From: an uncultured Lachnospiraceae bacterium
Lineage (GTDB): Bacteria; Bacillota; Clostridia; Lachnospirales; Lachnospiraceae
Direction: 5' to 3'
DNA: 64,000 nt
Assembly: GCA_902802515.1 (NCBI GenBank)
Contig: CADCMM010000001.1
Location: 1-64,000, forward strand
Part shown: in pieces, positions 1 to 64,000 of the stretch
Layout of the letters: the number at the start of each line of letters is the position of its first letter
Position numbering within the stretch: position 1 is the first letter of the stretch
The notes under the pieces: model-generated
Database searches by the model: none
What the model saw: only the letters and a program-made list of their open reading frames with translations
Told to the model about the DNA's origin: nothing
Translations under genes and position numbers: made by a program

Positions 1-56
1 ATTTTGGACATCCCGGGGGAGGCCGTTTTACGCGAACAGTCCCATTCAGGAACAAC

Positions 57-863
57 TTAGAGAGGGATAATGTTTGGCTTTCTCCCGTGAAAGATGCAGT
101 AAGACTGAAAGCCAAGTTCCTTCAAAATAGCTTCCGCTTTGGCAAAATCATATGCAATATGTTCCGGCTGGTGAGCGTCGGAACCAATGGTGATCCGTTC
201 ACCTCCCAGTTCCCGATAACGCTTTAAAACAGATTCTTCCGGGTTTGGGTGTTTAAGACCATATTTTAGACCGGCGGTGTTAACTTCCAGACATTTTCCC
301 TGGTCAATGATATACTTCAGGATAGGATCAATATGATCCGCGTAAGATTGGTAAGAGTAAAATTGATTCTGATTCGGACCATAACGAACAATATAATCTA
401 GGTGAGCTACTGTATCAAATTCTTTCATGGATTGCAGATTAGTGAGGAGTTCGCTGAAATATTCGCGGTACACAATCTGCTCCTCTTTGCCGTTCCAGTA
501 GTCACGGTAATAAGGATCCTGTCCCCCGACCAGATGCTGAGAGGCAACAATAAAATCAAAAGGATATTCATGAGCCAGGGCAGCGCAGCGTGGTCCCAGG
601 TGAGGCTGCATGCCAAGCTCAATGCCAAAACGGATATCGATGATATCTTGAAAAACGGACTGCAGACGGCAGATCTCCTGTTTATATGCCGGGATATCTG
701 CCTGAAAACTACCGCATTCTTCCGGGTAATCCAGATCCATATGCTCGGTAAAACAGATGGTTTTCAGCCCCCGTTTGATGGCGGCCTGAATCATGTCTTC
801 CATAGGAGTATCTGAATCGGATGAAAAGTTGCTGTGTAAATGAAAATCACAGGTTATGCTCAT
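57..863 (-). CDS. hisJ: PHP-domain histidinol-phosphatase (HisJ family)
   Basis: This 268-residue protein starts with the PHP-domain metal-binding signature DFHLHSNFSSDS and has a second cluster (FTEHMDLDY) near residue 40, plus NTAGLKYG and GSDAHQPEHI further on, which match metal-ligand motifs of the HisJ/HisK family. That family dephosphorylates histidinol phosphate to histidinol in histidine synthesis using a trinuclear metal site. An AAGGAG ribosome binding site precedes the ATG at 863. It stands alone on the minus strand with no other his gene in view, so a role on another sugar or polyol phosphate cannot be excluded. Family is firm; substrate is inferred. Confidence 0.85.
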   Translation of the reverse strand: MSITCDFHLHSNFSSDSDTPMEDMIQAAIKRGLKTICFTEHMDLDYPEECGSFQADIPAYKQEICRLQSVFQDIIDIRFGIELGMQPHLGPRCAALAHEYPFDFIVASQHLVGGQDPYYRDYWNGKEEQIVYREYFSELLTNLQSMKEFDTVAHLDYIVRYGPNQNQFYSYQSYADHIDPILKYIIDQGKCLEVNTAGLKYGLKHPNPEESVLKRYRELGGERITIGSDAHQPEHIAYDFAKAEAILKELGFQSYCIFHGRKPNIIPL

Positions 864-1053
864 GGGAGTACTCCTTTTGCCTTATTATTTTCCCTGTTCT
901 GCCGTAAAATATCGTATAAAAAAGAACGGGGTTTTGCTGTATTGATTCTGCTTCTTATGATGATATAGGAAACTGGTTAAAAAATCTACTATTTTTTAAA
1001 ATGCACTTGAATTTTTGGGACAAATTGGTTAAAATACCTCTAGGTTAAGGCTG

Positions 1054-1059
1054 TATAAT
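1054..1059 (+). promoter_or_regulatory. Probable -10 element for gap
   Basis: A TATAAT hexamer lies 62 bases before the gap start codon; no good -35 is visible at 17 bases. Upstream, the sequence GGTTAAAA occurs at 975 and 1027, 52 bases apart, which could be operator half-sites. The remaining space between hisJ and gap (864-1053) is AT-rich and shows no gene. Confidence 0.5.
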
Positions 1060-1121
1060 TTATATATTTGGTAAGCCTTGGCAGAAACTTAATAAAATTC
1101 ACACTAGGAGGAATTGTAATT

Positions 1122-2135
1122 ATGGCAGTAAAAGTTGCAATCAATGGATTTGGCCGTATCGGTCGTCTGGCTTTCAGACAGATGTTTGGCGCAGAAGGAT
1201 ACGAAGTTGTAGCTATCAACGATCTGACATCTCCGAAGATGCTGGCTCACTTGTTGAAATACGATTCATCTCAGGGTAAATATGCTCTGGCTGATACCGT
1301 TACCGCTGGTGAGGATTCCATCACTGTTGACGGAAAAGAGATCAAAATCTACGCAAAAGCTAACGCAGCTGAGCTTCCGTGGGGAGAGATCGGTGTCGAC
1401 GTAGTTCTGGAGTGTACTGGTTTCTACACCTCTAAAGAAAAAGCTTCTGCTCATATCACTGCAGGCGCTAAGAAAGTTGTTATCTCTGCTCCGGCAGGAA
1501 ATGACCTTCCCACCATCGTTTACAATGTAAACCACACTACTCTGAAACCGGAAGATACTGTTATTTCCGCAGCTTCCTGTACTACAAACTGCCTGGCTCC
1601 GATGGCTAAGGCTCTGAATGACTATCTGCCCATCGAGTCCGGTATCATGTGCACCATTCACGCTTACACCGGTGACCAGATGATCCTTGACGGACCGCAG
1701 AGAAAAGGCGATCTGAGAAGATCTCGCGCAGGCGCTGTTAACATCGTTCCGAACAGCACTGGTGCTGCGAAGGCAATCGGTCTGGTTATTCCGGAACTGA
1801 ACGGCAAACTGATCGGTGCTGCACAGCGTGTTCCGACCCCCACCGGTTCTACCACCATTCTGAACGCAGTTGTTAAGGGTGAGGCTACTGTTGATGGCAT
1901 CAACGCAGCTATGAAGGCACAGGCTACGGAGTCCTTCGGATACAACACAGATGAGATCGTTTCTTCTGATATCGTTGGCATGAGATTTGGTTCTCTGTTC
2001 GATGCCACTCAGACCATGGTTGTTAACCTTGGCAACGGAACTTCTCAGGTACAGGTTGTTTCCTGGTACGACAATGAGAACTCCTATGTAAGCCAGATGG
2101 TTCGCACCATTAAATACTTCGCTGAGCTTGCATAA
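1122..2135 (+). CDS. gap: Glyceraldehyde-3-phosphate dehydrogenase, type I
   Basis: Catalyses the NAD-dependent oxidation and phosphorylation of glyceraldehyde 3-phosphate to 1,3-bisphosphoglycerate in the cytoplasm. The 337-residue protein has the Rossmann motif INGFGRIGR at residues 7-15, Asp34 typical of NAD preference, the catalytic Cys153 in ASCTTNC and His180 in IHAYTGDQ. Length is normal for the family. The start at 1122 is chosen because AGGAGG lies at 1106-1111, while the longer frame upstream has no ribosome binding site. First gene of the gap-pgk-tpiA glycolytic run; codon use looks like that of a highly expressed gene. Confidence 0.98.
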
Positions 2136-2151
2136 TCATTAAGACCTAAAA

Positions 2152-2182
2152 GGGTCCGGTCTGCTTGGACCGGGCCCTGAAT
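2152..2182 (+). terminator. Intercistronic hairpin between gap and pgk
   Basis: GGGTCCGGTC pairs with GACCGGGCCC around a short loop and is followed only by a weak run (GAATTTTA). It could be a partial terminator or an mRNA-stabilising hairpin that lets gap be expressed above pgk. Confidence 0.6.
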
Positions 2183-2222
2183 TTTATGTACTATAAAATC
2201 TAATTTACTAGGAGGATTTATC

Positions 2223-3428
2223 ATGCTGAATAAAAAATCAGTTGACGATATCAACGTAAAAGGTCAGCGCGTTTTGGTTCGCTGTGACTTTAATGTTCCG
2301 CTGAAAGATGGAAAGATCACGGACGAGAACCGTCTGGTGGCCGCTCTGCCTACCATTAAAAAATTGATCGCTGACGGCGGAAAAGTAATTCTTTGCTCTC
2401 ACCTTGGAAAACCGAAGGGAGAACCGAAACCGGAGCTGTCTCTGGCGCCGGTAGCAGTTCGTCTGTCGGAACTGCTGGGACAGGAAGTGAAATTTGCCGC
2501 AGACGATAATGTAGTGGGACCGAATGCGAAAGCTGCAGTAGATGCAATGCAGGATGGCGATGTAATTCTTCTTCAGAACACCCGTTACAGAGTAGAAGAG
2601 ACCAAGAACGGAGAAGCGTTCAGTAAAGAGCTGGCTTCACTGGCTGATGTGTTTGTTAATGACGCCTTCGGAACCGCTCACAGAGCACATTGCTCCAATG
2701 TTGGCGTTACCCAGTATGTAGAAACTTCCGTAGTTGGTTATCTTATGCAGAAAGAAATCGACTTCCTGGGCAATGCGGTAAACAATCCGGTTAGGCCTTT
2801 CGTGGCAATTCTGGGCGGTGCGAAAGTAGCAGACAAGCTGAACGTAATCTCTAACCTTCTGGAGAAATGCGATACTCTGATCATCGGCGGCGGTATGGCT
2901 TATACCTTCCTGAAAGCAAAAGGATATGAAGTGGGAACCTCTCTGGTAGATGATACCAAGATCGACTACTGCAAAGAAATGATGGATAAGGCAGAGAAAC
3001 TTGGAAAGAAACTGCTTCTTCCCATCGATACCACAATTGCGAAGGATTTCCCGAATCCCATCGATGCAAAAATCGAAGTAACCGTTGTTCCTTCCGATGC
3101 TATCCCGGCTGACATGATGGGACTGGATATCGGAACCAAGACAGCGGAATTGTACGCAGATGCTGTGAAATCTGCTAAGACAGTTGTATGGAACGGACCG
3201 ATGGGTGTATTTGAAAACCCGATTCTGGCAAAAGGCACTATCGCTGTGGCAAAATCTCTAGCTGAGACAGACGCTACCACGATCATCGGCGGTGGAGATT
3301 CCGCGGCAGCAGTAAACCAGCTTGGATTTGGCGCTCAGATGTCCCATATTTCTACTGGCGGCGGCGCTTCTCTGGAATTCCTGGAAGGCAAGGATCTGCC
3401 GGGCGTAGTAGCAGCAAACGACCGATAG
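2223..3428 (+). CDS. pgk: Phosphoglycerate kinase
   Basis: Transfers phosphate from 1,3-bisphosphoglycerate to ADP. The 401-residue protein carries the N-terminal [11 protein letters not shown] signature near residues 21-31, the basic patch [10 protein letters not shown], and the C-terminal nucleotide-binding GGGDSAAA segment followed by [16 protein letters not shown]. An AGGAGG site lies just before the ATG. The C-terminal end is odd: the last codon (Arg) and the TAG stop at 3426-3428 fall inside the first copy of a 117-bp repeat, so the repeat insertion appears to have replaced the original end of the gene without damage to the fold. Confidence 0.98.
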
Positions 3429-3684
3429 CACTTAGCGAATGCGAGCTGAAAGCGAAGCATGAGGTTAGTGCGAGGCCGTTCCCGAACCTTAGCGAGCAGG
3501 CCTTGAAACGGGCTGAGAGCTTAGTTGAGGGAACATACCCGATAGCACTTAGCGAATGCAAGCTGAAAGCGAAGCATGAGGTTAGTGCGAGGCCGTTCCC
3601 GAACCTTAGCGAGCAGGCCGCGGAGCGGGCTGAGAACTTAGTTGAGGGAACATACCCGATAGCACTTAGCGAATGCGAGCTGAA
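3422..3684 (+). repeat. 117-bp tandem repeat, about 2.2 copies, between pgk and tpiA
   Basis: Unit starts are at 3422, 3539 and 3656, each beginning CCGATAGCACTTAGCGAATG, so the period is exactly 117 bases. Copies 1 and 2 differ at only a few bases and copy 3 breaks off at GCGAGCTGA before TATATATA. Because 117 is a multiple of three, frames stay open across it on both strands, giving repetitive hypothetical peptides with no ribosome binding site of their own; I do not call these genes. The repeat contains several internal inverted motifs (for example CTTAGCGA and related TTAGTTGAG words). Confidence 0.9.
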
Positions 3685-3712
3685 TATATATATAAATAGG
3701 AGAATGTGAATA

Positions 3713-4465
3713 ATGGCAAGAAGAAAAATTATCGCAGGTAACTGGAAAATGAATATGACTCCTACCGAGGCGAAGACCCTGGTTGAGACTTTAAAGCCGC
3801 TGGTAGACAACCCAGATGTGGACGTGGTTTACTGCGTACCGGCTATTGATATCGTACCGGTAGTGGAAGCTGTTAAAGGCACGAATGTAGAAGTTGGCGC
3901 TGAGAATATGTACATTGAGGAGAAAGGTGCATTCACCGGCGAGATCGCTCCGAACATGATCGTTGATGCTGGCTGCAAATACGTGATTATCGGACATTCC
4001 GAGAGACGTGAATACTTCAAAGAGAGCGATGAGTTCCTGAACAAGAAAGTGCTGAAAGCTTTCGAGCATGGCCTTACTCCGATCCTTTGCTGCGGTGAGA
4101 CTCTCGAGCAAAGAGAAGCAGGCGTTACCCTTGACTGGATCCGTCTTCAGGTAAAATCTGATCTTGTAAACATAACTGCAGAGCAGGCAGCAAGCATGGT
4201 GATTGCTTACGAGCCGATCTGGGCTATCGGAACCGGCAAGACTGCTACCTCTGATCAGGCAGAGGAAGTATGCAAAGCCATCCGTGAACTGATCGCGGAG
4301 ATTTACGATACCGATACTGCTGAGAAGATCCGTATTCAGTATGGCGGTTCCATGAATGCAGGAAACTGCAAAGAACTGCTGGCTAAGCCAAACATCGATG
4401 GCGGATTGATCGGCGGCGCAGCTCTGAAACCGGATTTCGGTCAGATCGTAAATTACAACAAATAA
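3713..4465 (+). CDS. tpiA: Triosephosphate isomerase
   Basis: Interconverts dihydroxyacetone phosphate and glyceraldehyde 3-phosphate. The 250-residue protein shows the NWKMN active-site lysine at residues 10-14, the catalytic His in IIGHSERR, the catalytic Glu in [12 protein letters not shown] and the phosphate loops GGSMN and GLIGGAALK. Third gene of the glycolytic run, separated from pgk by the 117-bp repeats, so its transcript passes through those repeats unless there is a local promoter in the TATATATATAAAT stretch just upstream. AGGAGAATGTGAATA precedes the ATG. Confidence 0.98.
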
Positions 4466-4501
4466 GATTTGTGATAATATTCAATAAAGGATCATCTTTA
4501 T

Positions 4502-4532
4502 CCTGCAAACCGTATTAGCTGCGGTTTGCAGG
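4502..4532 (+). terminator. Hairpin after tpiA
   Basis: CCTGCAAACCG (4502-4512) pairs perfectly with CGGTTTGCAGG (4522-4532) and is followed by AATTTCTTG, closing the glycolytic transcript. Confidence 0.75.
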
Positions 4533-4540
4533 AATTTCTT

Positions 4541-4576
4541 GTCTCATAGGAAATTCTTCCGGATTTCCTATGAGAC
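4541..4576. terminator. Second hairpin in the convergent tpiA / HXXEE gap
   Basis: A perfect 14-base inverted repeat, GTCTCATAGGAAAT at 4541-4554 and its complement at 4563-4576, separates converging transcription units. It is followed by AAAAAACTCC on this strand, so on the minus strand it is preceded by a T-run; it may serve as terminator for either direction. Confidence 0.6.
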
Positions 4577-4596
4577 AAAAAACTCCGAGGGATGCT

Positions 4597-5103
4597 TTAA
4601 TTACTTTTTTGAAAATAACCACTTACTTTTCGCATAATCCAATGGGCAAATCTAAGATTAAGCGCTAACAAAACAATTCCGACAACAGCAAAGATCAGCA
4701 ATTCGTAAACAGAACAGTTCAAAATTAGGATACAACGATAAATGATAAAAGCGCTGACGGGTAAGCATATGACAGATGTAATTAAAGCCGGTATGTATTT
4801 TCCAATGATGATTGATTCAACGATATGAATCACAAAATGCAAAGCACAACCTATGAAACCGCCGAGCCATACGCCGTAGAAATCTGTCAAATTTGAGATG
4901 GCGCTGATTGCGATACAAAGAAATAATTCTTCAAAGACTGCCGAAGCAAAACCCTCGGTAATTACTCCGTCATAGGTTTTTATCAATCTTCTATATCGCT
5001 TTAATTTCCTTTCATTTTGCCTTAGCCAAGGAATAAAGCCTATAATCTCTTCCATATCGTGGAAGATGAAAATCAGCGGAAACAGCCATACATAACAATT
5101 CAT
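4597..5103 (-). CDS. HXXEE domain-containing membrane protein
   Basis: This 168-residue protein has a HDMEE motif at residues 15-19 inside the first of about five hydrophobic segments, a later FEELF and a HFVIHIVES segment, which are the hallmarks of the HXXEE domain family of small membrane proteins. The biochemical function of that family is not established; the conserved His and Glu residues suggest metal binding. The gene lies directly downstream of, and overlaps by four bases, the broken flavodoxin gene, so the two probably formed a unit controlled by the divergent TetR regulator. Confidence 0.75.
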   Translation of the reverse strand: MNCYVWLFPLIFIFHDMEEIIGFIPWLRQNERKLKRYRRLIKTYDGVITEGFASAVFEELFLCIAISAISNLTDFYGVWLGGFIGCALHFVIHIVESIIIGKYIPALITSVICLPVSAFIIYRCILILNCSVYELLIFAVVGIVLLALNLRFAHWIMRKVSGYFQKSN

Positions 5104-5537
5104 TGCAGCTCCTCCTTGATTTTATCGGTGAAATTGATAATTGTTTTTATCTGTTTGTCTGAAAGGTTTCCACCCTCAAGCCCCAGCCAGGAATGTCCCT
5201 TGAGCAGCATTTTAATCAACAGTTCGTTTTTGTTTACGGCAATCCCTTTTTCTTTAGCGATATGCTTCATTTGCTCTATGGCGCTGTTTTTATATCCTGT
5301 GGTAGAAAAGCATACTATTTGGCCTATCTTTTGACTATCCAAGCGCTTCATAAATTCACGCAGGGTTTTATCCATTCGCCATTCGTACACTCCGCCGCCC
5401 ACAAACAGAATATCCGTATATTCTGTTATTGGAATTTCAACCGGCTCTGCTTAAATATTGAACTCATTTGCAATCAAAACCGCAACCGCTTTTGTATTAC
5501 CGCCGCGCGACTGATATCTAACCTCTGTTTTCATCAT
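5100..5537 (-). pseudogene. Flavodoxin-like gene interrupted by an in-frame stop
   Basis: Reading from the ATG at 5537 (or 5534) on the minus strand gives a flavodoxin-type N-terminus with a SRGGNTKAVA phosphate-loop motif, then a TAA stop at 5451-5453, and then, in the same frame, the rest of a flavodoxin domain (ITEYTDILFVGGGVYEW, followed by a sequence ending near 5100). A single base (TAA in place of for example AAA) explains the break. About 145 residues if restored. A GTG at 5402 could start a fragment, but it would lack the FMN phosphate loop. May be a real nonsense mutation, a sequencing error, or a strain-specific loss. Confidence 0.75.
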
Positions 5538-5662
5538 TCTCTCCTTCCATAAAGTAAACACTTGTATCACTTGTTGAATTATGATAGGCTAAAATCATCT
5601 CGGATTCAATAGCAACATAATAAGTGACACAATTTTGAAAAATAGTGTCGGAAAGGAAATGT

Positions 5663-6211
5663 ATGTACCCCACTCAGAATCCAATTGCATTGCGCTCAAA
5701 AAAGCTGATAACCGAAACCTTGCTTACTCTGTTGAAAACATACCCCTTTAACGAAATAACAGTGAAGCAAATTTTAATAGAAGCGCAAATCTCCCGTAAG
5801 ACATTTTACAGAAACTTCTCCTCTAAAGAAGATGTGTTAAGCTCATATATAGACTCCATTTTAAATGACTATAAAGATGTAATATTCTCTCTTGAAAAGG
5901 TATCGTTTGCGGACTGCTTTGACGTGATTTTCAGCTTCTGCGAAGCAAACAGAGATTTGCTTATCATACTCAAAAACAACAATCTGCTCCATCTTCCTAT
6001 GATGAAACTGAATGAACTTCTGCCGACTTTGCATATGGAAATAGACATAAAAAATTACATTATCTTTTTTAACATAGGCGCAATCTGGAATGTTATCATT
6101 AATTGGGTCGAAAATGATATGCGTGATCCATCGGACAGTATAAAGCAGATCTTAATTGATTATCTGGATCACATTGATAATGATATGATGAAATATTTTA
6201 ATATAAAATAA
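5663..6211 (+). CDS. TetR/AcrR family transcriptional regulator
   Basis: The 182-residue protein begins with a typical TetR helix-turn-helix: ITETLLTLLKTYPFNEITVKQI followed by AQISRKTFYRNFSSKEDVL at about residues 38-56. The rest is the variable ligand-binding, all-helical domain of the TetR_C type. The start at 5663 is preferred over the GTG at 5645 because GGAAAGGA (5650-5657) sits just before it. Divergent from the flavodoxin/HXXEE pair. Possible operator half-sites in the intergenic region are AAGTGACAC at 5622-5630 and its near-inverse GTATCACTT at 5564-5572, plus a GACAC/GTGTC pair at 5626-5649. Likely represses its neighbours and itself; the ligand is unknown. Confidence 0.85.
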   Translation: MYPTQNPIALRSKKLITETLLTLLKTYPFNEITVKQILIEAQISRKTFYRNFSSKEDVLSSYIDSILNDYKDVIFSLEKVSFADCFDVIFSFCEANRDLLIILKNNNLLHLPMMKLNELLPTLHMEIDIKNYIIFFNIGAIWNVIINWVENDMRDPSDSIKQILIDYLDHIDNDMMKYFNIK

Positions 6212-6328
6212 TTTTATGGTGTCTATTTGATGGCAGGAAACGATGGTACGAGATCCAGGAACTATGGATCTGCAATCAGAAAAAGTTTATGGCCCCGGAG
6301 AAAGAAAAATTAAGTATTGATTTTTTCC

Positions 6329-6337
6329 TGATATAAT
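6329..6337 (+). promoter_or_regulatory. Extended -10 promoter of the purO operon
   Basis: TGATATAAT is an extended -10 element placing the transcript start near 6344, directly at the 5' end of the ZTP aptamer. No good -35 hexamer is seen, which is common with extended -10 promoters. Between the TetR stop and here (6212-6328) I see no gene. Confidence 0.6.
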
Positions 6338-6349
6338 GTTATGGTGAAA

Positions 6350-6452
6350 TTGCTCATATGACTGACGGAAGTGGAAGAAACCACGGGGAGTATGAGCCAC
6401 AGAGAGCCGACCGTCTGGGCATAGGGTTTATGTCTGGTGTCCGGCTTTTTTT
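6350..6452 (+). promoter_or_regulatory. ZTP (pfl) riboswitch with overlapping terminator
   Basis: P1 is GCTCATA (6352-6358) paired with TATGAGC (6391-6397); P2 is GTGG (6371-6374) with CCAC (6381-6384), flanked by the conserved GACTGACGGAAG and CACGGGGAG segments, then a linker and the pseudoknot strand CCGTCTGGGC. This matches the ZTP riboswitch, which senses ZMP/ZTP accumulating when 10-formyl-folate is short. The terminator stem starts with GCCG at 6406 and closes with CGGC at 6442-6445 before seven T residues, so it competes with the CCGTCTGGGC pseudoknot; ligand binding should permit readthrough into purO. Confidence 0.92.
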
Positions 6453-6515
6453 ATATAGAAACAGGAAATTCTATATGAATCGCCTCACTAAAATACAGTA
6501 AAGGAGATGCAAGCT

Positions 6516-7229
6516 ATGGAAATGATTTGTTTGGAAAAGGAACTGAAAGAAAACAGCTATCCGGGCAGAGGGATTATCATCGGAAGATCTGCGGACGGAA
6601 AATCAGCAGTCACCGCCTATTTTATTATGGGCAGAAGCGAGAACAGCAGAAACAGAGTGTTTGTGGAAGAGGGTGAGGGTATCCGCACCCAGGCGTTTGA
6701 TCCCTCGAAACTGACGGATCCCAGCCTGATCATCTATGCGCCGGTTCGTGTGCTGGGGAATAAGACTATCGTGACCAACGGCGACCAGACGGATACGATC
6801 TATCAGGGGATGGACAGCCAGCTGACCTTTGAGCAGTCTCTTCGCAGCAGAGAATTTGAACCGGATGGGCCGAACTACACTCCGCGTATTTCTGGTGTGA
6901 TGCATGTGGAAAATGGAAAATACAGCTATGCTATGTCCATATTGAAGAGCAACAATGGAAATCCGGAGGCGTGCAATCGCTATACCTTTGCGTATGAGAA
7001 TTGTGTGGCGGGTGAGGGACATTTTATCCATACTTACAAATGTGACGGAAATCCACTGCCGAGTTTTGAAGGAGAACCAAAGCTGGTGGCCATTCCCGAT
7101 GATATGGAATCTTTCGCGGAAATGCTCTGGAACAGCTTGAATGAAGACAATAAAGTATCCTTGTTTGTGCGCTATATTGACATTGCGACAGGCGCGTATG
7201 AAACGAAGATCATTAATAAAAATAAATAA
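6516..7229 (+). CDS. purO: IMP cyclohydrolase, PurO type
   Basis: Converts FAICAR to IMP, the final step of de novo purine synthesis. The 237-residue sequence is recognisable as the PurO-like family (starting MEMICLEKELKENSYPG, with GRGIIIGRS and FIMGRSENSRNR) rather than the MGS-like cyclohydrolase domain found at the N-terminus of bifunctional PurH. AAGGAG at 6501-6506 favours ATG 6516 over ATG 6507. It sits right behind a ZTP riboswitch and 16 bases before the AICAR transformylase gene, which together support the assignment strongly. Confidence 0.88.
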   Translation: MEMICLEKELKENSYPGRGIIIGRSADGKSAVTAYFIMGRSENSRNRVFVEEGEGIRTQAFDPSKLTDPSLIIYAPVRVLGNKTIVTNGDQTDTIYQGMDSQLTFEQSLRSREFEPDGPNYTPRISGVMHVENGKYSYAMSILKSNNGNPEACNRYTFAYENCVAGEGHFIHTYKCDGNPLPSFEGEPKLVAIPDDMESFAEMLWNSLNEDNKVSLFVRYIDIATGAYETKIINKNK

Positions 7230-7245
7230 GAACAGGAGAAGCGAT

Positions 7246-8424
7246 ATGAACGAATTAGCATTGAAATATGGCTGTAACCCAAATCAGAAACCGTCCCGGA
7301 TTTTTATGGAGGATGGCAGTGATCTGCCCATCACCGTACTGTCAGGAAGACCCGGATACATCAATTTTTTGGATGCTTTCAACGGCTGGCAGCTGGTGAA
7401 AGAACTGAAAGAAGCTACCGGACTGCCGGCGGCTACTTCTTTTAAACATGTGTCTCCGGCAGGCGCTGCAGTAGGTCTTCCGCTGGATGAGACTCTGGCA
7501 AAGATCTATTGGGTGGAGGATTATGAGAAACTGTCTCCTCTGGCCTGCGCTTACGCGAGGGCCAGAGGCGCGGACCGTATGTCTTCCTTTGGTGATTTCA
7601 TTGCTCTGTCCGATGTGTGTGACGCGGATACGGCTCTTCTGATCAAGAGGGAAGTGTCCGATGGCGTGATCGCTCCGGGTTACACACAGGAAGCATTGGA
7701 TATTCTGGCGCAGAAAAAGAAGGGGAACTACAATGTCATTCAGATCGATGAAAACTATCGCCCGAATCCCCTGGAGCGCAAGCAGGTCTACGGCGTGACC
7801 TTTGAGCAGGGCCGTCAGGAACTGAAGATTGATGACCAGCTGCTTTCGAATTATGTGACAGAAAAGAAGGATATTCCCGCTGAGGCAATACGGGATTTGA
7901 AGATTGCGCTGATCACGCTGAAATATACGCAGTCCAATTCAGTTTGCTATGTGAAAGACGGACAGGCAATCGGCATCGGGGCTGGACAGCAGTCCCGCGT
8001 ACATTGCACCCGTCTGGCGGGACAGAAAGCGGACAACTGGTTCCTGCGTCAGTGCCCGAAGGTGTTGAATCTCCCGTTCTCTGACAAGATTACCAGAGCG
8101 GAGCGTGATAATGCTATCGATGTTTACATCGGAGCGGAGTATATGGATGTTCTGGCAGAGGGAGCATGGCAGAAAGTGTTTACTCAAAGGCCTGAGGTGT
8201 TTACTGCAGAAGAGAAGCGTGCATGGCTGGATCAGATGCAGGGCGTGACCTTAGGATCTGACGCCTTCTTCCCCTTCAGCGATAATATTGAGCGCGCGCA
8301 TAAATCCGGAGTGGCTTACATTGCAGAGCCGGGCGGTTCCGTGAGAGATGAGGATGTGATCGCTACCTGTAATAAATATGATATTGCTATGGTATTTACC
8401 GGTATCCGTCTGTTCCACCATTGA
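7246..8424 (+). CDS. Phosphoribosylaminoimidazolecarboxamide formyltransferase (stand-alone AICAR transformylase)
   Basis: Transfers the formyl group from 10-formyl-tetrahydrofolate to AICAR to make FAICAR. The 392-residue protein corresponds to the C-terminal half of PurH: it has SFKHVSPAGAAVGLPL with the catalytic Lys-His pair near residues 66-67, KYTQSNSVCYVKDGQAIGIGAGQQSR and the terminal PGGSVRDEDVI segment. It lacks the cyclohydrolase domain, which is provided by the upstream PurO. CAGGAGAAGCGAT precedes ATG 7246. Co-transcribed with purO under the ZTP riboswitch. Confidence 0.92.
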   Translation: MNELALKYGCNPNQKPSRIFMEDGSDLPITVLSGRPGYINFLDAFNGWQLVKELKEATGLPAATSFKHVSPAGAAVGLPLDETLAKIYWVEDYEKLSPLACAYARARGADRMSSFGDFIALSDVCDADTALLIKREVSDGVIAPGYTQEALDILAQKKKGNYNVIQIDENYRPNPLERKQVYGVTFEQGRQELKIDDQLLSNYVTEKKDIPAEAIRDLKIALITLKYTQSNSVCYVKDGQAIGIGAGQQSRVHCTRLAGQKADNWFLRQCPKVLNLPFSDKITRAERDNAIDVYIGAEYMDVLAEGAWQKVFTQRPEVFTAEEKRAWLDQMQGVTLGSDAFFPFSDNIERAHKSGVAYIAEPGGSVRDEDVIATCNKYDIAMVFTGIRLFHH

Positions 8425-8444
8425 TCATACTTTATAAAAAAAAC

Positions 8445-8472
8445 TTGTCTTTTGTAAAAATTATGATATAAT
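8445..8472 (+). promoter_or_regulatory. Promoter of the amino acid ABC transporter
   Basis: TTGTCT (8445-8450), 16-base spacer, TATAAT (8467-8472), with a TG just before giving an extended -10. Predicted start near 8479, immediately before the first ArgR-like box. Confidence 0.65.
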
Positions 8473-8483
8473 ATCAGCATTAA

Positions 8484-8528
8484 TGCATAAATATGCGCAT
8501 GATTTCAATGTTAATGAATAAATACGCA
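8484..8528. promoter_or_regulatory. Two candidate ArgR boxes
   Basis: TGCATAAATATGCG (8484-8497) and TGAATAAATACGCA (8515-8528) both resemble the partly palindromic ARG box (TGNATAWWWATNCA type) and are 31 bases apart, on one DNA face. They lie just after the predicted transcription start, a position suited to repression. If real, the downstream transporter would carry arginine or a related basic amino acid. Confidence 0.45.
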
Positions 8529-8567
8529 TAAATAATGTTAAAAAATGAGAAATGGAGGAGATTGATT

Positions 8568-9359
8568 ATGAAAAACAGGAAGAAATTTGCGGCACTTACA
8601 TTGTCAGCTATGATGGCAGCATCCTTTGCAGCTCCGGCTTTTGGGGACAGCGCAGTTACCAGCGTGGATGATCTTCCGGGAAAAACCATCGGTGTGCAGC
8701 TGGGAACCACAGGTGATATTTATGCAACGGATTATGAAGAAGAGGGTTCCACTATTGAGCGTTTCAACAAAGGAAACGATGCGGTTATGGCGTTGAAGCA
8801 GGGCAAAGTGGATTGCGTGATCATCGATGAGCAGCCTGCAAAGGCATTTGTAGAGAAGAACGATGATCTGACTATTCTGGATGAAGAGTTTGCTTTGGAG
8901 GATTACGCTATCGCCGTTTCCAAGGACAATGCGGAGCTGACCGAGAAGATTAACGCGGCTCTGGCAGAATTGAAAGAAGAGGGCGTAATTGACGATATCA
9001 TTAACAATTACATTGGGGATGATACCAAGGGGAAAACTCCTTATGAGTCTCCGGAAGATGTGGATCGTTCTAATGGGACTCTGGTAATGGCTACCAACGC
9101 TTACTTCCCGCCCTACGAATATTATGAGGAGCAGAAAGTGGTAGGTATCGACGCGGATCTGGCTTTGGCCATCGCGGATAAGCTTGGTATGGAACTGCAG
9201 ATCGAAGATATGGAGTTTGACTCCATCATCACTGCGGTACAGTCCGGCAAGGCAGATATCGGCGTGGCTGGTATGACCGTGACAGAGGATCGTCTGAAAA
9301 ATATCGACTTCACAGACTCCTACACCACCGCTAAACAGGTAATTATCGTACAGAAGTAA
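8568..9359 (+). CDS. Amino acid ABC transporter substrate-binding protein with circularly permuted lobes
   Basis: A 263-residue secreted binding protein of the SBP_bac_3 (polar amino acid) family. Residues 1-26 are a signal peptide (AAPAFG cleavage region, no lipobox Cys). The domain order is unusual: residues 31-120 (SVDDLPGKTIGVQLGTTGD onward) are what is normally the second lobe, residues 121-149 are the usual C-terminal helices, and only after a linker (150-170) comes LVMATNAYFPPYEYY, the usual N-terminus of the mature protein, running to MTVTEDRLKNIDFTDSY and ending with KQVIIVQK. In canonical relatives that last segment is directly followed by the SVDDL segment, so the gene is a clean circular permutation cut at the first hinge strand. 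SD GGAGGAG before ATG 8568. Followed by permease and ATPase genes; probable arginine/basic amino acid uptake. Confidence 0.9.
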   Translation: MKNRKKFAALTLSAMMAASFAAPAFGDSAVTSVDDLPGKTIGVQLGTTGDIYATDYEEEGSTIERFNKGNDAVMALKQGKVDCVIIDEQPAKAFVEKNDDLTILDEEFALEDYAIAVSKDNAELTEKINAALAELKEEGVIDDIINNYIGDDTKGKTPYESPEDVDRSNGTLVMATNAYFPPYEYYEEQKVVGIDADLALAIADKLGMELQIEDMEFDSIITAVQSGKADIGVAGMTVTEDRLKNIDFTDSYTTAKQVIIVQK

Positions 9360-9367
9360 GTATTGAT

Positions 9368-9480
9368 GGGACTGTCCTATGACGGGGTGTCACACGAAGC
9401 ATTTTATTGCATAATTATAGTTTTCATGCATTTAGTGTGACATTCCCCGGATTCGTAAGACAGTCTCAGTTTTTTATTAC
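9368..9480 (+). terminator. Long hairpin with T-run between binding protein and permease genes
   Basis: GGACTGTC..CGGGG.GTCACAC on the 5' side pairs in blocks with GTGTGAC..CCCCG..GACAGTC on the 3' side around an AT-rich loop, followed by six T residues. As a partial terminator it would give more binding protein than permease, as is usual for such operons. The GTCACAC/GTGTGAC arms resemble those of element A downstream. Confidence 0.7.
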
Positions 9481-9495
9481 AGTGAGGAAAGAAAC

Positions 9496-10185
9496 GTGAC
9501 TTTTCAGGAAAAATTATATCAGAACTTCATAGAGGACAAGCGTTACCTGTATCTTCTCAATGGCCTTGGAAACACACTGCGCATCACAGTGTTGGCGCTG
9601 CTGCTGGGTCTGGTGGTGGGTACCTTGATCGCTGTTGTCCGCACCACCAGTGATAAGACCGGAAAGCTGAGGATTTTAAACATCATTGCCAAAATCTACC
9701 TGACCGTTATTCGCGGCACTCCGGTGATGGTACAGCTTTTGATCATCTATTATGTCATTTTTGCATCATCCAGGGCGGACAAGTGGCTGATCGCTGCTCT
9801 GGCGTTTGGACTGAATTCCGGCGCTTACGTGGCGGAGATCATCCGCTCCGGTATCATGTCCATCGAAGCAGGACAGATGGAGGCGGGACGAAGCCTTGGC
9901 TTTAGCTATGCGGCGACCATGCGCTATATTATAGCGCCCCAGGCTTTCAAAAATGTGCTTCCGGCATTAGCAAATGAGTTTATTGTTCTTCTAAAAGAAA
10001 CTTCGGTCAGCGGATATATCGGCATCGCCGACCTTACCAGAGGCGGAGATATCATCCGGAGCGTTACCTATGAGGCGTTCCTTCCCCTCATTGCAGTGGC
10101 TCTGATCTACCTGGTGATCGTGATGGGGCTGAGCGCTGCCGTTGGTAAACTGGAGAGGAGGCTGAGAACAAGTGAGCGTAAGTAG
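9496..10185 (+). CDS. Amino acid ABC transporter permease
   Basis: The 229-residue membrane protein has the HisM/GlnP-type architecture: a first segment [25 protein letters not shown], then [20 protein letters not shown] and the EAA-loop region [34 protein letters not shown] that contacts the ATPase. About five transmembrane helices. The start is GTG at 9496, set by GAGGAAAG at 9483-9490. It overlaps the ATPase gene by 14 bases, so the two are translated together. Confidence 0.93.
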
Positions 10186-10915
10186 TGAAGTCCTGATCAA
10201 AGTGGATCATCTGAAAAAACATTTTGGCGAGCTGGATGTGCTGAATGATATTTCCACAGAGATCCGAAAGGGAGAAGTGATCGCCATCATCGGTCCTTCC
10301 GGCTGTGGAAAATCCACGTTTCTTCGGTCTTTGAATCTTTTGGAAACGCCAACTGGCGGAACAATTACCTTTGAGGGCGTGGATATTACAGATAAAAAAG
10401 TCAATGTAGATAAAATGCGCCAGAAGATCGGCATGGTCTTTCAGCAGTTTAATCTGTTTCCGCACATGACCATCAAGAAGAATATCATGCTGGCGCCGAC
10501 GAAATTGGGTCTGATGACAAAGGAAGAGGCATCTGCCAGAGCGGATGAACTCTTGGAACGTGTGGGTCTGCCGGACAAGGCAAATCAGTATCCCGATATG
10601 CTCTCCGGAGGTCAGAAACAGCGTATCGCTATTGCCCGGGCACTGGCTATGAATCCGGATGTGATGCTCTTTGATGAGCCAACCTCCGCGCTGGACCCGG
10701 AGATGGTGGGAGAGGTTCTGGAACTGATGAAGGAATTAGCGGAGGATGGCATGACCATGGTGGTGGTAACCCACGAGATGGGCTTCGCCAGGGAGGTTGC
10801 CACCAGAGTGCTGTTCATCGATGAAGGTGTTATTAAGGAAGAAAATACTCCAAAAGAATTTTTCGCTAACCCGAAAAACCCGAGGCTGAGAGATTTCCTG
10901 TCGAAGGTGCTGTAA
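10172..10915 (+). CDS. Amino acid ABC transporter ATP-binding protein (GlnQ type)
   Basis: A 247-residue ABC ATPase that powers the adjoining permease. Walker A is [18 protein letters not shown] at about residues 41-58, the Q-loop lies in [12 protein letters not shown], the signature is [17 protein letters not shown], Walker B is [15 protein letters not shown] and the switch histidine is in [11 protein letters not shown]. These residues and spacing are typical of polar amino acid importers. The GTG start at 10172 is supported by GAGAGGAGG upstream and overlap with the permease end. Confidence 0.95.
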
Positions 10916-10920
10916 GATAA

Positions 10921-11230
10921 ACACCCTGTTGCATAAACAAGGAGTTGTCACACTAAATGTATACTTTAACTAAATGTAGTTTTCTGAGAGCCTCATCATG
11001 GTTTTGTATCGTCACGCGCGCTTTGCGCACCTGACAGGTCGTCGGCACCATTCCAACGACACTACGTGTCAGGATGCCTCCTCGCCGGTACTTCCTGGCT
11101 GCAAGCTTTTGCGTAGCAGGCAGGTTAGTATCCGCTGCGCATGATGGGCAGCGAGAGCGTTCTTCAGAAAACTAGATTTAAGAAAAATTATGCTTAGTGT
11201 GGCAACTCCTTGTTTTTGCAGGGCAAGTGT
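10921..11230 (+). repeat. Structured repeat element A (nested long stems with conserved core)
   Basis: A 310-base region holding no gene. The outer stem pairs 10935-10956 with 11194-11215 (22 positions, containing GGAGTTGTCACAC and GTGTGGCAACTCC). A second stem pairs TAAATGTAGTTTTCTGA (10971-10987) with TCAGAAAACTAGATTTA (11164-11180). Inside lies a core (GAGAGCCTC, GGTACTTCCTGGCTGCAAGC, GCAGGCAGGTTAGTATCC, GGGCAGCGAGAGCGTTC) that is nearly identical in element B at 53554-53736, where the arms have a different sequence but still pair. Element A also has an extra hairpin domain of about 85 bases at 11001-11085. Could be a structured RNA, a miniature mobile element, or a terminator that has acquired an insert. 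Confidence 0.75.
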
Positions 11231-11340
11231 TTTATAATCTGAAAAGTTTTCATAGACGAAACTTGTAAAAGTGTATATAATACAATTTGTGTGGAAAACA
11301 ATTTAAGCGGCAAGCCGCGGATAAGGAGCTTATAAGCACA

Positions 11341-12630
11341 ATGGGAAAAGACGTTATCAATGTGGCTCTTTTAGGATTGGGTACAGTAGGCACCGGAGTA
11401 TATAAGGTGATGAAACAGCAGGAACCGGAGATGCCAGAGAAACTGAACACGGTTCTGAAAATAAAAAAAATACTGGTGCGCAATCTGGAAAAAGCAGCGA
11501 AAAAGGTGGAAGATACGTCCGTTCTGACAAATGACTGGAAAGAGATCGTCCAGGATGAGAGTATCGATATTGTAATAGAGGTGATGGGCGGTCTGGAACC
11601 GGCCGGAACTTACATTAAGGAAGCGCTTCTGGCAGGTAAAAGCGTGGTGACAGCCAACAAGGATCTGATCGCGGTGCGCGGAGGAGAACTTTTGGATACG
11701 GCTCAGGAAAACCATGTGGATCTGATGTTTGAAGCGTCGGTGGCGGGCGGCATTCCTATTATCGGCCCGTTAAAAGACAGCCTGTCAGCAAATTATATCA
11801 GTGAAGTCATGGGAATCGTGAATGGTACCACGAACTTCATCCTGAGCAAGATGACAGAAGAAGGAATGGATTATTATCAAGCTCTGACGGCAGCCACGCA
11901 GCTGGGATATGCGGAAGCGGACCCTACAGCGGATGTGGAGGGCTATGACGCGGGACGAAAGATTGCGATTATGGCATCCATCGCGTTCCATTCCAGAGTA
12001 ACGTTTGAGGATGTCTATACAGAAGGAATTACCCAGATCACGGCAAAGGATATTGCCTATGCCAGAGAACTGGGCTGGGTGATCAAGCTGCTTGGAGTAG
12101 CGAAAAATACTGCCGAGGGCGTGGAAGCCAGAGTGCATCCCATGCTGATTCCAAAGGAACATCCGCTGGCTACGGTATCTGGCTCTTACAATGCTGTGTT
12201 TGTACATGGTGACGCAGTGGATGATGTAATGTTTTATGGTCGGGGAGCCGGGGAGATGCCTACGGCCAGCGCGGTTATGGGAGATGTGTTCGCGGCGGCG
12301 AAAAATATCGTGAATCGCTCCGGCGGCTTCACTCGCTGCGGCTGTTACAAAAAATTGCCTATTAAGAAAATTGATGACATTATCAGCCGCTACTTCCTGC
12401 GTATGGAAGTTGAAAACAAACCGGGTGTTCTGGCTACAGTGGCCAGCGTGCTGGGTAATAATTCCGTAAGTATTGCGCAGGTATCCCAGACATCGAAGCA
12501 GGGGGACAGCGCTGAGATCGTGGTGGTGACCGATCATGTGAGAGAGTGCCATTTAAAAGATGCGCTGCTGACGTTCCAGAAGATGTCCATGGTGAAGTCG
12601 GTTTCCGCGCTGATCCGGGTTTACGGTTAA
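11341..12630 (+). CDS. hom: Homoserine dehydrogenase
   Basis: Reduces aspartate semialdehyde to homoserine, the branch leading to threonine and methionine. The 429-residue protein has the NAD(P) motif VALLGLGTVGTGVYK at residues 7-21, the substrate-binding core GIVNGTTNFILSKM and LGYAEADPTADVEGYDAGRK, and a C-terminal ACT domain from about residue 350 (FLRMEVENKPGVLATVASVLG) that normally senses threonine. It is monofunctional, not fused to aspartokinase. AAGGAG before ATG 11341. Followed by gpmI 63 bases downstream with no terminator, so the two may be co-transcribed. Confidence 0.95.
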   Translation: MGKDVINVALLGLGTVGTGVYKVMKQQEPEMPEKLNTVLKIKKILVRNLEKAAKKVEDTSVLTNDWKEIVQDESIDIVIEVMGGLEPAGTYIKEALLAGKSVVTANKDLIAVRGGELLDTAQENHVDLMFEASVAGGIPIIGPLKDSLSANYISEVMGIVNGTTNFILSKMTEEGMDYYQALTAATQLGYAEADPTADVEGYDAGRKIAIMASIAFHSRVTFEDVYTEGITQITAKDIAYARELGWVIKLLGVAKNTAEGVEARVHPMLIPKEHPLATVSGSYNAVFVHGDAVDDVMFYGRGAGEMPTASAVMGDVFAAAKNIVNRSGGFTRCGCYKKLPIKKIDDIISRYFLRMEVENKPGVLATVASVLGNNSVSIAQVSQTSKQGDSAEIVVVTDHVRECHLKDALLTFQKMSMVKSVSALIRVYG

Positions 12631-12693
12631 ATGATATTGTTATTTAAATATGAAAAAAAGATGCATAAGACGCAACATGAAGGAGAGGATAAG

Positions 12694-14235
12694 ATGAGCA
12701 AAAGACCAACAGTATTAATGATTTTGGATGGGTACGGATTAAATGAGAAGACGGAAGGCAATGCCATTGCTCAGGCGAACAAGCCGGTTATGGATAAACT
12801 GATGGCAGAGTATCCGTTTGTAAAGGGTTATGCCAGTGGATTGGCCGTAGGACTTCCGGATGGACAGATGGGTAATTCCGAGGTGGGTCATCTGAACATG
12901 GGGGCAGGCCGTATTGTTTACCAGGAACTGACAAGAATTACCAAGGAAATTCAGGACGGTGATTTCTTTGAAAATAAGGCGCTGCTGCATGCAATAGAAA
13001 ATGCAAAAGAGAATGATACCGCACTTCATATGTATGGTTTGTTGTCTGACGGCGGTGTGCACAGCCACAACACCCACCTTTATGCGTTGCTGGAGATGGC
13101 GAAGCGCCATGGATTGAAAAAAGTATATGTTCATTGTTTCCTGGATGGGCGTGATACACCGCCGGAATCCGGAAAGGATTTTGTTCAGGCATTGCAGGAT
13201 AAGATGGATGAGATCGGTGTTGGTGAGATCGCAACGGTCTCCGGCCGTTACTACGCAATGGACCGTGATAATCGCTGGGATCGTATCGAGAGGGCGTATG
13301 TGGCTCTGACGAAGGGTGAGGGTGTGACTGCGGCATCCGGAGTAGAGGCAGTGGCACAGTCCTATGAGAAGGGAGAAACGGATGAGTTCGTGCTTCCTAC
13401 TGTAGTATTAAAAAATGGAGTTCCCACAGCTGCGATCCAGGATGGCGATTCCATTATCTTCTTCAACTTCCGTCCGGACCGCGCAAGAGAGATCACCCGT
13501 ACCTTCTGCTGCGATGAGTTTGACGGCTTTGACCGCGGACCCCGCAAGAAAGTAGTCTATGTTTGCTTCTCTGAGTATGACGTGACGATTCCAAATAAGG
13601 AGATCGCGTTCCAGAAAGTATCGATTACGAATACATTCGGCGAATATCTGGCGGCGCATCATATGACTCAGGCCAGAATCGCGGAAACAGAAAAATACGC
13701 TCATGTTACCTTCTTCTTTAACGGAGGCGTAGAAGCACCCAATGAGGGAGAAGACCGCATATTGGTGAAATCTCCGAAGGTGGCTACCTACGACCTGAAG
13801 CCGGAGATGAGCGCTTTTGAAGTTTGCGATAAATTTGTGGAAGCCATCAAATCAGGTAAGTACGATGTGATCATCACCAACTTCGCGAATCCGGATATGG
13901 TGGGTCATACCGGCGTACTGCCCGCAGCCATCCAGGCTATCGAAGCGGTAGACCAGTGCGTAGGCAGAGTAGTAGAAGCTTTGAAAGAGGTAGACGGACA
14001 GATGTTCATCTGCGCTGACCATGGAAATGCCGAGCAGCTGATCGATTATGAGACTGGTGAACCGTTCACGGCCCATACCACAAACCCGGTACCGTTCATT
14101 CTGGTGAATTATGACCGTGGCTATACTCTGAGAGAGGGCGGCGTGCTGGCAGATATCATCCCGACCCTGATCGAGATGATGGGCATGGAGCAACCGAAAG
14201 AGATGACCGGAAAGTCATTGCTGATAAAGAAGTAA
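12694..14235 (+). CDS. gpmI: 2,3-bisphosphoglycerate-independent phosphoglycerate mutase
   Basis: Interconverts 3- and 2-phosphoglycerate using two manganese ions and a phosphoserine intermediate. The 513-residue sequence has the metal motif LMILDGYG near the N-terminus, the catalytic serine in GQMGNSEVGHLNMGAGR near residue 63, the metal-binding NFANPDMVGHTG and the ADHGNAEQ motif near the C-terminus. Length is normal. The ATG at 12694 follows AAGGAGAGGATAAG. It is separated from the gap-pgk-tpiA run and from eno, but completes the lower glycolysis set in this window. Confidence 0.97.
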   Translation: MSKRPTVLMILDGYGLNEKTEGNAIAQANKPVMDKLMAEYPFVKGYASGLAVGLPDGQMGNSEVGHLNMGAGRIVYQELTRITKEIQDGDFFENKALLHAIENAKENDTALHMYGLLSDGGVHSHNTHLYALLEMAKRHGLKKVYVHCFLDGRDTPPESGKDFVQALQDKMDEIGVGEIATVSGRYYAMDRDNRWDRIERAYVALTKGEGVTAASGVEAVAQSYEKGETDEFVLPTVVLKNGVPTAAIQDGDSIIFFNFRPDRAREITRTFCCDEFDGFDRGPRKKVVYVCFSEYDVTIPNKEIAFQKVSITNTFGEYLAAHHMTQARIAETEKYAHVTFFFNGGVEAPNEGEDRILVKSPKVATYDLKPEMSAFEVCDKFVEAIKSGKYDVIITNFANPDMVGHTGVLPAAIQAIEAVDQCVGRVVEALKEVDGQMFICADHGNAEQLIDYETGEPFTAHTTNPVPFILVNYDRGYTLREGGVLADIIPTLIEMMGMEQPKEMTGKSLLIKK

Positions 14236-14270
14236 AGTATTTCAGCTAATGTCTTTTTGAACAGAACATA

Positions 14271-14299
14271 TTGCTCAACAATGTATCATGTGATATATT
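14271..14299 (+). promoter_or_regulatory. Promoter of the putative type I toxin mRNA
   Basis: TTGCTC (14271-14276), 17-base spacer, TATATT (14294-14299) with a TG one base before it (extended -10). Predicted start near 14306, leaving an 80-base leader that contains two anti-Shine-Dalgarno segments. Confidence 0.65.
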
Positions 14300-14385
14300 T
14301 AATTTGTGGGAAACCATAGAGCAGGCGGCTTACCCTCCTTTATCGGAGGGGCAACCCTCCAGACAAAAGAAAGGAGGGTATGCCA

Positions 14386-14475
14386 ATGATTACATATCAG
14401 GACTTTTTCTTGTTTTGTACATTCATTGTAGCCCTTATCAGTCTGTTAGTTCAGATTTTTAAGGGCAGAAAATAG
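14386..14475 (+). CDS. Short hydrophobic peptide, putative holin-like / type I toxin
   Basis: Twenty-nine codons: MITYQDFFLFCTFIVALISL then a short basic tail ending KGRK. One transmembrane helix with a polar N-terminus and positive C-terminus is typical of small membrane toxins annotated as putative holin-like toxins in Firmicutes. A very strong AAAGGAGGGT site (14370-14379) lies just before the ATG, but ACCCTCCTTT at 14332-14341 is perfectly complementary to it and can hide it. An opposing promoter and RNA overlap the 3' untranslated region. The combination supports a type I toxin-antitoxin system; activity is inferred, not shown. Confidence 0.7.
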   Translation: MITYQDFFLFCTFIVALISLLVQIFKGRK

Positions 14476-14563
14476 CCGCCACTACTGCCAATAGTGACGG
14501 CTGCATTTTGTAGCCAGTAAACTACTTGAGGGTAAGCCGCTTCTATGGCTTCCCTTTTTTGTG
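14476..14563 (-). ncRNA. Candidate antisense antitoxin RNA
   Basis: A minus-strand promoter at 14570-14598 would start an RNA near 14563 that covers the 3' untranslated region of the toxin mRNA and ends after the hairpin AGCCG..CACTA/TAGTG..CGGCT at 14474-14502, which on this strand is followed by ATTTTCT. It is complementary to roughly 85 bases of the toxin mRNA 3' end, including the GAGGGTAAGCCG segment (14529-14540) that can pair with the toxin leader CGGCTTACCCTC (14326-14337). Confidence 0.6.
14531..14561 (+). terminator. Terminator of the toxin mRNA
   Basis: GGGTAAGCC pairs with GGCTTCCC across an eight-base loop and is followed by six T residues (14556-14561). The end of this transcript falls almost exactly where the antisense RNA begins. 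Confidence 0.75.
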
Positions 14564-14569
14564 TTTACA

Positions 14570-14598
14570 ATATAACACATCCAGGGAATGGTTTCAAG
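14570..14598 (-). promoter_or_regulatory. Antisense promoter for the putative antitoxin
   Basis: Read on the minus strand: TTGAAA (14598-14593), exactly 17 bases, TATATT (14575-14570). There is no minus-strand protein gene downstream for it to drive, which argues for a regulatory RNA. From 14599 to 14803 I see only AT-rich leader sequence of the protease gene. Confidence 0.7.
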
Positions 14599-14803
14599 AG
14601 GAGGATGCATTTTTTACTGGCAGTGAGAAATGAACGGAAGGGCATAAGCTGATATTCACAGGAAAAAAATAAAATTTTCACAATTTCAACACAAATATAA
14701 GATAGAGTGGATAACAGTTGGTAAAGAAAACGGTGCCCGTTTGGAAGATAATGAAAAGTGAAAAAGATCAGAGAACGGCACTTTTACGAAAGGGGTAAGA
14801 GGT

Positions 14804-16366
14804 ATGTCAAGAAAAGGAAACGGAAAGAAATATGCGGCGGTTTGCCTGAGCGGCGGGATTTTACTTGCGGCTCTGGCGATGTCACAGAATACACAGGGGA
14901 TCGTGGAGGCTGCAGAAAAAACGCAGGAGGAAACAGAAGTTTCCCTGGCGATCGCAGGCGGCCAGAAGCAGGAGGCTGCCTCCGCGGCACAGGAGGATAA
15001 GGAGGATGGCGTAAGGCTTTCGCTTGCCGGCATGGAGACAGAAGAGGAGACAGAAACGGAAACAGAGACTGAGAAAGAGACAGAGACAGAGGCAGTGGAA
15101 CAGGTCACTTATGAAACTCTGGAAACTACTGCTACCGGTGACGGCGGTATCTCCGCCATTGATGTTTCCGGTATTGTGGAGAATTGCATGCCTTCCATCG
15201 TGGCGATTACGAACAAATCTGTGCAGGAAGTGGAAAACTATTTTTATGGAACGATGGAATTCCCAAGTGAAAGCGCGGGTTCCGGAATTATCATCGCGCA
15301 GAATGCTACAGAGCTGATGATCGCTACGAACAAGCATGTAGTGGAGGACGCGCAGGAAATGACGGTATGCTTCACCGTTGATGTGGAAAATCCGGAGGAT
15401 CTGGTAGTTCCTGCTGTGACAAAGGGAACAGACAGAGAATTTGACCTGGCTGTGATCGCAGTCAAACTCAGCGATATTCCGGAAGGTGTATTGAGCCAGC
15501 TGAAAATTGCCACTCTGGGCAGCTCAGACAATCTGAAAGTTGGAGAAACGGCGATTGCCATTGGTAATGCTCTAGGAACCGGACAGACAGTTACCTGCGG
15601 TATTATCAGTGCTCTGGAGAGGGAGATCACTACAGAAGCAGGTACCTTCACCGAACTTCAGACGGACGCGGCCATCAATTTGGGATGCAGCGGAGGCGCT
15701 CTGCTGAACAAGCGCGGTGAGGTGATCGGAATCAATTCCGCCAAAGCAACGGCTGATTACGCGGAGAGCATGGGCTATGCGATTCCCATTGACACTGCTA
15801 TTCCGGTGCTTTCAAATCTGATCAACCGTCAGACCAGAGAAACGGTAGAGAACCACGGCTATATCGGTATCACGGTTGTTCCGGTATCAGACGAGGCGAT
15901 CCAGCTTTACAATATGCCGGCAGGCGCTTTTGTTTACGACGTGACGGAGGGCTCGGCAGGTGATGCCGCAGGACTGAAACAGGGTGATATCATCACCAAA
16001 TTTGATGGTATTTCCATTGACTCTTCGGATACGCTGGTGGAGACGCTGGCATACTACGAAGTAGGCGAGACCGTGACCGTAGAGATCCAGCAGGCAGTGG
16101 ACGGCGCTTATGTGGCAAAAGAAGTGGAAGTGACCTTGCAGCAGGGCACCTCTTCCACCGACACGGAGAGTGACAAAGAAAAAACTGACAAGAAGGATCG
16201 GAAGGAAATTCCGAACCAGGAACAGGCTCCGGATGAGAACCAGGAAGAACGCGGAAACGGCAATGATATACCACAGCAGTTCTTTGATGAGGATGATTTT
16301 TTTGGTGACTACTATGGCGGGGAAAACAACGATGGTTTTGGAAGCCTTTACGATTTCTTCTTCTAA
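14804..16366 (+). CDS. HtrA/DegP-like membrane-anchored serine protease with PDZ domain
   Basis: A 520-residue envelope protease. Residues 7-27 form a signal anchor; residues 75-98 are a Glu/Thr-rich low-complexity linker. The trypsin-like domain follows with catalytic His in ATNKHVVED, Asp in REFDLAVIAV and Ser in NLGCSGGALLN (the usual GNSGG is GCSGG here). A PDZ domain starts near residue 350 (GYIGITVVPVSDEA, then GSAGDAAGLKQGDIITKFDG). The C-terminus from residue 450 is highly charged, acidic and ends in a Phe/Tyr/Asp-rich tail. HtrA proteins degrade or refold misfolded exported proteins. Single gene between the toxin locus and eno. Confidence 0.9.
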   Translation: MSRKGNGKKYAAVCLSGGILLAALAMSQNTQGIVEAAEKTQEETEVSLAIAGGQKQEAASAAQEDKEDGVRLSLAGMETEEETETETETEKETETEAVEQVTYETLETTATGDGGISAIDVSGIVENCMPSIVAITNKSVQEVENYFYGTMEFPSESAGSGIIIAQNATELMIATNKHVVEDAQEMTVCFTVDVENPEDLVVPAVTKGTDREFDLAVIAVKLSDIPEGVLSQLKIATLGSSDNLKVGETAIAIGNALGTGQTVTCGIISALEREITTEAGTFTELQTDAAINLGCSGGALLNKRGEVIGINSAKATADYAESMGYAIPIDTAIPVLSNLINRQTRETVENHGYIGITVVPVSDEAIQLYNMPAGAFVYDVTEGSAGDAAGLKQGDIITKFDGISIDSSDTLVETLAYYEVGETVTVEIQQAVDGAYVAKEVEVTLQQGTSSTDTESDKEKTDKKDRKEIPNQEQAPDENQEERGNGNDIPQQFFDEDDFFGDYYGGENNDGFGSLYDFFF

Positions 16367-16436
16367 GATTTAAGGTTTAATTTATACTTTTCTGGACACA
16401 ATAAAGTTAGAAAGTAATCATATTGAAAAGAAACAA

Positions 16437-16468
16437 GGGGGTTGTCGGATCATTGCGGCAGCCCCCGA
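16437..16468 (+). other. Leader hairpin just upstream of eno
   Basis: GGGGGTTGTCG and CGGCAGCCCCC pair with one G-U pair, ending eight bases before the AGGAGG of eno. There is no T-run, so it is more likely an mRNA leader structure than a terminator. Confidence 0.5.
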
Positions 16469-16483
16469 TCCAGGAGGTATAAA

Positions 16484-17809
16484 ATGTGTAATTTTATGGA
16501 AATTACGGATGTATATGCCAGAGAAATATTAGATTCCAGAGGCAATCCTACGGTGGAGGTAGAACTTTTAACGGAGGACGGGAGCGTGGGAAGAGCGGCC
16601 GTTCCCTCCGGGGCCTCCACCGGGGAACATGAAGCGGTGGAACTTCGTGACCAGGAAAAGCGATACCGGGGACTGGGCGTACAACGCGCCTGCCATTATG
16701 TAAATACGGTGCTGGCGGATGCCATCATCGGGGAAAATGTTTACGGACAGGAGCGCATTGACCAGATCCTTCGCAAGGAGGACGGTACCGGGAACAAATC
16801 CATGCTTGGAGCCAACGGCATTCTGGGAGTATCTATGGCAGCGGCAGATGCGGCGGCAAAGTCCCTGAATCTGCCGCTTTTTCGTTATCTGGGCGGAGCT
16901 ATGGCACATACCATGCCGGTTCCTATGATGAATATTTTGAATGGCGGCTGTCACGCGGACAATACGGTGGATCTACAGGAGTTCATGATCATGCCGGTAG
17001 GAGCGGCAGATTACGCAAAAGGACTGCAAATGTGTTCCGAAATCTACCATTCACTTAGAGATCTTCTAAAGTCCGAAGGTCTTACTACTTCCGTGGGAGA
17101 TGAGGGAGGTTTCGCACCCAATCTGAAAGATTCCGAAGAAGTCCTTCAGACCATCTGCGAGGCGGCAAAGCGGGCAGGCTATGTCATGGGAAAAGATATG
17201 CTGATTGCCATAGATGCAGCTGCCAGCGAATTATACGATGCTGATAAACAGGCATATTATTTTCCCGGCGAAAGCAAGATGCTGGGACAGGAGATTTTTC
17301 GTACTACAGAGGAAATGATAGGATATTATGAGAAACTTTGCGACCTTTTTCCCATTGTCTCTATAGAAGACGGGTTGGCTGAGAATGATTGGGACGGCTG
17401 GAGTGAACTGACGGAGCGATTAGGAGGCCGAATCCAATTAGTGGGCGACGATCTGTTTGTGACTAACACGAAACGACTGCAGCAGGGAATCAAGCAAAGG
17501 GCAGGAAATGCGATACTGATAAAAGTGAATCAGATAGGAACACTCTCAGAGGCATTCGCGGCTATGGAGCTTGCGCATCGAAACGGTTATCGCACCATAG
17601 TTTCCCACCGCTCCGGCGAGACGGAAGATACCATGATCGCGGACATCGCGGTAGCCGCTGGAGCCGGGCAGATCAAGACCGGGGCTCCCTGTAGAGGAGA
17701 ACGGACTGCCAAATACAATCAACTGCTGCGCATAGAGGACTATCTGGGGCTGTATGCGGAGTATGAAAATCCGTTTGTGGGCTCAACGCAGTCAGGCCGA
17801 ATGAGATAG
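16484..17809 (+). CDS. eno: Enolase
   Basis: Dehydrates 2-phosphoglycerate to phosphoenolpyruvate. The 441-residue protein has [17 protein letters not shown] near residue 11, the catalytic-loop segment [12 protein letters not shown], the active-site acid in [12 protein letters not shown], metal ligands in [20 protein letters not shown] and VGDDLFVTN, and catalytic lysines in [10 protein letters not shown] and [20 protein letters not shown] at 16472-16478 supports the ATG at 16484 (an internal ATG at 16496 gives the shorter MEITDV start seen in many enolases). Slightly longer than the usual 430 residues at the C-terminus. Confidence 0.96.
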
Positions 17810-17842
17810 GTCAACTAATGTAGAAATTAATGAAATTTCTTA

Positions 17843-17881
17843 TTGAATTTTGCAGACGCTTGTGTTACACTGTAACAGTGT
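17843..17881 (+). promoter_or_regulatory. secG promoter with overlapping palindrome
   Basis: TTGAAT (17843-17848), 17 bases, TACACT (17866-17871). A perfect 7+1+7 palindrome, ACACTGTAACAGTGT at 17867-17881, covers the -10 and the predicted start site, as an operator would. Confidence 0.6.
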
Positions 17882-17901
17882 GACATAGGAGGTGTGATGA
17901 T

Positions 17902-18132
17902 TTGAAAACACTATTAACCATTATTTTTATTTTAGTATGCATAGTATTAACTGTAATTGTTTTGGCTCAGGAAGGTAAGGATGCAGGGCTTGGCTCCTTA
18001 GGCGGCGGCTCTAGTGATACCTATTGGGGAAAGAACAAATCCCGCTCTATGGAGGGAAATCTGGTTAAGATTACCAGATATCTGGCCATCGGCTTTATTG
18101 TTATTGCCGTTATCCTGAATTTGAACTTCTAA
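17902..18132 (+). CDS. secG: Preprotein translocase subunit SecG
   Basis: A 76-residue SecG: hydrophobic N-terminal helix (residues 3-22), then the conserved cytoplasmic loop EGKDAGLGSLGGGSSDTYWGKNKSRSMEG, then a second helix (residues 53-74). It supports SecYE/SecA-driven protein export. The start codon is TTG at 17902, placed by the strong AGGAGGTG at 17888-17895; the ATG at 17897 runs immediately into a stop. First of the secG-rnr-smpB-ssrA group, an order common in Firmicutes. Confidence 0.92.
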   Translation: MKTLLTIIFILVCIVLTVIVLAQEGKDAGLGSLGGGSSDTYWGKNKSRSMEGNLVKITRYLAIGFIVIAVILNLNF

Positions 18133-18148
18133 GATAGAATTCGAATGA

Positions 18149-18183
18149 AGACACTCTTACAGTTAGTAAGGGTGTCTTTTTTC
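18149..18183 (+). terminator. Terminator after secG
   Basis: AGACACTCTTAC (18149-18160) pairs with GTAAGGGTGTCT (18166-18177) and is followed by a T-run. Transcription of rnr must therefore come from readthrough or a promoter in 18184-18254, where I see no clear promoter. Confidence 0.85.
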
Positions 18184-18254
18184 GCGTAAGCTATGAGCCG
18201 TGCCAGTACAGACGATGGAAACTGCTCAGGAAACTTGCTCACAGGAACGAAATT

Positions 18255-20450
18255 ATGACAAAGAATAAACAGGATCTTTTTGAGAAACGAAAAAAAGTAA
18301 TATATGATATGATGTGTGACCGCATCTATACTCCTATGAAAGAAAAAGAATTGGCGATTCTGCTGCAAGTGGCGAAAGAAGACCGGCCTGCTCTGAAAGA
18401 AACGCTTTTCTCGCTGATGCAGGAGGGGAAAATCGAGGTCAGCAAACGTGGAAAATATCGCAAGGCGCAGTCATCAGCTCTGATCGGAACATTTATTGCT
18501 CATCCCAAAGGTTTTGGTTTCGTGGAAATTGAGGGCAGGGAAGAGGATATATTCATATCGGAGTCCGAAACGCACGGAGCCCTGCACAAAGATATGGTGC
18601 AGGTGATGCTGCTTCCACAGCCGTCCGGAAAGCGCCCGGAGGGAACGATCATCAAAGTTCTGGAACACGGTATTCATGAACTTGTAGGAACTTACCGCCA
18701 GAGCGGGAACTTTGGGTTTGTCATACCGGATAATCGTCGTATCCTCTATGATATTTTTATCCCGAAAGAGAAAAATAAAGGGGCTGTGAGCGGCCATAAG
18801 GTACTGGTGGAACTGTCTGATTACGGGAATGTGCGCCAGAAAAGAAATCCGGAGGGAGAGGTTAAGGAGATCATCGGCCATATCAATGACCCGGGAACGG
18901 ATATCCTGTCCATTGTTTATGGCTATGATCTGCCGTTGGAGTATCCGCAGAAAGTGTTAAACCAGGCAGAGCGTATTCCGGAAGAAGTCTCGGAGGCAGA
19001 CCGCAGCGGCAGACTGGATCTGCGGGATGCTTTGATGGTGACGATTGACGGGGAAGACGCGAAAGATCTGGATGATGCGGTTTCTCTCACCTATGACGGA
19101 ACACTGTACCATCTGGGGGTTCATATTGCGGATGTATCCAATTATGTACAGGAAAACAGTGCCCTGGACCGGGAAGCACTGAAACGGGGAACCAGCGTTT
19201 ATCTTGTGGACCGGGTGATCCCTATGCTGCCGCATCGGCTTTCCAATGGTATCTGCTCCTTGAACCAGGGGGTAGACCGGCTGGCCTTGAGCTGCCTGAT
19301 GGATATTGACGATAAGGGAAATGTGGTATCTCATCAGGTTGCGGAGACTGTGATCCGCGTGGATCGGCGCATGACTTACACGAATGTGAGCAAGATCCTG
19401 GAGGCTGCGGATCCTCAACTTCTTCAGGAATACGAGGCGTTGGTGCCAATGTTCCGACTGATGGCAAAATTGTCAGCTATTTTGCGGGAAAAACGCAGAA
19501 AACGAGGTTCCATCGACTTTGATTTTCCGGAGACAAAGATTATATTAGATGAGAAGGGCATTCCCCAGGAGATAAAGCCCTATGACCGGAACGCTGCAAC
19601 AAAGCTCATTGAGGATTTTATGCTGATCGCCAATGAGACCGTGGCGGAGGACTTCTTCTGGCAGGAAGTACCGTTTGTGTACCGCAGCCACGAAGATCCC
19701 GATCCGGAGAAGATTCAGAAGCTGGCCATGTTTATCAGTAATTTTGGATATGGCATGAAGGCTGTGCGGGATGAGGTTCATCCAAAGGAGATCCAAAAAC
19801 TTCTGGGAAGGATCGAAGGGGCGCCGGAAGAAGCAATGATCAGCAGACTGACGCTGCGTTCCATGAAGCAGGCGAAGTACACCACGGAATGCACCGGCCA
19901 TTTTGGTTTGGCGGCAAAGTATTATTGCCATTTTACCTCACCCATTCGCCGATACCCGGATCTGCAGATCCACAGGATCATCAAGGATGTTCTCAGGGGT
20001 CGGATGAATGTGCAAAGGCAGGCTCACTATGAGGCAATCTTGCCGAGTGTGGCGGAGCGCTCCAGCAGGACGGAACGGGCAGCGGAGGAAGCCGAGCGGG
20101 AAGTGGAGAAAATGAAAAAGGCAGAATACATGCAGCGGCGCATTGGTCAGGTCTATGAGGGAGTGATTTCCGGAATTACCAGTTTCGGCATTTATGTCGA
20201 ACTGCCTAATACAGTGGAGGGACTGATCCACGTTTCCAATATGTACGACGACCATTATTACTATCGGGAAGAGACGTTTGACATGGTGGGTATAGGAACC
20301 GGAAAAACTTATGCGCTGGGCCAGAAGGTGAAAATCCGGGTGCTGGGCGCGGATAAAGAAACCAGGACAGTAGATTTTGTGTTTGACGAAGAACCGAAAT
20401 GGGCGCAATGCGAGGAGGAGAGCGGATGGGAAAGGAATCAGAGAAGCTGA
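18255..20450 (+). CDS. rnr: Ribonuclease R
   Basis: A 731-residue 3'-5' exoribonuclease that degrades structured RNA and takes part in tmRNA-mediated decay of faulty mRNA. An N-terminal winged-helix region (residues 1-70) is followed by cold-shock type domains ([15 protein letters not shown] and [16 protein letters not shown]), the catalytic RNB domain with the Asp cluster in [16 protein letters not shown], and a C-terminal S1 domain ([20 protein letters not shown]). Its 3' end overlaps smpB by 25 bases, which fits the known functional link to trans-translation. Confidence 0.96.
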
Positions 20451-20893
20451 TCGCAAATAATAAAAAGGCGTATCATGATTATTTCATTGAAGACAAATAT
20501 GAGGCAGGGATCGCTCTGGCGGGAACAGAGGTAAAATCCCTGCGCATGGGAAAGTGCAGCATAAAGGAATCTTTTATCCGGATTGAAAACGGTGAAGTGT
20601 TTGTTTACGGCATGCACATTAGTCCCTATGAGAAGGGCAATATTTTTAACAAAGATCCGCTGAGGACCAGGAAACTGCTGCTTCACCGCAGCGAGATCAA
20701 CAAAATGACCGGAAAGATTGCTGAGAAGGGATACACTCTGGTGCCGCTTCGGGTATATTTCAAGGGCAGTCTGACAAAGGTGGAGATCGGTCTGGCCAAG
20801 GGCAAAAAACTCTATGATAAGCGTCAGGATATTGCAAAGAAAGATCAGCGGCGTGAGGCAGAAAAAGAGTTTAAGGTAAAAAATTTATACTAA
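20426..20893 (+). CDS. smpB: SsrA-binding protein SmpB
   Basis: A 155-residue partner of tmRNA that brings it to stalled ribosomes. Recognisable motifs are [28 protein letters not shown], the [21 protein letters not shown] segment and the C-terminal [18 protein letters not shown] tail that mimics mRNA in the decoding channel. The ATG at 20426 follows GAGGAGGAGAGCGG and overlaps rnr. The tmRNA gene starts 40 bases downstream. Confidence 0.97.
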
Positions 20894-20894
20894 G

Positions 20895-20923
20895 TTGACA
20901 GTAAGAAAAAAGTTGATTATACT
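20895..20923 (+). promoter_or_regulatory. ssrA promoter
   Basis: TTGACA (20895-20900), 17 bases, TATACT (20918-20923). It begins one base after the smpB stop codon and the mature tmRNA begins 11 bases after the -10. Confidence 0.85.
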
Positions 20924-20933
20924 GTAATAACCC

Positions 20934-21270
20934 GGGGTAGTAAAGGTTTCGACGGGGGTTATGCAGCTGGAGAAGCTATCCGCAGGCGATGCGTCAAATC
21001 GCGAATCTAAATATAAACGCTGAAGATAATTTAGCAATCGCTGCCTAATGGCAGCTGTCTGACTTAGAGCACCTGCACTTTAAGACCCAGGCATCGACGA
21101 TGCAGGAAACGACATATACAAAGCTTTGCGTATATGGGCGTATTATGAAGCTACTAAAAGCAGTCAGGTGTCAGTTCCCGGCTGCCGGAGGGAATGTCAA
21201 AAAACTGACTATGATAGTAGAAGGACAGTGAATTGGCTTTCGGACACGGGTTCGATTCCCGTCTACTCCA
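20934..21270 (+). ncRNA. ssrA: Transfer-messenger RNA (tmRNA)
   Basis: The 5' GGGGTAG at 20934-20940 pairs with CTACTCC at 21263-21269 to form the tRNA-like acceptor stem; the conserved TAAAGGTTTCGACGGGGG follows the 5' end and a T-arm with GGGTTCGATTCCCG precedes the 3' end. The tag frame reads from about 21001 (GCG) to the TAA at 21046-21048 and encodes ANLNINAEDNLAIAA (exact resume codon inferred), ending in the expected small hydrophobic degron. CCA is not encoded. It rescues stalled ribosomes together with SmpB. Confidence 0.97.
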
Positions 21271-21287
21271 TTATTTTTGGCAAAGAT

Positions 21288-21341
21288 AAAGGGGTTGTTG
21301 CACATTATGCTAAAAAATGCTTTGTGCAACAGCCCCTTTTC
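21288..21341 (+). terminator. Terminator after ssrA
   Basis: AAAGGGGTTGTTGCACA pairs with TGTGCAACAGCCCCTTTT. This GGGCTGTTGCA-type stem recurs in the window at 27541, 35130 and 39723. Confidence 0.85.
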
Positions 21342-21395
21342 ACAGTTTTACCATAAAGCCGTGATAAAATCGAAAAAAAGCAGGGAGGATGAGAT

Positions 21396-22076
21396 ATGGA
21401 TACACTGAAAGTTCTGGTGGTGGATGATGAGAGCAGGATGCGCAAACTGGTACGGGACTTCCTGGTAAAGAAAGATTTTGCTGTGCTGGAGGCCGGGGAC
21501 GGCGCACAGGCCATTGATCTGTTTTTTGACAATAAAGATATTGCCCTGGTGATCCTGGACGTGATGATGCCGAAGATGGATGGCTGGGAAGTATGCCGGG
21601 AAATACGGAAATACTCAAAGGTTCCCATCATCATGCTGACGGCCAAGAGTGATGAGCGGGATGAACTTCTCGGTTTTGAACTGGGCGTGGACGAATATAT
21701 CACGAAGCCTTTTAGCCCAAAGATTTTGGTTGCCAGAGTAGAGGCGATCCTGCGCAGGACCAATGCCATCAGTGCAGATGATATTCTGAAAGCCGGGGCC
21801 ATTGAGATCAACAAGGCGGCTCATCAGGTGCTGATCGATGGGAAGAATGTGGACTTAAGCTACAAAGAATTTGAACTACTGACTTACTTTGTAGAGAATC
21901 AGGGGCTGGCTCTTTCCAGAGAAAAAATTCTAAACAGTGTCTGGAATTACGATTATTTTGGGGATGCCAGAACCATTGACACCCATGTGAAAAAACTGCG
22001 CAGCAAAATGGGCGAGCGTGGAGATTACATTAAGACAATATGGGGAATGGGCTATAAATTTGAGGTGGATTCATGA
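21396..22076 (+). CDS. OmpR/PhoB-family response regulator
   Basis: A 226-residue regulator. The receiver domain has the acidic pair DDE at residues 10-12, the phosphoacceptor Asp55 in VILDVMMPKMDGW, the conserved Thr in MLTAKSD and Lys in ITKPFSP. The C-terminal winged helix (KNVDLSYKEFELLTYFVENQG and GDARTIDTHVKKLRSKMG) binds DNA. It overlaps the downstream kinase gene by four bases (ATGA), so the two are a translationally coupled pair. The signal is unknown. Confidence 0.93.
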   Translation: MDTLKVLVVDDESRMRKLVRDFLVKKDFAVLEAGDGAQAIDLFFDNKDIALVILDVMMPKMDGWEVCREIRKYSKVPIIMLTAKSDERDELLGFELGVDEYITKPFSPKILVARVEAILRRTNAISADDILKAGAIEINKAAHQVLIDGKNVDLSYKEFELLTYFVENQGLALSREKILNSVWNYDYFGDARTIDTHVKKLRSKMGERGDYIKTIWGMGYKFEVDS

Positions 22077-23596
22077 AACGTTCCATATCCCGCCAGATGG
22101 CGGCAATGTTTATCGGCCTGATGGCCATCGTGCTGGTGGTCAACCTGCTGATCAATAATTTTTTTCTGGAAAATTATTATGTGCTGAAATTACAGAGAAC
22201 GCTGCTGGATACTTATACATTGATCGATACGCACATCTCAGAAGACGGTGAGGTGGATGAGGAATACTTTGTCACAGAGTTTGCTGAGGTATGCAACTCC
22301 AACAACATCAATGTGGTGGTTCTTGACGAGTCAAATCAGGGAATCTTGCGCACCCAGGGTTCAGACTCTATTCGGGAGAAAAGCATTTCGGTCATGAAGG
22401 GGCGCCTTCAGGGCTACTATATGGGGTTCGATACAGATGATGCCAAGATTTTAAAGCAGACGGATCATTATACGATACAAAAGAAAATGGACGCCATGCT
22501 GGACATGGATTTCCTGGAAATCTGGGGTACCCTCACCTGCGGTTACCATTTTATAATGCGGATTCCAATGGAAAGTATCCGCGCCAACGCCCGCATCTCC
22601 AACGAATTTATGATGTATATCAGCCTGACTGTGATACTGCTCAGTATTTTCCTTATTACCTGGCTGTCGCGGAAGATTGCCAGACCGATACGGGAACTGA
22701 CCGATCTTTCTAAGCAGATGGCTGCTTTGGATTTCGACGCGAAATATACCAGCGGAGGAGAAAATGAGATCGGTCAGCTTGGCGAACATTTTAATCAGAT
22801 GTCGGAGACGCTGGAGAAAACGATTTCCCAACTGAAATCCGCCAACAATGAACTTCAGAAGGATATTGAACAGAAGATACGAATCGATGAGATGCGAAAG
22901 GAATTTCTTTCCAATGTATCTCACGAGCTGAAAACACCGCTGGCTCTGATCCAGGGCTATGCGGAAGGTCTGAAAGAGTGTATCAATGACGATGCGGAGA
23001 GCCGTGAATTTTACTGTGATGTTATCATGGATGAAGCAGGAAAAATGAATGTATTGGTGAAAAAACTTCTGACCTTGAATCAGCTGGAATTTGGAAATGA
23101 ACAGGTGAGCCTGGAACGGTTTGATATTGTTCCGCTGATCCACGGAAAGATACAGTCTACGCAGATCCTGGCGCAGCAGAAAGAAGCGGCGATCCTCTAT
23201 GATGGGAGTGATATCCTTCCGGTTTGGGGGGATGAGTTCAAGGTGGAGGAAGTACTGACCAACTATCTGAGCAATGCGCTCAATCATGTGGAAGGGGACA
23301 AACTGATCTGTATCAGCGCAAAGGTGAAGGATGGTAAGACACGGATATCTGTGTTCAATACCGGTCAGCCGATCCCGGAAGCGGATCTGGATCAGATCTG
23401 GGTAAAATTCTACAAGGTGGACAAAGCCAGAACCAGAGAGTATGGCGGTAGCGGCGTCGGACTTTCCATTGTAAAGGCTATTATGGATTCTTTCCACCAG
23501 AACTACGGTGTAGAGAATCGGGAAGATGGTGTAGAATTCTGGTTTGAGCTGGAATGTGCCGATCAGGAGACGATCGAAGAAGCAATAGAGGAGTAA
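22073..23596 (+). CDS. Sensor histidine kinase
   Basis: A 507-residue membrane kinase partnering the upstream regulator. Two transmembrane helices (about residues 10-30 and 178-198) flank an extracytoplasmic sensor domain of about 150 residues; a HAMP domain follows (ARPIRELTDLSKQMAAL), then a coiled coil, the H-box NVSHELKTPLALIQGYAEG, and the ATPase domain with N-box (NYLSNALNHV) and G-boxes (GGSGVGLSIVKAIM). The sensor domain has no motif I recognise, so the stimulus is unknown. Confidence 0.93.
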   Translation: MKRSISRQMAAMFIGLMAIVLVVNLLINNFFLENYYVLKLQRTLLDTYTLIDTHISEDGEVDEEYFVTEFAEVCNSNNINVVVLDESNQGILRTQGSDSIREKSISVMKGRLQGYYMGFDTDDAKILKQTDHYTIQKKMDAMLDMDFLEIWGTLTCGYHFIMRIPMESIRANARISNEFMMYISLTVILLSIFLITWLSRKIARPIRELTDLSKQMAALDFDAKYTSGGENEIGQLGEHFNQMSETLEKTISQLKSANNELQKDIEQKIRIDEMRKEFLSNVSHELKTPLALIQGYAEGLKECINDDAESREFYCDVIMDEAGKMNVLVKKLLTLNQLEFGNEQVSLERFDIVPLIHGKIQSTQILAQQKEAAILYDGSDILPVWGDEFKVEEVLTNYLSNALNHVEGDKLICISAKVKDGKTRISVFNTGQPIPEADLDQIWVKFYKVDKARTREYGGSGVGLSIVKAIMDSFHQNYGVENREDGVEFWFELECADQETIEEAIEE

Positions 23597-23597
23597 A

Positions 23598-24881
23598 ATG
23601 GAAAGCGTTTTGGTAATAGGCGGAGGGGCGGCCGGAATGATGGCAGCCATCGCGGCGGCAAGATGCGGCCGCCGGGTAGAGGTGTTTGAAAAAAACGAGA
23701 AGCTGGGAAAAAAGATCTATATAACGGGTAAGGGCAGATGTAATCTCACGAATGATTGTGATATGGATACGCTGTTTGAGAGCGTGTGCAGCAACCGGAA
23801 ATTTCTATACAGTGCATTTTACGGATTTTCCAATATGGACACCATGGACTTTTTTCAAAAATGCGGGTTGAAGATTAAGACAGAACGCGGAAACCGAGTG
23901 TTTCCGGTATCGGATCACTCCTCGGATGTGATCGCTGTTCTTGCAGATGAACTGAAGCGCCAGAAAGTTGGGGTTCATCTGAATACTCAAGTAAAGGAAA
24001 TTTTGTTTGAAAACAAGAACGCTGTCAGGGGCATCAGACTGTCGGATGGAAAAGAGATTTTAGCAGACGCGGTCATCGTGGCAACCGGAGGCTTATCCTA
24101 TCCGACTACCGGATCTACAGGGGATGGATACCGGTTTGCCTCACAGGCCGGACATACGGTGACGGAATTGTCACCTGCGCTGGTGCCGTTGACGGTGGCG
24201 GAAGCAGACGCAATGGAGATGCAGGGCCTTTCCCTGCGCAATGTGAAAATTTCCGTGGTGGATGGAAAAAAGACACTGTATGAAGATTTTGGGGAGATGA
24301 TGTTTACTCATTTTGGAGTGACAGGCCCATTGATCTTGAGCGTAAGCAGCCTGATACAAAAGAAACTGAAAAGTCATCCCCTGAAGATGAAAATTGATCT
24401 GAAGCCTGCTCTGTCAACAGAGCAGCTGGACGCCAGGATCCTGCGGGAATTTGAGCAAAATAAAAATAAGCAGTTTAAAAATGTGCTGGGAACGCTGTAT
24501 CCGGCGAAACTGATTCCGGTCATAATCCAAAGGAGCCACATACCGCCGGAAAAAGCGGTACATGATATTTCCAGGGAAGAGCGGCAGCATCTGGTGGAAT
24601 GTACAAAAGAATTTCAGATGACAATTACCGGACTTAGGGGGTATAATGAGGCTATCATTACCAGAGGCGGTGTTTCGGTAAAAGAGGTTAATCCTCAGAC
24701 GATGGAATCAAAGTTGGTCAAAGGTCTGTATTTCGCGGGTGAAGTTCTGGACCTGGATGCGGTGACTGGCGGGTTTAATCTTCAGATTGCGTGGTCTACA
24801 GGTTACGCTGCCGGAATGGCTGTTAATCATAATTTTACAACGAAATGCCCGGACAGGGGCAGCAAGAGGGAGAACAGATGA
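23598..24881 (+). CDS. NAD(P)/FAD-dependent oxidoreductase, HI0933/BaiN-like
   Basis: A 427-residue flavoprotein. The FAD-binding GGGAAGMMAAIAAARCGRRVEVFEKN lies at residues 7-32, followed by the family motifs GKKIYITGKGRCNLTND and the C-terminal GLYFAGEVLDLDAVTGGFNLQIAWSTGYAAG. This HI0933-like (YhiN, BaiN/RdsA) family is widespread in gut Clostridia; the BaiN member is linked to bile acid reduction, but most members have no assigned substrate. It starts two bases after the kinase stop and overlaps cmk, so it is in the same operon. Substrate not predictable here. Confidence 0.85.
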   Translation: MESVLVIGGGAAGMMAAIAAARCGRRVEVFEKNEKLGKKIYITGKGRCNLTNDCDMDTLFESVCSNRKFLYSAFYGFSNMDTMDFFQKCGLKIKTERGNRVFPVSDHSSDVIAVLADELKRQKVGVHLNTQVKEILFENKNAVRGIRLSDGKEILADAVIVATGGLSYPTTGSTGDGYRFASQAGHTVTELSPALVPLTVAEADAMEMQGLSLRNVKISVVDGKKTLYEDFGEMMFTHFGVTGPLILSVSSLIQKKLKSHPLKMKIDLKPALSTEQLDARILREFEQNKNKQFKNVLGTLYPAKLIPVIIQRSHIPPEKAVHDISREERQHLVECTKEFQMTITGLRGYNEAIITRGGVSVKEVNPQTMESKLVKGLYFAGEVLDLDAVTGGFNLQIAWSTGYAAGMAVNHNFTTKCPDRGSKRENR

Positions 24882-25552
24882 GTTTTAATGTAGCGATCGA
24901 CGGACCGGCCGGAGCCGGAAAGAGCACCATTGCAAAAAAAGTGGCAAAGGAACTGGGATTTATTTATGTGGATACGGGGGCTATGTACCGCGCCATTGCT
25001 CTGTATCTGCTCAGAAACGATATTGACTGTGAAAATGAGAAGCAGCTTGAAGAAGCTCTGGCTCATTTGGAGGTGGCGATCTCTTATGCGGATGGAGAGC
25101 AGCAGGTGCTGTTAAATGGTGAAAATATAACCGGTTGTATCCGGACGGAGGAGGTCGGTCAGATGGCCAGCAGGTCATCAGCCAAGCCCATAGTACGGGC
25201 TAAACTTTTGGAATTGCAGCGTTCCATGGCGGCTGCCAATGACGTCCTGATGGACGGCAGAGATATTGGAACGCAGATTCTTCCGGATGCTCAGCTAAAG
25301 GTCTATCTGACTGCCAGCACGGGGGCCAGGGCAAAGCGCAGATATCTGGAACTTCGGGAAAAAGGGCAGGAGTGCAGTCTGGAAGAAATTGAGCGGGAGA
25401 TGGAGGAACGGGATTACCGGGATATGAATCGTGAAACAGCGCCGCTGCGTCAGGCGGAGGATGCTGTGCTGGTGGATTCTTCCGATATGACTATCCAGGA
25501 GGTAGTGGACCGTATTGTGGAACTGGTAAAGGAACGAAGTGTATGGAAGTGA
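24878..25552 (+). CDS. cmk: Cytidylate kinase
   Basis: Phosphorylates CMP and dCMP using ATP. The 224-residue protein begins with the P-loop VAIDGPAGAGKSTIAKKVAKELG, followed by YVDTGAMYRAIAL, the MDGRDIGTQILPDA motif and the lid region ASTGARAKRRYLEL. The ATG at 24878 overlaps the stop of the upstream flavoprotein (ATGA). Its end overlaps ispH by ten bases; the cmk-ispH-rpsA order is common in Clostridia. Confidence 0.96.
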   Translation: MSFNVAIDGPAGAGKSTIAKKVAKELGFIYVDTGAMYRAIALYLLRNDIDCENEKQLEEALAHLEVAISYADGEQQVLLNGENITGCIRTEEVGQMASRSSAKPIVRAKLLELQRSMAAANDVLMDGRDIGTQILPDAQLKVYLTASTGARAKRRYLELREKGQECSLEEIEREMEERDYRDMNRETAPLRQAEDAVLVDSSDMTIQEVVDRIVELVKERSVWK

Positions 25553-26391
25553 TGGTAGCGAAGACGGCAGGCTTTTGCTTTGGCGTGCGGCGTGCGGTGG
25601 ATCGGGTGTATGAACAGGTACAAAATGGAAGAAAACCTATTTACACGTTTGGCCCTATCATCCACAACGAGGAAGTGGTAAAAGATCTGGAAGCAAAAGG
25701 CGTCCGGGTGATTCAAAATGAGGAAGAACTGGGGGGGATACGGGAAGGTACTGTCATCATCCGTTCCCACGGTGTTCCTAAGATAATCTATCGCATGATC
25801 CAGGAGCAGGGACTGGAACTGGTGGACGCTACCTGTCCTTTTGTGAAAAAGATACACAACATTGTCAGTGCGAAAAGCGAGGGCGGGTATGAGATCATCA
25901 TCATAGGAAATGCGGCTCATCCCGAGGTAGAGGGGATCCGGGGCTGGGCACCCGGGCCGGTGACAGTGATCGAAACAGAGGAGGAGGCCCGCAATTTTGC
26001 AAAAAAGACGGAAAAACCGCTTTGCATTGTGAGTCAGACGACATTTAATTACAAGAAATTTGATAAATTAGTTGAAATTATTTCGGATTTGAGTTATGAT
26101 AGACCTGATATTTTGAATACGATATGCAATGCGACGGAGGAACGGCAGACAGAAGCCAGAGAAATTGCGAAAAAGGCGGATGCCATGATCGTCATCGGCG
26201 GGAAACACAGTTCCAACACGCAGAAATTATTCGAAATATGCAAAAAAGAATGTGCAAATACTTACTATATACAGACACTCGTTGATTTGGATATTCGGCT
26301 ATTGCCATCCAGGGGTTGCGTAGGTATTACAGCAGGGGCATCGACCCCAAATAATTTGATTGAGGAGGTTTCAAAACAATGTCGGAATTAA
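25543..26391 (+). CDS. ispH: 4-hydroxy-3-methylbut-2-enyl diphosphate reductase
   Basis: The last enzyme of the MEP isoprenoid pathway, producing IPP and DMAPP with a [4Fe-4S] cluster. The 282-residue protein has the three cluster cysteines in AGFCFGVRRAV (Cys12), DATCPFVKKIH and TICNATEERQ, and the conserved histidines in GPIIHNEEV and IIIGNAAHPEVEG. In many Clostridia this protein is fused to an S1-domain protein; here they are two reading frames overlapping by 13 bases. Confidence 0.95.
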   Translation: MEVMVAKTAGFCFGVRRAVDRVYEQVQNGRKPIYTFGPIIHNEEVVKDLEAKGVRVIQNEEELGGIREGTVIIRSHGVPKIIYRMIQEQGLELVDATCPFVKKIHNIVSAKSEGGYEIIIIGNAAHPEVEGIRGWAPGPVTVIETEEEARNFAKKTEKPLCIVSQTTFNYKKFDKLVEIISDLSYDRPDILNTICNATEERQTEAREIAKKADAMIVIGGKHSSNTQKLFEICKKECANTYYIQTLVDLDIRLLPSRGCVGITAGASTPNNLIEEVSKQCRN

Positions 26392-27518
26392 GTTTTGAAC
26401 AAATGCTGGAAGAATCATTTAAAACAATTCATAATGGAGAGGTAGTCGAAGGTACAGTCATTGATGTCAAAGAAGACGAGATCATTCTGAACATCGGATG
26501 CAAGGCTGATGGTATTATCACCAAGAATGAGTACACCAACGAGTCAGGCGCGGATCTTCGCGATCTGGTACATGTGAATGACACCTTGGAAGCTAAGGTT
26601 CTGAAAGTAAATGACGGAGAAGGACAGATCCTTCTGACCTATAAGAGACTGGCAGCAGAAAGAGGGAACAAGAGACTGGAAGAGGCATTTAATAACCAGG
26701 AAGTTCTGAGCGCTCCGGTGGTTCAGGTTCTCGGCGGCGGTCTGAGCGTTGTAGTTGATGAGGCTCGTGTATTTATTCCGGCCAGCCTGGTTTCTGATAC
26801 GTATGAGAAAAATCTGGAAAAATATGCGGGCCAGGAAATCGAGTTTGTAATTACCGAGTTCAATCCGAGAAGAAGAAGAATCATAGGTGACCGCAAACAG
26901 CTCTTGGTGGCCAGAAAAGCTGAATTGCAGAAAGCTCTGTTTGAGCGCATTGCAGTCGGCGATGTGGTTGAGGGTGTTGTGAAGAATGTGACTGATTTCG
27001 GTGCATTCATTGATCTGGGCGGAGCAGACGGCCTGCTTCATATTTCGGAGATGTCCTGGGGTCATGTAGAGAATCCGAAGAAAGTATTTAAAGTTGGTGA
27101 AAAACTGGAAGTCCTTATTAAGGATATCCAGGGTGAAAAGATTGCTCTGAGCCTGAAATTTGCGGACAAGAATCCATGGCTGAATGCCGCTGAGAAATTC
27201 GCTGCAGGCAATATCGTTACCGGTAAGGTAGCACGTATGACTGATTTTGGTGCCTTTGTAGAGTTGGAGCCGGGCGTGGATGCTCTGCTGCATGTATCGC
27301 AGATTTCCCATGAGCATGTGGACAAACCGTCTGATGTACTGAAAGTAGGTCAGGAGATTACTGCTAAAGTAGTAGACTTCAATGAGGAAGACAAGAAGAT
27401 CAGCCTGAGCATGAAAGCTCTGGAGAATGCTTCTGCTCCTGCTCCCTCTTTCGAGGAACCTGTTTTTGAGGAAGAGGTTGTAGAAGAAATCGTTGAAGAT
27501 GTACCGGTAGAAGAATAA
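26379..27518 (+). CDS. rpsA: S1 RNA-binding domain protein (ribosomal protein S1-like)
   Basis: A 379-residue protein with four S1 repeats starting near residues 19 (GEVVEGTVIDVKEDEIIL), 107, 190 (GDVVEGVVKNVTDFGAFIDL) and 276 (GNIVTGKVARMTDFGAFVEL), then an acidic Glu/Val-rich tail. It probably binds mRNA at the ribosome, though Firmicute S1-like proteins are not always stable ribosome components. The ATG at 26379 follows a GAGGAGG in the end of ispH, so it is translationally coupled to it. Confidence 0.9.
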   Translation: MSELSFEQMLEESFKTIHNGEVVEGTVIDVKEDEIILNIGCKADGIITKNEYTNESGADLRDLVHVNDTLEAKVLKVNDGEGQILLTYKRLAAERGNKRLEEAFNNQEVLSAPVVQVLGGGLSVVVDEARVFIPASLVSDTYEKNLEKYAGQEIEFVITEFNPRRRRIIGDRKQLLVARKAELQKALFERIAVGDVVEGVVKNVTDFGAFIDLGGADGLLHISEMSWGHVENPKKVFKVGEKLEVLIKDIQGEKIALSLKFADKNPWLNAAEKFAAGNIVTGKVARMTDFGAFVELEPGVDALLHVSQISHEHVDKPSDVLKVGQEITAKVVDFNEEDKKISLSMKALENASAPAPSFEEPVFEEEVVEEIVEDVPVEE

Positions 27519-27540
27519 GTGTATAAATTAATACGAGCAT

Positions 27541-27587
27541 AAAAGGGGCTGTTGCATTAAAATGCTTAATGCGACAGCCCCTTTTTA
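27541..27587. terminator. Bidirectional terminator between rpsA and the RNase H-like gene
   Basis: AAAAGGGGCTGTTGCATTAA pairs perfectly except one G-U with TTAATGCGACAGCCCCTTTT, with A and T tracts at both ends. It overlaps the last codons of the minus-strand gene. Confidence 0.9.
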
Positions 27588-28688
27588 TGATAAAAGACTT
27601 TTCAGAAGTGCGTTCAAATACAAGGAAAGCTGTGTCTGATCTTCGAAAAAACGATCCTCCGGCGAAAACCATCTAATCTTATCCTTGAAATTCCGGCGAA
27701 AAGCCGGAGTGAACAACTCTGCTGGCTGGGGCAGGAAAGTTCCATGTCGTTTTATGTAACAGTTGTCGGCTTTCGCAATCTGCCGGTATTCCCTATCCAC
27801 ATATGTTGCCACACTTTTATGGATGGACTGGTCTTCCTCAGGCAGATAATAATAGTTTTTATAATCACTGAAATAGTAATAAAGTGTCCCTTCGGACATT
27901 GGGATCATCAGTTTTCCAATGTCGTTTTTCAGAGTCAGATATCCATAATCCCAGGATGCGGAGACTGGCACCGGAACGGGAAAACGCAGAGAAAAAGTCA
28001 GCAGCAGCTGTTTGTTTCCGGTTTTCCCTGTCAGGAGCTGTGCGCAGGGATACCAGTCCTCATTTTGAACAAAATCCACATAACTGTACATGGAGGTCAG
28101 AGTAAGCATACCGGATACATCTTCGGCATTGTGAAGCAAAAGCAGTTTGCGGTAAGTATCCGAATCTGTTTTGCAATATTCGCGGTAAATGGGAATCAGT
28201 CTGCCTCCGTCATAGGTATCATCCCGCTCCAATCCGAGAAAAACCTCCAAAGATTTCTGATTCATGTGATCCAGTTTGAGAAGAGCTTTCAGAGGACGAA
28301 AATCCTGATAGAGATCAACGGAGCGAAGAGAACCAAATGGAGACGCAATTTGGTACTGCTCATATTTTTCTTCCAGATACGGGATATCAAACCGATTTCC
28401 GTTAAAATGAAGAAGCGTATCATAGGACTGAATGAAGTCAGAAAAGTTTCTCAGCAGAGTGGTTTCCTCCTGGGGGCGCTGCGCCAGCCACTGAAGGATC
28501 TTCCACTGTGAGATACCGTTCCCATCTGGTTTCGATACGCGCAGAGCGGCTCCGATCAGGTATAGATGAGAAGAAGATGATTTAAAGCCCGTGGTCTCAA
28601 TATCAAAAAAGACACAACTGTCCGCAGCAAGCCCTCGGGATATCAAATATTGTTCTGGGTAGGAAATGAGTTTTTCTTCAGTGATCAT
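27585..28688 (-). CDS. Ribonuclease H-like (YprB-type) exonuclease-domain protein
   Basis: A 367-residue protein whose N-terminal half is an RNase H-like 3'-5' exonuclease fold: CVFFDIETTGFKSSSSHLYLIG (DxE motif, about residues 28-40), FNGNRFDIPYLEEK and the terminal HNAEDVSGM segment carry the acidic metal ligands. The C-terminal half has no motif I recognise. The ATG at 28688 is chosen because AAGGAATTACTA precedes it; an in-frame ATG at 28712 lies within the previous gene and has no such site. It overlaps the end of the upstream Gx transporter gene by 11 bases. Confidence 0.8.
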   Translation of the reverse strand: MITEEKLISYPEQYLISRGLAADSCVFFDIETTGFKSSSSHLYLIGAALRVSKPDGNGISQWKILQWLAQRPQEETTLLRNFSDFIQSYDTLLHFNGNRFDIPYLEEKYEQYQIASPFGSLRSVDLYQDFRPLKALLKLDHMNQKSLEVFLGLERDDTYDGGRLIPIYREYCKTDSDTYRKLLLLHNAEDVSGMLTLTSMYSYVDFVQNEDWYPCAQLLTGKTGNKQLLLTFSLRFPVPVPVSASWDYGYLTLKNDIGKLMIPMSEGTLYYYFSDYKNYYYLPEEDQSIHKSVATYVDREYRQIAKADNCYIKRHGTFLPQPAELFTPAFRRNFKDKIRWFSPEDRFFEDQTQLSLYLNALLKSLLS

Positions 28689-29205
28689 TAGTAATTCCTT
28701 TTTTAGTAGCATCAGAGGTATATTTGGAAGGGAGCCTCCTCAGAATCTCGGTAGTCAAAAGTCCAATCAGAACCCCTGTGATCACACCAAAGATCAGCAG
28801 AGCCGGGGCATAGTAAATAAGACTTCCGTTTTTGACGATCAGCATGGCGGCTAATAATTGTCCAATATTATGTGTGACGCCGCCGACAACACTGATGCCA
28901 ATGGGAGAAAAATCTGTTTTAGCTTTCATGAATGTCATGCACGCCAAGCTGAGGGCCGCACCGGAAAGACTGTAAATGATGCTGAACATGTTTCCGAACA
29001 GAAAGCCAATGACCAGAATGCGGATAACAGACACCATGGCGGCTTCTCGAAAAGAATAACGCTCCAATAAAAAGAGGATCGCCAGATTCGCCAGACCCAA
29101 TTTTATGCCGGGAATTCCAATAAATATGGGAAGCAGAGATTCCACATAGCCGAAAATGATAGCGATTGCGGAAAATAATCCCAGGTACGCTGTTTTCTTG
29201 ACCAT
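28678..29205 (-). CDS. Gx transporter family protein (heptaprenyl diphosphate synthase component I-like)
   Basis: A 175-residue protein with about five transmembrane segments and the family features GYVESLLPIFIGIPGIKLGLANLAIL and GGVTHNIGQLLAAM. The family is often annotated as heptaprenyl diphosphate synthase component I, but its membrane topology and ECF-transporter-like shape suggest a small-molecule (possibly polyprenyl precursor) transporter component; the function is not established. It lies three bases after the NusG-domain-II gene, a pairing frequently seen in Firmicutes. Confidence 0.8.
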   Translation of the reverse strand: MVKKTAYLGLFSAIAIIFGYVESLLPIFIGIPGIKLGLANLAILFLLERYSFREAAMVSVIRILVIGFLFGNMFSIIYSLSGAALSLACMTFMKAKTDFSPIGISVVGGVTHNIGQLLAAMLIVKNGSLIYYAPALLIFGVITGVLIGLLTTEILRRLPSKYTSDATKKGITNDH

Positions 29206-29208
29206 AAT

Positions 29209-29577
29209 CTAAGAAACTGTATCCACTCCGTCAGATGCCTGATCGGAGCTTACAGCCTTCACCCCCTCTATCACAACTTTGTTGGGAAGGCACACGATCA
29301 GACCGCCTTTTTCACCGATGGACCCCTGATACATACAGAGATGATCCGGGCAGGAGGCATCGGTCATCGTTGCCAGACCATTCTTGATTTCGCAGACATT
29401 GGTGTCTCCAATATGGATAGTCTGATCTTTATTCAGAGAATAGATACCGTATTCTTTTCCGTCCACGGTTATGCGGATGGTTGCGGACGACCTGTTTTTC
29501 GTAATCTGCATGCCGCCCCACAGGAGAACTGCCAAAAGCAGAATGACAGCGATGAAAATAAGCTCTTTCTTTTTCAA
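29209..29577 (-). CDS. NusG domain II-containing membrane-anchored protein
   Basis: A 122-residue protein: a basic start (KKKE), a transmembrane helix (LIFIAVILLLAVLLWGGM), and a NusG domain II-type extracellular beta-domain containing two Cys in DASCPDHLCMYQG and GGLIVCLPNKVVIE. The family commonly sits next to the Gx transporter and its role is unknown. I place the start at TTG 29577, preceded by GTGAGG; a longer frame from GTG 29667 reads through the 7-bp repeats at 29617-29644 and has no ribosome binding site. Confidence 0.7.
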   Translation of the reverse strand: MKKKELIFIAVILLLAVLLWGGMQITKNRSSATIRITVDGKEYGIYSLNKDQTIHIGDTNVCEIKNGLATMTDASCPDHLCMYQGSIGEKGGLIVCLPNKVVIEGVKAVSSDQASDGVDTVS

Positions 29578-29616
29578 ATCATGCCTCACTTTTCTGAAAC
29601 GGCTATAAGTGCTGAA

Positions 29617-29644
29617 TTCGCCATTCGCCATTCGCCGTTCGCCA
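29617..29644. repeat. Four tandem copies of a 7-bp repeat
   Basis: TTCGCCA occurs four times head to tail (third copy TTCGCCG) in the leader of the NusG-domain gene. A short variable-number repeat prone to slippage. Confidence 0.9.
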
Positions 29645-29762
29645 ATCATGCAAGCATGTTGGCTCACTAACGCTCATTATATCATGGTCTTTGTAAGATG
29701 GCAATTTTTTGCTGAACTAAAGTTATATTAAATTAACTAAACAAAAAATCGTTGGAAATTAA

Positions 29763-29791
29763 TTGAATCTTAAATGAGAACATGATAAACT
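29763..29791 (+). promoter_or_regulatory. Promoter of the nucleotidyltransferase gene
   Basis: TTGAAT (29763-29768), 17 bases, TAAACT (29786-29791). The leader contains GGCGC...GCGCC, a possible small hairpin. Confidence 0.55.
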
Positions 29792-29857
29792 GGTAGGCGC
29801 GTAAAGCAACTGACAGTATGCGCCTTACAATTGGGCGCAGGAAAGGCAGGATATAAA

Positions 29858-30781
29858 ATGTCAAAGAAACCGGTTTTGGTGATCATGGCTGCGGGAATGG
29901 GCAGCCGTTACGGCGGACTAAAACAGATCGACCCCATCGACCCGCAGGGACATATCATTATGGATTTTTCTCTGTATGATGCCCGGCGGGCAGGATTTGA
30001 GAAAGTGGTTTTTATCATAAAGAAGGAAAATGAAGCGGTTTTCCGGGAATGCATTGGAGACCGGGTATCGAAGTTCATGGAGGTGGAGTATGTATTCCAG
30101 GATATCCGGAACATCCCATCGGAATATCAAGTGCCGGAGGGAAGAGTGAAGCCGTGGGGAACCGGCCATGCGGTGCTAAGCTGCATTGACGCGGTGAACG
30201 GGCCTTTTGCGGTGATCAATGCGGATGATTACTATGGAAGCAAGGCATTTTCTCTGATCTATGATTATCTGACCACCCACGAGGATGATGATCAATTCCG
30301 ATATGCTATGGTGGGCTATCTGCTGAAGAATACATTAACGGAAAACGGTCACGTGGCAAGAGGAGTCTGTCAAATGGATGAGAATGGTTTTCTGGCTGAT
30401 ATCCATGAGCGCACACACATCGAAAAGACGGAAAACGGCGCGGCTTACACAGAGGACGAGGGTAGAACCTGGATACCAGTGTCTTCCGATAGTCTGGTAT
30501 CCATGAATATGTGGGGCTTTTCTTCTAGCATGCTGCAGATGCTGGAAGAAAAATTCCCGGATTTCCTGGAAGAAAATCTGAAAACAAATCCGCTGAAATG
30601 CGAATTTTTTCTGCCGTTTGTAGTGGATGAACTGTTGGAGGAAAAGCGCGCCACGGTTCAGGTACTGAAAACGGAGGATCAGTGGCACGGAGTGACCTAT
30701 CAGGAAGACAAGAAAACGGTGGTGGATGCGATTCAGAAGTTAAAAAGGAAGGGGCTCTATCCGGAACAATTATGGGGATGA
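29858..30781 (+). CDS. Sugar-phosphate nucleotidyltransferase-like protein
   Basis: A 307-residue protein with the nucleotidyltransferase signature VIMAAGMGSRYGGLKQIDPID at residues 9-29 and the metal-binding NADDYYG segment near residue 120, as in GalU- and RmlA-type enzymes that activate sugar 1-phosphates with NTPs. It is close to the NTP-transferase domain proteins common in Lachnospiraceae for which no substrate is known. ATG 29858 follows GAAAGGCAGGATATAAA. It stands alone with its own promoter. Confidence 0.8.
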   Translation: MSKKPVLVIMAAGMGSRYGGLKQIDPIDPQGHIIMDFSLYDARRAGFEKVVFIIKKENEAVFRECIGDRVSKFMEVEYVFQDIRNIPSEYQVPEGRVKPWGTGHAVLSCIDAVNGPFAVINADDYYGSKAFSLIYDYLTTHEDDDQFRYAMVGYLLKNTLTENGHVARGVCQMDENGFLADIHERTHIEKTENGAAYTEDEGRTWIPVSSDSLVSMNMWGFSSSMLQMLEEKFPDFLEENLKTNPLKCEFFLPFVVDELLEEKRATVQVLKTEDQWHGVTYQEDKKTVVDAIQKLKRKGLYPEQLWG

Positions 30782-30865
30782 ATTTACAAAAAAATACTGG
30801 ACTAATTTGTCATTTTATGAGACAATAATTCCAAACGTAAACAACTTATTGAAAGGAGTTTTAAA

Positions 30866-31558
30866 ATGATTTATTCACGCGAAGTAGAAGAAATGTGCCC
30901 GGTAGCCCAGGGCGTTCATCATGGCGCTGCTCCAATTCCCGAGGAAGCAAAATGGGTACAGGCAAAAGAAGTTAAAGACATTTCCGGTTTTACACATGGT
31001 GTGGGTTGGTGTGCTCCGCAGCAGGGTGCATGTAAGCTGAGTCTGAATGTAAAAGAGGGCGTGATCCAGGAAGCTCTGTTAGAGACCATCGGATGTTCCG
31101 GTATGACCCACTCCGCAGCCATGGCAGCGGAGATCCTTCCGGGTTTAACTGTTCTGGAAGCATTGAATACAGATTTAGTCTGTGATGCTATTAATACGGC
31201 TATGAGAGAACTGTTCCTGCAGATCGTTTACGGTCGTTCCCAGTCCGCGTTCTCAGAGGACGGCTTGGTAGTTGGCGCTGGTCTGGAAGACCTTGGTAAA
31301 GGACTCCGCTCCCAGGTTGGTACTATGTATGGCACTTTAAAGAAAGGCCCCCGTTACCTCGAGATGGCAGAAGGCTATGTTACCGGTATTGCTCTGGATG
31401 CAGAGGATCAGATCATCGGTTACCAGTTCGTTTCTCTTGGAAAGATGACAGACTTCATCAAGAAGGGCGACGATCCCAACACTGCATGGGAAAAGGCAAA
31501 AGGCCAGTATGGCCGTGTGGCTGATGCTGTTAAGATTATTGACCCGAGAAAAGAATAA
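30866..31558 (+). CDS. Iron-sulfur cluster assembly scaffold-like protein
   Basis: A 230-residue protein related to the IscU/NifU-type scaffold fold and commonly annotated that way in Clostridia. Cysteines that could bind a cluster are in EEMCPVAQG, VGWCAPQQGACKL, ETIGCSGMTHSAA and LVCDAINTA. It is followed 18 bases later by the GGGtGRT protein; the two are found together repeatedly in anaerobes and may work as a pair. GAAAGGAG precedes the ATG. The exact client protein is unknown. Confidence 0.75.
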   Translation: MIYSREVEEMCPVAQGVHHGAAPIPEEAKWVQAKEVKDISGFTHGVGWCAPQQGACKLSLNVKEGVIQEALLETIGCSGMTHSAAMAAEILPGLTVLEALNTDLVCDAINTAMRELFLQIVYGRSQSAFSEDGLVVGAGLEDLGKGLRSQVGTMYGTLKKGPRYLEMAEGYVTGIALDAEDQIIGYQFVSLGKMTDFIKKGDDPNTAWEKAKGQYGRVADAVKIIDPRKE

Positions 31559-31576
31559 TAGAGGAGGTAACAGGAA

Positions 31577-32587
31577 ATGGCTTTATTTGAATCATATGAA
31601 AGACGTATTGACCAGATCAATGCTGTTTTAAATAGTTATGGAATTGCTTCTCTGGAAGAGGCAGAAAAGATCACAAAGGATGCCGGCCTGGATGTTTACG
31701 ATCAGATCAAGGGCATTCAGCCCATCTGTTTTGAGAATGCCTGCTGGGCATACATAGTAGGTGCCGCCATCGCCATCAAGAAGAACTGTAGAAAGGCAGC
31801 AGATGCTGCTGCGGCCATCGGTGAGGGCCTTCAGGCTTTCTGTATCCCGGGTTCCGTTGCAGATACCCGTAAGGTAGGTCTTGGCCATGGAAACCTGGGC
31901 AAGATGCTTCTGGAAGAGGAGACCGAGTGCTTTGCTTTCCTGGCAGGCCATGAGTCGTTTGCGGCAGCAGAGGGAGCTATCGGTATCGCAGAAAAAGCAA
32001 ACAAAGTTCGTCAGAAACCGCTGCGCGTTATCCTGAACGGTCTTGGAAAGGATGCTGCTCAGATCATTTCAAGAATAAACGGTTTCACTTTTGTTGAGAC
32101 AGAGTACAACCCATACACTAACGAAGTAAAAGAGATTTCCCGCAAATCTTATTCTGAGGGACTTCGTGCGAAAGTAAACTGCTACGGTGCGAACAGCGTT
32201 CCGGAAGGCGTAGCTATCATGTGGAAAGAGAACGTTGACGTTTCCATCACCGGAAACTCCACCAACCCCACCCGTTTCCAGCATCCGGTAGCAGGTACTT
32301 ACAAGAAAGAGCGCACCGAGGCAGGAAAGAAGTATTTCTCTGTAGCATCCGGTGGCGGCACAGGTCGTACTCTGCATCCGGATAACATGGCTGCAGGACC
32401 GGCTTCCTATGGTATGACCGATACCCTGGGTCGTATGCACTCTGATGCACAGTTCGCAGGTTCTTCTTCTGTACCGGCTCACGTTGAGATGATGGGTCTG
32501 ATCGGCGCAGGAAACAACCCGATGGTTGGTATGACTGTGGCAGTAGCCGTTTCCGTACAGGAAGCAGCAGATGCTGGAAAGTTCTGA
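31577..32587 (+). CDS. GGGtGRT protein
   Basis: A 336-residue protein carrying the defining VASGGGTGRTLHPDN motif near residue 256. Other conserved-looking segments are GSVADTRKVGLGHGNLGKML, VILNGLGKDAAQIIS, NSTNPTRFQHPVAGTYKKE and MIGAGNNPMVGMTVA-type C-terminus. The family occurs in anaerobes beside the scaffold-like protein found here and has no established function. GAGGAGGTAACAGGAA precedes the ATG, and codon usage suggests high expression. Confidence 0.85.
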   Translation: MALFESYERRIDQINAVLNSYGIASLEEAEKITKDAGLDVYDQIKGIQPICFENACWAYIVGAAIAIKKNCRKAADAAAAIGEGLQAFCIPGSVADTRKVGLGHGNLGKMLLEEETECFAFLAGHESFAAAEGAIGIAEKANKVRQKPLRVILNGLGKDAAQIISRINGFTFVETEYNPYTNEVKEISRKSYSEGLRAKVNCYGANSVPEGVAIMWKENVDVSITGNSTNPTRFQHPVAGTYKKERTEAGKKYFSVASGGGTGRTLHPDNMAAGPASYGMTDTLGRMHSDAQFAGSSSVPAHVEMMGLIGAGNNPMVGMTVAVAVSVQEAADAGKF

Positions 32588-32650
32588 CCGAAAGCAACTG
32601 GCATTGAACACTTAGTGAAAACGAGGCTATTTAGCAAAAATAACCAATCA

Positions 32651-32682
32651 GAGCGTCCCGAAATAACGGGGCGCTCATTTTG
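32651..32682 (+). terminator. Terminator after the GGGtGRT gene
   Basis: GAGCGTCCCG pairs with CGGGGCGCTC across AAATAA and is followed by ATTTTG. Confidence 0.8.
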
Positions 32683-32772
32683 TCAGTAAAAAATTTACAA
32701 AAGTGCTACCATTTTCCAAAATATTATGGTACAATTTTTACATAAGTATTTTTGAAACAGGGGGAACGATTT

Positions 32773-33981
32773 ATGGCAAAAGAAATGATTGCAATGCTTC
32801 TTGCCGGCGGCCAGGGTTCGCGTCTGTATGCGCTGACTCAGAAGCTGGCAAAACCTGCGGTTCCGTTTGGCGGAAAATATCGCATTATTGACTTCCCATT
32901 GTCCAACTGCGTGAATTCAGGTATCGATACAGTGGGTATCCTGACGCAGTATCAGCCGATGGTGCTGAATGAATACATAGGAAATGGACAGCCCTGGGAT
33001 TTGGACCGGCTATATGGCGGTGTTCATGTGCTTCCGCCTTATCAGCAGGCATCCGGATCTGACTGGTACAAGGGAACGGCAAATGCGATCTATCAGAACA
33101 TTTCATTTATTGAGCGTTACAATCCACAGTATGTAATTATTCTGTCAGGCGATCAGATCTGCAAGCAGGATTACAGCGATTTTCTGAAGTTTCATAAGGA
33201 AAAAGGTGCGGAGTTTAGCGTGGCTGTTATGGAAGTTCCGTGGGAGGAGGCTTCCCGTTTTGGTCTGATGGTAGCAGATGAAAATGGAAGAATAACGGAA
33301 TTCCAGGAGAAACCCAAGGAGCCGAAGTCAAATCTGGCTTCCATGGGTATCTATATCTTCAATTGGGACATCCTTAGAAAGTACCTGATCGAGGATGAGG
33401 ATGATCCAGAATCGGAAAATGATTTTGGAAATAATATTATTCCGAATCTTCTGCGGGACGAACGCAAGATGTATGCTTATCGGTTCAGCGGATACTGGAA
33501 AGATGTGGGAACAATTTCCTCCCTCTGGGAAGCTAATATGGAAGTGCTTGATCCGGAACACAGCGGTATTAACCTGTTTGATGATGATTGGAAGATTTTC
33601 AGCAGAAACAGCGGTATGACCGGCCATAAGATCAGTTCCACCGCAGTAGTGGAGAATTCTATGATCACCGATGGCTGCCGCGTGGATGGAACCGTAAAAC
33701 ACTCTATCCTCTTTGCAGGTGTGCAGGTGGCGGAAGGCGCTGTCATCGAAGACGCGGTAGTGATGGGTGGAACGGTGATTAAAGCAGGCGCTGTGGTAAA
33801 ACGCAGCATCATTGCGGAGAATGTTGTCATTGGTGAAAATGCCGTTGTTGGTGGAGATTCTGATGATGACACCAAAGGCGTAGCTACCATAGGCTCCGGT
33901 ATTTATGTTGGGGATGGAGCAAAGATCGGCCCCAATGCTATGGTCAATGAAAATGTAAAGGATGGTGAAGAACAATGGTAG
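32773..33981 (+). CDS. glgC: Glucose-1-phosphate adenylyltransferase GlgC
   Basis: Makes ADP-glucose for glycogen synthesis. The 402-residue protein has the nucleotide-binding [37 protein letters not shown] region at residues 8-43, the [10 protein letters not shown] motif, the substrate-site [10 protein letters not shown] and a C-terminal left-handed beta-helix (hexapeptide-like repeats from about residue 290). The ATG at 32773 follows AGGGGGAACG. It overlaps glgD by seven bases; the GlgC/GlgD heteromeric enzyme is typical of Firmicutes. Confidence 0.95.
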
Positions 33982-35117
33982 GATCGAATAAAAGTGCACT
34001 TGGCATTATTTTCCCAAACAGTTACGATGAACTGGTACCTGAATTAGTCAATGTGCGTTTGATGGCGTCGATACCTTTTGCCAGCCGCTATCGTTTGATT
34101 GATTTTATGCTGTCCAGTATGTCAAACTGCGGCATCTCCAATGTTTCTGTTCTGGTGAAGAAGAATTACCATTCTCTGATGGATCATCTCGATTCCGGGC
34201 GCGAATGGGATCTGGTGCGAAAAAACGGCGGACTGAATATATTGCCGCCAAATGCAGAGAGAGAATCCAAACTGTACGTGGGGCATGTGGATGCGCTGGG
34301 AAATATTCTTGATTTTCTGAGATCTCAGAAAGAAAAGTATGTTGTGATGGCGGACACAAATATTGCAGCTAATTTTGATTTCAGAGCTATGATCGATGCT
34401 CATATAGCCAGCGGTGCGGACGTCACCATTGCTTATAATGAGCAGGAACTTCCGGAACGTATCCTTCAGGATACTTCCAACGCCAAGGGCTTCTATTATA
34501 CTCTGGATGTACAGGATGGCCGGGTCACGGACATTATCATAAATCCTAAAACCTTGGGAGTAGTGAACTTTGGAATGAACATCCATGTGGTTGACCGTGA
34601 ACTTCTGATTGACTTGATCAATACAGCTTATCTTCGGGGACAGGTTTATTTTGAACGGGATGTTCTTTTAAAGAAAATTGGTGATCTTAATATACAGGGC
34701 TACAAATTTGATGGGTACGTGGCGCGTATTTGCAGCATAAAGAGTTATTTTGATGAGAATATGCGGCTGCTGGACGACAAAAATCTGGACGCTCTTTTTG
34801 CCGGAGCGCCCATCTATACCAAGATCCGTGATGATAATCCTACCAGATATATTCAGGGAGCTGAGGTGAAAAATATCATGGCTGCCGATGGTTGCGTCAT
34901 TGAAGGGGAAGTGGAGAACAGTGTTCTGTTCAGAGGCGTTCGGGTAGCAAAAGGTGCCAAGGTAAAGAACTGTATCCTGATGCAGGATACAGTGGTGGAA
35001 GAGGGTGCTAATCTGGAATATCTGATTTCAGATAAAAATGTTAAAATTAGTGCCGGTAAAGAAATGAAAGGTACTGATACCTATCCGATGTATATTGCGA
35101 AGAATCACACTGTATAA
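33975..35117 (+). CDS. glgD: GlgC-like regulatory subunit GlgD
   Basis: A 380-residue paralogue of GlgC. It keeps the overall fold ([22 protein letters not shown], then a C-terminal beta-helix) but lacks the nucleotide-binding GGxGxRL motif at the N-terminus, having [18 protein letters not shown] instead, as expected for the non-catalytic GlgD subunit that activates GlgC. Overlaps glgC. The two form one operon ended by the hairpin at 35130. Confidence 0.93.
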
Positions 35118-35129
35118 ATGATTTAAGAT

Positions 35130-35174
35130 AGGGTCGTTGCAAAACAGCTGATGTTTTGCGATGACCCTTTTATA
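35130..35174 (+). terminator. Terminator after glgD
   Basis: AGGGTCGTTGCAAAACA pairs with TGTTTTGCGATGACCCT across GCTGA and is followed by TTTTATAAT. Confidence 0.85.
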
Positions 35175-35376
35175 ATGTGTATTAATCAATATTGGCATTT
35201 ATTAATGCAAATTTATGAAATGCAAAAATAAAAATATATTATATTTTTAAAATAATTGTCGAACAAAACTATTTGACAAGTTGGATATATGAAATTACAA
35301 TAGAAATAAGAGTTTAAACAAAGACAGCATAATATGTGACTCAAAAATAGGAACAGGTTGGAGGGGAGGGAAAACA

Positions 35377-35682
35377 TTGACAATACATGGTAAACTATCA
35401 ATCATATCCTACATTTTATCTTTCTATTTCATTTACATTGAAGCAGGGATGCCACAGGGATCAAGAATTGAGATGAGGACAAAACTGGCTGCGTTGATCT
35501 TATTTCTTTTGGGAGCGTTTTTTGCATTGCTGCAGAACCGCATCGGAATCGTAGGTATTTGCGAAGGAGGAGGAAGATTGACGGACGAAGATTTGAGAGA
35601 ACTTCAAAAAGCAGTGGAAGAGGAAAAAAAGAAAATTCAGCAAAAATCGGAGCAAGGGAGAAATGAAAAAGAAACCAGTTAA
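35377..35682 (+). CDS. Small membrane protein of unknown function
   Basis: A 101-residue protein I do not recognise. It begins with TTG at 35377, set by the strong GGAGGGGAGGG at 35359-35369. Two hydrophobic stretches (residues 8-24 and 36-53) are followed by a charged, Glu/Lys-rich cytoplasmic or coiled-coil tail (LTDEDLRELQKAVEEEKKKI). It overlaps the NlpC/P60 gene by 20 bases, so a partner role in envelope remodelling is possible. A later ATG at 35449 or 35473 would remove the first hydrophobic segment. Confidence 0.6.
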   Translation: MTIHGKLSIISYILSFYFIYIEAGMPQGSRIEMRTKLAALILFLLGAFFALLQNRIGIVGICEGGGRLTDEDLRELQKAVEEEKKKIQQKSEQGRNEKETS

Positions 35683-36904
35683 CACAGTTTTTGTTTCTGC
35701 ATTGTTTCTTATGATGGGAGTATGCTTCTCCTGCAATGGGAGGGTATACGCGTATGTTTCCTTTGCACCGGGAGTCGCGAGTGAGATGTACAAGCCGGAA
35801 TATTGGATCTTACAGTATTCGGACCCGAATGATGTTCTTAAAACGGATAAAGACATAGAACAGCTGAATCTCAGAATATTGAACTCGTCGGAAACTCTGG
35901 TAAACAATGTGTGGGACGAACAGAAGTATGGGGAACTGCAGCGAAATAGAATTAGATACGGTATCTGCGTGAAACGCACAGATATTAAATCAGAGCCGGT
36001 GGCGGAAACCGTGTGGGACAATCCTGCAGATCCTTATTTTGACCGTTATCAGTTGACTGCCGCTGGTGTGAATACCCCGGTTCTGATTGACAATGAAACG
36101 GAAGACGGAATGTTTTATCATGTCATTACATATGACTATGAAGGATGGACTTTAACGGAAAACGTTGCGGTTTGCGCTGACCGCCAGGAATGGATGCGCG
36201 CACAGGAGATGGAGCACATACTGATGGTTTGTGCTCCACGAATTTATCTGGAGATCAGTCGGGAACTTCTGACAATGGGAACCGGACTCAGGCTATTAAC
36301 GCAACAGGAAGCTGGTGAGTGTATGGCGCAGGCGAACACCTGGGGATGTTATGTGGTGGAAGTTCCAATCAGAAGAACGGACGGTTCCTACGGAGTAAGG
36401 TATGATACCATTTCAATAACAGAACGTGTTAATGTGGGATATTTGCCGTTTACTACAAAAAATTTAATAGAGCAGATGTTTCTGTTCCTGGGCGAACGCT
36501 ACGGATGGGGAGGGATGTATGAATCGGTGGATTGCTCCGGATTGGTGCAGGAGGTAATGGCTTGTTTTGGCATAAAGATGCCAAGAGACGCACGGGAGCA
36601 GATTAGAATTCCGGCAAGCAGGATCACGTTTACGGAAGATATGACAGAAGACGAACGAAAAGGAACCCTTGACTTAATGCCTCCGGGTACGCTCCTGTAC
36701 TTTCCGGGGCATATTATGATCTATCTTGGGCAGGTTCAGGGGGAATACTATGTGATAAGTTCAGTGAGTTCTATGAAGATGCCACAAAGCAGTGAGAGTG
36801 AAGATGCACTGAAAGTCCGCAGAGTCGTGATAAACACCCTTTCTATGGAACGCAAAAGCTCAGTGACATGGCTAAACGCACTGCAGTATGCAGTGTGTCT
36901 GTAA
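35663..36904 (+). CDS. Secreted NlpC/P60-family cell wall hydrolase
   Basis: A 413-residue exported protein: signal peptide in residues 1-29 (LFLMMGVCFSCNGRVYA), two SH3-like wall-binding regions, then a C-terminal NlpC/P60 domain with the catalytic Cys in YESVDCSGLVQEVM, the His in YFPGHIMIYLG and polar third residue shortly after (VISSVSS). This family cleaves peptide stems of peptidoglycan, typically between D-Glu and the diamino acid. The ATG at 35663 lies inside the upstream small membrane protein gene and follows AAGGGAGAA. Confidence 0.88.
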   Translation: MKKKPVNTVFVSALFLMMGVCFSCNGRVYAYVSFAPGVASEMYKPEYWILQYSDPNDVLKTDKDIEQLNLRILNSSETLVNNVWDEQKYGELQRNRIRYGICVKRTDIKSEPVAETVWDNPADPYFDRYQLTAAGVNTPVLIDNETEDGMFYHVITYDYEGWTLTENVAVCADRQEWMRAQEMEHILMVCAPRIYLEISRELLTMGTGLRLLTQQEAGECMAQANTWGCYVVEVPIRRTDGSYGVRYDTISITERVNVGYLPFTTKNLIEQMFLFLGERYGWGGMYESVDCSGLVQEVMACFGIKMPRDAREQIRIPASRITFTEDMTEDERKGTLDLMPPGTLLYFPGHIMIYLGQVQGEYYVISSVSSMKMPQSSESEDALKVRRVVINTLSMERKSSVTWLNALQYAVCL

Positions 36905-36910
36905 TTCTGG

Positions 36911-36939
36911 TTGTGAAAAGAAATATTGTGTGATATAAT
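36911..36939 (+). promoter_or_regulatory. Promoter of the yhbY-nadD-yqeK-rsfS operon
   Basis: TTGTGA (36911-36916), 17 bases, TATAAT (36934-36939), with TG one base upstream. A GC-rich leader of about 70 bases precedes yhbY. Confidence 0.75.
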
Positions 36940-37011
36940 GAGTAAATAAGTTTATGAGGTGGCACGCCGCTGGATTATATTAGCGTCGGATGCGCTTATG
37001 GAGGAAACAAG

Positions 37012-37305
37012 ATGACGAGTAAGCAGAGAGCTTATTTAAAGGGGCTGGCTATGACGATGGAGCCGGTTTTCCAGATTGGAAAAAACAGCCTGACTCCGGA
37101 GAATACAGCAGCAATTGCGGAAGCGTTGGAAGCAAGGGAGCTTATTAAAATCAGCGTACTGCAGAATTGTATGGATGATCCGAAAGAATTAGCTCAGATC
37201 GTGGCCGAGCGCACCAGATCCCAGGTGGTTCAGGTGATCGGAAAGAAAATTGTGCTGTATAAAGAAGGCAAGGATGAAAAAAAGAAGATCATCCTGCCAA
37301 GGTGA
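37012..37305 (+). CDS. yhbY: YhbY-type ribosome assembly RNA-binding protein
   Basis: A 97-residue CRS1-YhbY (CRM) domain protein. The sequence LTSKQRAYLKGLAMTMEPVFQIGKNSLT-type start and GKKIVLYK end are characteristic, with the expected length. It binds the large ribosomal subunit precursor. Heads a run of ribosome/NAD genes (nadD, yqeK, rsfS) conserved in Firmicutes. Confidence 0.93.
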   Translation: MTSKQRAYLKGLAMTMEPVFQIGKNSLTPENTAAIAEALEARELIKISVLQNCMDDPKELAQIVAERTRSQVVQVIGKKIVLYKEGKDEKKKIILPR

Positions 37306-37317
37306 TGAGGTGTGTCC

Positions 37318-37956
37318 ATGCGAAAGCGAGTAGGTATCATGGGGGGAACTTTTGACCCCATTCATATAGGACACCTGATCTTGGGAGAGAGCGCTTACCA
37401 GCAGTTTGAATTGCATAAGGTTCTGTTTATGCCTTCCGGAAATCCTCCTCACAAGAAAAACCGGGAAGGCAGGGCTTCCAATGAGGAACGGATAGAAATG
37501 GTTCGAAGAGCGATCGCATCAAATCAGCATTTCGAACTGTCTCTTGAAGAAATGCATGAACAGGGATACAATTATACAAGGGAGACATTGGAGAGACTGA
37601 CAATGTTATACCCTGATACGGACTACTATTTTATTATGGGTGCGGATTCACTGCTGAATTTTGAAACGTGGAAAGATCCTCAGGAAATTTGCAGATTATG
37701 CGTTATTGTGGCTGCTGTACGAGATTGTATGCCGATGCATCAGCTGGATGAACAGATCGCACGCCTGAATGAAAAATATTGTGCGGATATTCGAAAACTG
37801 GAAACTCCCAATTTGGATATTTCTTCTCATGTAATCCGAAACTGGGTGGCAGAAGGAAAAAGCTGTAGATATTATGTGCCGAAAGATGTGTTGGCATATA
37901 TTGAGGAGCGGAAAATATACCGGAACCTGCCGCCAGATATGTGTGAGTCAGAATAA
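37318..37956 (+). CDS. nadD: Nicotinate-nucleotide adenylyltransferase
   Basis: Adenylates nicotinate mononucleotide in NAD synthesis. The 212-residue protein has the nucleotidyltransferase motif GIMGGTFDPIHIGHLILGE near residues 6-24 and the second motif DISSHVIRNWVAEGKSCRYYVP (variant of ISST-IR) near the C-terminus. The ATG at 37318 is chosen because GATGAGGTG lies seven bases upstream; the GTG at 37312 is too close. Its TAA overlaps the region before yqeK. Confidence 0.94.
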   Translation: MRKRVGIMGGTFDPIHIGHLILGESAYQQFELHKVLFMPSGNPPHKKNREGRASNEERIEMVRRAIASNQHFELSLEEMHEQGYNYTRETLERLTMLYPDTDYYFIMGADSLLNFETWKDPQEICRLCVIVAAVRDCMPMHQLDEQIARLNEKYCADIRKLETPNLDISSHVIRNWVAEGKSCRYYVPKDVLAYIEERKIYRNLPPDMCESE

Positions 37957-37967
37957 TGGGAGAGAAG

Positions 37968-38543
37968 ATGAAACAATATAATATTATGAAACTGCAGAAA
38001 AAACTGCAGAAAGAATTGGATGAAGATCGCTACTATCATACTTTGGGTGTGATGTACACCAGTGCGGCATTAGCTATGCGCTATGGAGCAGACATGGAAA
38101 AAGCGCAGGTGGCAGGATTGCTGCATGACTGTGCCAAATGCATCCCTAATGATAAAAAAATAAAAATGTGCCAGAAGCATAAGATACCCATTACACAGGT
38201 GGAAGAGGGAGCGCCGTTTTTGCTCCATGCCAAACTGGGAGCGTATCTGGCGGAAAAAAAATACAATGTATCGGATAAGGAAATCTTGGGAGCGATTACA
38301 TGGCATACCACAGGGAAGCCGGATATGACGCTCCTGGAAAAAATTATTTTTCTTGCTGATTACATTGAACCGACCCGCAGCAAAGCAGCTCACCTTCCAC
38401 AAATACGGGAGATGGCTTTTATAGATATTGATCAAGCGGTCTATATGACGCTGAGGGATACGCTTCATTATTTAGAGAGCGGAACTGGGGCGGTGGATGA
38501 GATGACAAAGAACGCTTATATATATTATAAGGAGAAAGGATAA
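37968..38543 (+). CDS. yqeK: HD-domain hydrolase YqeK (Ap4A hydrolase type)
   Basis: A 191-residue HD-superfamily protein with RYYHTLGV, the HD metal pair in AGLLHDCAKC and the later ITWHTTGKPDM and FLADYIEPTR motifs. YqeK proteins split diadenosine tetraphosphate into ADP. The ATG at 37968 follows GGGAGAGAAG; a possible earlier ATG at 37956 overlaps the nadD stop. The nadD-yqeK-rsfS order is a standard Firmicute cluster. Confidence 0.9.
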   Translation: MKQYNIMKLQKKLQKELDEDRYYHTLGVMYTSAALAMRYGADMEKAQVAGLLHDCAKCIPNDKKIKMCQKHKIPITQVEEGAPFLLHAKLGAYLAEKKYNVSDKEILGAITWHTTGKPDMTLLEKIIFLADYIEPTRSKAAHLPQIREMAFIDIDQAVYMTLRDTLHYLESGTGAVDEMTKNAYIYYKEKG

Positions 38544-38914
38544 TGACAGATAAAAAGGCAAAAGACATGGCAGGTATTGCCTATAGGGCACTGGATGATA
38601 AAAAGGCAGAGGATATTCGCGTAATTAACATTGAGAAGGTCAGCGTGTTGGCAGATTATTTTCTGATTGCGTCTGGAACAAACCGAAACCAGGTTCAGGC
38701 TATGGCGGATAACGTGGATGAAATGCTCCATAAAGCTGGCTATACGGTAAAACAAATCGAAGGCTATCAAACCGCAAACTGGATCTTGATGGATTATGGA
38801 GATATTATCGTTCACATATTTGACAGGGAAAATCGTTTGTTTTATGACCTGGAACGTATCTGGAGAGACGGGGAGTCTATCTCACTGGAGGATCTGGAAG
38901 AGGAGAAAGTTTAA
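38543..38914 (+). CDS. rsfS: Ribosome silencing factor RsfS
   Basis: A 123-residue protein with DKKAEDIRVINIEKVSVLADYFLIASG and WILMDYGDIIVHIFDRENRLFYDLERIW, which are the conserved blocks of the RsfS family. It binds uL14 and blocks subunit joining under nutrient limitation. Its start overlaps the yqeK stop by one base and it ends two bases before the SseB-like gene. Confidence 0.95.
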   Translation: MTDKKAKDMAGIAYRALDDKKAEDIRVINIEKVSVLADYFLIASGTNRNQVQAMADNVDEMLHKAGYTVKQIEGYQTANWILMDYGDIIVHIFDRENRLFYDLERIWRDGESISLEDLEEEKV

Positions 38915-38916
38915 AA

Positions 38917-39717
38917 ATGACAATTGATAAAAGTTTTTTGGTGAAAAAGATACAGAAAAGGACGGATATGGTAGTGGCATACTGCGCTTTTACGAATATG
39001 CCTCTGGTGGTTTGTGATCCTGAGACATTTAATGATCAGGTATGGATTTTTGAGAATGAGGCACTGCTTCAGGAATTTGCGAAATCATATACGGAAAAGA
39101 AGATACTGTTAAAAGGGGTGCAGTATAAGAACGGGCAGTTCCTGCAGTTTTTTGCTTCCCTGTACACAATGGATGTCAATGAACTTGTTTTTGTAGATGA
39201 GGGAGTCACTACAGCTATCGCACTGGAAGATCTGGTAAGCCGACCGGATTATTCTAAACTGAAAAACGGATCAGCCCCGATACTAAATCCACAGCTTCAG
39301 CTGACCGGTATGTATTTTATGCAGGAGGCAGCCCGGCCGGTTCCTAATGAAGAAAAAGCAAATCTGAAAGAGTTGGAAGAGGAACTGGCTGCAAATATAG
39401 TAAAAGGCAGATATATCGTAGCAGTCGAATTGAGTGAAGGTCCAGAGAGCGATGATGAGAAGTTGAAATCGAGAAAATATCGTATACCGATTCTGAAGAA
39501 TAAAAATGACGAAGTACTTCAGCCGCTGTTCACAGATCTGTTGGAATTTCAGAAATTTACTCATGGAAGGAAGTTGAAAGCTTTAGTAGTTCCGTACGCG
39601 GATCTGGCGAAGGTATTGGCAAAAGAAGCAAAGGGCTTCTTGCTGAATCCTGCCGGATACCATATTCTGATGCCAAGAGAACTACTGCAGGGCCTGACCA
39701 AGAGATTTCCACGATAG
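38917..39717 (+). CDS. SseB-family protein
   Basis: A 266-residue cytoplasmic protein with no signal peptide. The N-terminal part (residues 20-110) and the C-terminal part (residues 165-265, ending FLLNPAGYHILMPRELL) resemble SseB-type domains in tandem. The family's role is not known (it was named for serine sensitivity in Escherichia coli). Last gene of the operon before a bidirectional terminator. Confidence 0.65.
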   Translation: MTIDKSFLVKKIQKRTDMVVAYCAFTNMPLVVCDPETFNDQVWIFENEALLQEFAKSYTEKKILLKGVQYKNGQFLQFFASLYTMDVNELVFVDEGVTTAIALEDLVSRPDYSKLKNGSAPILNPQLQLTGMYFMQEAARPVPNEEKANLKELEEELAANIVKGRYIVAVELSEGPESDDEKLKSRKYRIPILKNKNDEVLQPLFTDLLEFQKFTHGRKLKALVVPYADLAKVLAKEAKGFLLNPAGYHILMPRELLQGLTKRFPR

Positions 39718-39722
39718 GAAGT

Positions 39723-39750
39723 GGGGCTGTTAAGCAACAGCCCCTATATT
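39723..39750. terminator. Bidirectional terminator between the SseB-like gene and aroC
   Basis: GGGGCTGTT pairs with AACAGCCCC across AAGC, between converging genes. Confidence 0.8.
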
Positions 39751-40853
39751 TATGTTCTGTGATATATGGTCCGCAGGTTATCCATGGTGGAGGACATATT
39801 CTGCAATAACAGATCCAGGAGAGTCAGCGCAGTCATGCATTCCACTACGACCACAGCCCGGGGGACGATGATGGGGTCGTGGCGGCCATGAATGTTGATC
39901 TCACGGCAGGTTCTTTCCTTTGTAAGGGCTGACTGTGTCCGGGAAATAGAGGGAGTGGGCTTGAAAATTGCCCTTACCAGAATGTCGCTGCCGTCGCTCA
40001 TTCCGCCAAGAATACCGCCCGCATGATTAGAAATTTTTTGAGGGATACCATTTTTGCAGATATACTGATCATTGTTTTCATGGCCCAGGGCTTTGGAGAC
40101 AGCGATGCCGTCACCGATTTCGACTGCCTTTACCCCGCCTATGGAGAACAATGCTTTTCCCAGACATGCGTCAAGTTTATCAAAGACGGTTTCTCCGATA
40201 CCGGCATAAGCATTTTTAACGATACATTCCACCGTTCCTCCGGAAGAAGTCTGCCTTTCGATGCATTTATCCAGAAATAACTGTGCCCGTGTTTCAGCAT
40301 CGGCATCCGGCATGCATAGACTGCTGAGTGGAAGGCGGGAGAAGTCATAGTTTTCAGGCATGCAGGAGATCTCGCCGATGGATCTGGTGTAAGTAGTTAC
40401 CGTAATTCCCAGTTCTTTTAATATCTTGCAGGCGATGGCTCCGGCAGCTACCCGGCCGATTGTCTCCCGGCCGGAAGACCGGCCGCCTCCGCGATAGTCC
40501 CGGAACCCATACTTTTGATCAAAAACATAGTCTGCGTGACCGGGGCGATAGAAGGAAGCAATCTCGTTGTAATCTCTGGATCGCTGATCCCTGTTAAAAA
40601 CAATCATGGATATAGGGGTGCCGGTGGTTTTTCCATCAAAGACACCTGACAGGATCTCCACCGCATCGTCTTCCTGGCGAGCGGTAGTATATTTGCTTTG
40701 CCCGGGCTTTCTGCGGTTTAAATAAGTCTGTATATCTTCCTCGCAGAGAGGAAGACCGGCCGGGCAGCCGTCTACAACGACGCCAATTCCTTTTCCGTGG
40801 GATTCTCCCCATGTAGTGATGCGGAACATTGTTCCATAGGATGAACCTGGCAT
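39750..40853 (-). CDS. aroC: Chorismate synthase
   Basis: The final shikimate-pathway enzyme, converting EPSP to chorismate with reduced FMN. The 367-residue protein starts SSYGTMFRITTWGESHGKGIG and contains the diagnostic RPGHADYVFDQKYGFRDYRGGGRSSGRET region and the SRTQ segment near residue 310 with a basic C-terminus. Monocistronic; the 160-base gap to the next gene (40854-41016) contains no gene. Confidence 0.97.
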   Translation of the reverse strand: MPGSSYGTMFRITTWGESHGKGIGVVVDGCPAGLPLCEEDIQTYLNRRKPGQSKYTTARQEDDAVEILSGVFDGKTTGTPISMIVFNRDQRSRDYNEIASFYRPGHADYVFDQKYGFRDYRGGGRSSGRETIGRVAAGAIACKILKELGITVTTYTRSIGEISCMPENYDFSRLPLSSLCMPDADAETRAQLFLDKCIERQTSSGGTVECIVKNAYAGIGETVFDKLDACLGKALFSIGGVKAVEIGDGIAVSKALGHENNDQYICKNGIPQKISNHAGGILGGMSDGSDILVRAIFKPTPSISRTQSALTKERTCREINIHGRHDPIIVPRAVVVVECMTALTLLDLLLQNMSSTMDNLRTIYHRT

Positions 40854-41016
40854 AATGGGACTCCTTTCTTACGCGTGCTATTTTAGTTTGTCAAACTTTC
40901 GTTCACATTTTATCAAATGAAGGAGTGTTTTTCAACCGAAAATCCATTATCTTATCTATTCACTGTAGAGTATATCATGCATAAAATAAAATGAGAAAAC
41001 TTTGGAGGGTGATATT

Positions 41017-41244
41017 TTGCGCGAGGAAATGATAGGAGATCAAAACAGACGCTGGTGTGACCTGACTGCTGATATGAGCGGCTGCCGGGGCATCCTTCAT
41101 GTGATAGAACCTGGGGATACCCTTTATCTTCTGGGAAAAAAATATCATGTGACCGTGATGGCGATCATGAACGCAAACCCATATGTAGACATTTACAATC
41201 TTCAGGTCGGAGATGAATTGTGTATACCAAGAAGCATAGATTAA
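41017..41244 (+). CDS. LysM domain protein
   Basis: A 75-residue protein with an N-terminal stretch of about 25 residues followed by a LysM peptidoglycan-binding domain (residues 28-72: HVIEPGDTLYLLGKKYHVTV, ANPYVDIYNLQVGDELCIP). The start is TTG at 41017, five bases after GGAGGGTG; the frame's earlier TTG at 41002 overlaps that site. No signal peptide is visible, so export is uncertain. Two cysteines lie in the N-terminal part. Confidence 0.75.
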   Translation: MREEMIGDQNRRWCDLTADMSGCRGILHVIEPGDTLYLLGKKYHVTVMAIMNANPYVDIYNLQVGDELCIPRSID

Positions 41245-41291
41245 GTGCGGGAGATGAACCCTGAAAAAAGTGTGAACTATTCCTGAGAACA

Positions 41292-41320
41292 TTGACAAAT
41301 AAAATGTGGAATCATATAAT
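41292..41320 (+). promoter_or_regulatory. Consensus promoter of the rhomboid-like gene
   Basis: TTGACA (41292-41297), 17 bases, TATAAT (41315-41320), a perfect match to the primary sigma factor consensus. The leader holds a ten-base-pair hairpin, CCACGGGGGG (41339-41348) with CTCCCTGTGG (41363-41373 region). Confidence 0.9.
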
Positions 41321-41393
41321 TATACCTTAAGTGAAAACCACGGGGGGATCAAGCTAAAAAGCGCTCCCTGTGGAAACGAAAGAAGGGAAGAGC

Positions 41394-42224
41394 ATGAACT
41401 TTTTAAATAAGATGGAGCGAAAATACGGTAAATACTCAGTCCGTAATCTGCCCACCATTATTATTGCGCTGTATGTAGCGGGATATGTTTTAGAGACATT
41501 TCAGCCCGCCATCCTGTATTACCTGACGCTGGAGCCATATCGCATTTTACATGGAGAGGTATGGAGAATCCTGACCTGGATCTTAATTCCGCCTGATAGT
41601 CTGAATCTGTTTACTATCATTATGCTGTATTTTTATTACTCCATAGGAAGGACGTTGGAGCAAGCCTGGGGAGCATTCCGATTTAATGTTTATATTTTCG
41701 GGGGGATCCTCTTTACCGTTTTGGGATCGCTGGTTTTGTATTTCGTGTTAGGAGCAGGGAAACAATTCGGACCGCTGTTCAGCACATATTACATTAATAT
41801 GTCCATTTTTCTGGCTTTTGCCCTGACTTATCCGGATGTGGAAGTGCTTTTTATGTTTGTCATCCCCATCAAAATGAAGTGGATGGGCTTTTTGTATGCT
41901 TTCTTCATTATTTATGAGTTCCTCAATGTAGGATGGGTAGGGAAAGCTGCCATTATGGCATCTTTAATGAATTTTGTGATTTATTTCCTGATGACTCGGA
42001 GTTTCAGAAGGGTTTCGCCGAAAGAAATCCACCGAAAACAGGAATTCAGACGAACGGTCAGATCCGCAGCGCCCAAAAGTGGGCCAAGACATAAGTGCGC
42101 GATATGCGGACGGACTGAGCTGGATGGAGATCATCTGGAATTTCGGTACTGCTCAAAGTGTGATGGAAACTATGAGTATTGCCAGGATCATTTGTTCAGT
42201 CATGAACATATTCGCAAACAATAA
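41394..42224 (+). CDS. Rhomboid-like membrane protein with C-terminal zinc ribbon
   Basis: A 276-residue protein with six predicted transmembrane helices in residues 20-205 arranged like a rhomboid (GEVWRILTWILIPPD in the L1 loop region). The serine-protease residues are missing: the place of GxSG reads YINMSIFLAF, and no helix-6 His is found (GWVGKAAIMASLMNF). So it is probably a catalytically dead rhomboid. The C-terminus carries a zinc-ribbon-like set CAICG...YCSKCDGNYEYCQDH. AGAAGGGAAGAGC precedes ATG 41394. Partner unknown; LTA synthase-like gene follows 20 bases later. Confidence 0.75.
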   Translation: MNFLNKMERKYGKYSVRNLPTIIIALYVAGYVLETFQPAILYYLTLEPYRILHGEVWRILTWILIPPDSLNLFTIIMLYFYYSIGRTLEQAWGAFRFNVYIFGGILFTVLGSLVLYFVLGAGKQFGPLFSTYYINMSIFLAFALTYPDVEVLFMFVIPIKMKWMGFLYAFFIIYEFLNVGWVGKAAIMASLMNFVIYFLMTRSFRRVSPKEIHRKQEFRRTVRSAAPKSGPRHKCAICGRTELDGDHLEFRYCSKCDGNYEYCQDHLFSHEHIRKQ

Positions 42225-42244
42225 AGAAACAAAGGAAGAAAACT

Positions 42245-44212
42245 ATGTGGAAAAAAGATAAAAAAAGTAAAATTATGACAGGAATACTTACGGTGGTTCT
42301 GCTGATACTCACAGCGCTTGCTTTTATTGCGGAGAGAGGAGCCTGGTTTGATCTGCCTCTTGGCCTCTTGCTCTCTTTGCTGGCGGGAGTTTACATGTTG
42401 CTAAAACGAAAATCTGGAAAAGTATTCAGCGTGCTGACAGCGGCAGTTATCCCGTTTCTGTCTATGTATTGTCTTCAGTTTTACACCTGTGATCCCTGGA
42501 GAATGTATCCGATGATGCTGCTGGTGAACTGTATATTTTTCTATCTGTTTTACCTGATGCTGTCCTTTTTACTTGGTAGCTTTTCAATGGGCTATACGAT
42601 ACCCTCGGTGCTGATTATGGTCATTGGCATCGCAAACTATTTTGTGATAGAATTCCGATCCGCCCCTATTGTTCCCTGGGATCTGCTTTCCTTGGGAACG
42701 GCGGCGTCGGTAGCGGATAATTATACCTACACCATCAGCTGGAGGCTTTTGTTTGTCACCTTTGGTTTTGTGTTTTTGATCCTGACGGCTCGCAAGAATA
42801 CGCTGCGTCCGAAAAAACTGGCACTTCGGATCCCTGCCTTTGTACTTACTCTTGCTCTACTCATCGCTTCTGTGGGAGCAATCCAGAAAAAGGAGGTGAA
42901 GGATTGGCTGGGAATGGATCAGACGCTGTTCACTCCGGGAGTACGTTATCGGAATAACGGATTTATGGCGGCCTTCCTGGGAAACTTGTACCTGATCAAT
43001 ATTAAGGAACCGGATGGATATTCGGTAAAAAAGGTGGAAGAGATACAGCAGGAAGTTTTGGAACGGAGAGATGAGGAACAGAGCGCTTCGGTGGATGTGG
43101 CGAAAATGCCCAACATTATCGTAGTAATGAACGAAGCATTTTCTGATCTTTCCGTGCTGGGCGAGTTCAATACAAACGAAGACTATATGCCATTTTTCCG
43201 TTCTCTGATGGAGGATTACACCAGTGGTCATCTGATGGTATCGGTGAAGGGTGGAAATACCGCTAACACGGAGTACGAATTCCTAAGCGGCGATACTATG
43301 GCATTTTTACCCACCGGAAGTGTGGTATATCAGCAGTATATTAAGGACGAGGTGCCGACATTGACTTCTTATCTGAAAAATCTGGGATATTCCACGACGG
43401 CAATTCATCCCTATCGTGCGGCAGGATGGGACCGGGATACAGTTTATCCCAAGCTGGGATTTGAAGAGTTCCTTGATATTACAGATTTTCAGGATCCGTA
43501 TTATATTCGAAGTTATGTTAGCGATCAGTCCGCGTTTGAAAAAATCATAGAGGTCTTTGAAAATAAACAGAAAGATGAGAAAAAGTTTATTTTTGAGGTG
43601 ACAATGCAGAATCACAGTGCTTATTCCAAGGAAGATCCTGACGTGGAAACGCAGATCAAACTGACGGATTACACTTCGGTAACCACTAGTGTGAGAGCGG
43701 CGCAAAACTATCTGACTCTGATCCGCGCTTCGGATGACGCATTCAAAAAACTTATTGAATATTTTGAAAAGGTGGAGGAACCCACAGTAATCATTATGTT
43801 TGGTGATCATCTCCCATCGGATTATGTCAGTAATGTGATCGCGCGTTTGACCGGATATAATCAGGAGGATTCTCTTGAGGAAAACCAGAGATCCTATGAG
43901 GTGCCCTATGTGATCTGGGATAATATGGGGCTTGAGAAAGATGATTCCATGGAACTGACCAGTGTGAATTATCTGGCAGCTTATCTGATGAAGCGCCTGG
44001 ATATGCCATTGACCTGTTATCAGGAATTCCTACTGAACCTGAAGGAAGAACTGCCGGTAATCTGTGCCGGAACCTACATAAATAAGGAAGGACTGTATCA
44101 TACTTACACGGAGGAAGACAATGTTTACGGAACGCTGCTCAACGATTATAATATTCTCCAATATAACCATCTGACAGATGGCAAACATCGCGTGGAAAGC
44201 ATGTTTCAGTAA
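42245..44212 (+). CDS. LTA synthase family sulfatase-domain membrane protein
   Basis: A 655-residue protein with five transmembrane helices in residues 8-220, then an extracellular alkaline phosphatase-superfamily domain. PNIIVVMNEAFSDLSVLG carries the first metal ligand Glu, SVKGGNTANTEYEFLSG the catalytic Thr, HPYRAAGWDRDTVYPKLGF and TVIIMFGDHLPSDY the last metal-binding His. LtaS-type enzymes polymerise glycerol phosphate onto a membrane anchor; related proteins decorate other envelope polymers. It forms an operon with the upstream rhomboid-like gene. Confidence 0.88.
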   Translation: MWKKDKKSKIMTGILTVVLLILTALAFIAERGAWFDLPLGLLLSLLAGVYMLLKRKSGKVFSVLTAAVIPFLSMYCLQFYTCDPWRMYPMMLLVNCIFFYLFYLMLSFLLGSFSMGYTIPSVLIMVIGIANYFVIEFRSAPIVPWDLLSLGTAASVADNYTYTISWRLLFVTFGFVFLILTARKNTLRPKKLALRIPAFVLTLALLIASVGAIQKKEVKDWLGMDQTLFTPGVRYRNNGFMAAFLGNLYLINIKEPDGYSVKKVEEIQQEVLERRDEEQSASVDVAKMPNIIVVMNEAFSDLSVLGEFNTNEDYMPFFRSLMEDYTSGHLMVSVKGGNTANTEYEFLSGDTMAFLPTGSVVYQQYIKDEVPTLTSYLKNLGYSTTAIHPYRAAGWDRDTVYPKLGFEEFLDITDFQDPYYIRSYVSDQSAFEKIIEVFENKQKDEKKFIFEVTMQNHSAYSKEDPDVETQIKLTDYTSVTTSVRAAQNYLTLIRASDDAFKKLIEYFEKVEEPTVIIMFGDHLPSDYVSNVIARLTGYNQEDSLEENQRSYEVPYVIWDNMGLEKDDSMELTSVNYLAAYLMKRLDMPLTCYQEFLLNLKEELPVICAGTYINKEGLYHTYTEEDNVYGTLLNDYNILQYNHLTDGKHRVESMFQ

Positions 44213-44232
44213 ATGTCACTGAAAAAATCAGG

Positions 44233-44261
44233 TTGACAGAAACGCCTTCATGCATTATAGT
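44233..44261 (+). promoter_or_regulatory. Promoter of the lysA-like gene
   Basis: TTGACA (44233-44238), 17 bases, TATAGT (44256-44261), 56 bases before the start codon. Confidence 0.85.
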
Positions 44262-44316
44262 GTTATGGGCGCTTTATCGTGATAAAGCATGTGAGTGTAC
44301 ACACAGGAGGAGAGTT

Positions 44317-45582
44317 ATGAAAAAACCATTTGTGACATTGCAGCAGGCACAGGAAATCGTGAAAAAGTATCCGACACCTTTTCATCTGTATGATGAGAAG
44401 GGTATTCGTGAAAATGCAGAGCGGCTGAAAACTGCGTTTGCATGGAATAAGGGTTTTAAAGAATATTTTGCGGTGAAAGCCAATCCCAACCCGTTTCTGA
44501 TAAAAATTTTACAGGAATATGGCTGTGGCTGTGACTGTTCCTCTATGACAGAACTGATGCTGTCAGAGGCAGTCGGTGTAAAAGGCCGGGATATTATGTT
44601 TTCTTCCAATGATACTCCGATGGAGGAGTTTAAAAAAGCGGATGAACTGGGAGCTATTATCAATCTGGATGATATCACACATGTGGAGATTGTAGAAAAA
44701 ACTTTGGGCAAACTGCCTAAGGTTATGAGCTGCCGTTATAACCCGGGTGGTGTGTTCCAGATGAGTAACGGCATTATGGATAATCCGGGAGACGCGAAAT
44801 ACGGTATGACGAGAACGCAGATTGCGGAAGCGTTTCGGATGATGAAACAGAAAGGTGTGGAAGAATTTGGTATCCATGCGTTTCTGGCCAGCAATACGGT
44901 AACGAATGAATACTATCCCCAGCTGGCAAAAGTTCTGTTTGAACTGGCGGTAGAACTCCGCAACGAGACAGGAGCAGAGATTAAATTTATCAATCTTTCC
45001 GGCGGTGTGGGAATTCCTTACCGTCCAGACCAGGAAGCCAACGATATCCTTGTCATCGGTGAGGGCGTCCGCCAGGTATATGAGGATGTTTTGGTACCTG
45101 CCGGAATGGATGATATTTCGATCTATACTGAAATGGGAAGATTTATGATGGGCCCTTATGGTTGTCTGGTGACCAAGGCTATCAACGAAAAGCATACTTA
45201 TAAAGAGTATGTGGGTGTGGATGCCTGCGCGGTGAACCTGATGCGTCCGGCTATGTACGGCGCGTATCACCATGTTACCGTGCTGGGCAAAGAAGATGCT
45301 TCTCATGACCATATTTATGATGTTACAGGCTCTCTGTGTGAAAACAACGACAAGTTTGCCATTGACCGGAAGCTGCCGGAGATTGAGATGGGAGATCTGT
45401 TGGTGATTCATGACACCGGAGCCCACGGCTTTTCTATGGGATATAATTATAATGGAAAATTGAAGTCCGCGGAGGTGCTTTTGAAGGAGGACGGGACTAC
45501 CCAGTTGATTCGCCGCGCGGAAACACCGAAGGATTACTTTGCCACCTTGGATTGTTTTGAGGCGTACCGTTTCCTTGGCTAA
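44317..45582 (+). CDS. lysA: Diaminopimelate decarboxylase family PLP enzyme
   Basis: A 421-residue fold-type III PLP decarboxylase. YFAVKANPNPFLIKILQEYGCGCDCSS carries the PLP lysine near residue 50, GIHAFLASN the stacking His, NLSGGVGIPY the phosphate loop, EMGRFMMGPYG and the C-terminal VTGSLCENNDKFAIDRKLP the dimer-contributed Cys. LysA makes lysine from meso-diaminopimelate. Family members acting on related amino acids exist, so the symbol is likely but not certain. Own promoter; CAGGAGGAGAGTT before ATG 44317. Confidence 0.85.
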   Translation: MKKPFVTLQQAQEIVKKYPTPFHLYDEKGIRENAERLKTAFAWNKGFKEYFAVKANPNPFLIKILQEYGCGCDCSSMTELMLSEAVGVKGRDIMFSSNDTPMEEFKKADELGAIINLDDITHVEIVEKTLGKLPKVMSCRYNPGGVFQMSNGIMDNPGDAKYGMTRTQIAEAFRMMKQKGVEEFGIHAFLASNTVTNEYYPQLAKVLFELAVELRNETGAEIKFINLSGGVGIPYRPDQEANDILVIGEGVRQVYEDVLVPAGMDDISIYTEMGRFMMGPYGCLVTKAINEKHTYKEYVGVDACAVNLMRPAMYGAYHHVTVLGKEDASHDHIYDVTGSLCENNDKFAIDRKLPEIEMGDLLVIHDTGAHGFSMGYNYNGKLKSAEVLLKEDGTTQLIRRAETPKDYFATLDCFEAYRFLG

Positions 45583-45612
45583 TAGTGTTTGCAGAAAGCA
45601 TGAAAATTGAAC

Positions 45613-45641
45613 TTGCTTTTTTGAATGATTTGTGTTAGAAT
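45613..45641 (+). promoter_or_regulatory. tRNA-Leu promoter
   Basis: TTGCTT (45613-45618), 17 bases, TAGAAT (45636-45641). The tRNA starts 27 bases later. Confidence 0.6.
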
Positions 45642-45667
45642 AAACTTCGCTTGTGAGAGCGAAGTGA

Positions 45668-45750
45668 GCCGGCGTGTCGGAATGGCAGACGAGGCAGACT
45701 CAAAATCTGTTGTGGGCAACCACGTGTGGGTTCAAGTCCCACCGCCGGCA
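45668..45750 (+). tRNA. tRNA-Leu (anticodon CAA)
   Basis: The acceptor stem is GCCGGCG (45668-45674) with CGCCGGC (45743-45749) and discriminator A. The anticodon loop is CTCAAAA, giving CAA, which reads UUG. A long variable arm (TGTGGGCAACCACG) is the class II feature of leucine tRNAs, and the T arm is GTGGG-TTCAAGT-CCCAC. CCA is not encoded. Confidence 0.96.
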
Positions 45751-45754
45751 GGAT

Positions 45755-45792
45755 GAAACCTTGTAGACATGATGTTTACAAGGTTTCTTTAG
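45755..45792 (+). terminator. Terminator after tRNA-Leu
   Basis: GAAACCTTGTA pairs with TACAAGGTTTC and is followed by TTTAG. Confidence 0.8.
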
Positions 45793-45844
45793 TATGCGCA
45801 GGGCTGCGTAAGGGATTTATTAAGGTTGGCAGAAAGGAAAGAAA

Positions 45845-47497
45845 ATGGAAAAATTAAGAACACAGCTTCGCCAGATTGATCACAAAGGCTATAAGGCATA
45901 CAAAACATTGGAAGGAGAATACAATTTCGGGACATATCGTCTGTGCATTGACCATGTGCAGGGAGACCCGTTTGCGACACCCTCCAGAGTGCGGATCTGC
46001 TATCGAAATAAGGGAAATATCAACCCGGAATTTTTTCAGAACAGACACCGCAGGACTGCAGTGGAAGATTATCTTTTGCGCAGATTGACCCGGACGATCC
46101 GGGCTGCATCGGATGGAACCAGAAAAGGCTCTGGGAAGAGCGGTATAGTCACAGTCTGCCGCGCGGGACAGGAGATCCTGGAGCGCTCCTCCATGAAAAT
46201 CACTGAGGACTGGATCGAGGCGCGGATCGAGGTGGGGTTCCCCGCATATGGACGGACAATTGCGGCAGGGGAATTGATGCAAATTTTGTTTGAACTTCTC
46301 CCGAATGTGGCTGAGCGGACTTTCCATATACAGAAAACGATGCTGGCAGAACTGGAACAGACGGTTTCTCTGGCAGACGATCAGCAGTTTATCAGGGAGG
46401 AATTGGAGCGCCATGAACTAGTGGCGTTTGTGGCGGACGGGGCGATTCTGCCCAGGGAGAGCGGCATTTCCCAGCGGCCGATGCGTGAGGCAGTGGCTTT
46501 TCAAAGCCCGGACAGCCTGGCAATAACGCTGCTGCTTCCTCACAGAGGAACCCTTCGCGGCATGGGGATCCGTAAGGGGATCACGGTGATTGCCGGAGGC
46601 GGTTTTCATGGAAAATCTACTCTTTTAAAGGCGCTGGAGCGTGGTGTGTATAATCATATAGCCGGAGATGGAAGGGAGTATGTGATTACTGACCGAAGTG
46701 CTTTTAAACTTAGAGCTGAGGAGGGCAGGTGTATCCATGAAGTAGATATTTCCATGTTTATCAATCATCTGCCCACAAAAGCTGATACTACCCGTTTTTC
46801 TACAGAGAATGCCAGCGGCAGCACATCACAGTCGGCAAATACGGTGGAGGCTTTGGCTGCAGGCAGCAAGGTTCTTCTGATTGATGAGGATACTTCCGCT
46901 ACTAATTTCATGGTAAGAGATGATAGGATGGCGCAGCTGGTTTCTGATGAAAAGGAACCGATCATTCCCTTTATCCGAAAAATAAGGAGCCTTTACCGCG
47001 ATCTGGGAATCTCAACCGTATTAGTGGCGGGAAGTTCCGGGGATTATCTTTCTGCGGCAGATACTGTTCTCCAGATGGATTGTTACAAAACACTGGATGT
47101 GACGGAAAAGGCGAAACAGCTGACGGTTCCTCTCACGGAATGCCGCGCGCAGCAAAAGATATGGATAAAGAAGCCGGTTCGAAATAAAACGATAGAAAAG
47201 GTCCGGGTACATGGCTGGGACACCCTGAGCCTGGACCGGGATGAGATTGATCTGCGTTATCTGGAACAGATCGTAGATGAGAGCCAGACAGCGGCGCTGG
47301 CATATATCATGCAGTATATTCTTGGGCGTCTGGCAAATGGGAAAAAGAGCGCGGCTGTGCTGGCTATGGAAGCGGCGGAGAAACTGGAAAAGGACGGTAT
47401 TCTTTCTGTGACCCCTAAAAACTACGGGGCAGGGCCTGCAGCCAAGGTAAGAGTTCAGGAGATCCTGGCCTGCCTTTCCAGATACCGGCTTCTTTAA
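45845..47497 (+). CDS. ABC-class P-loop ATPase (COG3044-like)
   Basis: A 550-residue cytoplasmic protein. The Walker A motif is GGGFHGKSTLLKALERGVYNH near residues 252-272 and the Walker B is LLIDEDTSATNFMVRDDRM near 340, which is typical of the predicted ABC-class ATPase family. It has no membrane segments, and no ABC signature motif or partner is obvious nearby. A role in RNA or DNA transactions has been suggested for relatives; function here is unknown. ATG 45845 follows AGAAAGGAAAGAAA. Confidence 0.8.
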   Translation: MEKLRTQLRQIDHKGYKAYKTLEGEYNFGTYRLCIDHVQGDPFATPSRVRICYRNKGNINPEFFQNRHRRTAVEDYLLRRLTRTIRAASDGTRKGSGKSGIVTVCRAGQEILERSSMKITEDWIEARIEVGFPAYGRTIAAGELMQILFELLPNVAERTFHIQKTMLAELEQTVSLADDQQFIREELERHELVAFVADGAILPRESGISQRPMREAVAFQSPDSLAITLLLPHRGTLRGMGIRKGITVIAGGGFHGKSTLLKALERGVYNHIAGDGREYVITDRSAFKLRAEEGRCIHEVDISMFINHLPTKADTTRFSTENASGSTSQSANTVEALAAGSKVLLIDEDTSATNFMVRDDRMAQLVSDEKEPIIPFIRKIRSLYRDLGISTVLVAGSSGDYLSAADTVLQMDCYKTLDVTEKAKQLTVPLTECRAQQKIWIKKPVRNKTIEKVRVHGWDTLSLDRDEIDLRYLEQIVDESQTAALAYIMQYILGRLANGKKSAAVLAMEAAEKLEKDGILSVTPKNYGAGPAAKVRVQEILACLSRYRLL

Positions 47498-47514
47498 GGG
47501 GGCAGTTGCGCCCA

Positions 47515-48147
47515 TTAATATAGTGGGAAGGGACTGCTGCAATTCCTGCTGACCTTATCCCAGTCAATGACATGGAACCAGTCGGTGATGTATGCATCTC
47601 TCTTGTTGTAGTGTTTCAGGTAGTAGGCATGTTCCCAGACATCCAGATTCAGTATTGGCTGCAGTCGCAGGGACAGCGGGGTATCCTGATTAGCGGTAGT
47701 GATGATTTTTAGTCTTCCGAAGACGTCCATCACCAGCCATGCATACCCCGAGCCGAATACGGAGAGGGCTGCGGCTCGGAAAGCATTCAGAAAAGCATCG
47801 AAACTTCCATAGACAGTATTGATATAAGAATTGCAGGGAAATGCCGGTGTTTGTGTTGCCGGATTTTTCATATTGGAAAAGAAAAAAATATGGTTATAGA
47901 CGCCGCCAGCGTTGTTTTTAACCGGGGTCTGAAGCTCCTCGGGCAGAGAATCCAGGTAGAATAATAGCCCTTCCAGAGAGAGGGTATGATACTCCGGGTA
48001 GTTTTTTAATATTCTGTTCAGGTTATCCACATAAGTTTGGAGATGCCGGTTGTGGTGCAGCTCCATAGTTTTTTCGTCGATAAAAGGCTCTAAGGTGTTG
48101 TAGGCATATGGGAGCGGTGGGTTGACAAATGGATAGTGTTCGTTCAA
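47515..48147 (-). CDS. Superoxide dismutase (Fe/Mn family)
   Basis: A 210-residue Fe/Mn-type superoxide dismutase. Metal ligands are a His in MELHHNRHLQTYVDNLN, a His in NNAGGVYNHIFFF, and Asp and His in NLDVWEHAYYLKHY. The Gln that tunes the metal lies in TANQDTPL and a Gly replaces the FeSOD Gln (AGG), a combination characteristic of Mn-preferring enzymes. The start appears to be TTG at 48147, with no clear ribosome binding site, so the N-terminus is uncertain. Converges with the ATPase gene upstream and faces the leuA T-box. Confidence 0.88.
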   Translation of the reverse strand: MNEHYPFVNPPLPYAYNTLEPFIDEKTMELHHNRHLQTYVDNLNRILKNYPEYHTLSLEGLLFYLDSLPEELQTPVKNNAGGVYNHIFFFSNMKNPATQTPAFPCNSYINTVYGSFDAFLNAFRAAALSVFGSGYAWLVMDVFGRLKIITTANQDTPLSLRLQPILNLDVWEHAYYLKHYNKRDAYITDWFHVIDWDKVSRNCSSPFPLY

Positions 48148-48208
48148 GACAATTCTCTTTTCAAGGTTTTGTTCAGTATATGCATGAGGGAAAGAAGTAA
48201 TGATCCTC

Positions 48209-48237
48209 TTGACATTTTAACAAGTAAATGGTATTGT
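48209..48237 (+). promoter_or_regulatory. Promoter of the leuA T-box leader
   Basis: TTGACA (48209-48214), 17 bases, TATTGT (48232-48237). The T-box leader begins just downstream. Confidence 0.8.
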
Positions 48238-48239
48238 TT

Positions 48240-48538
48240 ATCTAGTCGTTATCAGGAAAATGCAGTGATGGGGAGTAGTACCTTTGTCTTGGGTTTCAGA
48301 AAGCTGTCGGTTGATGTGAGACAGCAGAAGGGACATTGAGAACTGACCTCTGAGCGGCTGCCCGAACTTCCGATAGAATAGTAGGCGCAGACGGTTTCCC
48401 GGCCGTTATCCGGGCAGGATATAAGGTTTCGCACCCGTATCCGTAGAGCGCGTGATTTTTCACGAACAGGAGTGGTACCGCGTAAGATCAATAATCTTCC
48501 GTCTCTTGTGGCACATGCCATAATGAGGCGGAATTTTT
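48240..48538 (+). promoter_or_regulatory. Leucine T-box riboswitch with terminator
   Basis: Stem I carries the AGTA bulge motif (GGGGAGTAGTACC) and the CAGAAAGCTGTCGGTTGATG distal region. The specifier follows the usual GAA-codon-CC pattern: GAA (48340-48342) then CTG (48343-48345), a leucine codon, then ACCTCTGAG. The tRNA acceptor-binding T-box sequence AGTGGTACCGCG is at 48471-48482. The terminator stem is CCGTCTC (48499-48505) with GAGGCGG (48525-48531) and then TTTTT. Uncharged tRNA-Leu binding should favour the antiterminator and expression of leuA. Confidence 0.93.
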
Positions 48539-48598
48539 GCATTATGCGAATGGTGAGATTTTCCTGAAGTGATAATTTAGAAAATGGAGGAATTAGAA

Positions 48599-50272
48599 AT
48601 GATGAATCACAGAAAATATACCAGGCAGTATTTTATGCCGCCGGTATCTTCCACCAAATGGGTGAAAAAAGAGTATATCGAGAAGGCACCGATCTGGTGC
48701 AGCGTGGATCTGAGAGATGGAAACCAGGCACTGGTGGTTCCTATGACGCTGGAACAGAAACTTGACTTCTTTCAGCTTTTGGTAAAGATCGGCTTTAAGG
48801 AGATCGAGGTTGGCTTTCCAGCTGCCTCGGATACAGAGTATAATTTTCTGCGGGCGCTGATTGAACGGGATATGATTCCGGATGATGTGACGATTCAGGT
48901 GTTAACTCAAGCCAGGGAACATATTATCAGAAAGACTTTTGAGGCATTGAAAGGCGCGAAGAAAGCTGTGGTTCACGTTTACAATTCCACTTCCCTGGCA
49001 CAGAGAGAACAGGTATTCGCGAAATCTAAGGAAGAAATCCTCAAAATTGCGGTGGACGGTGCAAAACTGTTGAAAGATCTGACGGAAGAGACCGGCGGAA
49101 ATTATCAGTTTGAATATAGCCCTGAGAGTTTCACCGGTACGGAGCCGGAATACGCGCTGGAAGTCTGCAATGCCGTCCTTGATGTGTGGCAGCCTACCGC
49201 GGAGCATAAAGCGATCATCAACCTGCCCAGCACGGTTCAGATGTCCATGCCGCATGTTTACGCCAGTCAGATTGAGTATATGAGTGAAAATATGAAATAC
49301 AGGGAGAATGTGATTCTTTCCCTTCATCCTCACAATGACCGGGGATGCGGTGTTTCAGATGCAGAACTGGGACTTCTGGCCGGAGCGGATCGTATCGAAG
49401 GTACGCTGTTCGGCAATGGGGAGCGCACCGGCAATGTGGACATTGTGACCCTGGCTATGAATATGTACGCACAGGGAGTAGATCCCCAGCTTGACTTTAG
49501 CAATATGCCCGATGTATGTGAAAAATATGAACAGTATACCGGAATGAAAGTGGATGAGAGAAGCCCCTACAGCGGAGCGCTGGTGTTTGCGGCATTTTCC
49601 GGATCACATCAGGATGCTATCGCAAAGGGCATGAAATATAGGGAAGATAAAAAGAGCGATCTGTGGACGGTTCCTTATCTTCCCATTGATCCCACTGATA
49701 TCGGCCGCTGCTACGATGCGGATGTGATCCGCATTAACAGTCAGTCCGGAAAGGGCGGGGTAGGCTATATTCTGGAGCAGCATTACGGATTGAAGCTTCC
49801 GAAGAAGATGAGAGAAGCTATGGGATACGCTGCGAAATCAGCTTCCGACACTGGACATAAAGAACTCCTTCCGGATGAGATTTTCCGACTGTTTAAAGAA
49901 ACCTTTGAAAATGTTGTTTCACCTTACAATATTTCGGAGGTGCATTTTAAACAGCACAACGGTATCATTGCGGAAGTGACGACTACCTATCGCGATAGGA
50001 CCAATGTGATCATTGCGTCCGGTAATGGACGTCTGAATGCAGTGAGCAATGCACTGAAGAAACACTATCGTTTAGAGTATGATCTGGTGACTTACGAGGA
50101 GCATGCTCTGGAACAAAGCTCCAGTTCCCGGGCGATTGCCTATGTGGGTATTCGCAGAAAATCGGATGGAGACCTGTTCTGGGGAGCCGGTGTTGATGTG
50201 GACATTATTCGCGCGTCCATTGATGCTCTGTTGACAGCGGTAAATAATATGGCAAAATCTACTAATGAATGA
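48599..50272 (+). CDS. leuA: 2-Isopropylmalate synthase
   Basis: Condenses 2-oxoisovalerate and acetyl-CoA in the first leucine-specific step. The 557-residue protein is of the longer LeuA type 2: residues 30-60 hold CSVDLRDGNQALVVPM with the conserved Arg-Asp pair, the metal-binding SLHPHNDRGCG carries His-x-Asn and the C-terminal domain from about residue 430 is the allosteric leucine-binding region. GGAGGA upstream favours ATG 48599 (48602 possible). Controlled by the leucine T-box; the terminator at 50426 closes the unit. Confidence 0.95.
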   Translation: MMNHRKYTRQYFMPPVSSTKWVKKEYIEKAPIWCSVDLRDGNQALVVPMTLEQKLDFFQLLVKIGFKEIEVGFPAASDTEYNFLRALIERDMIPDDVTIQVLTQAREHIIRKTFEALKGAKKAVVHVYNSTSLAQREQVFAKSKEEILKIAVDGAKLLKDLTEETGGNYQFEYSPESFTGTEPEYALEVCNAVLDVWQPTAEHKAIINLPSTVQMSMPHVYASQIEYMSENMKYRENVILSLHPHNDRGCGVSDAELGLLAGADRIEGTLFGNGERTGNVDIVTLAMNMYAQGVDPQLDFSNMPDVCEKYEQYTGMKVDERSPYSGALVFAAFSGSHQDAIAKGMKYREDKKSDLWTVPYLPIDPTDIGRCYDADVIRINSQSGKGGVGYILEQHYGLKLPKKMREAMGYAAKSASDTGHKELLPDEIFRLFKETFENVVSPYNISEVHFKQHNGIIAEVTTTYRDRTNVIIASGNGRLNAVSNALKKHYRLEYDLVTYEEHALEQSSSSRAIAYVGIRRKSDGDLFWGAGVDVDIIRASIDALLTAVNNMAKSTNE

Positions 50273-50425
50273 TTATGACAAAATATTACAAAAATATTAC
50301 GCCGTGTCGAACGTTGTCAATAAATGCTGAAAAAACGCAGAAATGTCGAAAAAATTTGAAAAATCAATTAATATGACGAAATAAAAACGACGAAAGACTA
50401 AATTTTACAGTGCGCAACATGCACA

Positions 50426-50468
50426 AAAAGGGGCACAAATATTCACAAATATTTGTGCCCCTTTTCTA
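50426..50468 (+). terminator. Terminator after leuA
   Basis: AAAAGGGGCACAAATATT pairs perfectly with AATATTTGTGCCCCTTTT across CACA. The rest of 50273-50528 shows no gene. Confidence 0.9.
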
Positions 50469-50528
50469 AAATTCAATAAACAAATAAACAGGGGGTATGT
50501 AATATATTACGAAAATATGAAAAACCTA

Positions 50529-50557
50529 TTGACAGTGTGAAATAGATTTCTTATAAT
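50529..50557 (+). promoter_or_regulatory. Consensus promoter of the SleB-like gene
   Basis: TTGACA (50529-50534), 17 bases, TATAAT (50552-50557). A 100-base leader follows. Confidence 0.9.
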
Positions 50558-50660
50558 GCAGGTACGTTGCAGAGGCAGTATAAATTCAAGGGGAACGCGT
50601 GAAATCCATTTATAGTACGGGGAGATACTATTAGAAAAAAGTAAACGGTTAGGAGAGTTT

Positions 50661-51482
50661 ATGGATCTATTAGTGAACGTATGGAAAGCATGCTCTAAGC
50701 TGCTAAAGCGAGGATTCAAGCGGCATGCAAGTGATTTGGCGTTGATTCTGTCAGGCGTTGTGCTAACTGCTTTTCTTTCCCTCTCTGTTTCAGAGCTTTT
50801 TTCAGATGGACGGGGTGTGGTATATGCGGTTAGCGATGTATCTGTCATGGGGGAGAACAGACTCCAGGCCGGGCTCATGGGCGTTGTCAATGGAGTGGCC
50901 AGTATGGAGGAGTATTACCGGGCAGGACAGACGAAAGATGTGGCAAATGCGAATGAAGAGATACTGGTAGGAACGAAAAGTGTGAGCCGGAACGCGGTAT
51001 ACCGAAATGCGTTTTCCGGAGAAGTACAGAAAGCCGGGGAGCTGGGGGCTGATGCGCTGCAGGCTGTTGTGGAAAATCAGATTCCTTATGATGAGTATTA
51101 CACGCTTCTTCAGATAGTGGAAGCGGAGGCTACCGGCGGTGATATTCCCAGCAAACTGCTGGTTGCAAATGTAGTTTTGAACCGGGTAAAAGATTCGCAC
51201 TTCCCAGATACGATCTACGACGTAGTATGGCAGAGAGTCGACGGCTCTGCACAATTTTCACCCACGATGGATGGCAGAATTTCTTCCTGCACCATCACAA
51301 ATTCCACGGTGGAAGCTGTGGAGCTTGCCCTGCAGGGTGAGGACAATTCACAGGGGGCGCTGTTTTTCGTTGCGCGAAATTCGGCGAATCCAGGGAATGT
51401 ACAATGGTTCGATTCAACACTGGTACGGTTATTCGAATATGGTGGACATGAGTATTATACATTCCGGGAATACTGTGAGTGA
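50661..51482 (+). CDS. Membrane-anchored cell wall hydrolase (SleB/Hydrolase_2 type)
   Basis: A 273-residue protein with an N-terminal transmembrane anchor (residues 27-48) and a C-terminal Hydrolase_2 domain (residues 155-273) containing the catalytic Glu in LLQIVEAEATGGD, then VANVVLNRVKDSHFPDTIYDVV and QFSP. The family includes SleB and CwlJ spore cortex hydrolases, but membrane-anchored members also occur in vegetative cells. Whether this organism sporulates cannot be told from the window. AGGAGAGTTT precedes ATG 50661. Confidence 0.87.
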   Translation: MDLLVNVWKACSKLLKRGFKRHASDLALILSGVVLTAFLSLSVSELFSDGRGVVYAVSDVSVMGENRLQAGLMGVVNGVASMEEYYRAGQTKDVANANEEILVGTKSVSRNAVYRNAFSGEVQKAGELGADALQAVVENQIPYDEYYTLLQIVEAEATGGDIPSKLLVANVVLNRVKDSHFPDTIYDVVWQRVDGSAQFSPTMDGRISSCTITNSTVEAVELALQGEDNSQGALFFVARNSANPGNVQWFDSTLVRLFEYGGHEYYTFREYCE

Positions 51483-51489
51483 AAATAAG

Positions 51490-51526
51490 CGGGAACTTTT
51501 CAGACTGGAGAGTTTCCGCTATTTTC
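51490..51526 (+). terminator. Terminator after the SleB-like gene
   Basis: AGCGGGAA.TTTTC pairs with GAGA.TTTCCGCT and is followed by ATTTTCT. The leftover frame through 51624 is not a gene. Confidence 0.65.
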
Positions 51527-51529
51527 TAT

Positions 51530-51557
51530 TTGCAAAAATATCGATGTATGTTATACT
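51530..51557 (+). promoter_or_regulatory. Probable thrC promoter
   Basis: TTGCAA (51530-51535), 16 bases, TATACT (51552-51557), 77 bases before thrC. Confidence 0.55.
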
Positions 51558-51633
51558 TGGACAAGATGAAAGAGCCATTGCCACTCTAAGTGACATGGCA
51601 CAGATGAAAACAAAGGAAAGATGAGGTTACAGA

Positions 51634-53124
51634 ATGGAATTGCTCTATAGAAGCACCAGGAACAGTGAAGTTGCCGTGACAGCCTCGCAGGCAGTATTGC
51701 AGGGGTTAGCTGAGGATGGAGGGTTATTTATACCCGATCGGATACCCGCGCTGGATATAAAGTTGGAACAGCTCTCTTCCATGTCGTATCAGCAGACGGC
51801 ATATGAGGTAATGAAATTGTTCCTGACCGATTTTACCGAAGAGGAACTGAAACATTGTATTGATAAGGCATACGATGAAAAATTTGATACTCCGGCTATT
51901 GCGCCGCTGAGAGAGGCAGACGGAGCATGGTATCTGGAATTATTCCATGGAGCAACCATTGCCTTTAAAGATATGGCCCTCTCTATTCTTCCTCATTTGC
52001 TGACCGTATCAGCCAGGAAGAATCACGTAAAAAACGAGATCGTCATTCTTACAGCCACTTCCGGTGATACAGGAAAGGCCGCGTTGGCTGGCTTTGCTGA
52101 TGTGCCGGGAACCAAGATCATCGTATTTTATCCCAAGAACGGTGTAAGCCCCATCCAGGAACGTCAGATGGTTACCCAGAAAGGGGATAATACTTTTGTG
52201 GTGGGAATCAAAGGAAATTTTGATGACGCCCAGAGCGGTGTGAAACGCATCTTCGGAGACAAGGAGTTAAAACAGGAAATGGATCAGGCCGGTTATCAGT
52301 TTTCTTCCGCCAACTCCATTAATATCGGACGTCTGGTTCCGCAGATCGTGTATTATGTGTACGCATATGGAAAGATGGTGGCGGATGGCCAGCTGAAGGC
52401 AGGGGAAACTATGAATGTGGTGGTTCCCACCGGAAACTTTGGAAATATCCTGGCTGCTTATTTTGCGAAAAATATGGGATTGCCTATTGAAAAACTGATC
52501 TGCGCGTCCAATGAGAACAAAGTGCTGGTAGATTTCTTCCGCACCGGAAATTATGATAAAAACCGGAAGTTTATCCTGACATCTTCTCCGTCCATGGATA
52601 TTCTTATTTCCAGCAATCTGGAACGCTTGGTCTATCTCATTGCTCAGCGTGATTCAGCCAAGAATGCGCAGCTGATGGCGGCGCTGGCATCGGACGGAAA
52701 ATATGAGATTTCGGAAGAGATGAAAGCAAAATTAACGGATTTCTATGGTGACTATGCATCAGAAGAAGAGACTGCGTCAGAGATTGCTGAGGTTTATAAA
52801 AAGACAGGTTATGTGTTGGACACCCATACAGCGGTGGCATCCAGAGTTTACCGGAAGTATCGGGAAGAGACCGGGGATGAGATCAAAACGGTGATTGCCT
52901 CTACCGCCAGCCCGTACAAATTTGCCAGAAGCGTGCTGGGAGCCATTGATCCAAAATATGATGCACTGTCAGATTTTGAATTGGTGGATCAGCTGAGCGA
53001 ACTGTCAGGAACGAATGTGCCGCGCGCAGTAGAAGAACTTCGTACTTTGCCGGTTCTGCACGATACGGTAGTGGAGACTGAGCAGATGAAAGAAATTGTG
53101 AAAACATTTTTGAAGATATCATGA
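51634..53124 (+). CDS. thrC: Threonine synthase
   Basis: Converts O-phosphohomoserine to threonine. The 496-residue protein has the PLP lysine in FHGATIAFKDMALSILPHLL near residue 113, the TATSGDTGKAALAGFAD phosphate/PLP-binding loop near 150, and VVPTGNFGNILAAYFAKNMG further on. Length and layout match the longer bacterial ThrC. It uses the product downstream of the homoserine dehydrogenase encoded at 11341. ATG 51634 follows GATGAGGTTACAG. Confidence 0.95.
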   Translation: MELLYRSTRNSEVAVTASQAVLQGLAEDGGLFIPDRIPALDIKLEQLSSMSYQQTAYEVMKLFLTDFTEEELKHCIDKAYDEKFDTPAIAPLREADGAWYLELFHGATIAFKDMALSILPHLLTVSARKNHVKNEIVILTATSGDTGKAALAGFADVPGTKIIVFYPKNGVSPIQERQMVTQKGDNTFVVGIKGNFDDAQSGVKRIFGDKELKQEMDQAGYQFSSANSINIGRLVPQIVYYVYAYGKMVADGQLKAGETMNVVVPTGNFGNILAAYFAKNMGLPIEKLICASNENKVLVDFFRTGNYDKNRKFILTSSPSMDILISSNLERLVYLIAQRDSAKNAQLMAALASDGKYEISEEMKAKLTDFYGDYASEEETASEIAEVYKKTGYVLDTHTAVASRVYRKYREETGDEIKTVIASTASPYKFARSVLGAIDPKYDALSDFELVDQLSELSGTNVPRAVEELRTLPVLHDTVVETEQMKEIVKTFLKIS

Positions 53125-53173
53125 TGTTGTGGTTACATGCAACGACAGGATAAGGCAGAAATGGGAGGGTACT

Positions 53174-53527
53174 ATGGATACGAATTCAATGTTTAGTATA
53201 ATGGACATCATTGTTGTGGCCTGCGGCATTTATATTTTTTATGCGTACTACCTGCTGGTGGTAAAAAAAGAGATTAAACAGGGAATTTTGATATCACAGA
53301 AAACAGATCCCAAAAAGTGTCGGGATTTTGAGAACTATAAGCAATATATGAGCATTCGGCTCCTGGCGCTGGGTATTATGGCCATAGTCAGCGGAGGTCT
53401 TGGCTTATATCAGGATTACGTTGGAAAAGTAGACAGTGTGGTCTATCTGATCGTGTACATACTGTTCTTTGGATCATTGATCTGGTATGTGGCGGGTGTC
53501 AGAAAAGCAGAGAAGCTATATTGGTAA
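53174..53527 (+). CDS. Small membrane protein of unknown function
   Basis: A 117-residue protein I do not recognise. Three predicted transmembrane helices (residues 7-28, 63-80 and 86-106) with a charged cytoplasmic loop (KKEIKQGILISQKTDPKKCRDFENYKQ) between the first two. GGGAGGGTACT precedes ATG 53174. It lies between thrC and structured element B. Confidence 0.6.
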   Translation: MDTNSMFSIMDIIVVACGIYIFYAYYLLVVKKEIKQGILISQKTDPKKCRDFENYKQYMSIRLLALGIMAIVSGGLGLYQDYVGKVDSVVYLIVYILFFGSLIWYVAGVRKAEKLYW

Positions 53528-53553
53528 CGGTAAGAAATCAGCAAACATAGAGA

Positions 53554-53740
53554 GGGCTGTCATATTAAACGATTTGTTGTATAAATATATCTTTTTGAGA
53601 GCCTCGTCTTGCGTTGGTACTTCCTGGCTGCAAGCCTGTGCGCAGCAGGCAGGTTAGTATCCATTACGCAGGACGGGCAGCGAGAGCGTTCATCAAAAAG
53701 ATATATTTATACATAATATCATTTGATGTGACAGCTCCTT
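53554..53740 (+). repeat. Structured repeat element B (short form of element A)
   Basis: A 187-base inverted-repeat element. The 5' arm from GCTGTCA at 53557 to CTTTTTGA at 53598 pairs with the 3' arm from TCAAAAAG at 53693 to TGACAGCTCC at 53739, a stem of over 40 positions with G-U pairs; its innermost 19 bases (53580-53598 with 53693-53711) are perfect. The core GAGAGCCTC, GGTACTTCCTGGCTGCAAGC, AGCAGGCAGGTTAGTATCC and GGGCAGCGAGAGCGTTC matches element A. Between converging genes; the outer stem may act as a terminator. Confidence 0.78.
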
Positions 53741-53764
53741 GCATTACATCAGAGTTTCCTTAGA

Positions 53765-55132
53765 CTATCGCTTGTCTAACGGCACATACTTCTGATTTTC
53801 GGCGATGCTCAGGTATGCCGGGCGGATGATCTTTCCATTGTTGGCCAGCTCTTCGATACGGTGAGCGCTCCATCCTACGGTACGGGCAATGGCGAAGATA
53901 GGAGTGTAGAGTTCCAGCGGGAGATTCAGCATGCTGTAAACGAAACCGCTGTAGAAGTCTACATTGGCGCTGACACCCTTGTACATTTTAGCCTTGCCTG
54001 AGATGATCTCCGGGGCAAGGCGCTCTACCATACAGTAAAGTTCAAACTCATCGGTTCGGTCCTTCTCGGCTGAGAGCCGTTCTACGAAGGATTTCAGTAT
54101 TTGCGCACGGGGATCGGATAACGAGTATACGGCGTGTCCAATACCGTAGATCAACCCGGAATGATCGAACGCATCGCGATTTAGCACGGCGCCAAGGTAG
54201 TTTCGGACCGCGTCTTCATCTTTCCAGTCAGTCACATGTTCCTTCAGGTCATTCATCATCTTTACAACTTTGATGTTTGCTCCGCCGTGTCTCGGACCTT
54301 TCAGAGAACCCAGAGAAGCGGCAAAGGCAGAGTAAGTATCTGTTCCTGAGGAGGAGACTACATGAGTGGTAAAAGTAGAATTGTTACCACCGCCATGCTC
54401 CATATGAAGCACCAGAGCAATATCCAGAAGGCGCGCCTCCAGCGCGGTGTATTGGCCATCGGCTCGTAAAATACGCAAAATATTTTCGGCGAAAGAAAGC
54501 TCCGGCTCAGGAGTGTGGATGTAGAGACTCTTTCCATTATAATAGTGCTGATAAGTCTGATAACCGTAAACAGAGATCAGGGGCATCATGCTGATCAATT
54601 GAAGACACTGGCGCAGTACATTGGGAATGGAGATATCGTCCGCCTGATCATCAAAGGAGTAGAGGGTCAGCACGCTGCGGGCCAGCACATTCATCATATC
54701 CTGACTGGGAGCATTCATGATGATATCCCGGACGAAATGAGTCGGGAATTTTGTGCGATAGTCAGAAAGAATATCGGAAAATAACTTTAACTGTTTTTTG
54801 TCAGGCAGATTTCCAAACAGCAGCAGATAAGCAATTTCTTCAAAACCAAAGCGCTGTTCGCTGGAAAATCCCTGAACCAGTGTGCGGACATTCTGCCCCC
54901 GATAGTATAGCTGGCCCTCACAGGGAATTTCCTGGTCATCAACCTTTTGTTTCGCAACGATGGTAGAGATCTCTGTGAGACCTGCTACAACACCTTTTCC
55001 GTTCAGGTCGCGCAGACCGCGTTTAACGTCGTATTTCGGATATAATGCAGGATCGATAAGGCTGACGGCCTCGCTCTGCCTGGCAAGTTTTAAAATGTCC
55101 GGTGTGATTTCTGAATAGATATAATTACTCAT
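53765..55132 (-). CDS. gltA: Citrate synthase
   Basis: Condenses oxaloacetate and acetyl-CoA. The 455-residue protein carries the oxaloacetate/CoA histidines in HMEHGGGNNSTF and IYGIGHAVYS, RGLRDLNGKGVVAGLTEIS near the N-terminus, GSLKGPRHGGANIKVVKMM and the catalytic Asp region VDFYSGFVYSML. It is longer than the E. coli enzyme and of the type seen in Clostridia. The ATG at 55132 sits four bases after GGAGGT. Minus strand; extended -10 TGATATAAT is at 55209-55217 (read on the minus strand). Its counterpart pckA faces away from it. Confidence 0.95.
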   Translation of the reverse strand: MSNYIYSEITPDILKLARQSEAVSLIDPALYPKYDVKRGLRDLNGKGVVAGLTEISTIVAKQKVDDQEIPCEGQLYYRGQNVRTLVQGFSSEQRFGFEEIAYLLLFGNLPDKKQLKLFSDILSDYRTKFPTHFVRDIIMNAPSQDMMNVLARSVLTLYSFDDQADDISIPNVLRQCLQLISMMPLISVYGYQTYQHYYNGKSLYIHTPEPELSFAENILRILRADGQYTALEARLLDIALVLHMEHGGGNNSTFTTHVVSSSGTDTYSAFAASLGSLKGPRHGGANIKVVKMMNDLKEHVTDWKDEDAVRNYLGAVLNRDAFDHSGLIYGIGHAVYSLSDPRAQILKSFVERLSAEKDRTDEFELYCMVERLAPEIISGKAKMYKGVSANVDFYSGFVYSMLNLPLELYTPIFAIARTVGWSAHRIEELANNGKIIRPAYLSIAENQKYVPLDKR

Positions 55133-55208
55133 AGGCACCTCCTGTAAATTTATTCTTTCATGAAACATATTGTTTTTACGAAAGGGTCATGGGAAATATT
55201 ATCCGTTA

Positions 55209-55217
55209 ATTATATCA
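55209..55217 (-). promoter_or_regulatory. Extended -10 promoter of gltA
   Basis: Read on the minus strand the sequence is TGATATAAT. No good -35 is seen. Confidence 0.5.
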
Positions 55218-55310
55218 TATATCGAGCGCAAAAACTAATTAAATTAAAGTAAACTTTCTATTCCGCTTTTGTGCGGAGTATTCCAGGGAATCGTTGCGAT
55301 CCACCGGAGG

Positions 55311-55347
55311 TTCTAAGGAAACACTGGTAATCAGTGTTTCCTTAGAA
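55311..55347. other. Perfect 16-bp inverted repeat between gltA and pckA
   Basis: TTCTAAGGAAACACTG (55311-55326) is exactly complementary to CAGTGTTTCCTTAGAA (55332-55347) with a five-base loop. It lies in the divergent control region, has no T-run on either side, and could be an operator or a cruciform-forming element. A smaller hairpin TCCGC...GCGGA lies upstream at 55262-55277. Confidence 0.75.
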
Positions 55348-55401
55348 AATGTAAGAAGCATGGTGTAAGCGAAAACTTTGGGAAATTTTAGACGATTTTT
55401 A

Positions 55402-55429
55402 TTGATTTTCTTCATTTATTATGTATAAT
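55402..55429 (+). promoter_or_regulatory. pckA promoter
   Basis: TTGATT (55402-55407), 16 bases, TATAAT (55424-55429), about 115 bases before pckA. Confidence 0.65.
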
Positions 55430-55544
55430 AGGATAATGGAAGTTGGGAAGATAAGCTTCCCTGAGCAGATATCGTAAGACCTGCATGCGCAGGCAGTTAT
55501 CATAAAAACATATATATTTATGAAAGGAAGAGGTCGAGAGTAAG

Positions 55545-57158
55545 ATGGCAAAGATTGATTTAAGCAAGTATGGCATTACCGGAACGACAGAGATCGTCTA
55601 CAATCCTTCTTATGAACTGTTGTTTGAGGAAGAGACCAAGGCTGATCTGGAGGGTTATGAGAAAGGCCAGGTAAGTGAACTTGGCGCTGTGAACGTTATG
55701 ACAGGTATCTATACCGGACGTTCCCCGAAAGACAAATACATCGTTTTGGATGAGAATTCCAAGGACACCGTTTGGTGGACCACCGATGAGTACAAGAATG
55801 ACAATCATCCCATGAGTGAGGATACCTGGAAGGTTGTTAAAGAAATCGCAAAGAATGAGCTCTCTAACAAGAGACTGTTTGTAGTAGATGCATTCTGCGG
55901 TGCAAACAAAGATACCCGCATGGCAGTTCGTTTTATCGTAGAGGTAGCATGGCAGGCTCACTTCATTAAGAATATGTTCATTCAGCCGACAGATGAGGAA
56001 CTGGAGACTTTCGAACCGGATTTCGTAGTCTACAATGCTTCTAAAGCGAAAGTTGATAATTACGCAGAACTGGGTCTGAATTCCGAGACTTGTGTAGCAT
56101 TTAATATCACCAGCCGCGAACAGGTAATCATCAACACCTGGTACGGCGGAGAGATGAAGAAGGGTATGTTCTCTATGATGAACTACTACCTGCCGCTGAA
56201 AGGCATTGCTTCCATGCACTGCTCCGCAAACACCGATATGAAAGGTGAGAATACAGCTATCTTCTTCGGCCTTTCCGGAACTGGTAAGACCACTCTGTCC
56301 ACCGATCCGAAGCGTCTTCTGATCGGTGATGACGAGCACGGCTGGGACGACAACGGCGTGTTCAACTTTGAGGGTGGCTGCTATGCAAAGGTTATCAATC
56401 TGGACAAAGATTCCGAGCCGGATATCTACAATGCGATCAGAAGAGACGCTCTGCTTGAGAACGTTACTCTGGATGGCGAAGGCAAGGTCGATTTCGCTGA
56501 CAAGAGCGTAACCGAGAATACCCGCGTATCTTATCCCATCGATCATATTGAGAACATTGTTCTGAAGGTGAACCCGGTTTCCGCAGGTCCGGATGCACAG
56601 AACGTAATCTTCCTGTCTGCAGATGCATTTGGCGTACTTCCGCCGGTATCTATCCTGACTCCGGAGCAGACCAAGTATTACTTCCTGTCCGGTTTCACAG
56701 CAAAACTGGCTGGTACCGAGCGTGGAATTACTGAGCCGACCCCGACCTTCTCCGCTTGCTTCGGACAGGCTTTCCTGGAGCTGCATCCGACGAAATACGC
56801 GGAAGAGCTGGTTAAGAAGATGGAAAAGAGCGGTGCTAAAGCATATCTGGTTAACACTGGATGGAACGGCACCGGAAAACGTATCTCCATCAAGGATACC
56901 CGTGGTATCATCGATGCTATCTTAAACGGTGATGTAAACAAGGTTCCGACCAAGAAGATCCCGGTATTTGATTTTGAAGTACCGACTGAACTTCCGGGCG
57001 TAGATACCGGTATTCTGGATCCGCGTGACACCTACGCAGATGCTTCTGAGTGGGATGTAAAGGCTCAGGATCTGGCACAGAGATTCGTGAAGAACTTCGC
57101 AAAATACGAAGGAAACGAAGCTGGTAAGGCACTGGTTGCTGCGGGCCCGAAGGCGTAA
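55545..57158 (+). CDS. pckA: Phosphoenolpyruvate carboxykinase (ATP)
   Basis: Interconverts oxaloacetate and PEP with ATP/ADP, working in gluconeogenesis or in PEP-carboxylating fermentation. The 537-residue protein has [14 protein letters not shown] near residue 60, the kinase-1a P-loop [18 protein letters not shown] near 245, the metal-binding [22 protein letters not shown] and the adenine-binding [29 protein letters not shown] precedes ATG 55545. Codon use and its consensus-like promoter suggest high expression. Confidence 0.97.
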
Positions 57159-57175
57159 TACGATAAGCATGAGGA

Positions 57176-57204
57176 AGAGCTGCCGCAATGCGGCAGCTCT
57201 TTTG
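57176..57204 (+). terminator. Terminator after pckA
   Basis: AGAGCTGCCGC pairs perfectly with GCGGCAGCTCT across AAT and is followed by TTTTG. Confidence 0.9.
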
Positions 57205-57265
57205 TCGTGAAAATGATATTTAAAGGGAAATGTGAAATTAATCAGTGATTCCATAGAATTTTTTA

Positions 57266-57294
57266 TTGTAAATCCGCGTAGACTGGGGTATACT
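57266..57294 (+). promoter_or_regulatory. Promoter of the candidate 6S RNA
   Basis: TTGTAA (57266-57271), 17 bases, TATACT (57289-57294), giving a start near 57301. Confidence 0.8.
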
Positions 57295-57300
57295 ATAGTT

Positions 57301-57513
57301 AATAATTCAACCTGGGGTGTGCGACAATCCTGTTATTTTGAACCTACATTTACTTTTATGGGATTCTTATATCGCTGTTGTTGATGCCATGCCTCCATAG
57401 AGTGGAAGGCAGAGATAGCGGCTGCGGTTACCCACCTAGCTTTGCTAGGAGTCAAAATATAGGAAACGGCACTTTGGGGGTTAAGGAGAGGGCATGATTC
57501 ATGTCCTCTTTTC
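57301..57513 (+). ncRNA. ssrS: Probable 6S RNA
   Basis: A roughly 210-base RNA with its own promoter and terminator and no coding frame. The ends AACC and GGTT and GTGTGC and GGCAC can close a long irregular stem; the top holds a TGCCTCCA-TAGAG-TGGAAGGCA hairpin, and a small CCTAGC-TTT-GCTAGG hairpin sits on the 3' side of the central region, features seen in Firmicute 6S RNAs. It ends at AGAGGGCATG-ATT-CATGTCCTCT plus a T-run (57487-57513). 6S RNA binds the housekeeping RNA polymerase. Identification is by overall pattern, not by alignment. Confidence 0.6.
57487..57513 (+). terminator. Terminator of the candidate 6S RNA
   Basis: A ten-base-pair stem with a three-base loop ending in four T residues. 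It lies upstream of the true start of the SpoIID-like gene. Confidence 0.8.
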
Positions 57514-57563
57514 ATATACTGAATCTGTATGAAGAGAGCGATTCTTCAAAGAGGATGGGATAT

Positions 57564-58892
57564 ATGAAAATTAAACTTTGGACATGTGTGATCACTGTGA
57601 TAATTGCCGCAGTGATGCTGCGATATTATGCCGTGGATTACGGGAAACAACAGCAGACGATAGCAGAGGATGTCGTACCTATTATTGGCGTGTTAATAAA
57701 AAATGATGATTTTATGGGAGATTTTCATGAGTGTTTAAAAATAACCGGGACGGGAGAATTTTACAGAGAAGTAAACGGGAAAAGGGAGGTCTATCCGGCG
57801 GGCAGGGTAATTACAGAGAAACGAGATGTTTCAGGAGATGCGACGGAAGAGAACTTGGACGAAGCAGTTATATACGGTTCCTGTGATGATTCTGGTGAGC
57901 TGGTTATCTGCAATTTAAAACGTTTCGAGGAGCAGCCATCCTATCGGGGAATCCTAAAAATCACTTCAGCCGAGAAGGGCTATCTTGTAATCAATGAACT
58001 TTCATTGGAAGAATATCTTCCTGCGGTGGTATCCAGTGAAATGTCCGCTTCCTTTCCGGAGGAGGCGCTGAAAGCTCAGGCGGTCTGTGCCAGGACCTAC
58101 GCTGTGAAACGGATGCAGGAGCATACGGATAGATATTACGGTGCGATTTTAGATGACAGTATGGAAAATCAAGTGTATAATAACATCCATAGTGATGCAG
58201 TGACAAAGCAGGCGGTGGAGGATACTGCCGGTATGATTCTGATGGAAGAAGATGCTCCGGCGGATATTTACTATTATTCTACTTCCTGCGGTGCGACGGG
58301 GGAAGATCTGTTTGACAATGAAGATAACTTCAGCCAATTCTTGCGTCAGGGCAGAGAGGATGACCTGGAGAAGGAAGAAGCTTGGTATCGTTGGAACGCA
58401 TCGGTTTCTTCAGAAAAAATCTGTGGTAACCTAAAAGAAATGAATGTGGAACCTCCCGGCCAAGTGCTGAAATTGAATATATTGGAGCGGACCCAGAGCG
58501 GACAGGTTACAGCACTTCAGATTGAAGGAACTGACGGTTCGGTTCGCATGAATGGAGAGTATGAGATACGGCAAGCGCTGGCAACCAAAAGCATTGTGCT
58601 TCAGGACGGGAGTAATTGCAGCTCCCTGAATCTGCTTCCCAGTGCCTGGTTTGTGATAGATGATGAGTATGCGGATGATGAAACGGAAAAGAAAGAAGAT
58701 GATCTGGAGAATACAGTGTTCCTTCTGACAGGCGGAGGATTTGGACACGGAAACGGGATGTCTCAGAATGGAGCAAAATGTATGGCTCTCGCGGGAAATA
58801 CATGGCAGGAAATACTGGAAGCCTATTATCCGGAATTTCAGATCAAAAACATGCAAAGGATAGAAAACATTGAAGGGAAAGAAACAGATTAA
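57564..58892 (+). CDS. SpoIID/LytB domain protein
   Basis: A 442-residue protein with a transmembrane anchor near residues 4-23 and a SpoIID/LytB domain: YLPAVVSSEMSASFPEEALKAQAVCARTYAVKRM near residue 155 holds the conserved Glu, followed by DSMENQVYNN and, at the C-terminus, GFGHGNGMSQNGAKCMAL. SpoIID is a lytic transglycosylase used in spore engulfment; LytB-type members act in vegetative wall turnover. The ATG at 57564 follows GAGGATGGG; the longer frame would begin inside the 6S RNA terminator. Its stop overlaps the TTG start of the next gene. Confidence 0.87.
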   Translation: MKIKLWTCVITVIIAAVMLRYYAVDYGKQQQTIAEDVVPIIGVLIKNDDFMGDFHECLKITGTGEFYREVNGKREVYPAGRVITEKRDVSGDATEENLDEAVIYGSCDDSGELVICNLKRFEEQPSYRGILKITSAEKGYLVINELSLEEYLPAVVSSEMSASFPEEALKAQAVCARTYAVKRMQEHTDRYYGAILDDSMENQVYNNIHSDAVTKQAVEDTAGMILMEEDAPADIYYYSTSCGATGEDLFDNEDNFSQFLRQGREDDLEKEEAWYRWNASVSSEKICGNLKEMNVEPPGQVLKLNILERTQSGQVTALQIEGTDGSVRMNGEYEIRQALATKSIVLQDGSNCSSLNLLPSAWFVIDDEYADDETEKKEDDLENTVFLLTGGGFGHGNGMSQNGAKCMALAGNTWQEILEAYYPEFQIKNMQRIENIEGKETD

Positions 58893-59715
58893 CCTTATAT
58901 TGAAATTTATGAAGAAAATGAAATATGATCGTATTGATGTGTACGCAGCTCAGGCGAGTTTTTACACCATCATGAGTGCGATCCCTATTTTGATGTTGAT
59001 GTTTACCTTACTGAAATTTACTCCTCTCACCCAGGAGATGGTGATGGAAGTGCTGGGTAGAATCGTGAACGAGGATATTATGTCCAGAGTGCAGGAAATT
59101 GTAGGAAACGTATATCATGGCTCAATTACGCTGGTGTCCTTTGCGGCGGTGTCACTTTTCTGGGTTTCCGGCAAAGGAATTCTGGGCTTGATGAATGGAC
59201 TGAATAATATTCACCGGCTAAAAGAGAACAGAAACTATTTTCTGCTTCGTATCCGGGCATCGGCCTATACAGTGCTGATGGTGGTGGCGTTTATCCTGGC
59301 AGCGGCGATATTGGTGTTTGGATTCCGGTTTCAGTCCTACCTGAGCGGTTTGTTCCCCCTTCTCGAAAAATATCAGGATATTTTGATCTATCTGCAGACA
59401 CTGATCGCCCTGTGTCTGCTAATGCTGATTTTTACTGCGCTGTATGTATTTTTGCCTAACCGGGTAAAAACCTTTGTCAGTCAGTTCCCGGGCGCGGTGT
59501 TTGCTACCCTGTCGTGGTGTATTTTTTCGTATTTCTTTTCTATCTATTTAAGTTACGCGAAGAATATGTCTGTCATTTACGGCGGGCTTGTCACCTTAGT
59601 AGTGTTAATGCTTTGGCTTTACAGCTGCATGTATCTGTGGTTTATCGGAGCCGAGATCAATGCCTATATGGAAAACCCGGACAGCTTTGAAGATGAGAAT
59701 TGGCCGCGATATTAG
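58870..59715 (+). CDS. YihY/BrkB-family membrane protein
   Basis: A 281-residue membrane protein of the YihY (virulence factor BrkB) family, with about six transmembrane helices, the N-terminal DVYAAQASFYTIMSAIPILML segment and the C-terminal LYSCMYLWFIGAEINAYME signature. The role is poorly defined (once called RNase BN; not a nuclease). A TTG start at 58870 is suggested by AAAGGA eight bases upstream, with ATG 58909 as the alternative. Overlaps the end of the SpoIID-like gene. Confidence 0.87.
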   Translation: MKGKKQINLILKFMKKMKYDRIDVYAAQASFYTIMSAIPILMLMFTLLKFTPLTQEMVMEVLGRIVNEDIMSRVQEIVGNVYHGSITLVSFAAVSLFWVSGKGILGLMNGLNNIHRLKENRNYFLLRIRASAYTVLMVVAFILAAAILVFGFRFQSYLSGLFPLLEKYQDILIYLQTLIALCLLMLIFTALYVFLPNRVKTFVSQFPGAVFATLSWCIFSYFFSIYLSYAKNMSVIYGGLVTLVVLMLWLYSCMYLWFIGAEINAYMENPDSFEDENWPRY

Positions 59716-59748
59716 AAATAATGGGGCGAACATGTCAACAAAAAGTAC

Positions 59749-59777
59749 TTGACATACCTTTGGGTTTCGTGTACACT
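59749..59777 (+). promoter_or_regulatory. ylxM-ffh promoter
   Basis: TTGACA (59749-59754), 17 bases, TACACT (59772-59777), 18 bases before the ylxM start codon. Confidence 0.8.
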
Positions 59778-59794
59778 ATCCAAGGTGATGACAG

Positions 59795-60139
59795 ATGGAG
59801 AAGATAGTTCAGCAGACATTGCTGTTTGATTTCTACGGAGAACTGCTTACGAAGCACCAGCAGCGGATCTATGAGGATGTGGTATGCAATGACATGTCCT
59901 ACAGCGAAGTTGCTGCTCAGCAGGGTGTGAGCCGTCAAGGCATTCATGACCTAATCAAGCGGTGCAACAGGCAGTTAGAAGAATATGAGGCGAAACTTCA
60001 TCTGGTGGAAAAGTTTCTGGATATCCAGGGGAAAGTCCGGGACATGCGCCGTGAGATGGAACTGGCGGAAAGGGAAGAACGGATGCCGGATATACAGGCG
60101 ATCATTCAGATTTCCGATGAGATTTTGGAGGAGCTTTGA
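59795..60139 (+). CDS. ylxM: YlxM-type DNA-binding protein
   Basis: A 114-residue helix-turn-helix protein, related to sigma-70 region 4 (QTLLFDFYGELLTKHQQRIYEDVVCNDMSYSEVAAQQGVSRQGIHDLIKRC). It is regularly encoded just upstream of ffh in Firmicutes and is thought to affect the SRP pathway. It overlaps the ffh region by a few bases and is co-transcribed with it. Confidence 0.93.
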   Translation: MEKIVQQTLLFDFYGELLTKHQQRIYEDVVCNDMSYSEVAAQQGVSRQGIHDLIKRCNRQLEEYEAKLHLVEKFLDIQGKVRDMRREMELAEREERMPDIQAIIQISDEILEEL

Positions 60140-60141
60140 CG

Positions 60142-61491
60142 ATGGCTTTTGATAGTTTAACAGAAAAATTGCAGAATGTATTTAAAAGCCTTCGTGGAAA
60201 AGGCAGACTGACGGAGGCGGATGTAAAGGCGGCGTTGAAAGAAGTTAAGATGGCTCTTCTGGAAGCGGATGTCAGCTTCAAAGTGGTGAAGCAGTTTATG
60301 AAAGCCGTACAGGAGAAAGCCATCGGTCAGGATGTGATGAACGGTCTTAATCCAGCTCAGATGGTGATCAAGATCGTCAATGACGAGATGGTAGCCCTGA
60401 TGGGGTCTGAGACGACGCAGCTGGTCCTGAAACCGGCCGGCGAAGTGACCGTCATCATGATGATGGGACTGCAGGGTGCCGGTAAGACGACGACCACGGC
60501 CAAACTTGCCGGAAAGTTGAAGAGCAAAGGACGCAGACCATTGTTGGCGGCCTGTGATGTATATCGCCCGGCGGCGATAAGGCAGCTCCAGATCAATGGT
60601 GAAAAGCAGGGCGTGGAGGTCTTTTCTCTGGGAGATAAGGAAAAACCGGCCAACATTGCCAAAGCTGCTGTGGAGTATGCGAAGGATCACGGATTAAATG
60701 TTGTATTTCTGGATACGGCGGGGCGGCTTCATGTGGATGAAGACATGATGCAGGAACTGCAGGAAATCAAAGAGACGGTCAGTGTGGATCAGTGTATTCT
60801 GGTGGTAGATGCCATGACCGGTCAGGACGCAGTGAATGTGTCAGAGATGTTCAACGAAAAGATTGGTATTGACGGAGTAATCCTGACGAAACTGGACGGT
60901 GACTCCAGGGGCGGAGCAGCACTTTCTATCAAGGCCACCTGCGGTAAACCAATCCTGTATGTGGGTATGGGAGAAAAACTCAGCGACCTGGAACAATTTT
61001 ATCCGGATCGCATGGCTTCCAGAATACTGGGAATGGGCGATGTGATGACATTGATTGAAAAAGCCCAGGAGCAGATCGATGAAGAGAAGGCCAAAGAGAT
61101 GGAGCAGAAGCTGAAGAGGGCGTCCTTTGGTTTCGATGATTATCTGGAGAGTATGAACCAGATGAAGAAAATGGGCGGCATCTCCAGTATCCTGAGTATG
61201 ATGCCCGGTATGGGGGGTGGTCAGCTAAAGCAGATCGAGGATGCGATGGATGAAAAACTGATGGCCAGAACCGAGGCGATCATCCTCTCTATGACACCGG
61301 CGGAACGGGCTAATCCCGACATTTTAAATCCATCCAGAAAACAGCGTATTGCAAAGGGCGCCTGCGTGGATATCAGCGAAGTAAACCGGCTGGTGAAGCA
61401 GTTTGAGCAGAGCCGAAAGATGATGAAACAGTACGGCGGCATGCTCAGCGGAAAAGGCGGCAAGATGGGAAGATTTAAACTTCCGTTTTAA
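60142..61491 (+). CDS. ffh: Signal recognition particle protein Ffh
   Basis: A 449-residue SRP GTPase that directs membrane proteins to the Sec translocon. N domain (residues 1-95), G domain with MGLQGAGKTTTTAKLAGKL (G1) near residue 110, DTAGRLHVDED (G3), TKLDGDSRGGAAL (G4/G5), and a Met-rich M domain (MKKMGGISSILSMMPGMGGG) that binds SRP RNA and signal sequences. GAGGAG precedes ATG 60142. Followed by the ribosomal protein cluster. Confidence 0.97.
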   Translation: MAFDSLTEKLQNVFKSLRGKGRLTEADVKAALKEVKMALLEADVSFKVVKQFMKAVQEKAIGQDVMNGLNPAQMVIKIVNDEMVALMGSETTQLVLKPAGEVTVIMMMGLQGAGKTTTTAKLAGKLKSKGRRPLLAACDVYRPAAIRQLQINGEKQGVEVFSLGDKEKPANIAKAAVEYAKDHGLNVVFLDTAGRLHVDEDMMQELQEIKETVSVDQCILVVDAMTGQDAVNVSEMFNEKIGIDGVILTKLDGDSRGGAALSIKATCGKPILYVGMGEKLSDLEQFYPDRMASRILGMGDVMTLIEKAQEQIDEEKAKEMEQKLKRASFGFDDYLESMNQMKKMGGISSILSMMPGMGGGQLKQIEDAMDEKLMARTEAIILSMTPAERANPDILNPSRKQRIAKGACVDISEVNRLVKQFEQSRKMMKQYGGMLSGKGGKMGRFKLPF

Positions 61492-61527
61492 CATTGTATA
61501 ACTGCCCGGAAACAATGCAAACTATTT

Positions 61528-61556
61528 TTGACATGGTTCTGAGCTGTTAATATAAA
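61528..61556 (+). promoter_or_regulatory. rpsP operon promoter
   Basis: TTGACA (61528-61533), 17 bases, TATAAA (61551-61556), 38 bases before rpsP. Confidence 0.75.
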
Positions 61557-61594
61557 TCTATGTAGTAAATACAGGAACACAGGAGGTGAAAAAG

Positions 61595-61840
61595 ATGGCA
61601 GTAAAGATCAGATTAAGAAGAATGGGACAGAAGAAAGCTCCTTTCTATAGAATTGTTGTAGCTGATTCCAGATCTCCGAGAGATGGTAAATGTATCGAAG
61701 AAATCGGTACTTACAATCCGAATACGGATCCCAGCGAGTTCAAGATCAACGAGGAACTGGCTAAGAAGTGGCTTGCAAACGGCGCTCAGCCGACCGAGGT
61801 TGTCGGAAAGCTCTTTAAGGCAGCAGGTATCGAAAAATAA
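61595..61840 (+). CDS. rpsP: 30S ribosomal protein S16
   Basis: An 81-residue protein with the universal start [36 protein letters not shown] lies just before the ATG at 61595. First gene of the rpsP-khpA-rimM-trmD-rplS set. Confidence 0.98.
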
Positions 61841-61890
61841 TACAATTCAACAGGTAACTGTGAAAAATACAGTTACAGAGGTGTGCAGAG

Positions 61891-62121
61891 ATGAAAGAGT
61901 TAGTGGAAGTAATTGCAAAGTCTCTAGTCGATAATCCGGAGGAAGTAGTAGTTACCGAAAAGGATAACGGAAAATCGATTCTGATTGAATTGAAGGTAGC
62001 ACCTACAGATATGGGTAAAGTTATCGGAAAACAGGGAAGGATCGCACAGGCAATCCGTTCCGTTGTAAAAGCTGCGGCATCCCGCGATGACAGGAAAGTG
62101 ATCGTGGATATTTTGCAGTAA
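61891..62121 (+). CDS. khpA: KH-domain RNA-binding protein KhpA
   Basis: A 76-residue single KH domain with the GXXG motif in MGKVIGKQGRIAQAIRSVVKA. Forms a complex with KhpB (Jag) and binds RNA in Gram-positives. Its place between rpsP and rimM is standard. Confidence 0.95.
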   Translation: MKELVEVIAKSLVDNPEEVVVTEKDNGKSILIELKVAPTDMGKVIGKQGRIAQAIRSVVKAAASRDDRKVIVDILQ

Positions 62122-62207
62122 GCAGTTTGGAATCCCGGCGGTTACCAGAACGGATACGCTTCTGGAGGCTGCCGGGTTTGTTGTTTACGCGAACAGGAGA
62201 GCAATTC

Positions 62208-62711
62208 ATGAATGATTTTTTACAGGTGGGTGCTATCACAAGTACTCATGGACTTCAAGGGGAAGTCAAGGTGTTTCCTACTACGGACGATCCGAAACGT
62301 TACAGCCGTTTGAAACAAGTATGGCTGGATACAGGAAAAGAGAAAATAGAACTGGAAGTAGAGAAGGTTCGCTATTTCAAACAGTTTGTTATTGTGAAGT
62401 TTCGGGGTCTGAATCACATTGAGGATGTGGAAAAATATATCCGGAAAAATCTTTATGTAACAAGAGAAAACGCGGTGAAACTGAAAGAAAATGAATATTT
62501 TATCGCCGATCTTATCGGCCTTTCTGTGATAGATGATGAGGGAAAGAAACTTGGGGCTTTGACGGATGTGTTATCTACCGGGGCTAATGACGTCTATGTG
62601 GTTACAGAGGGAGAACGGGAGATCCTGATTCCGGCTATCCGTCAGTGCATCCTGCAGGTGAATATAGAAGAAGGTTTCATGAAAGTACATCTGCTGGAGG
62701 GACTGCTATGA
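62208..62711 (+). CDS. rimM: 16S rRNA processing protein RimM
   Basis: A 167-residue 30S maturation factor. The N-terminal RimM domain (VGAITSTHGLQGEVKVFPTTDDP) is followed by a PRC-barrel domain (LIGLSVIDDEGKKLGALTDVL, YVVTEGEREILIPAI). The ATG at 62208 follows AGGAGAGCAATTC. It overlaps trmD by four bases. Confidence 0.97.
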   Translation: MNDFLQVGAITSTHGLQGEVKVFPTTDDPKRYSRLKQVWLDTGKEKIELEVEKVRYFKQFVIVKFRGLNHIEDVEKYIRKNLYVTRENAVKLKENEYFIADLIGLSVIDDEGKKLGALTDVLSTGANDVYVVTEGEREILIPAIRQCILQVNIEEGFMKVHLLEGLL

Positions 62712-63454
62712 ACTATCATGTACTGACACTGTTTCCGGAAATGATCCTGGCGGGAATGAACACCAGCATCATTGGAAGGGCCATTGAGAAAGGGCTGATT
62801 TCTCTGGAGGCTGTCAATATCCGTGACTATGCGGAAGAGAAACGTAAAGGCCGGGTGGATGATTATCCTTACGGAGGCGGAGCTGGTATGGTGATGCAGG
62901 CGGAGCCGGTTTACGCGGCTTACGCGGCATTGGAGAAAAAGATTGGGAAAAAGCCAAGAGTGATCTATCTGAATCCGCAGGGGCAGGTATTCCGGCAGCC
63001 ATTGGCAGAGGAACTGGCGCAGGAAGAAGATCTGGTTTTTCTCTGCGGCCATTATGAAGGAATCGATGAGCGGGTACTGGAAGAGATCGTGACAGATCAT
63101 GTTTCTGTCGGGGATTACGTTCTCACTGGCGGGGAACTGCCGGCTATGGTGATGATGGATGCGATCTCCAGGTTGGTTCCGGGAGTTCTGAATAATGAAG
63201 AATCAGCTCAATTTGAGAGCTTTCAGGATAATCTGTTGGAGTATCCGCAGTATAGCCGCCCCGAAGAATGGCGCGGTAAAAAGGTTCCGGCTGTCTTATT
63301 GTCGGGCCACCATGGCAATGTGGAGCAATGGAGAAGAGAACAATCCCTCAGGCGGACGTTCGAACGTCGGCCGGATCTTTTGGAGCGGGCAAACTTAAGC
63401 GTCAAAGACAGGAAATATCTTGAAAATTTACTTGCATTTGAAATAGAAACATGA
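62708..63454 (+). CDS. trmD: tRNA (guanine-N1-)-methyltransferase TrmD
   Basis: A 248-residue SPOUT methyltransferase making m1G37 with S-adenosylmethionine. The start is NYHVLTLFPEM; the trefoil knot residues are in YPYGGGAGMVMQAEP, CGHYEGIDERVLE and SVGDYVLTGGELPAMVM. Translationally coupled to rimM by an ATGA overlap. A promoter for rplS lies inside its 3' end. Confidence 0.97.
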   Translation: MNYHVLTLFPEMILAGMNTSIIGRAIEKGLISLEAVNIRDYAEEKRKGRVDDYPYGGGAGMVMQAEPVYAAYAALEKKIGKKPRVIYLNPQGQVFRQPLAEELAQEEDLVFLCGHYEGIDERVLEEIVTDHVSVGDYVLTGGELPAMVMMDAISRLVPGVLNNEESAQFESFQDNLLEYPQYSRPEEWRGKKVPAVLLSGHHGNVEQWRREQSLRRTFERRPDLLERANLSVKDRKYLENLLAFEIET

Positions 63455-63541
63455 TAGAATAATTTGCGTTGTGATGAAAGAGATGGTCCTCTGTTGCGGT
63501 AAGCATTAAGAACATCCGAATGTATAAGGAGGAACAACACG
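63432..63541 (+). promoter_or_regulatory. rplS promoter and leader (possible L19 leader)
   Basis: TTGCAT (63432-63437), 17 bases, TAGAAT (63455-63460) drives rplS from within the trmD end. The 75-base leader (63466-63541) contains short complementary segments and could be an autogenous L19 leader, but I could not confirm a fold. Confidence 0.45.
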
Positions 63542-63889
63542 ATGAATGAAATTATTAAAAACATTGAAGCTGCTCAGATGAAAGCAGATGCTCCGAAGTT
63601 TAACGTAGGTGATACGGTTCGGGTGTATGCAAAAATCAAAGAGGGTAACCGTGAACGTATTCAGGTTTTCGAGGGCGTCGTTTTGAAAAAACAGGGCGGC
63701 AGCAACAGAGAGACCTTTACTGTTAGAAAAAATTCCAATGGTATCGGCGTAGAAAAGACCTGGCCGCTGCATTCTCCGACGATTGAGAAGGTTGAGGTCG
63801 TTCGTCTTGGTAAGGTAAGACGAGCAAAGCTGAATTACCTGAGAGATCGTGTCGGTAAGAGCGCAAAGGTAAAAGAGTTAGTGAAATAG
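63542..63889 (+). CDS. rplS: 50S ribosomal protein L19
   Basis: A 115-residue protein with the family signatures [60 protein letters not shown] and [36 protein letters not shown] precedes ATG 63542. Confidence 0.98.
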
Positions 63890-63898
63890 TTCATGCAG

Positions 63899-63930
63899 CG
63901 AGGGACAAATACATTGTATTTTGTCCCTCG
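63899..63930 (+). terminator. Terminator after rplS
   Basis: CGAGGGACAAATAC pairs with GTATTTTGTCCCTCG and separates rplS from the next gene. Confidence 0.8.
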
Positions 63931-63950
63931 TCGTTCATATAGGGAGCCAT

Positions 63951-64000
63951 ATGAGTATTTTTCGTAAACAAAAGAAATCCATTCCAAGGGTAGTACTTGG
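63951..64000 (+). CDS. Start of a gene cut by the window end (possibly signal peptidase I)
   Basis: An ATG at 63951, eight bases after AGGGAG, opens MSIFRKQKKSIPRVVL, a basic N-terminus leading into the window edge. In many Lachnospiraceae a signal peptidase I gene follows rplS, and the sequence fits its short basic cytoplasmic start, but too little is present to identify it. Confidence 0.4.
   Translation, partial: MSIFRKQKKSIPRVVL

Follow-up and report, generated by a model that had tools for sequence, protein, structure and literature searches.

The described systems closest to the hairpin element considered here are the insertion sequences of the IS1182 family and the MITEs derived from them; one member, IS1272, has been reported to target stem-loops and to replace them, its new insertions showing no target duplication (PMC5678879). 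REP/REPIN sequences, which go with RAYT, are short intergenic palindromic repeats that reach tens of copies and often occur as inverted pairs. Bacillota also carry bcr1-type and other stem-loop repeat families, that is, repeated foldable intergenic sequences, some of which are mobile; such families are not known to combine a single core, common to many genera, with arms that are unrelated.

Element A, a nested palindrome in a 64,000-nucleotide stretch of an uncultured Lachnospiraceae genome (the window), belongs to a hairpin family that is like the bcr1-type repeats by description. With IS1182-family sequences it has palindromic ends in common, the GGGGCTGTCGCACTAA ends being found also in an IS1182 element of genome G020, and there are sites at which a stem-loop of the sister species is exchanged for the hairpin element. 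However, the hairpin element has no transposase gene and contains a conserved three-way-junction core, most copies in other genomes are without IS1182-like ends, and in one clean case, unlike IS1272, it is flanked by a 4-bp duplication. The family likewise resembles REP/REPIN sequences in being palindromic, intergenic and often paired, but its arms are locus-specific and its folded core is larger. Moreover, no match to RAYT (Y1_Tnp) was found in G000, G215, G296, G692, G023, G246, G075 and G123, and a RAYT/REPIN system was rejected because Y1_Tnp, although present in other core-bearing genomes, is missing from several.

Structure of element A and its relatives in the window

The original prediction described A as a gene-free element in which an outer and an inner stem enclose a core that recurs in a second element, B. 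No open reading frame of 80 aa or more occurs in A, the inner stem and a further core stem are present as described, and the outer stem is slightly longer than claimed. The parts are given below with scores from two covariance models, R1, built from 18 own-type copies of two species, and R2, built from a second alignment of 48 cores from Lachnospiraceae, Butyrivibrio, Anaerovibrio and others, none of them from the home genome of A.

10930..11220, + strand: element A, the whole nested palindrome (inverted repeat of 27 nt, 93%; R1 match at 10941-11209, 107.7 bits; sister-species ortholog 96.8% identical)
10930..10956, + strand: outer arm, left, the counterpart of the GGGGCTGTCGCACTAA end in other copies, here extended outward
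11194..11220, + strand: outer arm, right, pairing with 10930-10956
10971..10987, + strand: inner arm, left (inverted repeat of 17 nt, 94%; covarying helix 3 of the own-type alignment)
11164..11180, + strand: inner arm, right, partner of 10971-10987
10994..11000, + strand: 5′ strand of stem P2, CATCATG, facing CATGATG at 11140-11146 (helix 4 of the own-type alignment)
11000..11086, − strand: GA-cis insertion (Rfam RF02987; matched over 11001-11085 at 53.9 bits, the gathering score being 34.7), which splits core stem P2
11087..11146, + strand: conserved core, made up of GGTACTT, hairpin P3, TTAGTATCCGCTGCG and the 3′ strand of P2, as delimited by conservation among cores (R2 match at 11061-11181, 52.3 bits)
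11150..11159, + strand: hairpin P4 with a GNRA (GAGA) loop, from the sequence and the comparison of cores

Relatives of A in the window are as follows.

53554..53738, + strand: element B, without the GA-cis insertion (R1, 199.9 bits; R2, 68.6 bits at 53589-53710)
9383..9447, − strand: short derivative that has lost the core (L062; ends matched, sequence, weak R1 match)
27545..27581, − strand: minimal hairpin GGGGCTGTCGCATTAAGCATTTTAATGCAACAGCCCC with the same ends and no core (L387)

One minimal hairpin resembles a terminator, and some copies of the element finish in T-runs beside stop codons. A and B fold much more stably than shuffled sequence, with z = −10.5 for the + strand and −11.3 for the − strand of A, and −12.3 and −10.2 for the two strands of B. 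The inner stems of A and B had been taken for unrelated sequences; in fact, they are homologous, with few compensated differences, and such stems align column by column in 18 copies.

The core said to recur in B is indeed common to both elements, except that the stretch at about 11000-11086 is a separate GA-cis insertion that B does not have. Since B is without this 87-bp stretch, which matches the Rfam model over its full length on the minus strand, ~87 bp of inserted sequence interrupts the common core in A, and A is, as judged from its sequence, a composite of a mobile hairpin element and a GA-cis RNA on the other strand. GA-cis occupies the same place in six other copies (L003-L006, L008 and L013), whereas relatives of A in other genomes are without it. 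Elsewhere in the home genome GA-cis adjoins gene starts (L001, L002 and L009-L012), with L009 and L011 forming a tandem outside the hairpin element and L012 having on either side a direct repeat of ~26 bp in which there is a likely ribosome-binding site; from these two arrangements, GA-cis looks as if it were itself duplicated or mobile.

Covariation and the Y-shaped core

The covariation seen between A and B extends to the 18 own-type copies, whose consensus has 64 pairs; double-sided compensatory changes affect 26 of these, against 9.9 expected from shuffles, and the covariation score is 0.213, compared with 0.127 for shuffled alignments and at most 0.071 for slid partners. In the 48-core alignment, 26 of 35 pairs are double-sided and the score reaches 0.593 (0.187 shuffled; at most 0.154 slid), and R2, although built without the home genome, still recovers both B and A. 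The R2 fold is a three-way junction of variable arms (P1), a stem with fixed bulges (P2) that leads to a variable hairpin (P3), and a short hairpin (P4) whose loop is GNRA in 119 of 146 cores. On the + strand, G-U pairs outnumber A-C mismatches by 79 to 43, an excess which suggests that the strand that folds is the + strand, either as RNA or as single-stranded DNA.

Compensatory changes beyond chance are thereby found together with conserved unpaired bases, the combination looked for in a structured RNA. Nonetheless, the proposal that covariation marks selection has to be divided between the two parts of the element. For the central core, in which unpaired bases are fixed and stems covary in many genera, the sequence comparisons leave selection on structure well supported, whereas covariation of the long arms alone is no proof of it, because template switching can rewrite one palindrome arm from the other and because, in other genomes, different copies have arms of unrelated origin.

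A related structured array lies at 3422-3684 of the window, between two + strand genes. It is a 117-bp tandem repeat (2.2 copies, 95% match) whose hairpins contain the module CTTAGCGA...GAGNTTAG, the base of core P3, which has three matches in the window and none in shuffles.

Copies and distribution

A and B are among more than 20 copies in their own Lachnospiraceae genome, and the family is real and repeated. Searching that genome with the B core gave 31 places, full and partial, and the ends alone occur 27 times within three mismatches, against 0 for a control pattern, some of these matches being short hairpins from which the core is missing. By blastn among 60 relatives, the element was found in a single sister species (G012), so that this method alone made the family appear restricted to two species; the covariance models reached further, and the homologues recovered by both means are many and bear compensatory changes. 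R1 has matches in 47 of 299 family genomes, which is a lower bound, as R2 detected G014 copies that had escaped R1, and a tally that includes both-strand matches of single hairpins and perhaps some weak chance hits, long hairpins being able to score on their arms alone. Most R1-matched sequences have unrelated stems but keep CG(T/C)YGGTACTTA, a hairpin and TTAGTATCCGCTACG, together with AGCG-AGAG-CG. A pattern scan of named genomes produced at least 120 matches, including Butyrivibrio hungatei DSM 14810, Lactobacillus rogosae ATCC 27753 and Anaerovibrio, along with some records labelled otherwise (Bacteroides, a Muribaculaceae MAG) that may be mis-binned; because the pattern fixes core bases, conservation in this set comes partly from the selection of matches, a bias of which the R1 hits are free. 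At E ≤ 1e-5, R2 copy numbers among the candidates scored include 53 in G215, 49 in G213, 22 in the home genome and 0 in G292. Copies are intergenic, lie in either orientation and number up to ~50 per genome.

At the sensitivity used, no copies were found in viral contigs or in phage and plasmid records, and a phage or plasmid element was rejected on this basis. For the main element, no Rfam family reached its gathering score in the window, in A alone (E up to 1), at 20 distant loci or at 16 further loci (E up to 1), and no description of the hairpin family was found in the open-access literature searched. Ordinary RNAs recognized by Rfam in the window are a ZMP/ZTP riboswitch (6348-6427), tmRNA (20934-21273), a T-box leader (48256-48509) and 6S RNA (57306-57484).

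Mobility and IS1182-like ends

The family is mobile in its own species. Seventeen own copies were compared with G012 by way of their joined flanks, which yielded one clean empty site: at L020 the whole element, arms included, is inserted relative to G012 (L199), with CTAA duplicated and no evident stem-loop at the target. At L029 and L034, G012 carries a different stem-loop at the same place; similarly, G334 and G335 have other terminator-like hairpins, as read by eye, where G066 has elements. At L027, left arm and right flank match in G000, whereas G012 combines the same right flank with a different left arm. The other sites compared have the element in both species, as for A itself, or a deletion in one. 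Nested covarying structure around a conserved core stands, but A is not simply an RNA gene, being a copy of a repeated mobile DNA element.

The link with IS1182 comes from the ends. GGGGCTGTCGCAYTAA was sought in 20 genomes and in G020 turned out to form one end of an insertion sequence of the IS1182 family, as assigned by PF05598 (E 3.5e-12) and by NF033551 matches (E 6e-29 and 2.6e-19) that fall below the model cut-off since the G020 pieces are partial. G020 also has core matches. The GGGGCTGTCGCACTAA ends of own-species copies are identical over 16 bases to the end of this G020 element, which is not so for most distant copies. Because most copies in G066, G085, G215, G242 and G692 are without GGGGCTGT ends, IS1182 cannot account for the core entirely. 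L385 and L398 (G004) and L383 (G027) are palindromic sequences with GGGGCTGTCGCACTAA ends and different, apparently structured interiors that share a GCGGAC...GTCC-like hairpin. The view that A is no named RNA is borne out for the main element in Rfam, with the reservation that A contains GA-cis and that the family has insertion-sequence-like ends and one empty site.

Arms, core pairs and gene neighborhood

In other genomes, a near-identical inner sequence sits inside unrelated, still palindromic outer arms (six G066 copies in full, and more elsewhere). It is hardly likely that such arms diverged by descent from one ancestor around an unchanging core; locus-specific arms may have been stem-loops that served as targets and were entered at their tips, or may have been copied during insertion. 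In L161 and L248 the arms are alike and the core points in opposite directions. At the G334 sites L160 and L161, arms and core are both missing, in sequences too diverged to decide, and L448 in G012 is a deletion. Where two cores share a gap, 12 of 13 inverted pairs within ~700 bp are head to head, and eight more such pairs come from other sets. Their 5′ ends face each other, for example in L308 (3823-4090), L281 (5430-5857) and L296 (168-497), L315 being the one exception. Among genes between wider pairs, none resembles a transposase by eye, and the enclosed genes, which include deoC and those of a polysaccharide deacetylase and a GNAT protein (named by eye), have the appearance of ordinary host genes; on this ground core pairs were rejected as the ends of an autonomous element.

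According to heuristic gene calls, the neighbors of 54 loci are convergent in 16 cases, tandem in 33 and divergent in 5. At the tandem loci the two orientations show no bias (17:16), and an mRNA leader or a strand-specific terminator was rejected for this reason. No family of flanking genes recurs beyond a few loci; judged by this lack of recurrence and the silence of Rfam, a retron, HEARO, TnpB or IscB RNA was also rejected.

Origin and role of the hairpin element

The reading favored here, held with about even confidence, is that A is a non-autonomous, stem-loop-directed MITE-like element in which nested palindromic arms surround a Y-shaped core, with an IS1182-type transposase acting in trans and the core kept for mobilization. 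The transposase would recognize the ends of the extruded hairpin and insert it at, or instead of, existing stem-loops such as intrinsic terminators, whereby copies would pile up between genes. Insertion at stem-loops would also nest palindromes, as in the arrangement first noticed in A. The core would be retained because the folded + strand, whether extruded single-stranded DNA or RNA, is needed for mobilization, which is its most likely role, at roughly even chances. We infer the transposase used, the stem-loop targeting in these bacteria and the role of the core alike, and the assignment to an IS1182-type MITE draws on the common ends, a single clean insertion and the published behavior of a relative.

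Several observations argue for the IS1182-type MITE. They include the more than 20 own copies, the CTAA-flanked insertion at L020, the GGGGCTGTCGCACTAA ends common to an IS1182 element and the behavior of IS1272; the stem-loop exchanges at L029 and L034, expected under stem-loop replacement, and likewise the G334 and G335 hairpins; the lack of a recurrent flanking gene, the location of 49 of 54 loci other than between divergent genes and the unbiased orientation; and the core covariation and GNRA loops. Against it, the single clean empty site has no evident stem-loop as its target, unlike IS1272, a plain MITE would need no core conserved across genera, and cores pair head to head. It is conceivable, though doubtful, that the family represents an as yet undescribed class of structured elements, mobile or functional, with the Y-shaped core as the unit, spread in a structure-directed manner to the tips of locus-specific palindromic arms by a putative trans-acting enzyme, with tens of copies in Lachnospiraceae and at least one other lineage.

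An unlikely reading is that of a multicopy structured non-coding RNA that serves the cell, by protein binding for example, that was spread through duplication or carried along by MITEs and whose mobility is incidental. It would fit the prevalence of GNRA loops, the G-U excess, the fixed bulges alongside covarying stems and the high copy numbers, but orientation to neighbors is inconsistent, no neighbor gene is constant, related genomes such as G292 are without the element, and the core is often deleted in its own species. Furthermore, single-stranded DNA also favors GNRA-type hairpins and G-T pairs.

Rather improbable is a scheme in which the core is the mobile unit, placed in hairpin tips by a putative structure-directed enzyme, or provided with new arms by copying of the flank on insertion, and IS1182-like ends were captured later. 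Near-identical inner sequences in unrelated palindromic arms within one genome, the opposite core orientations of L161 and L248 and the almost invariable head-to-head pairing would be explained in this way, but no gene accompanies the core, RAYT is missing from several core-bearing genomes, no empty site of that kind was resolved among the sites compared, and recombination suffices to invert a core between inverted arms.

Very unlikely, and already insufficient for the core, is that the copies are mainly intrinsic terminators or long palindromes whose arms are kept complementary by arm-to-arm replication errors, the covariation being mutational rather than selected. The arms at L027, the T-runs beside stop codons and the terminator-like minimal hairpin are consistent with it, but neither the fixed unpaired bases and GNRA loop in genomes of different families nor the clean insertion at L020 is explained, and many distant copies have no T-run.

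The IS1182-type MITE reading, like the comparisons behind it, concerns a repeat that is abundant in bacteria of gut and rumen and absent from Rfam, and the family cautions that long palindromic arms can covary without selection on an RNA. The strict core across genera implies a common, putative binding partner. If structure-directed insertion is true, it would give nested intergenic palindromes a natural origin and provide many test cases of stem-loop target choice.
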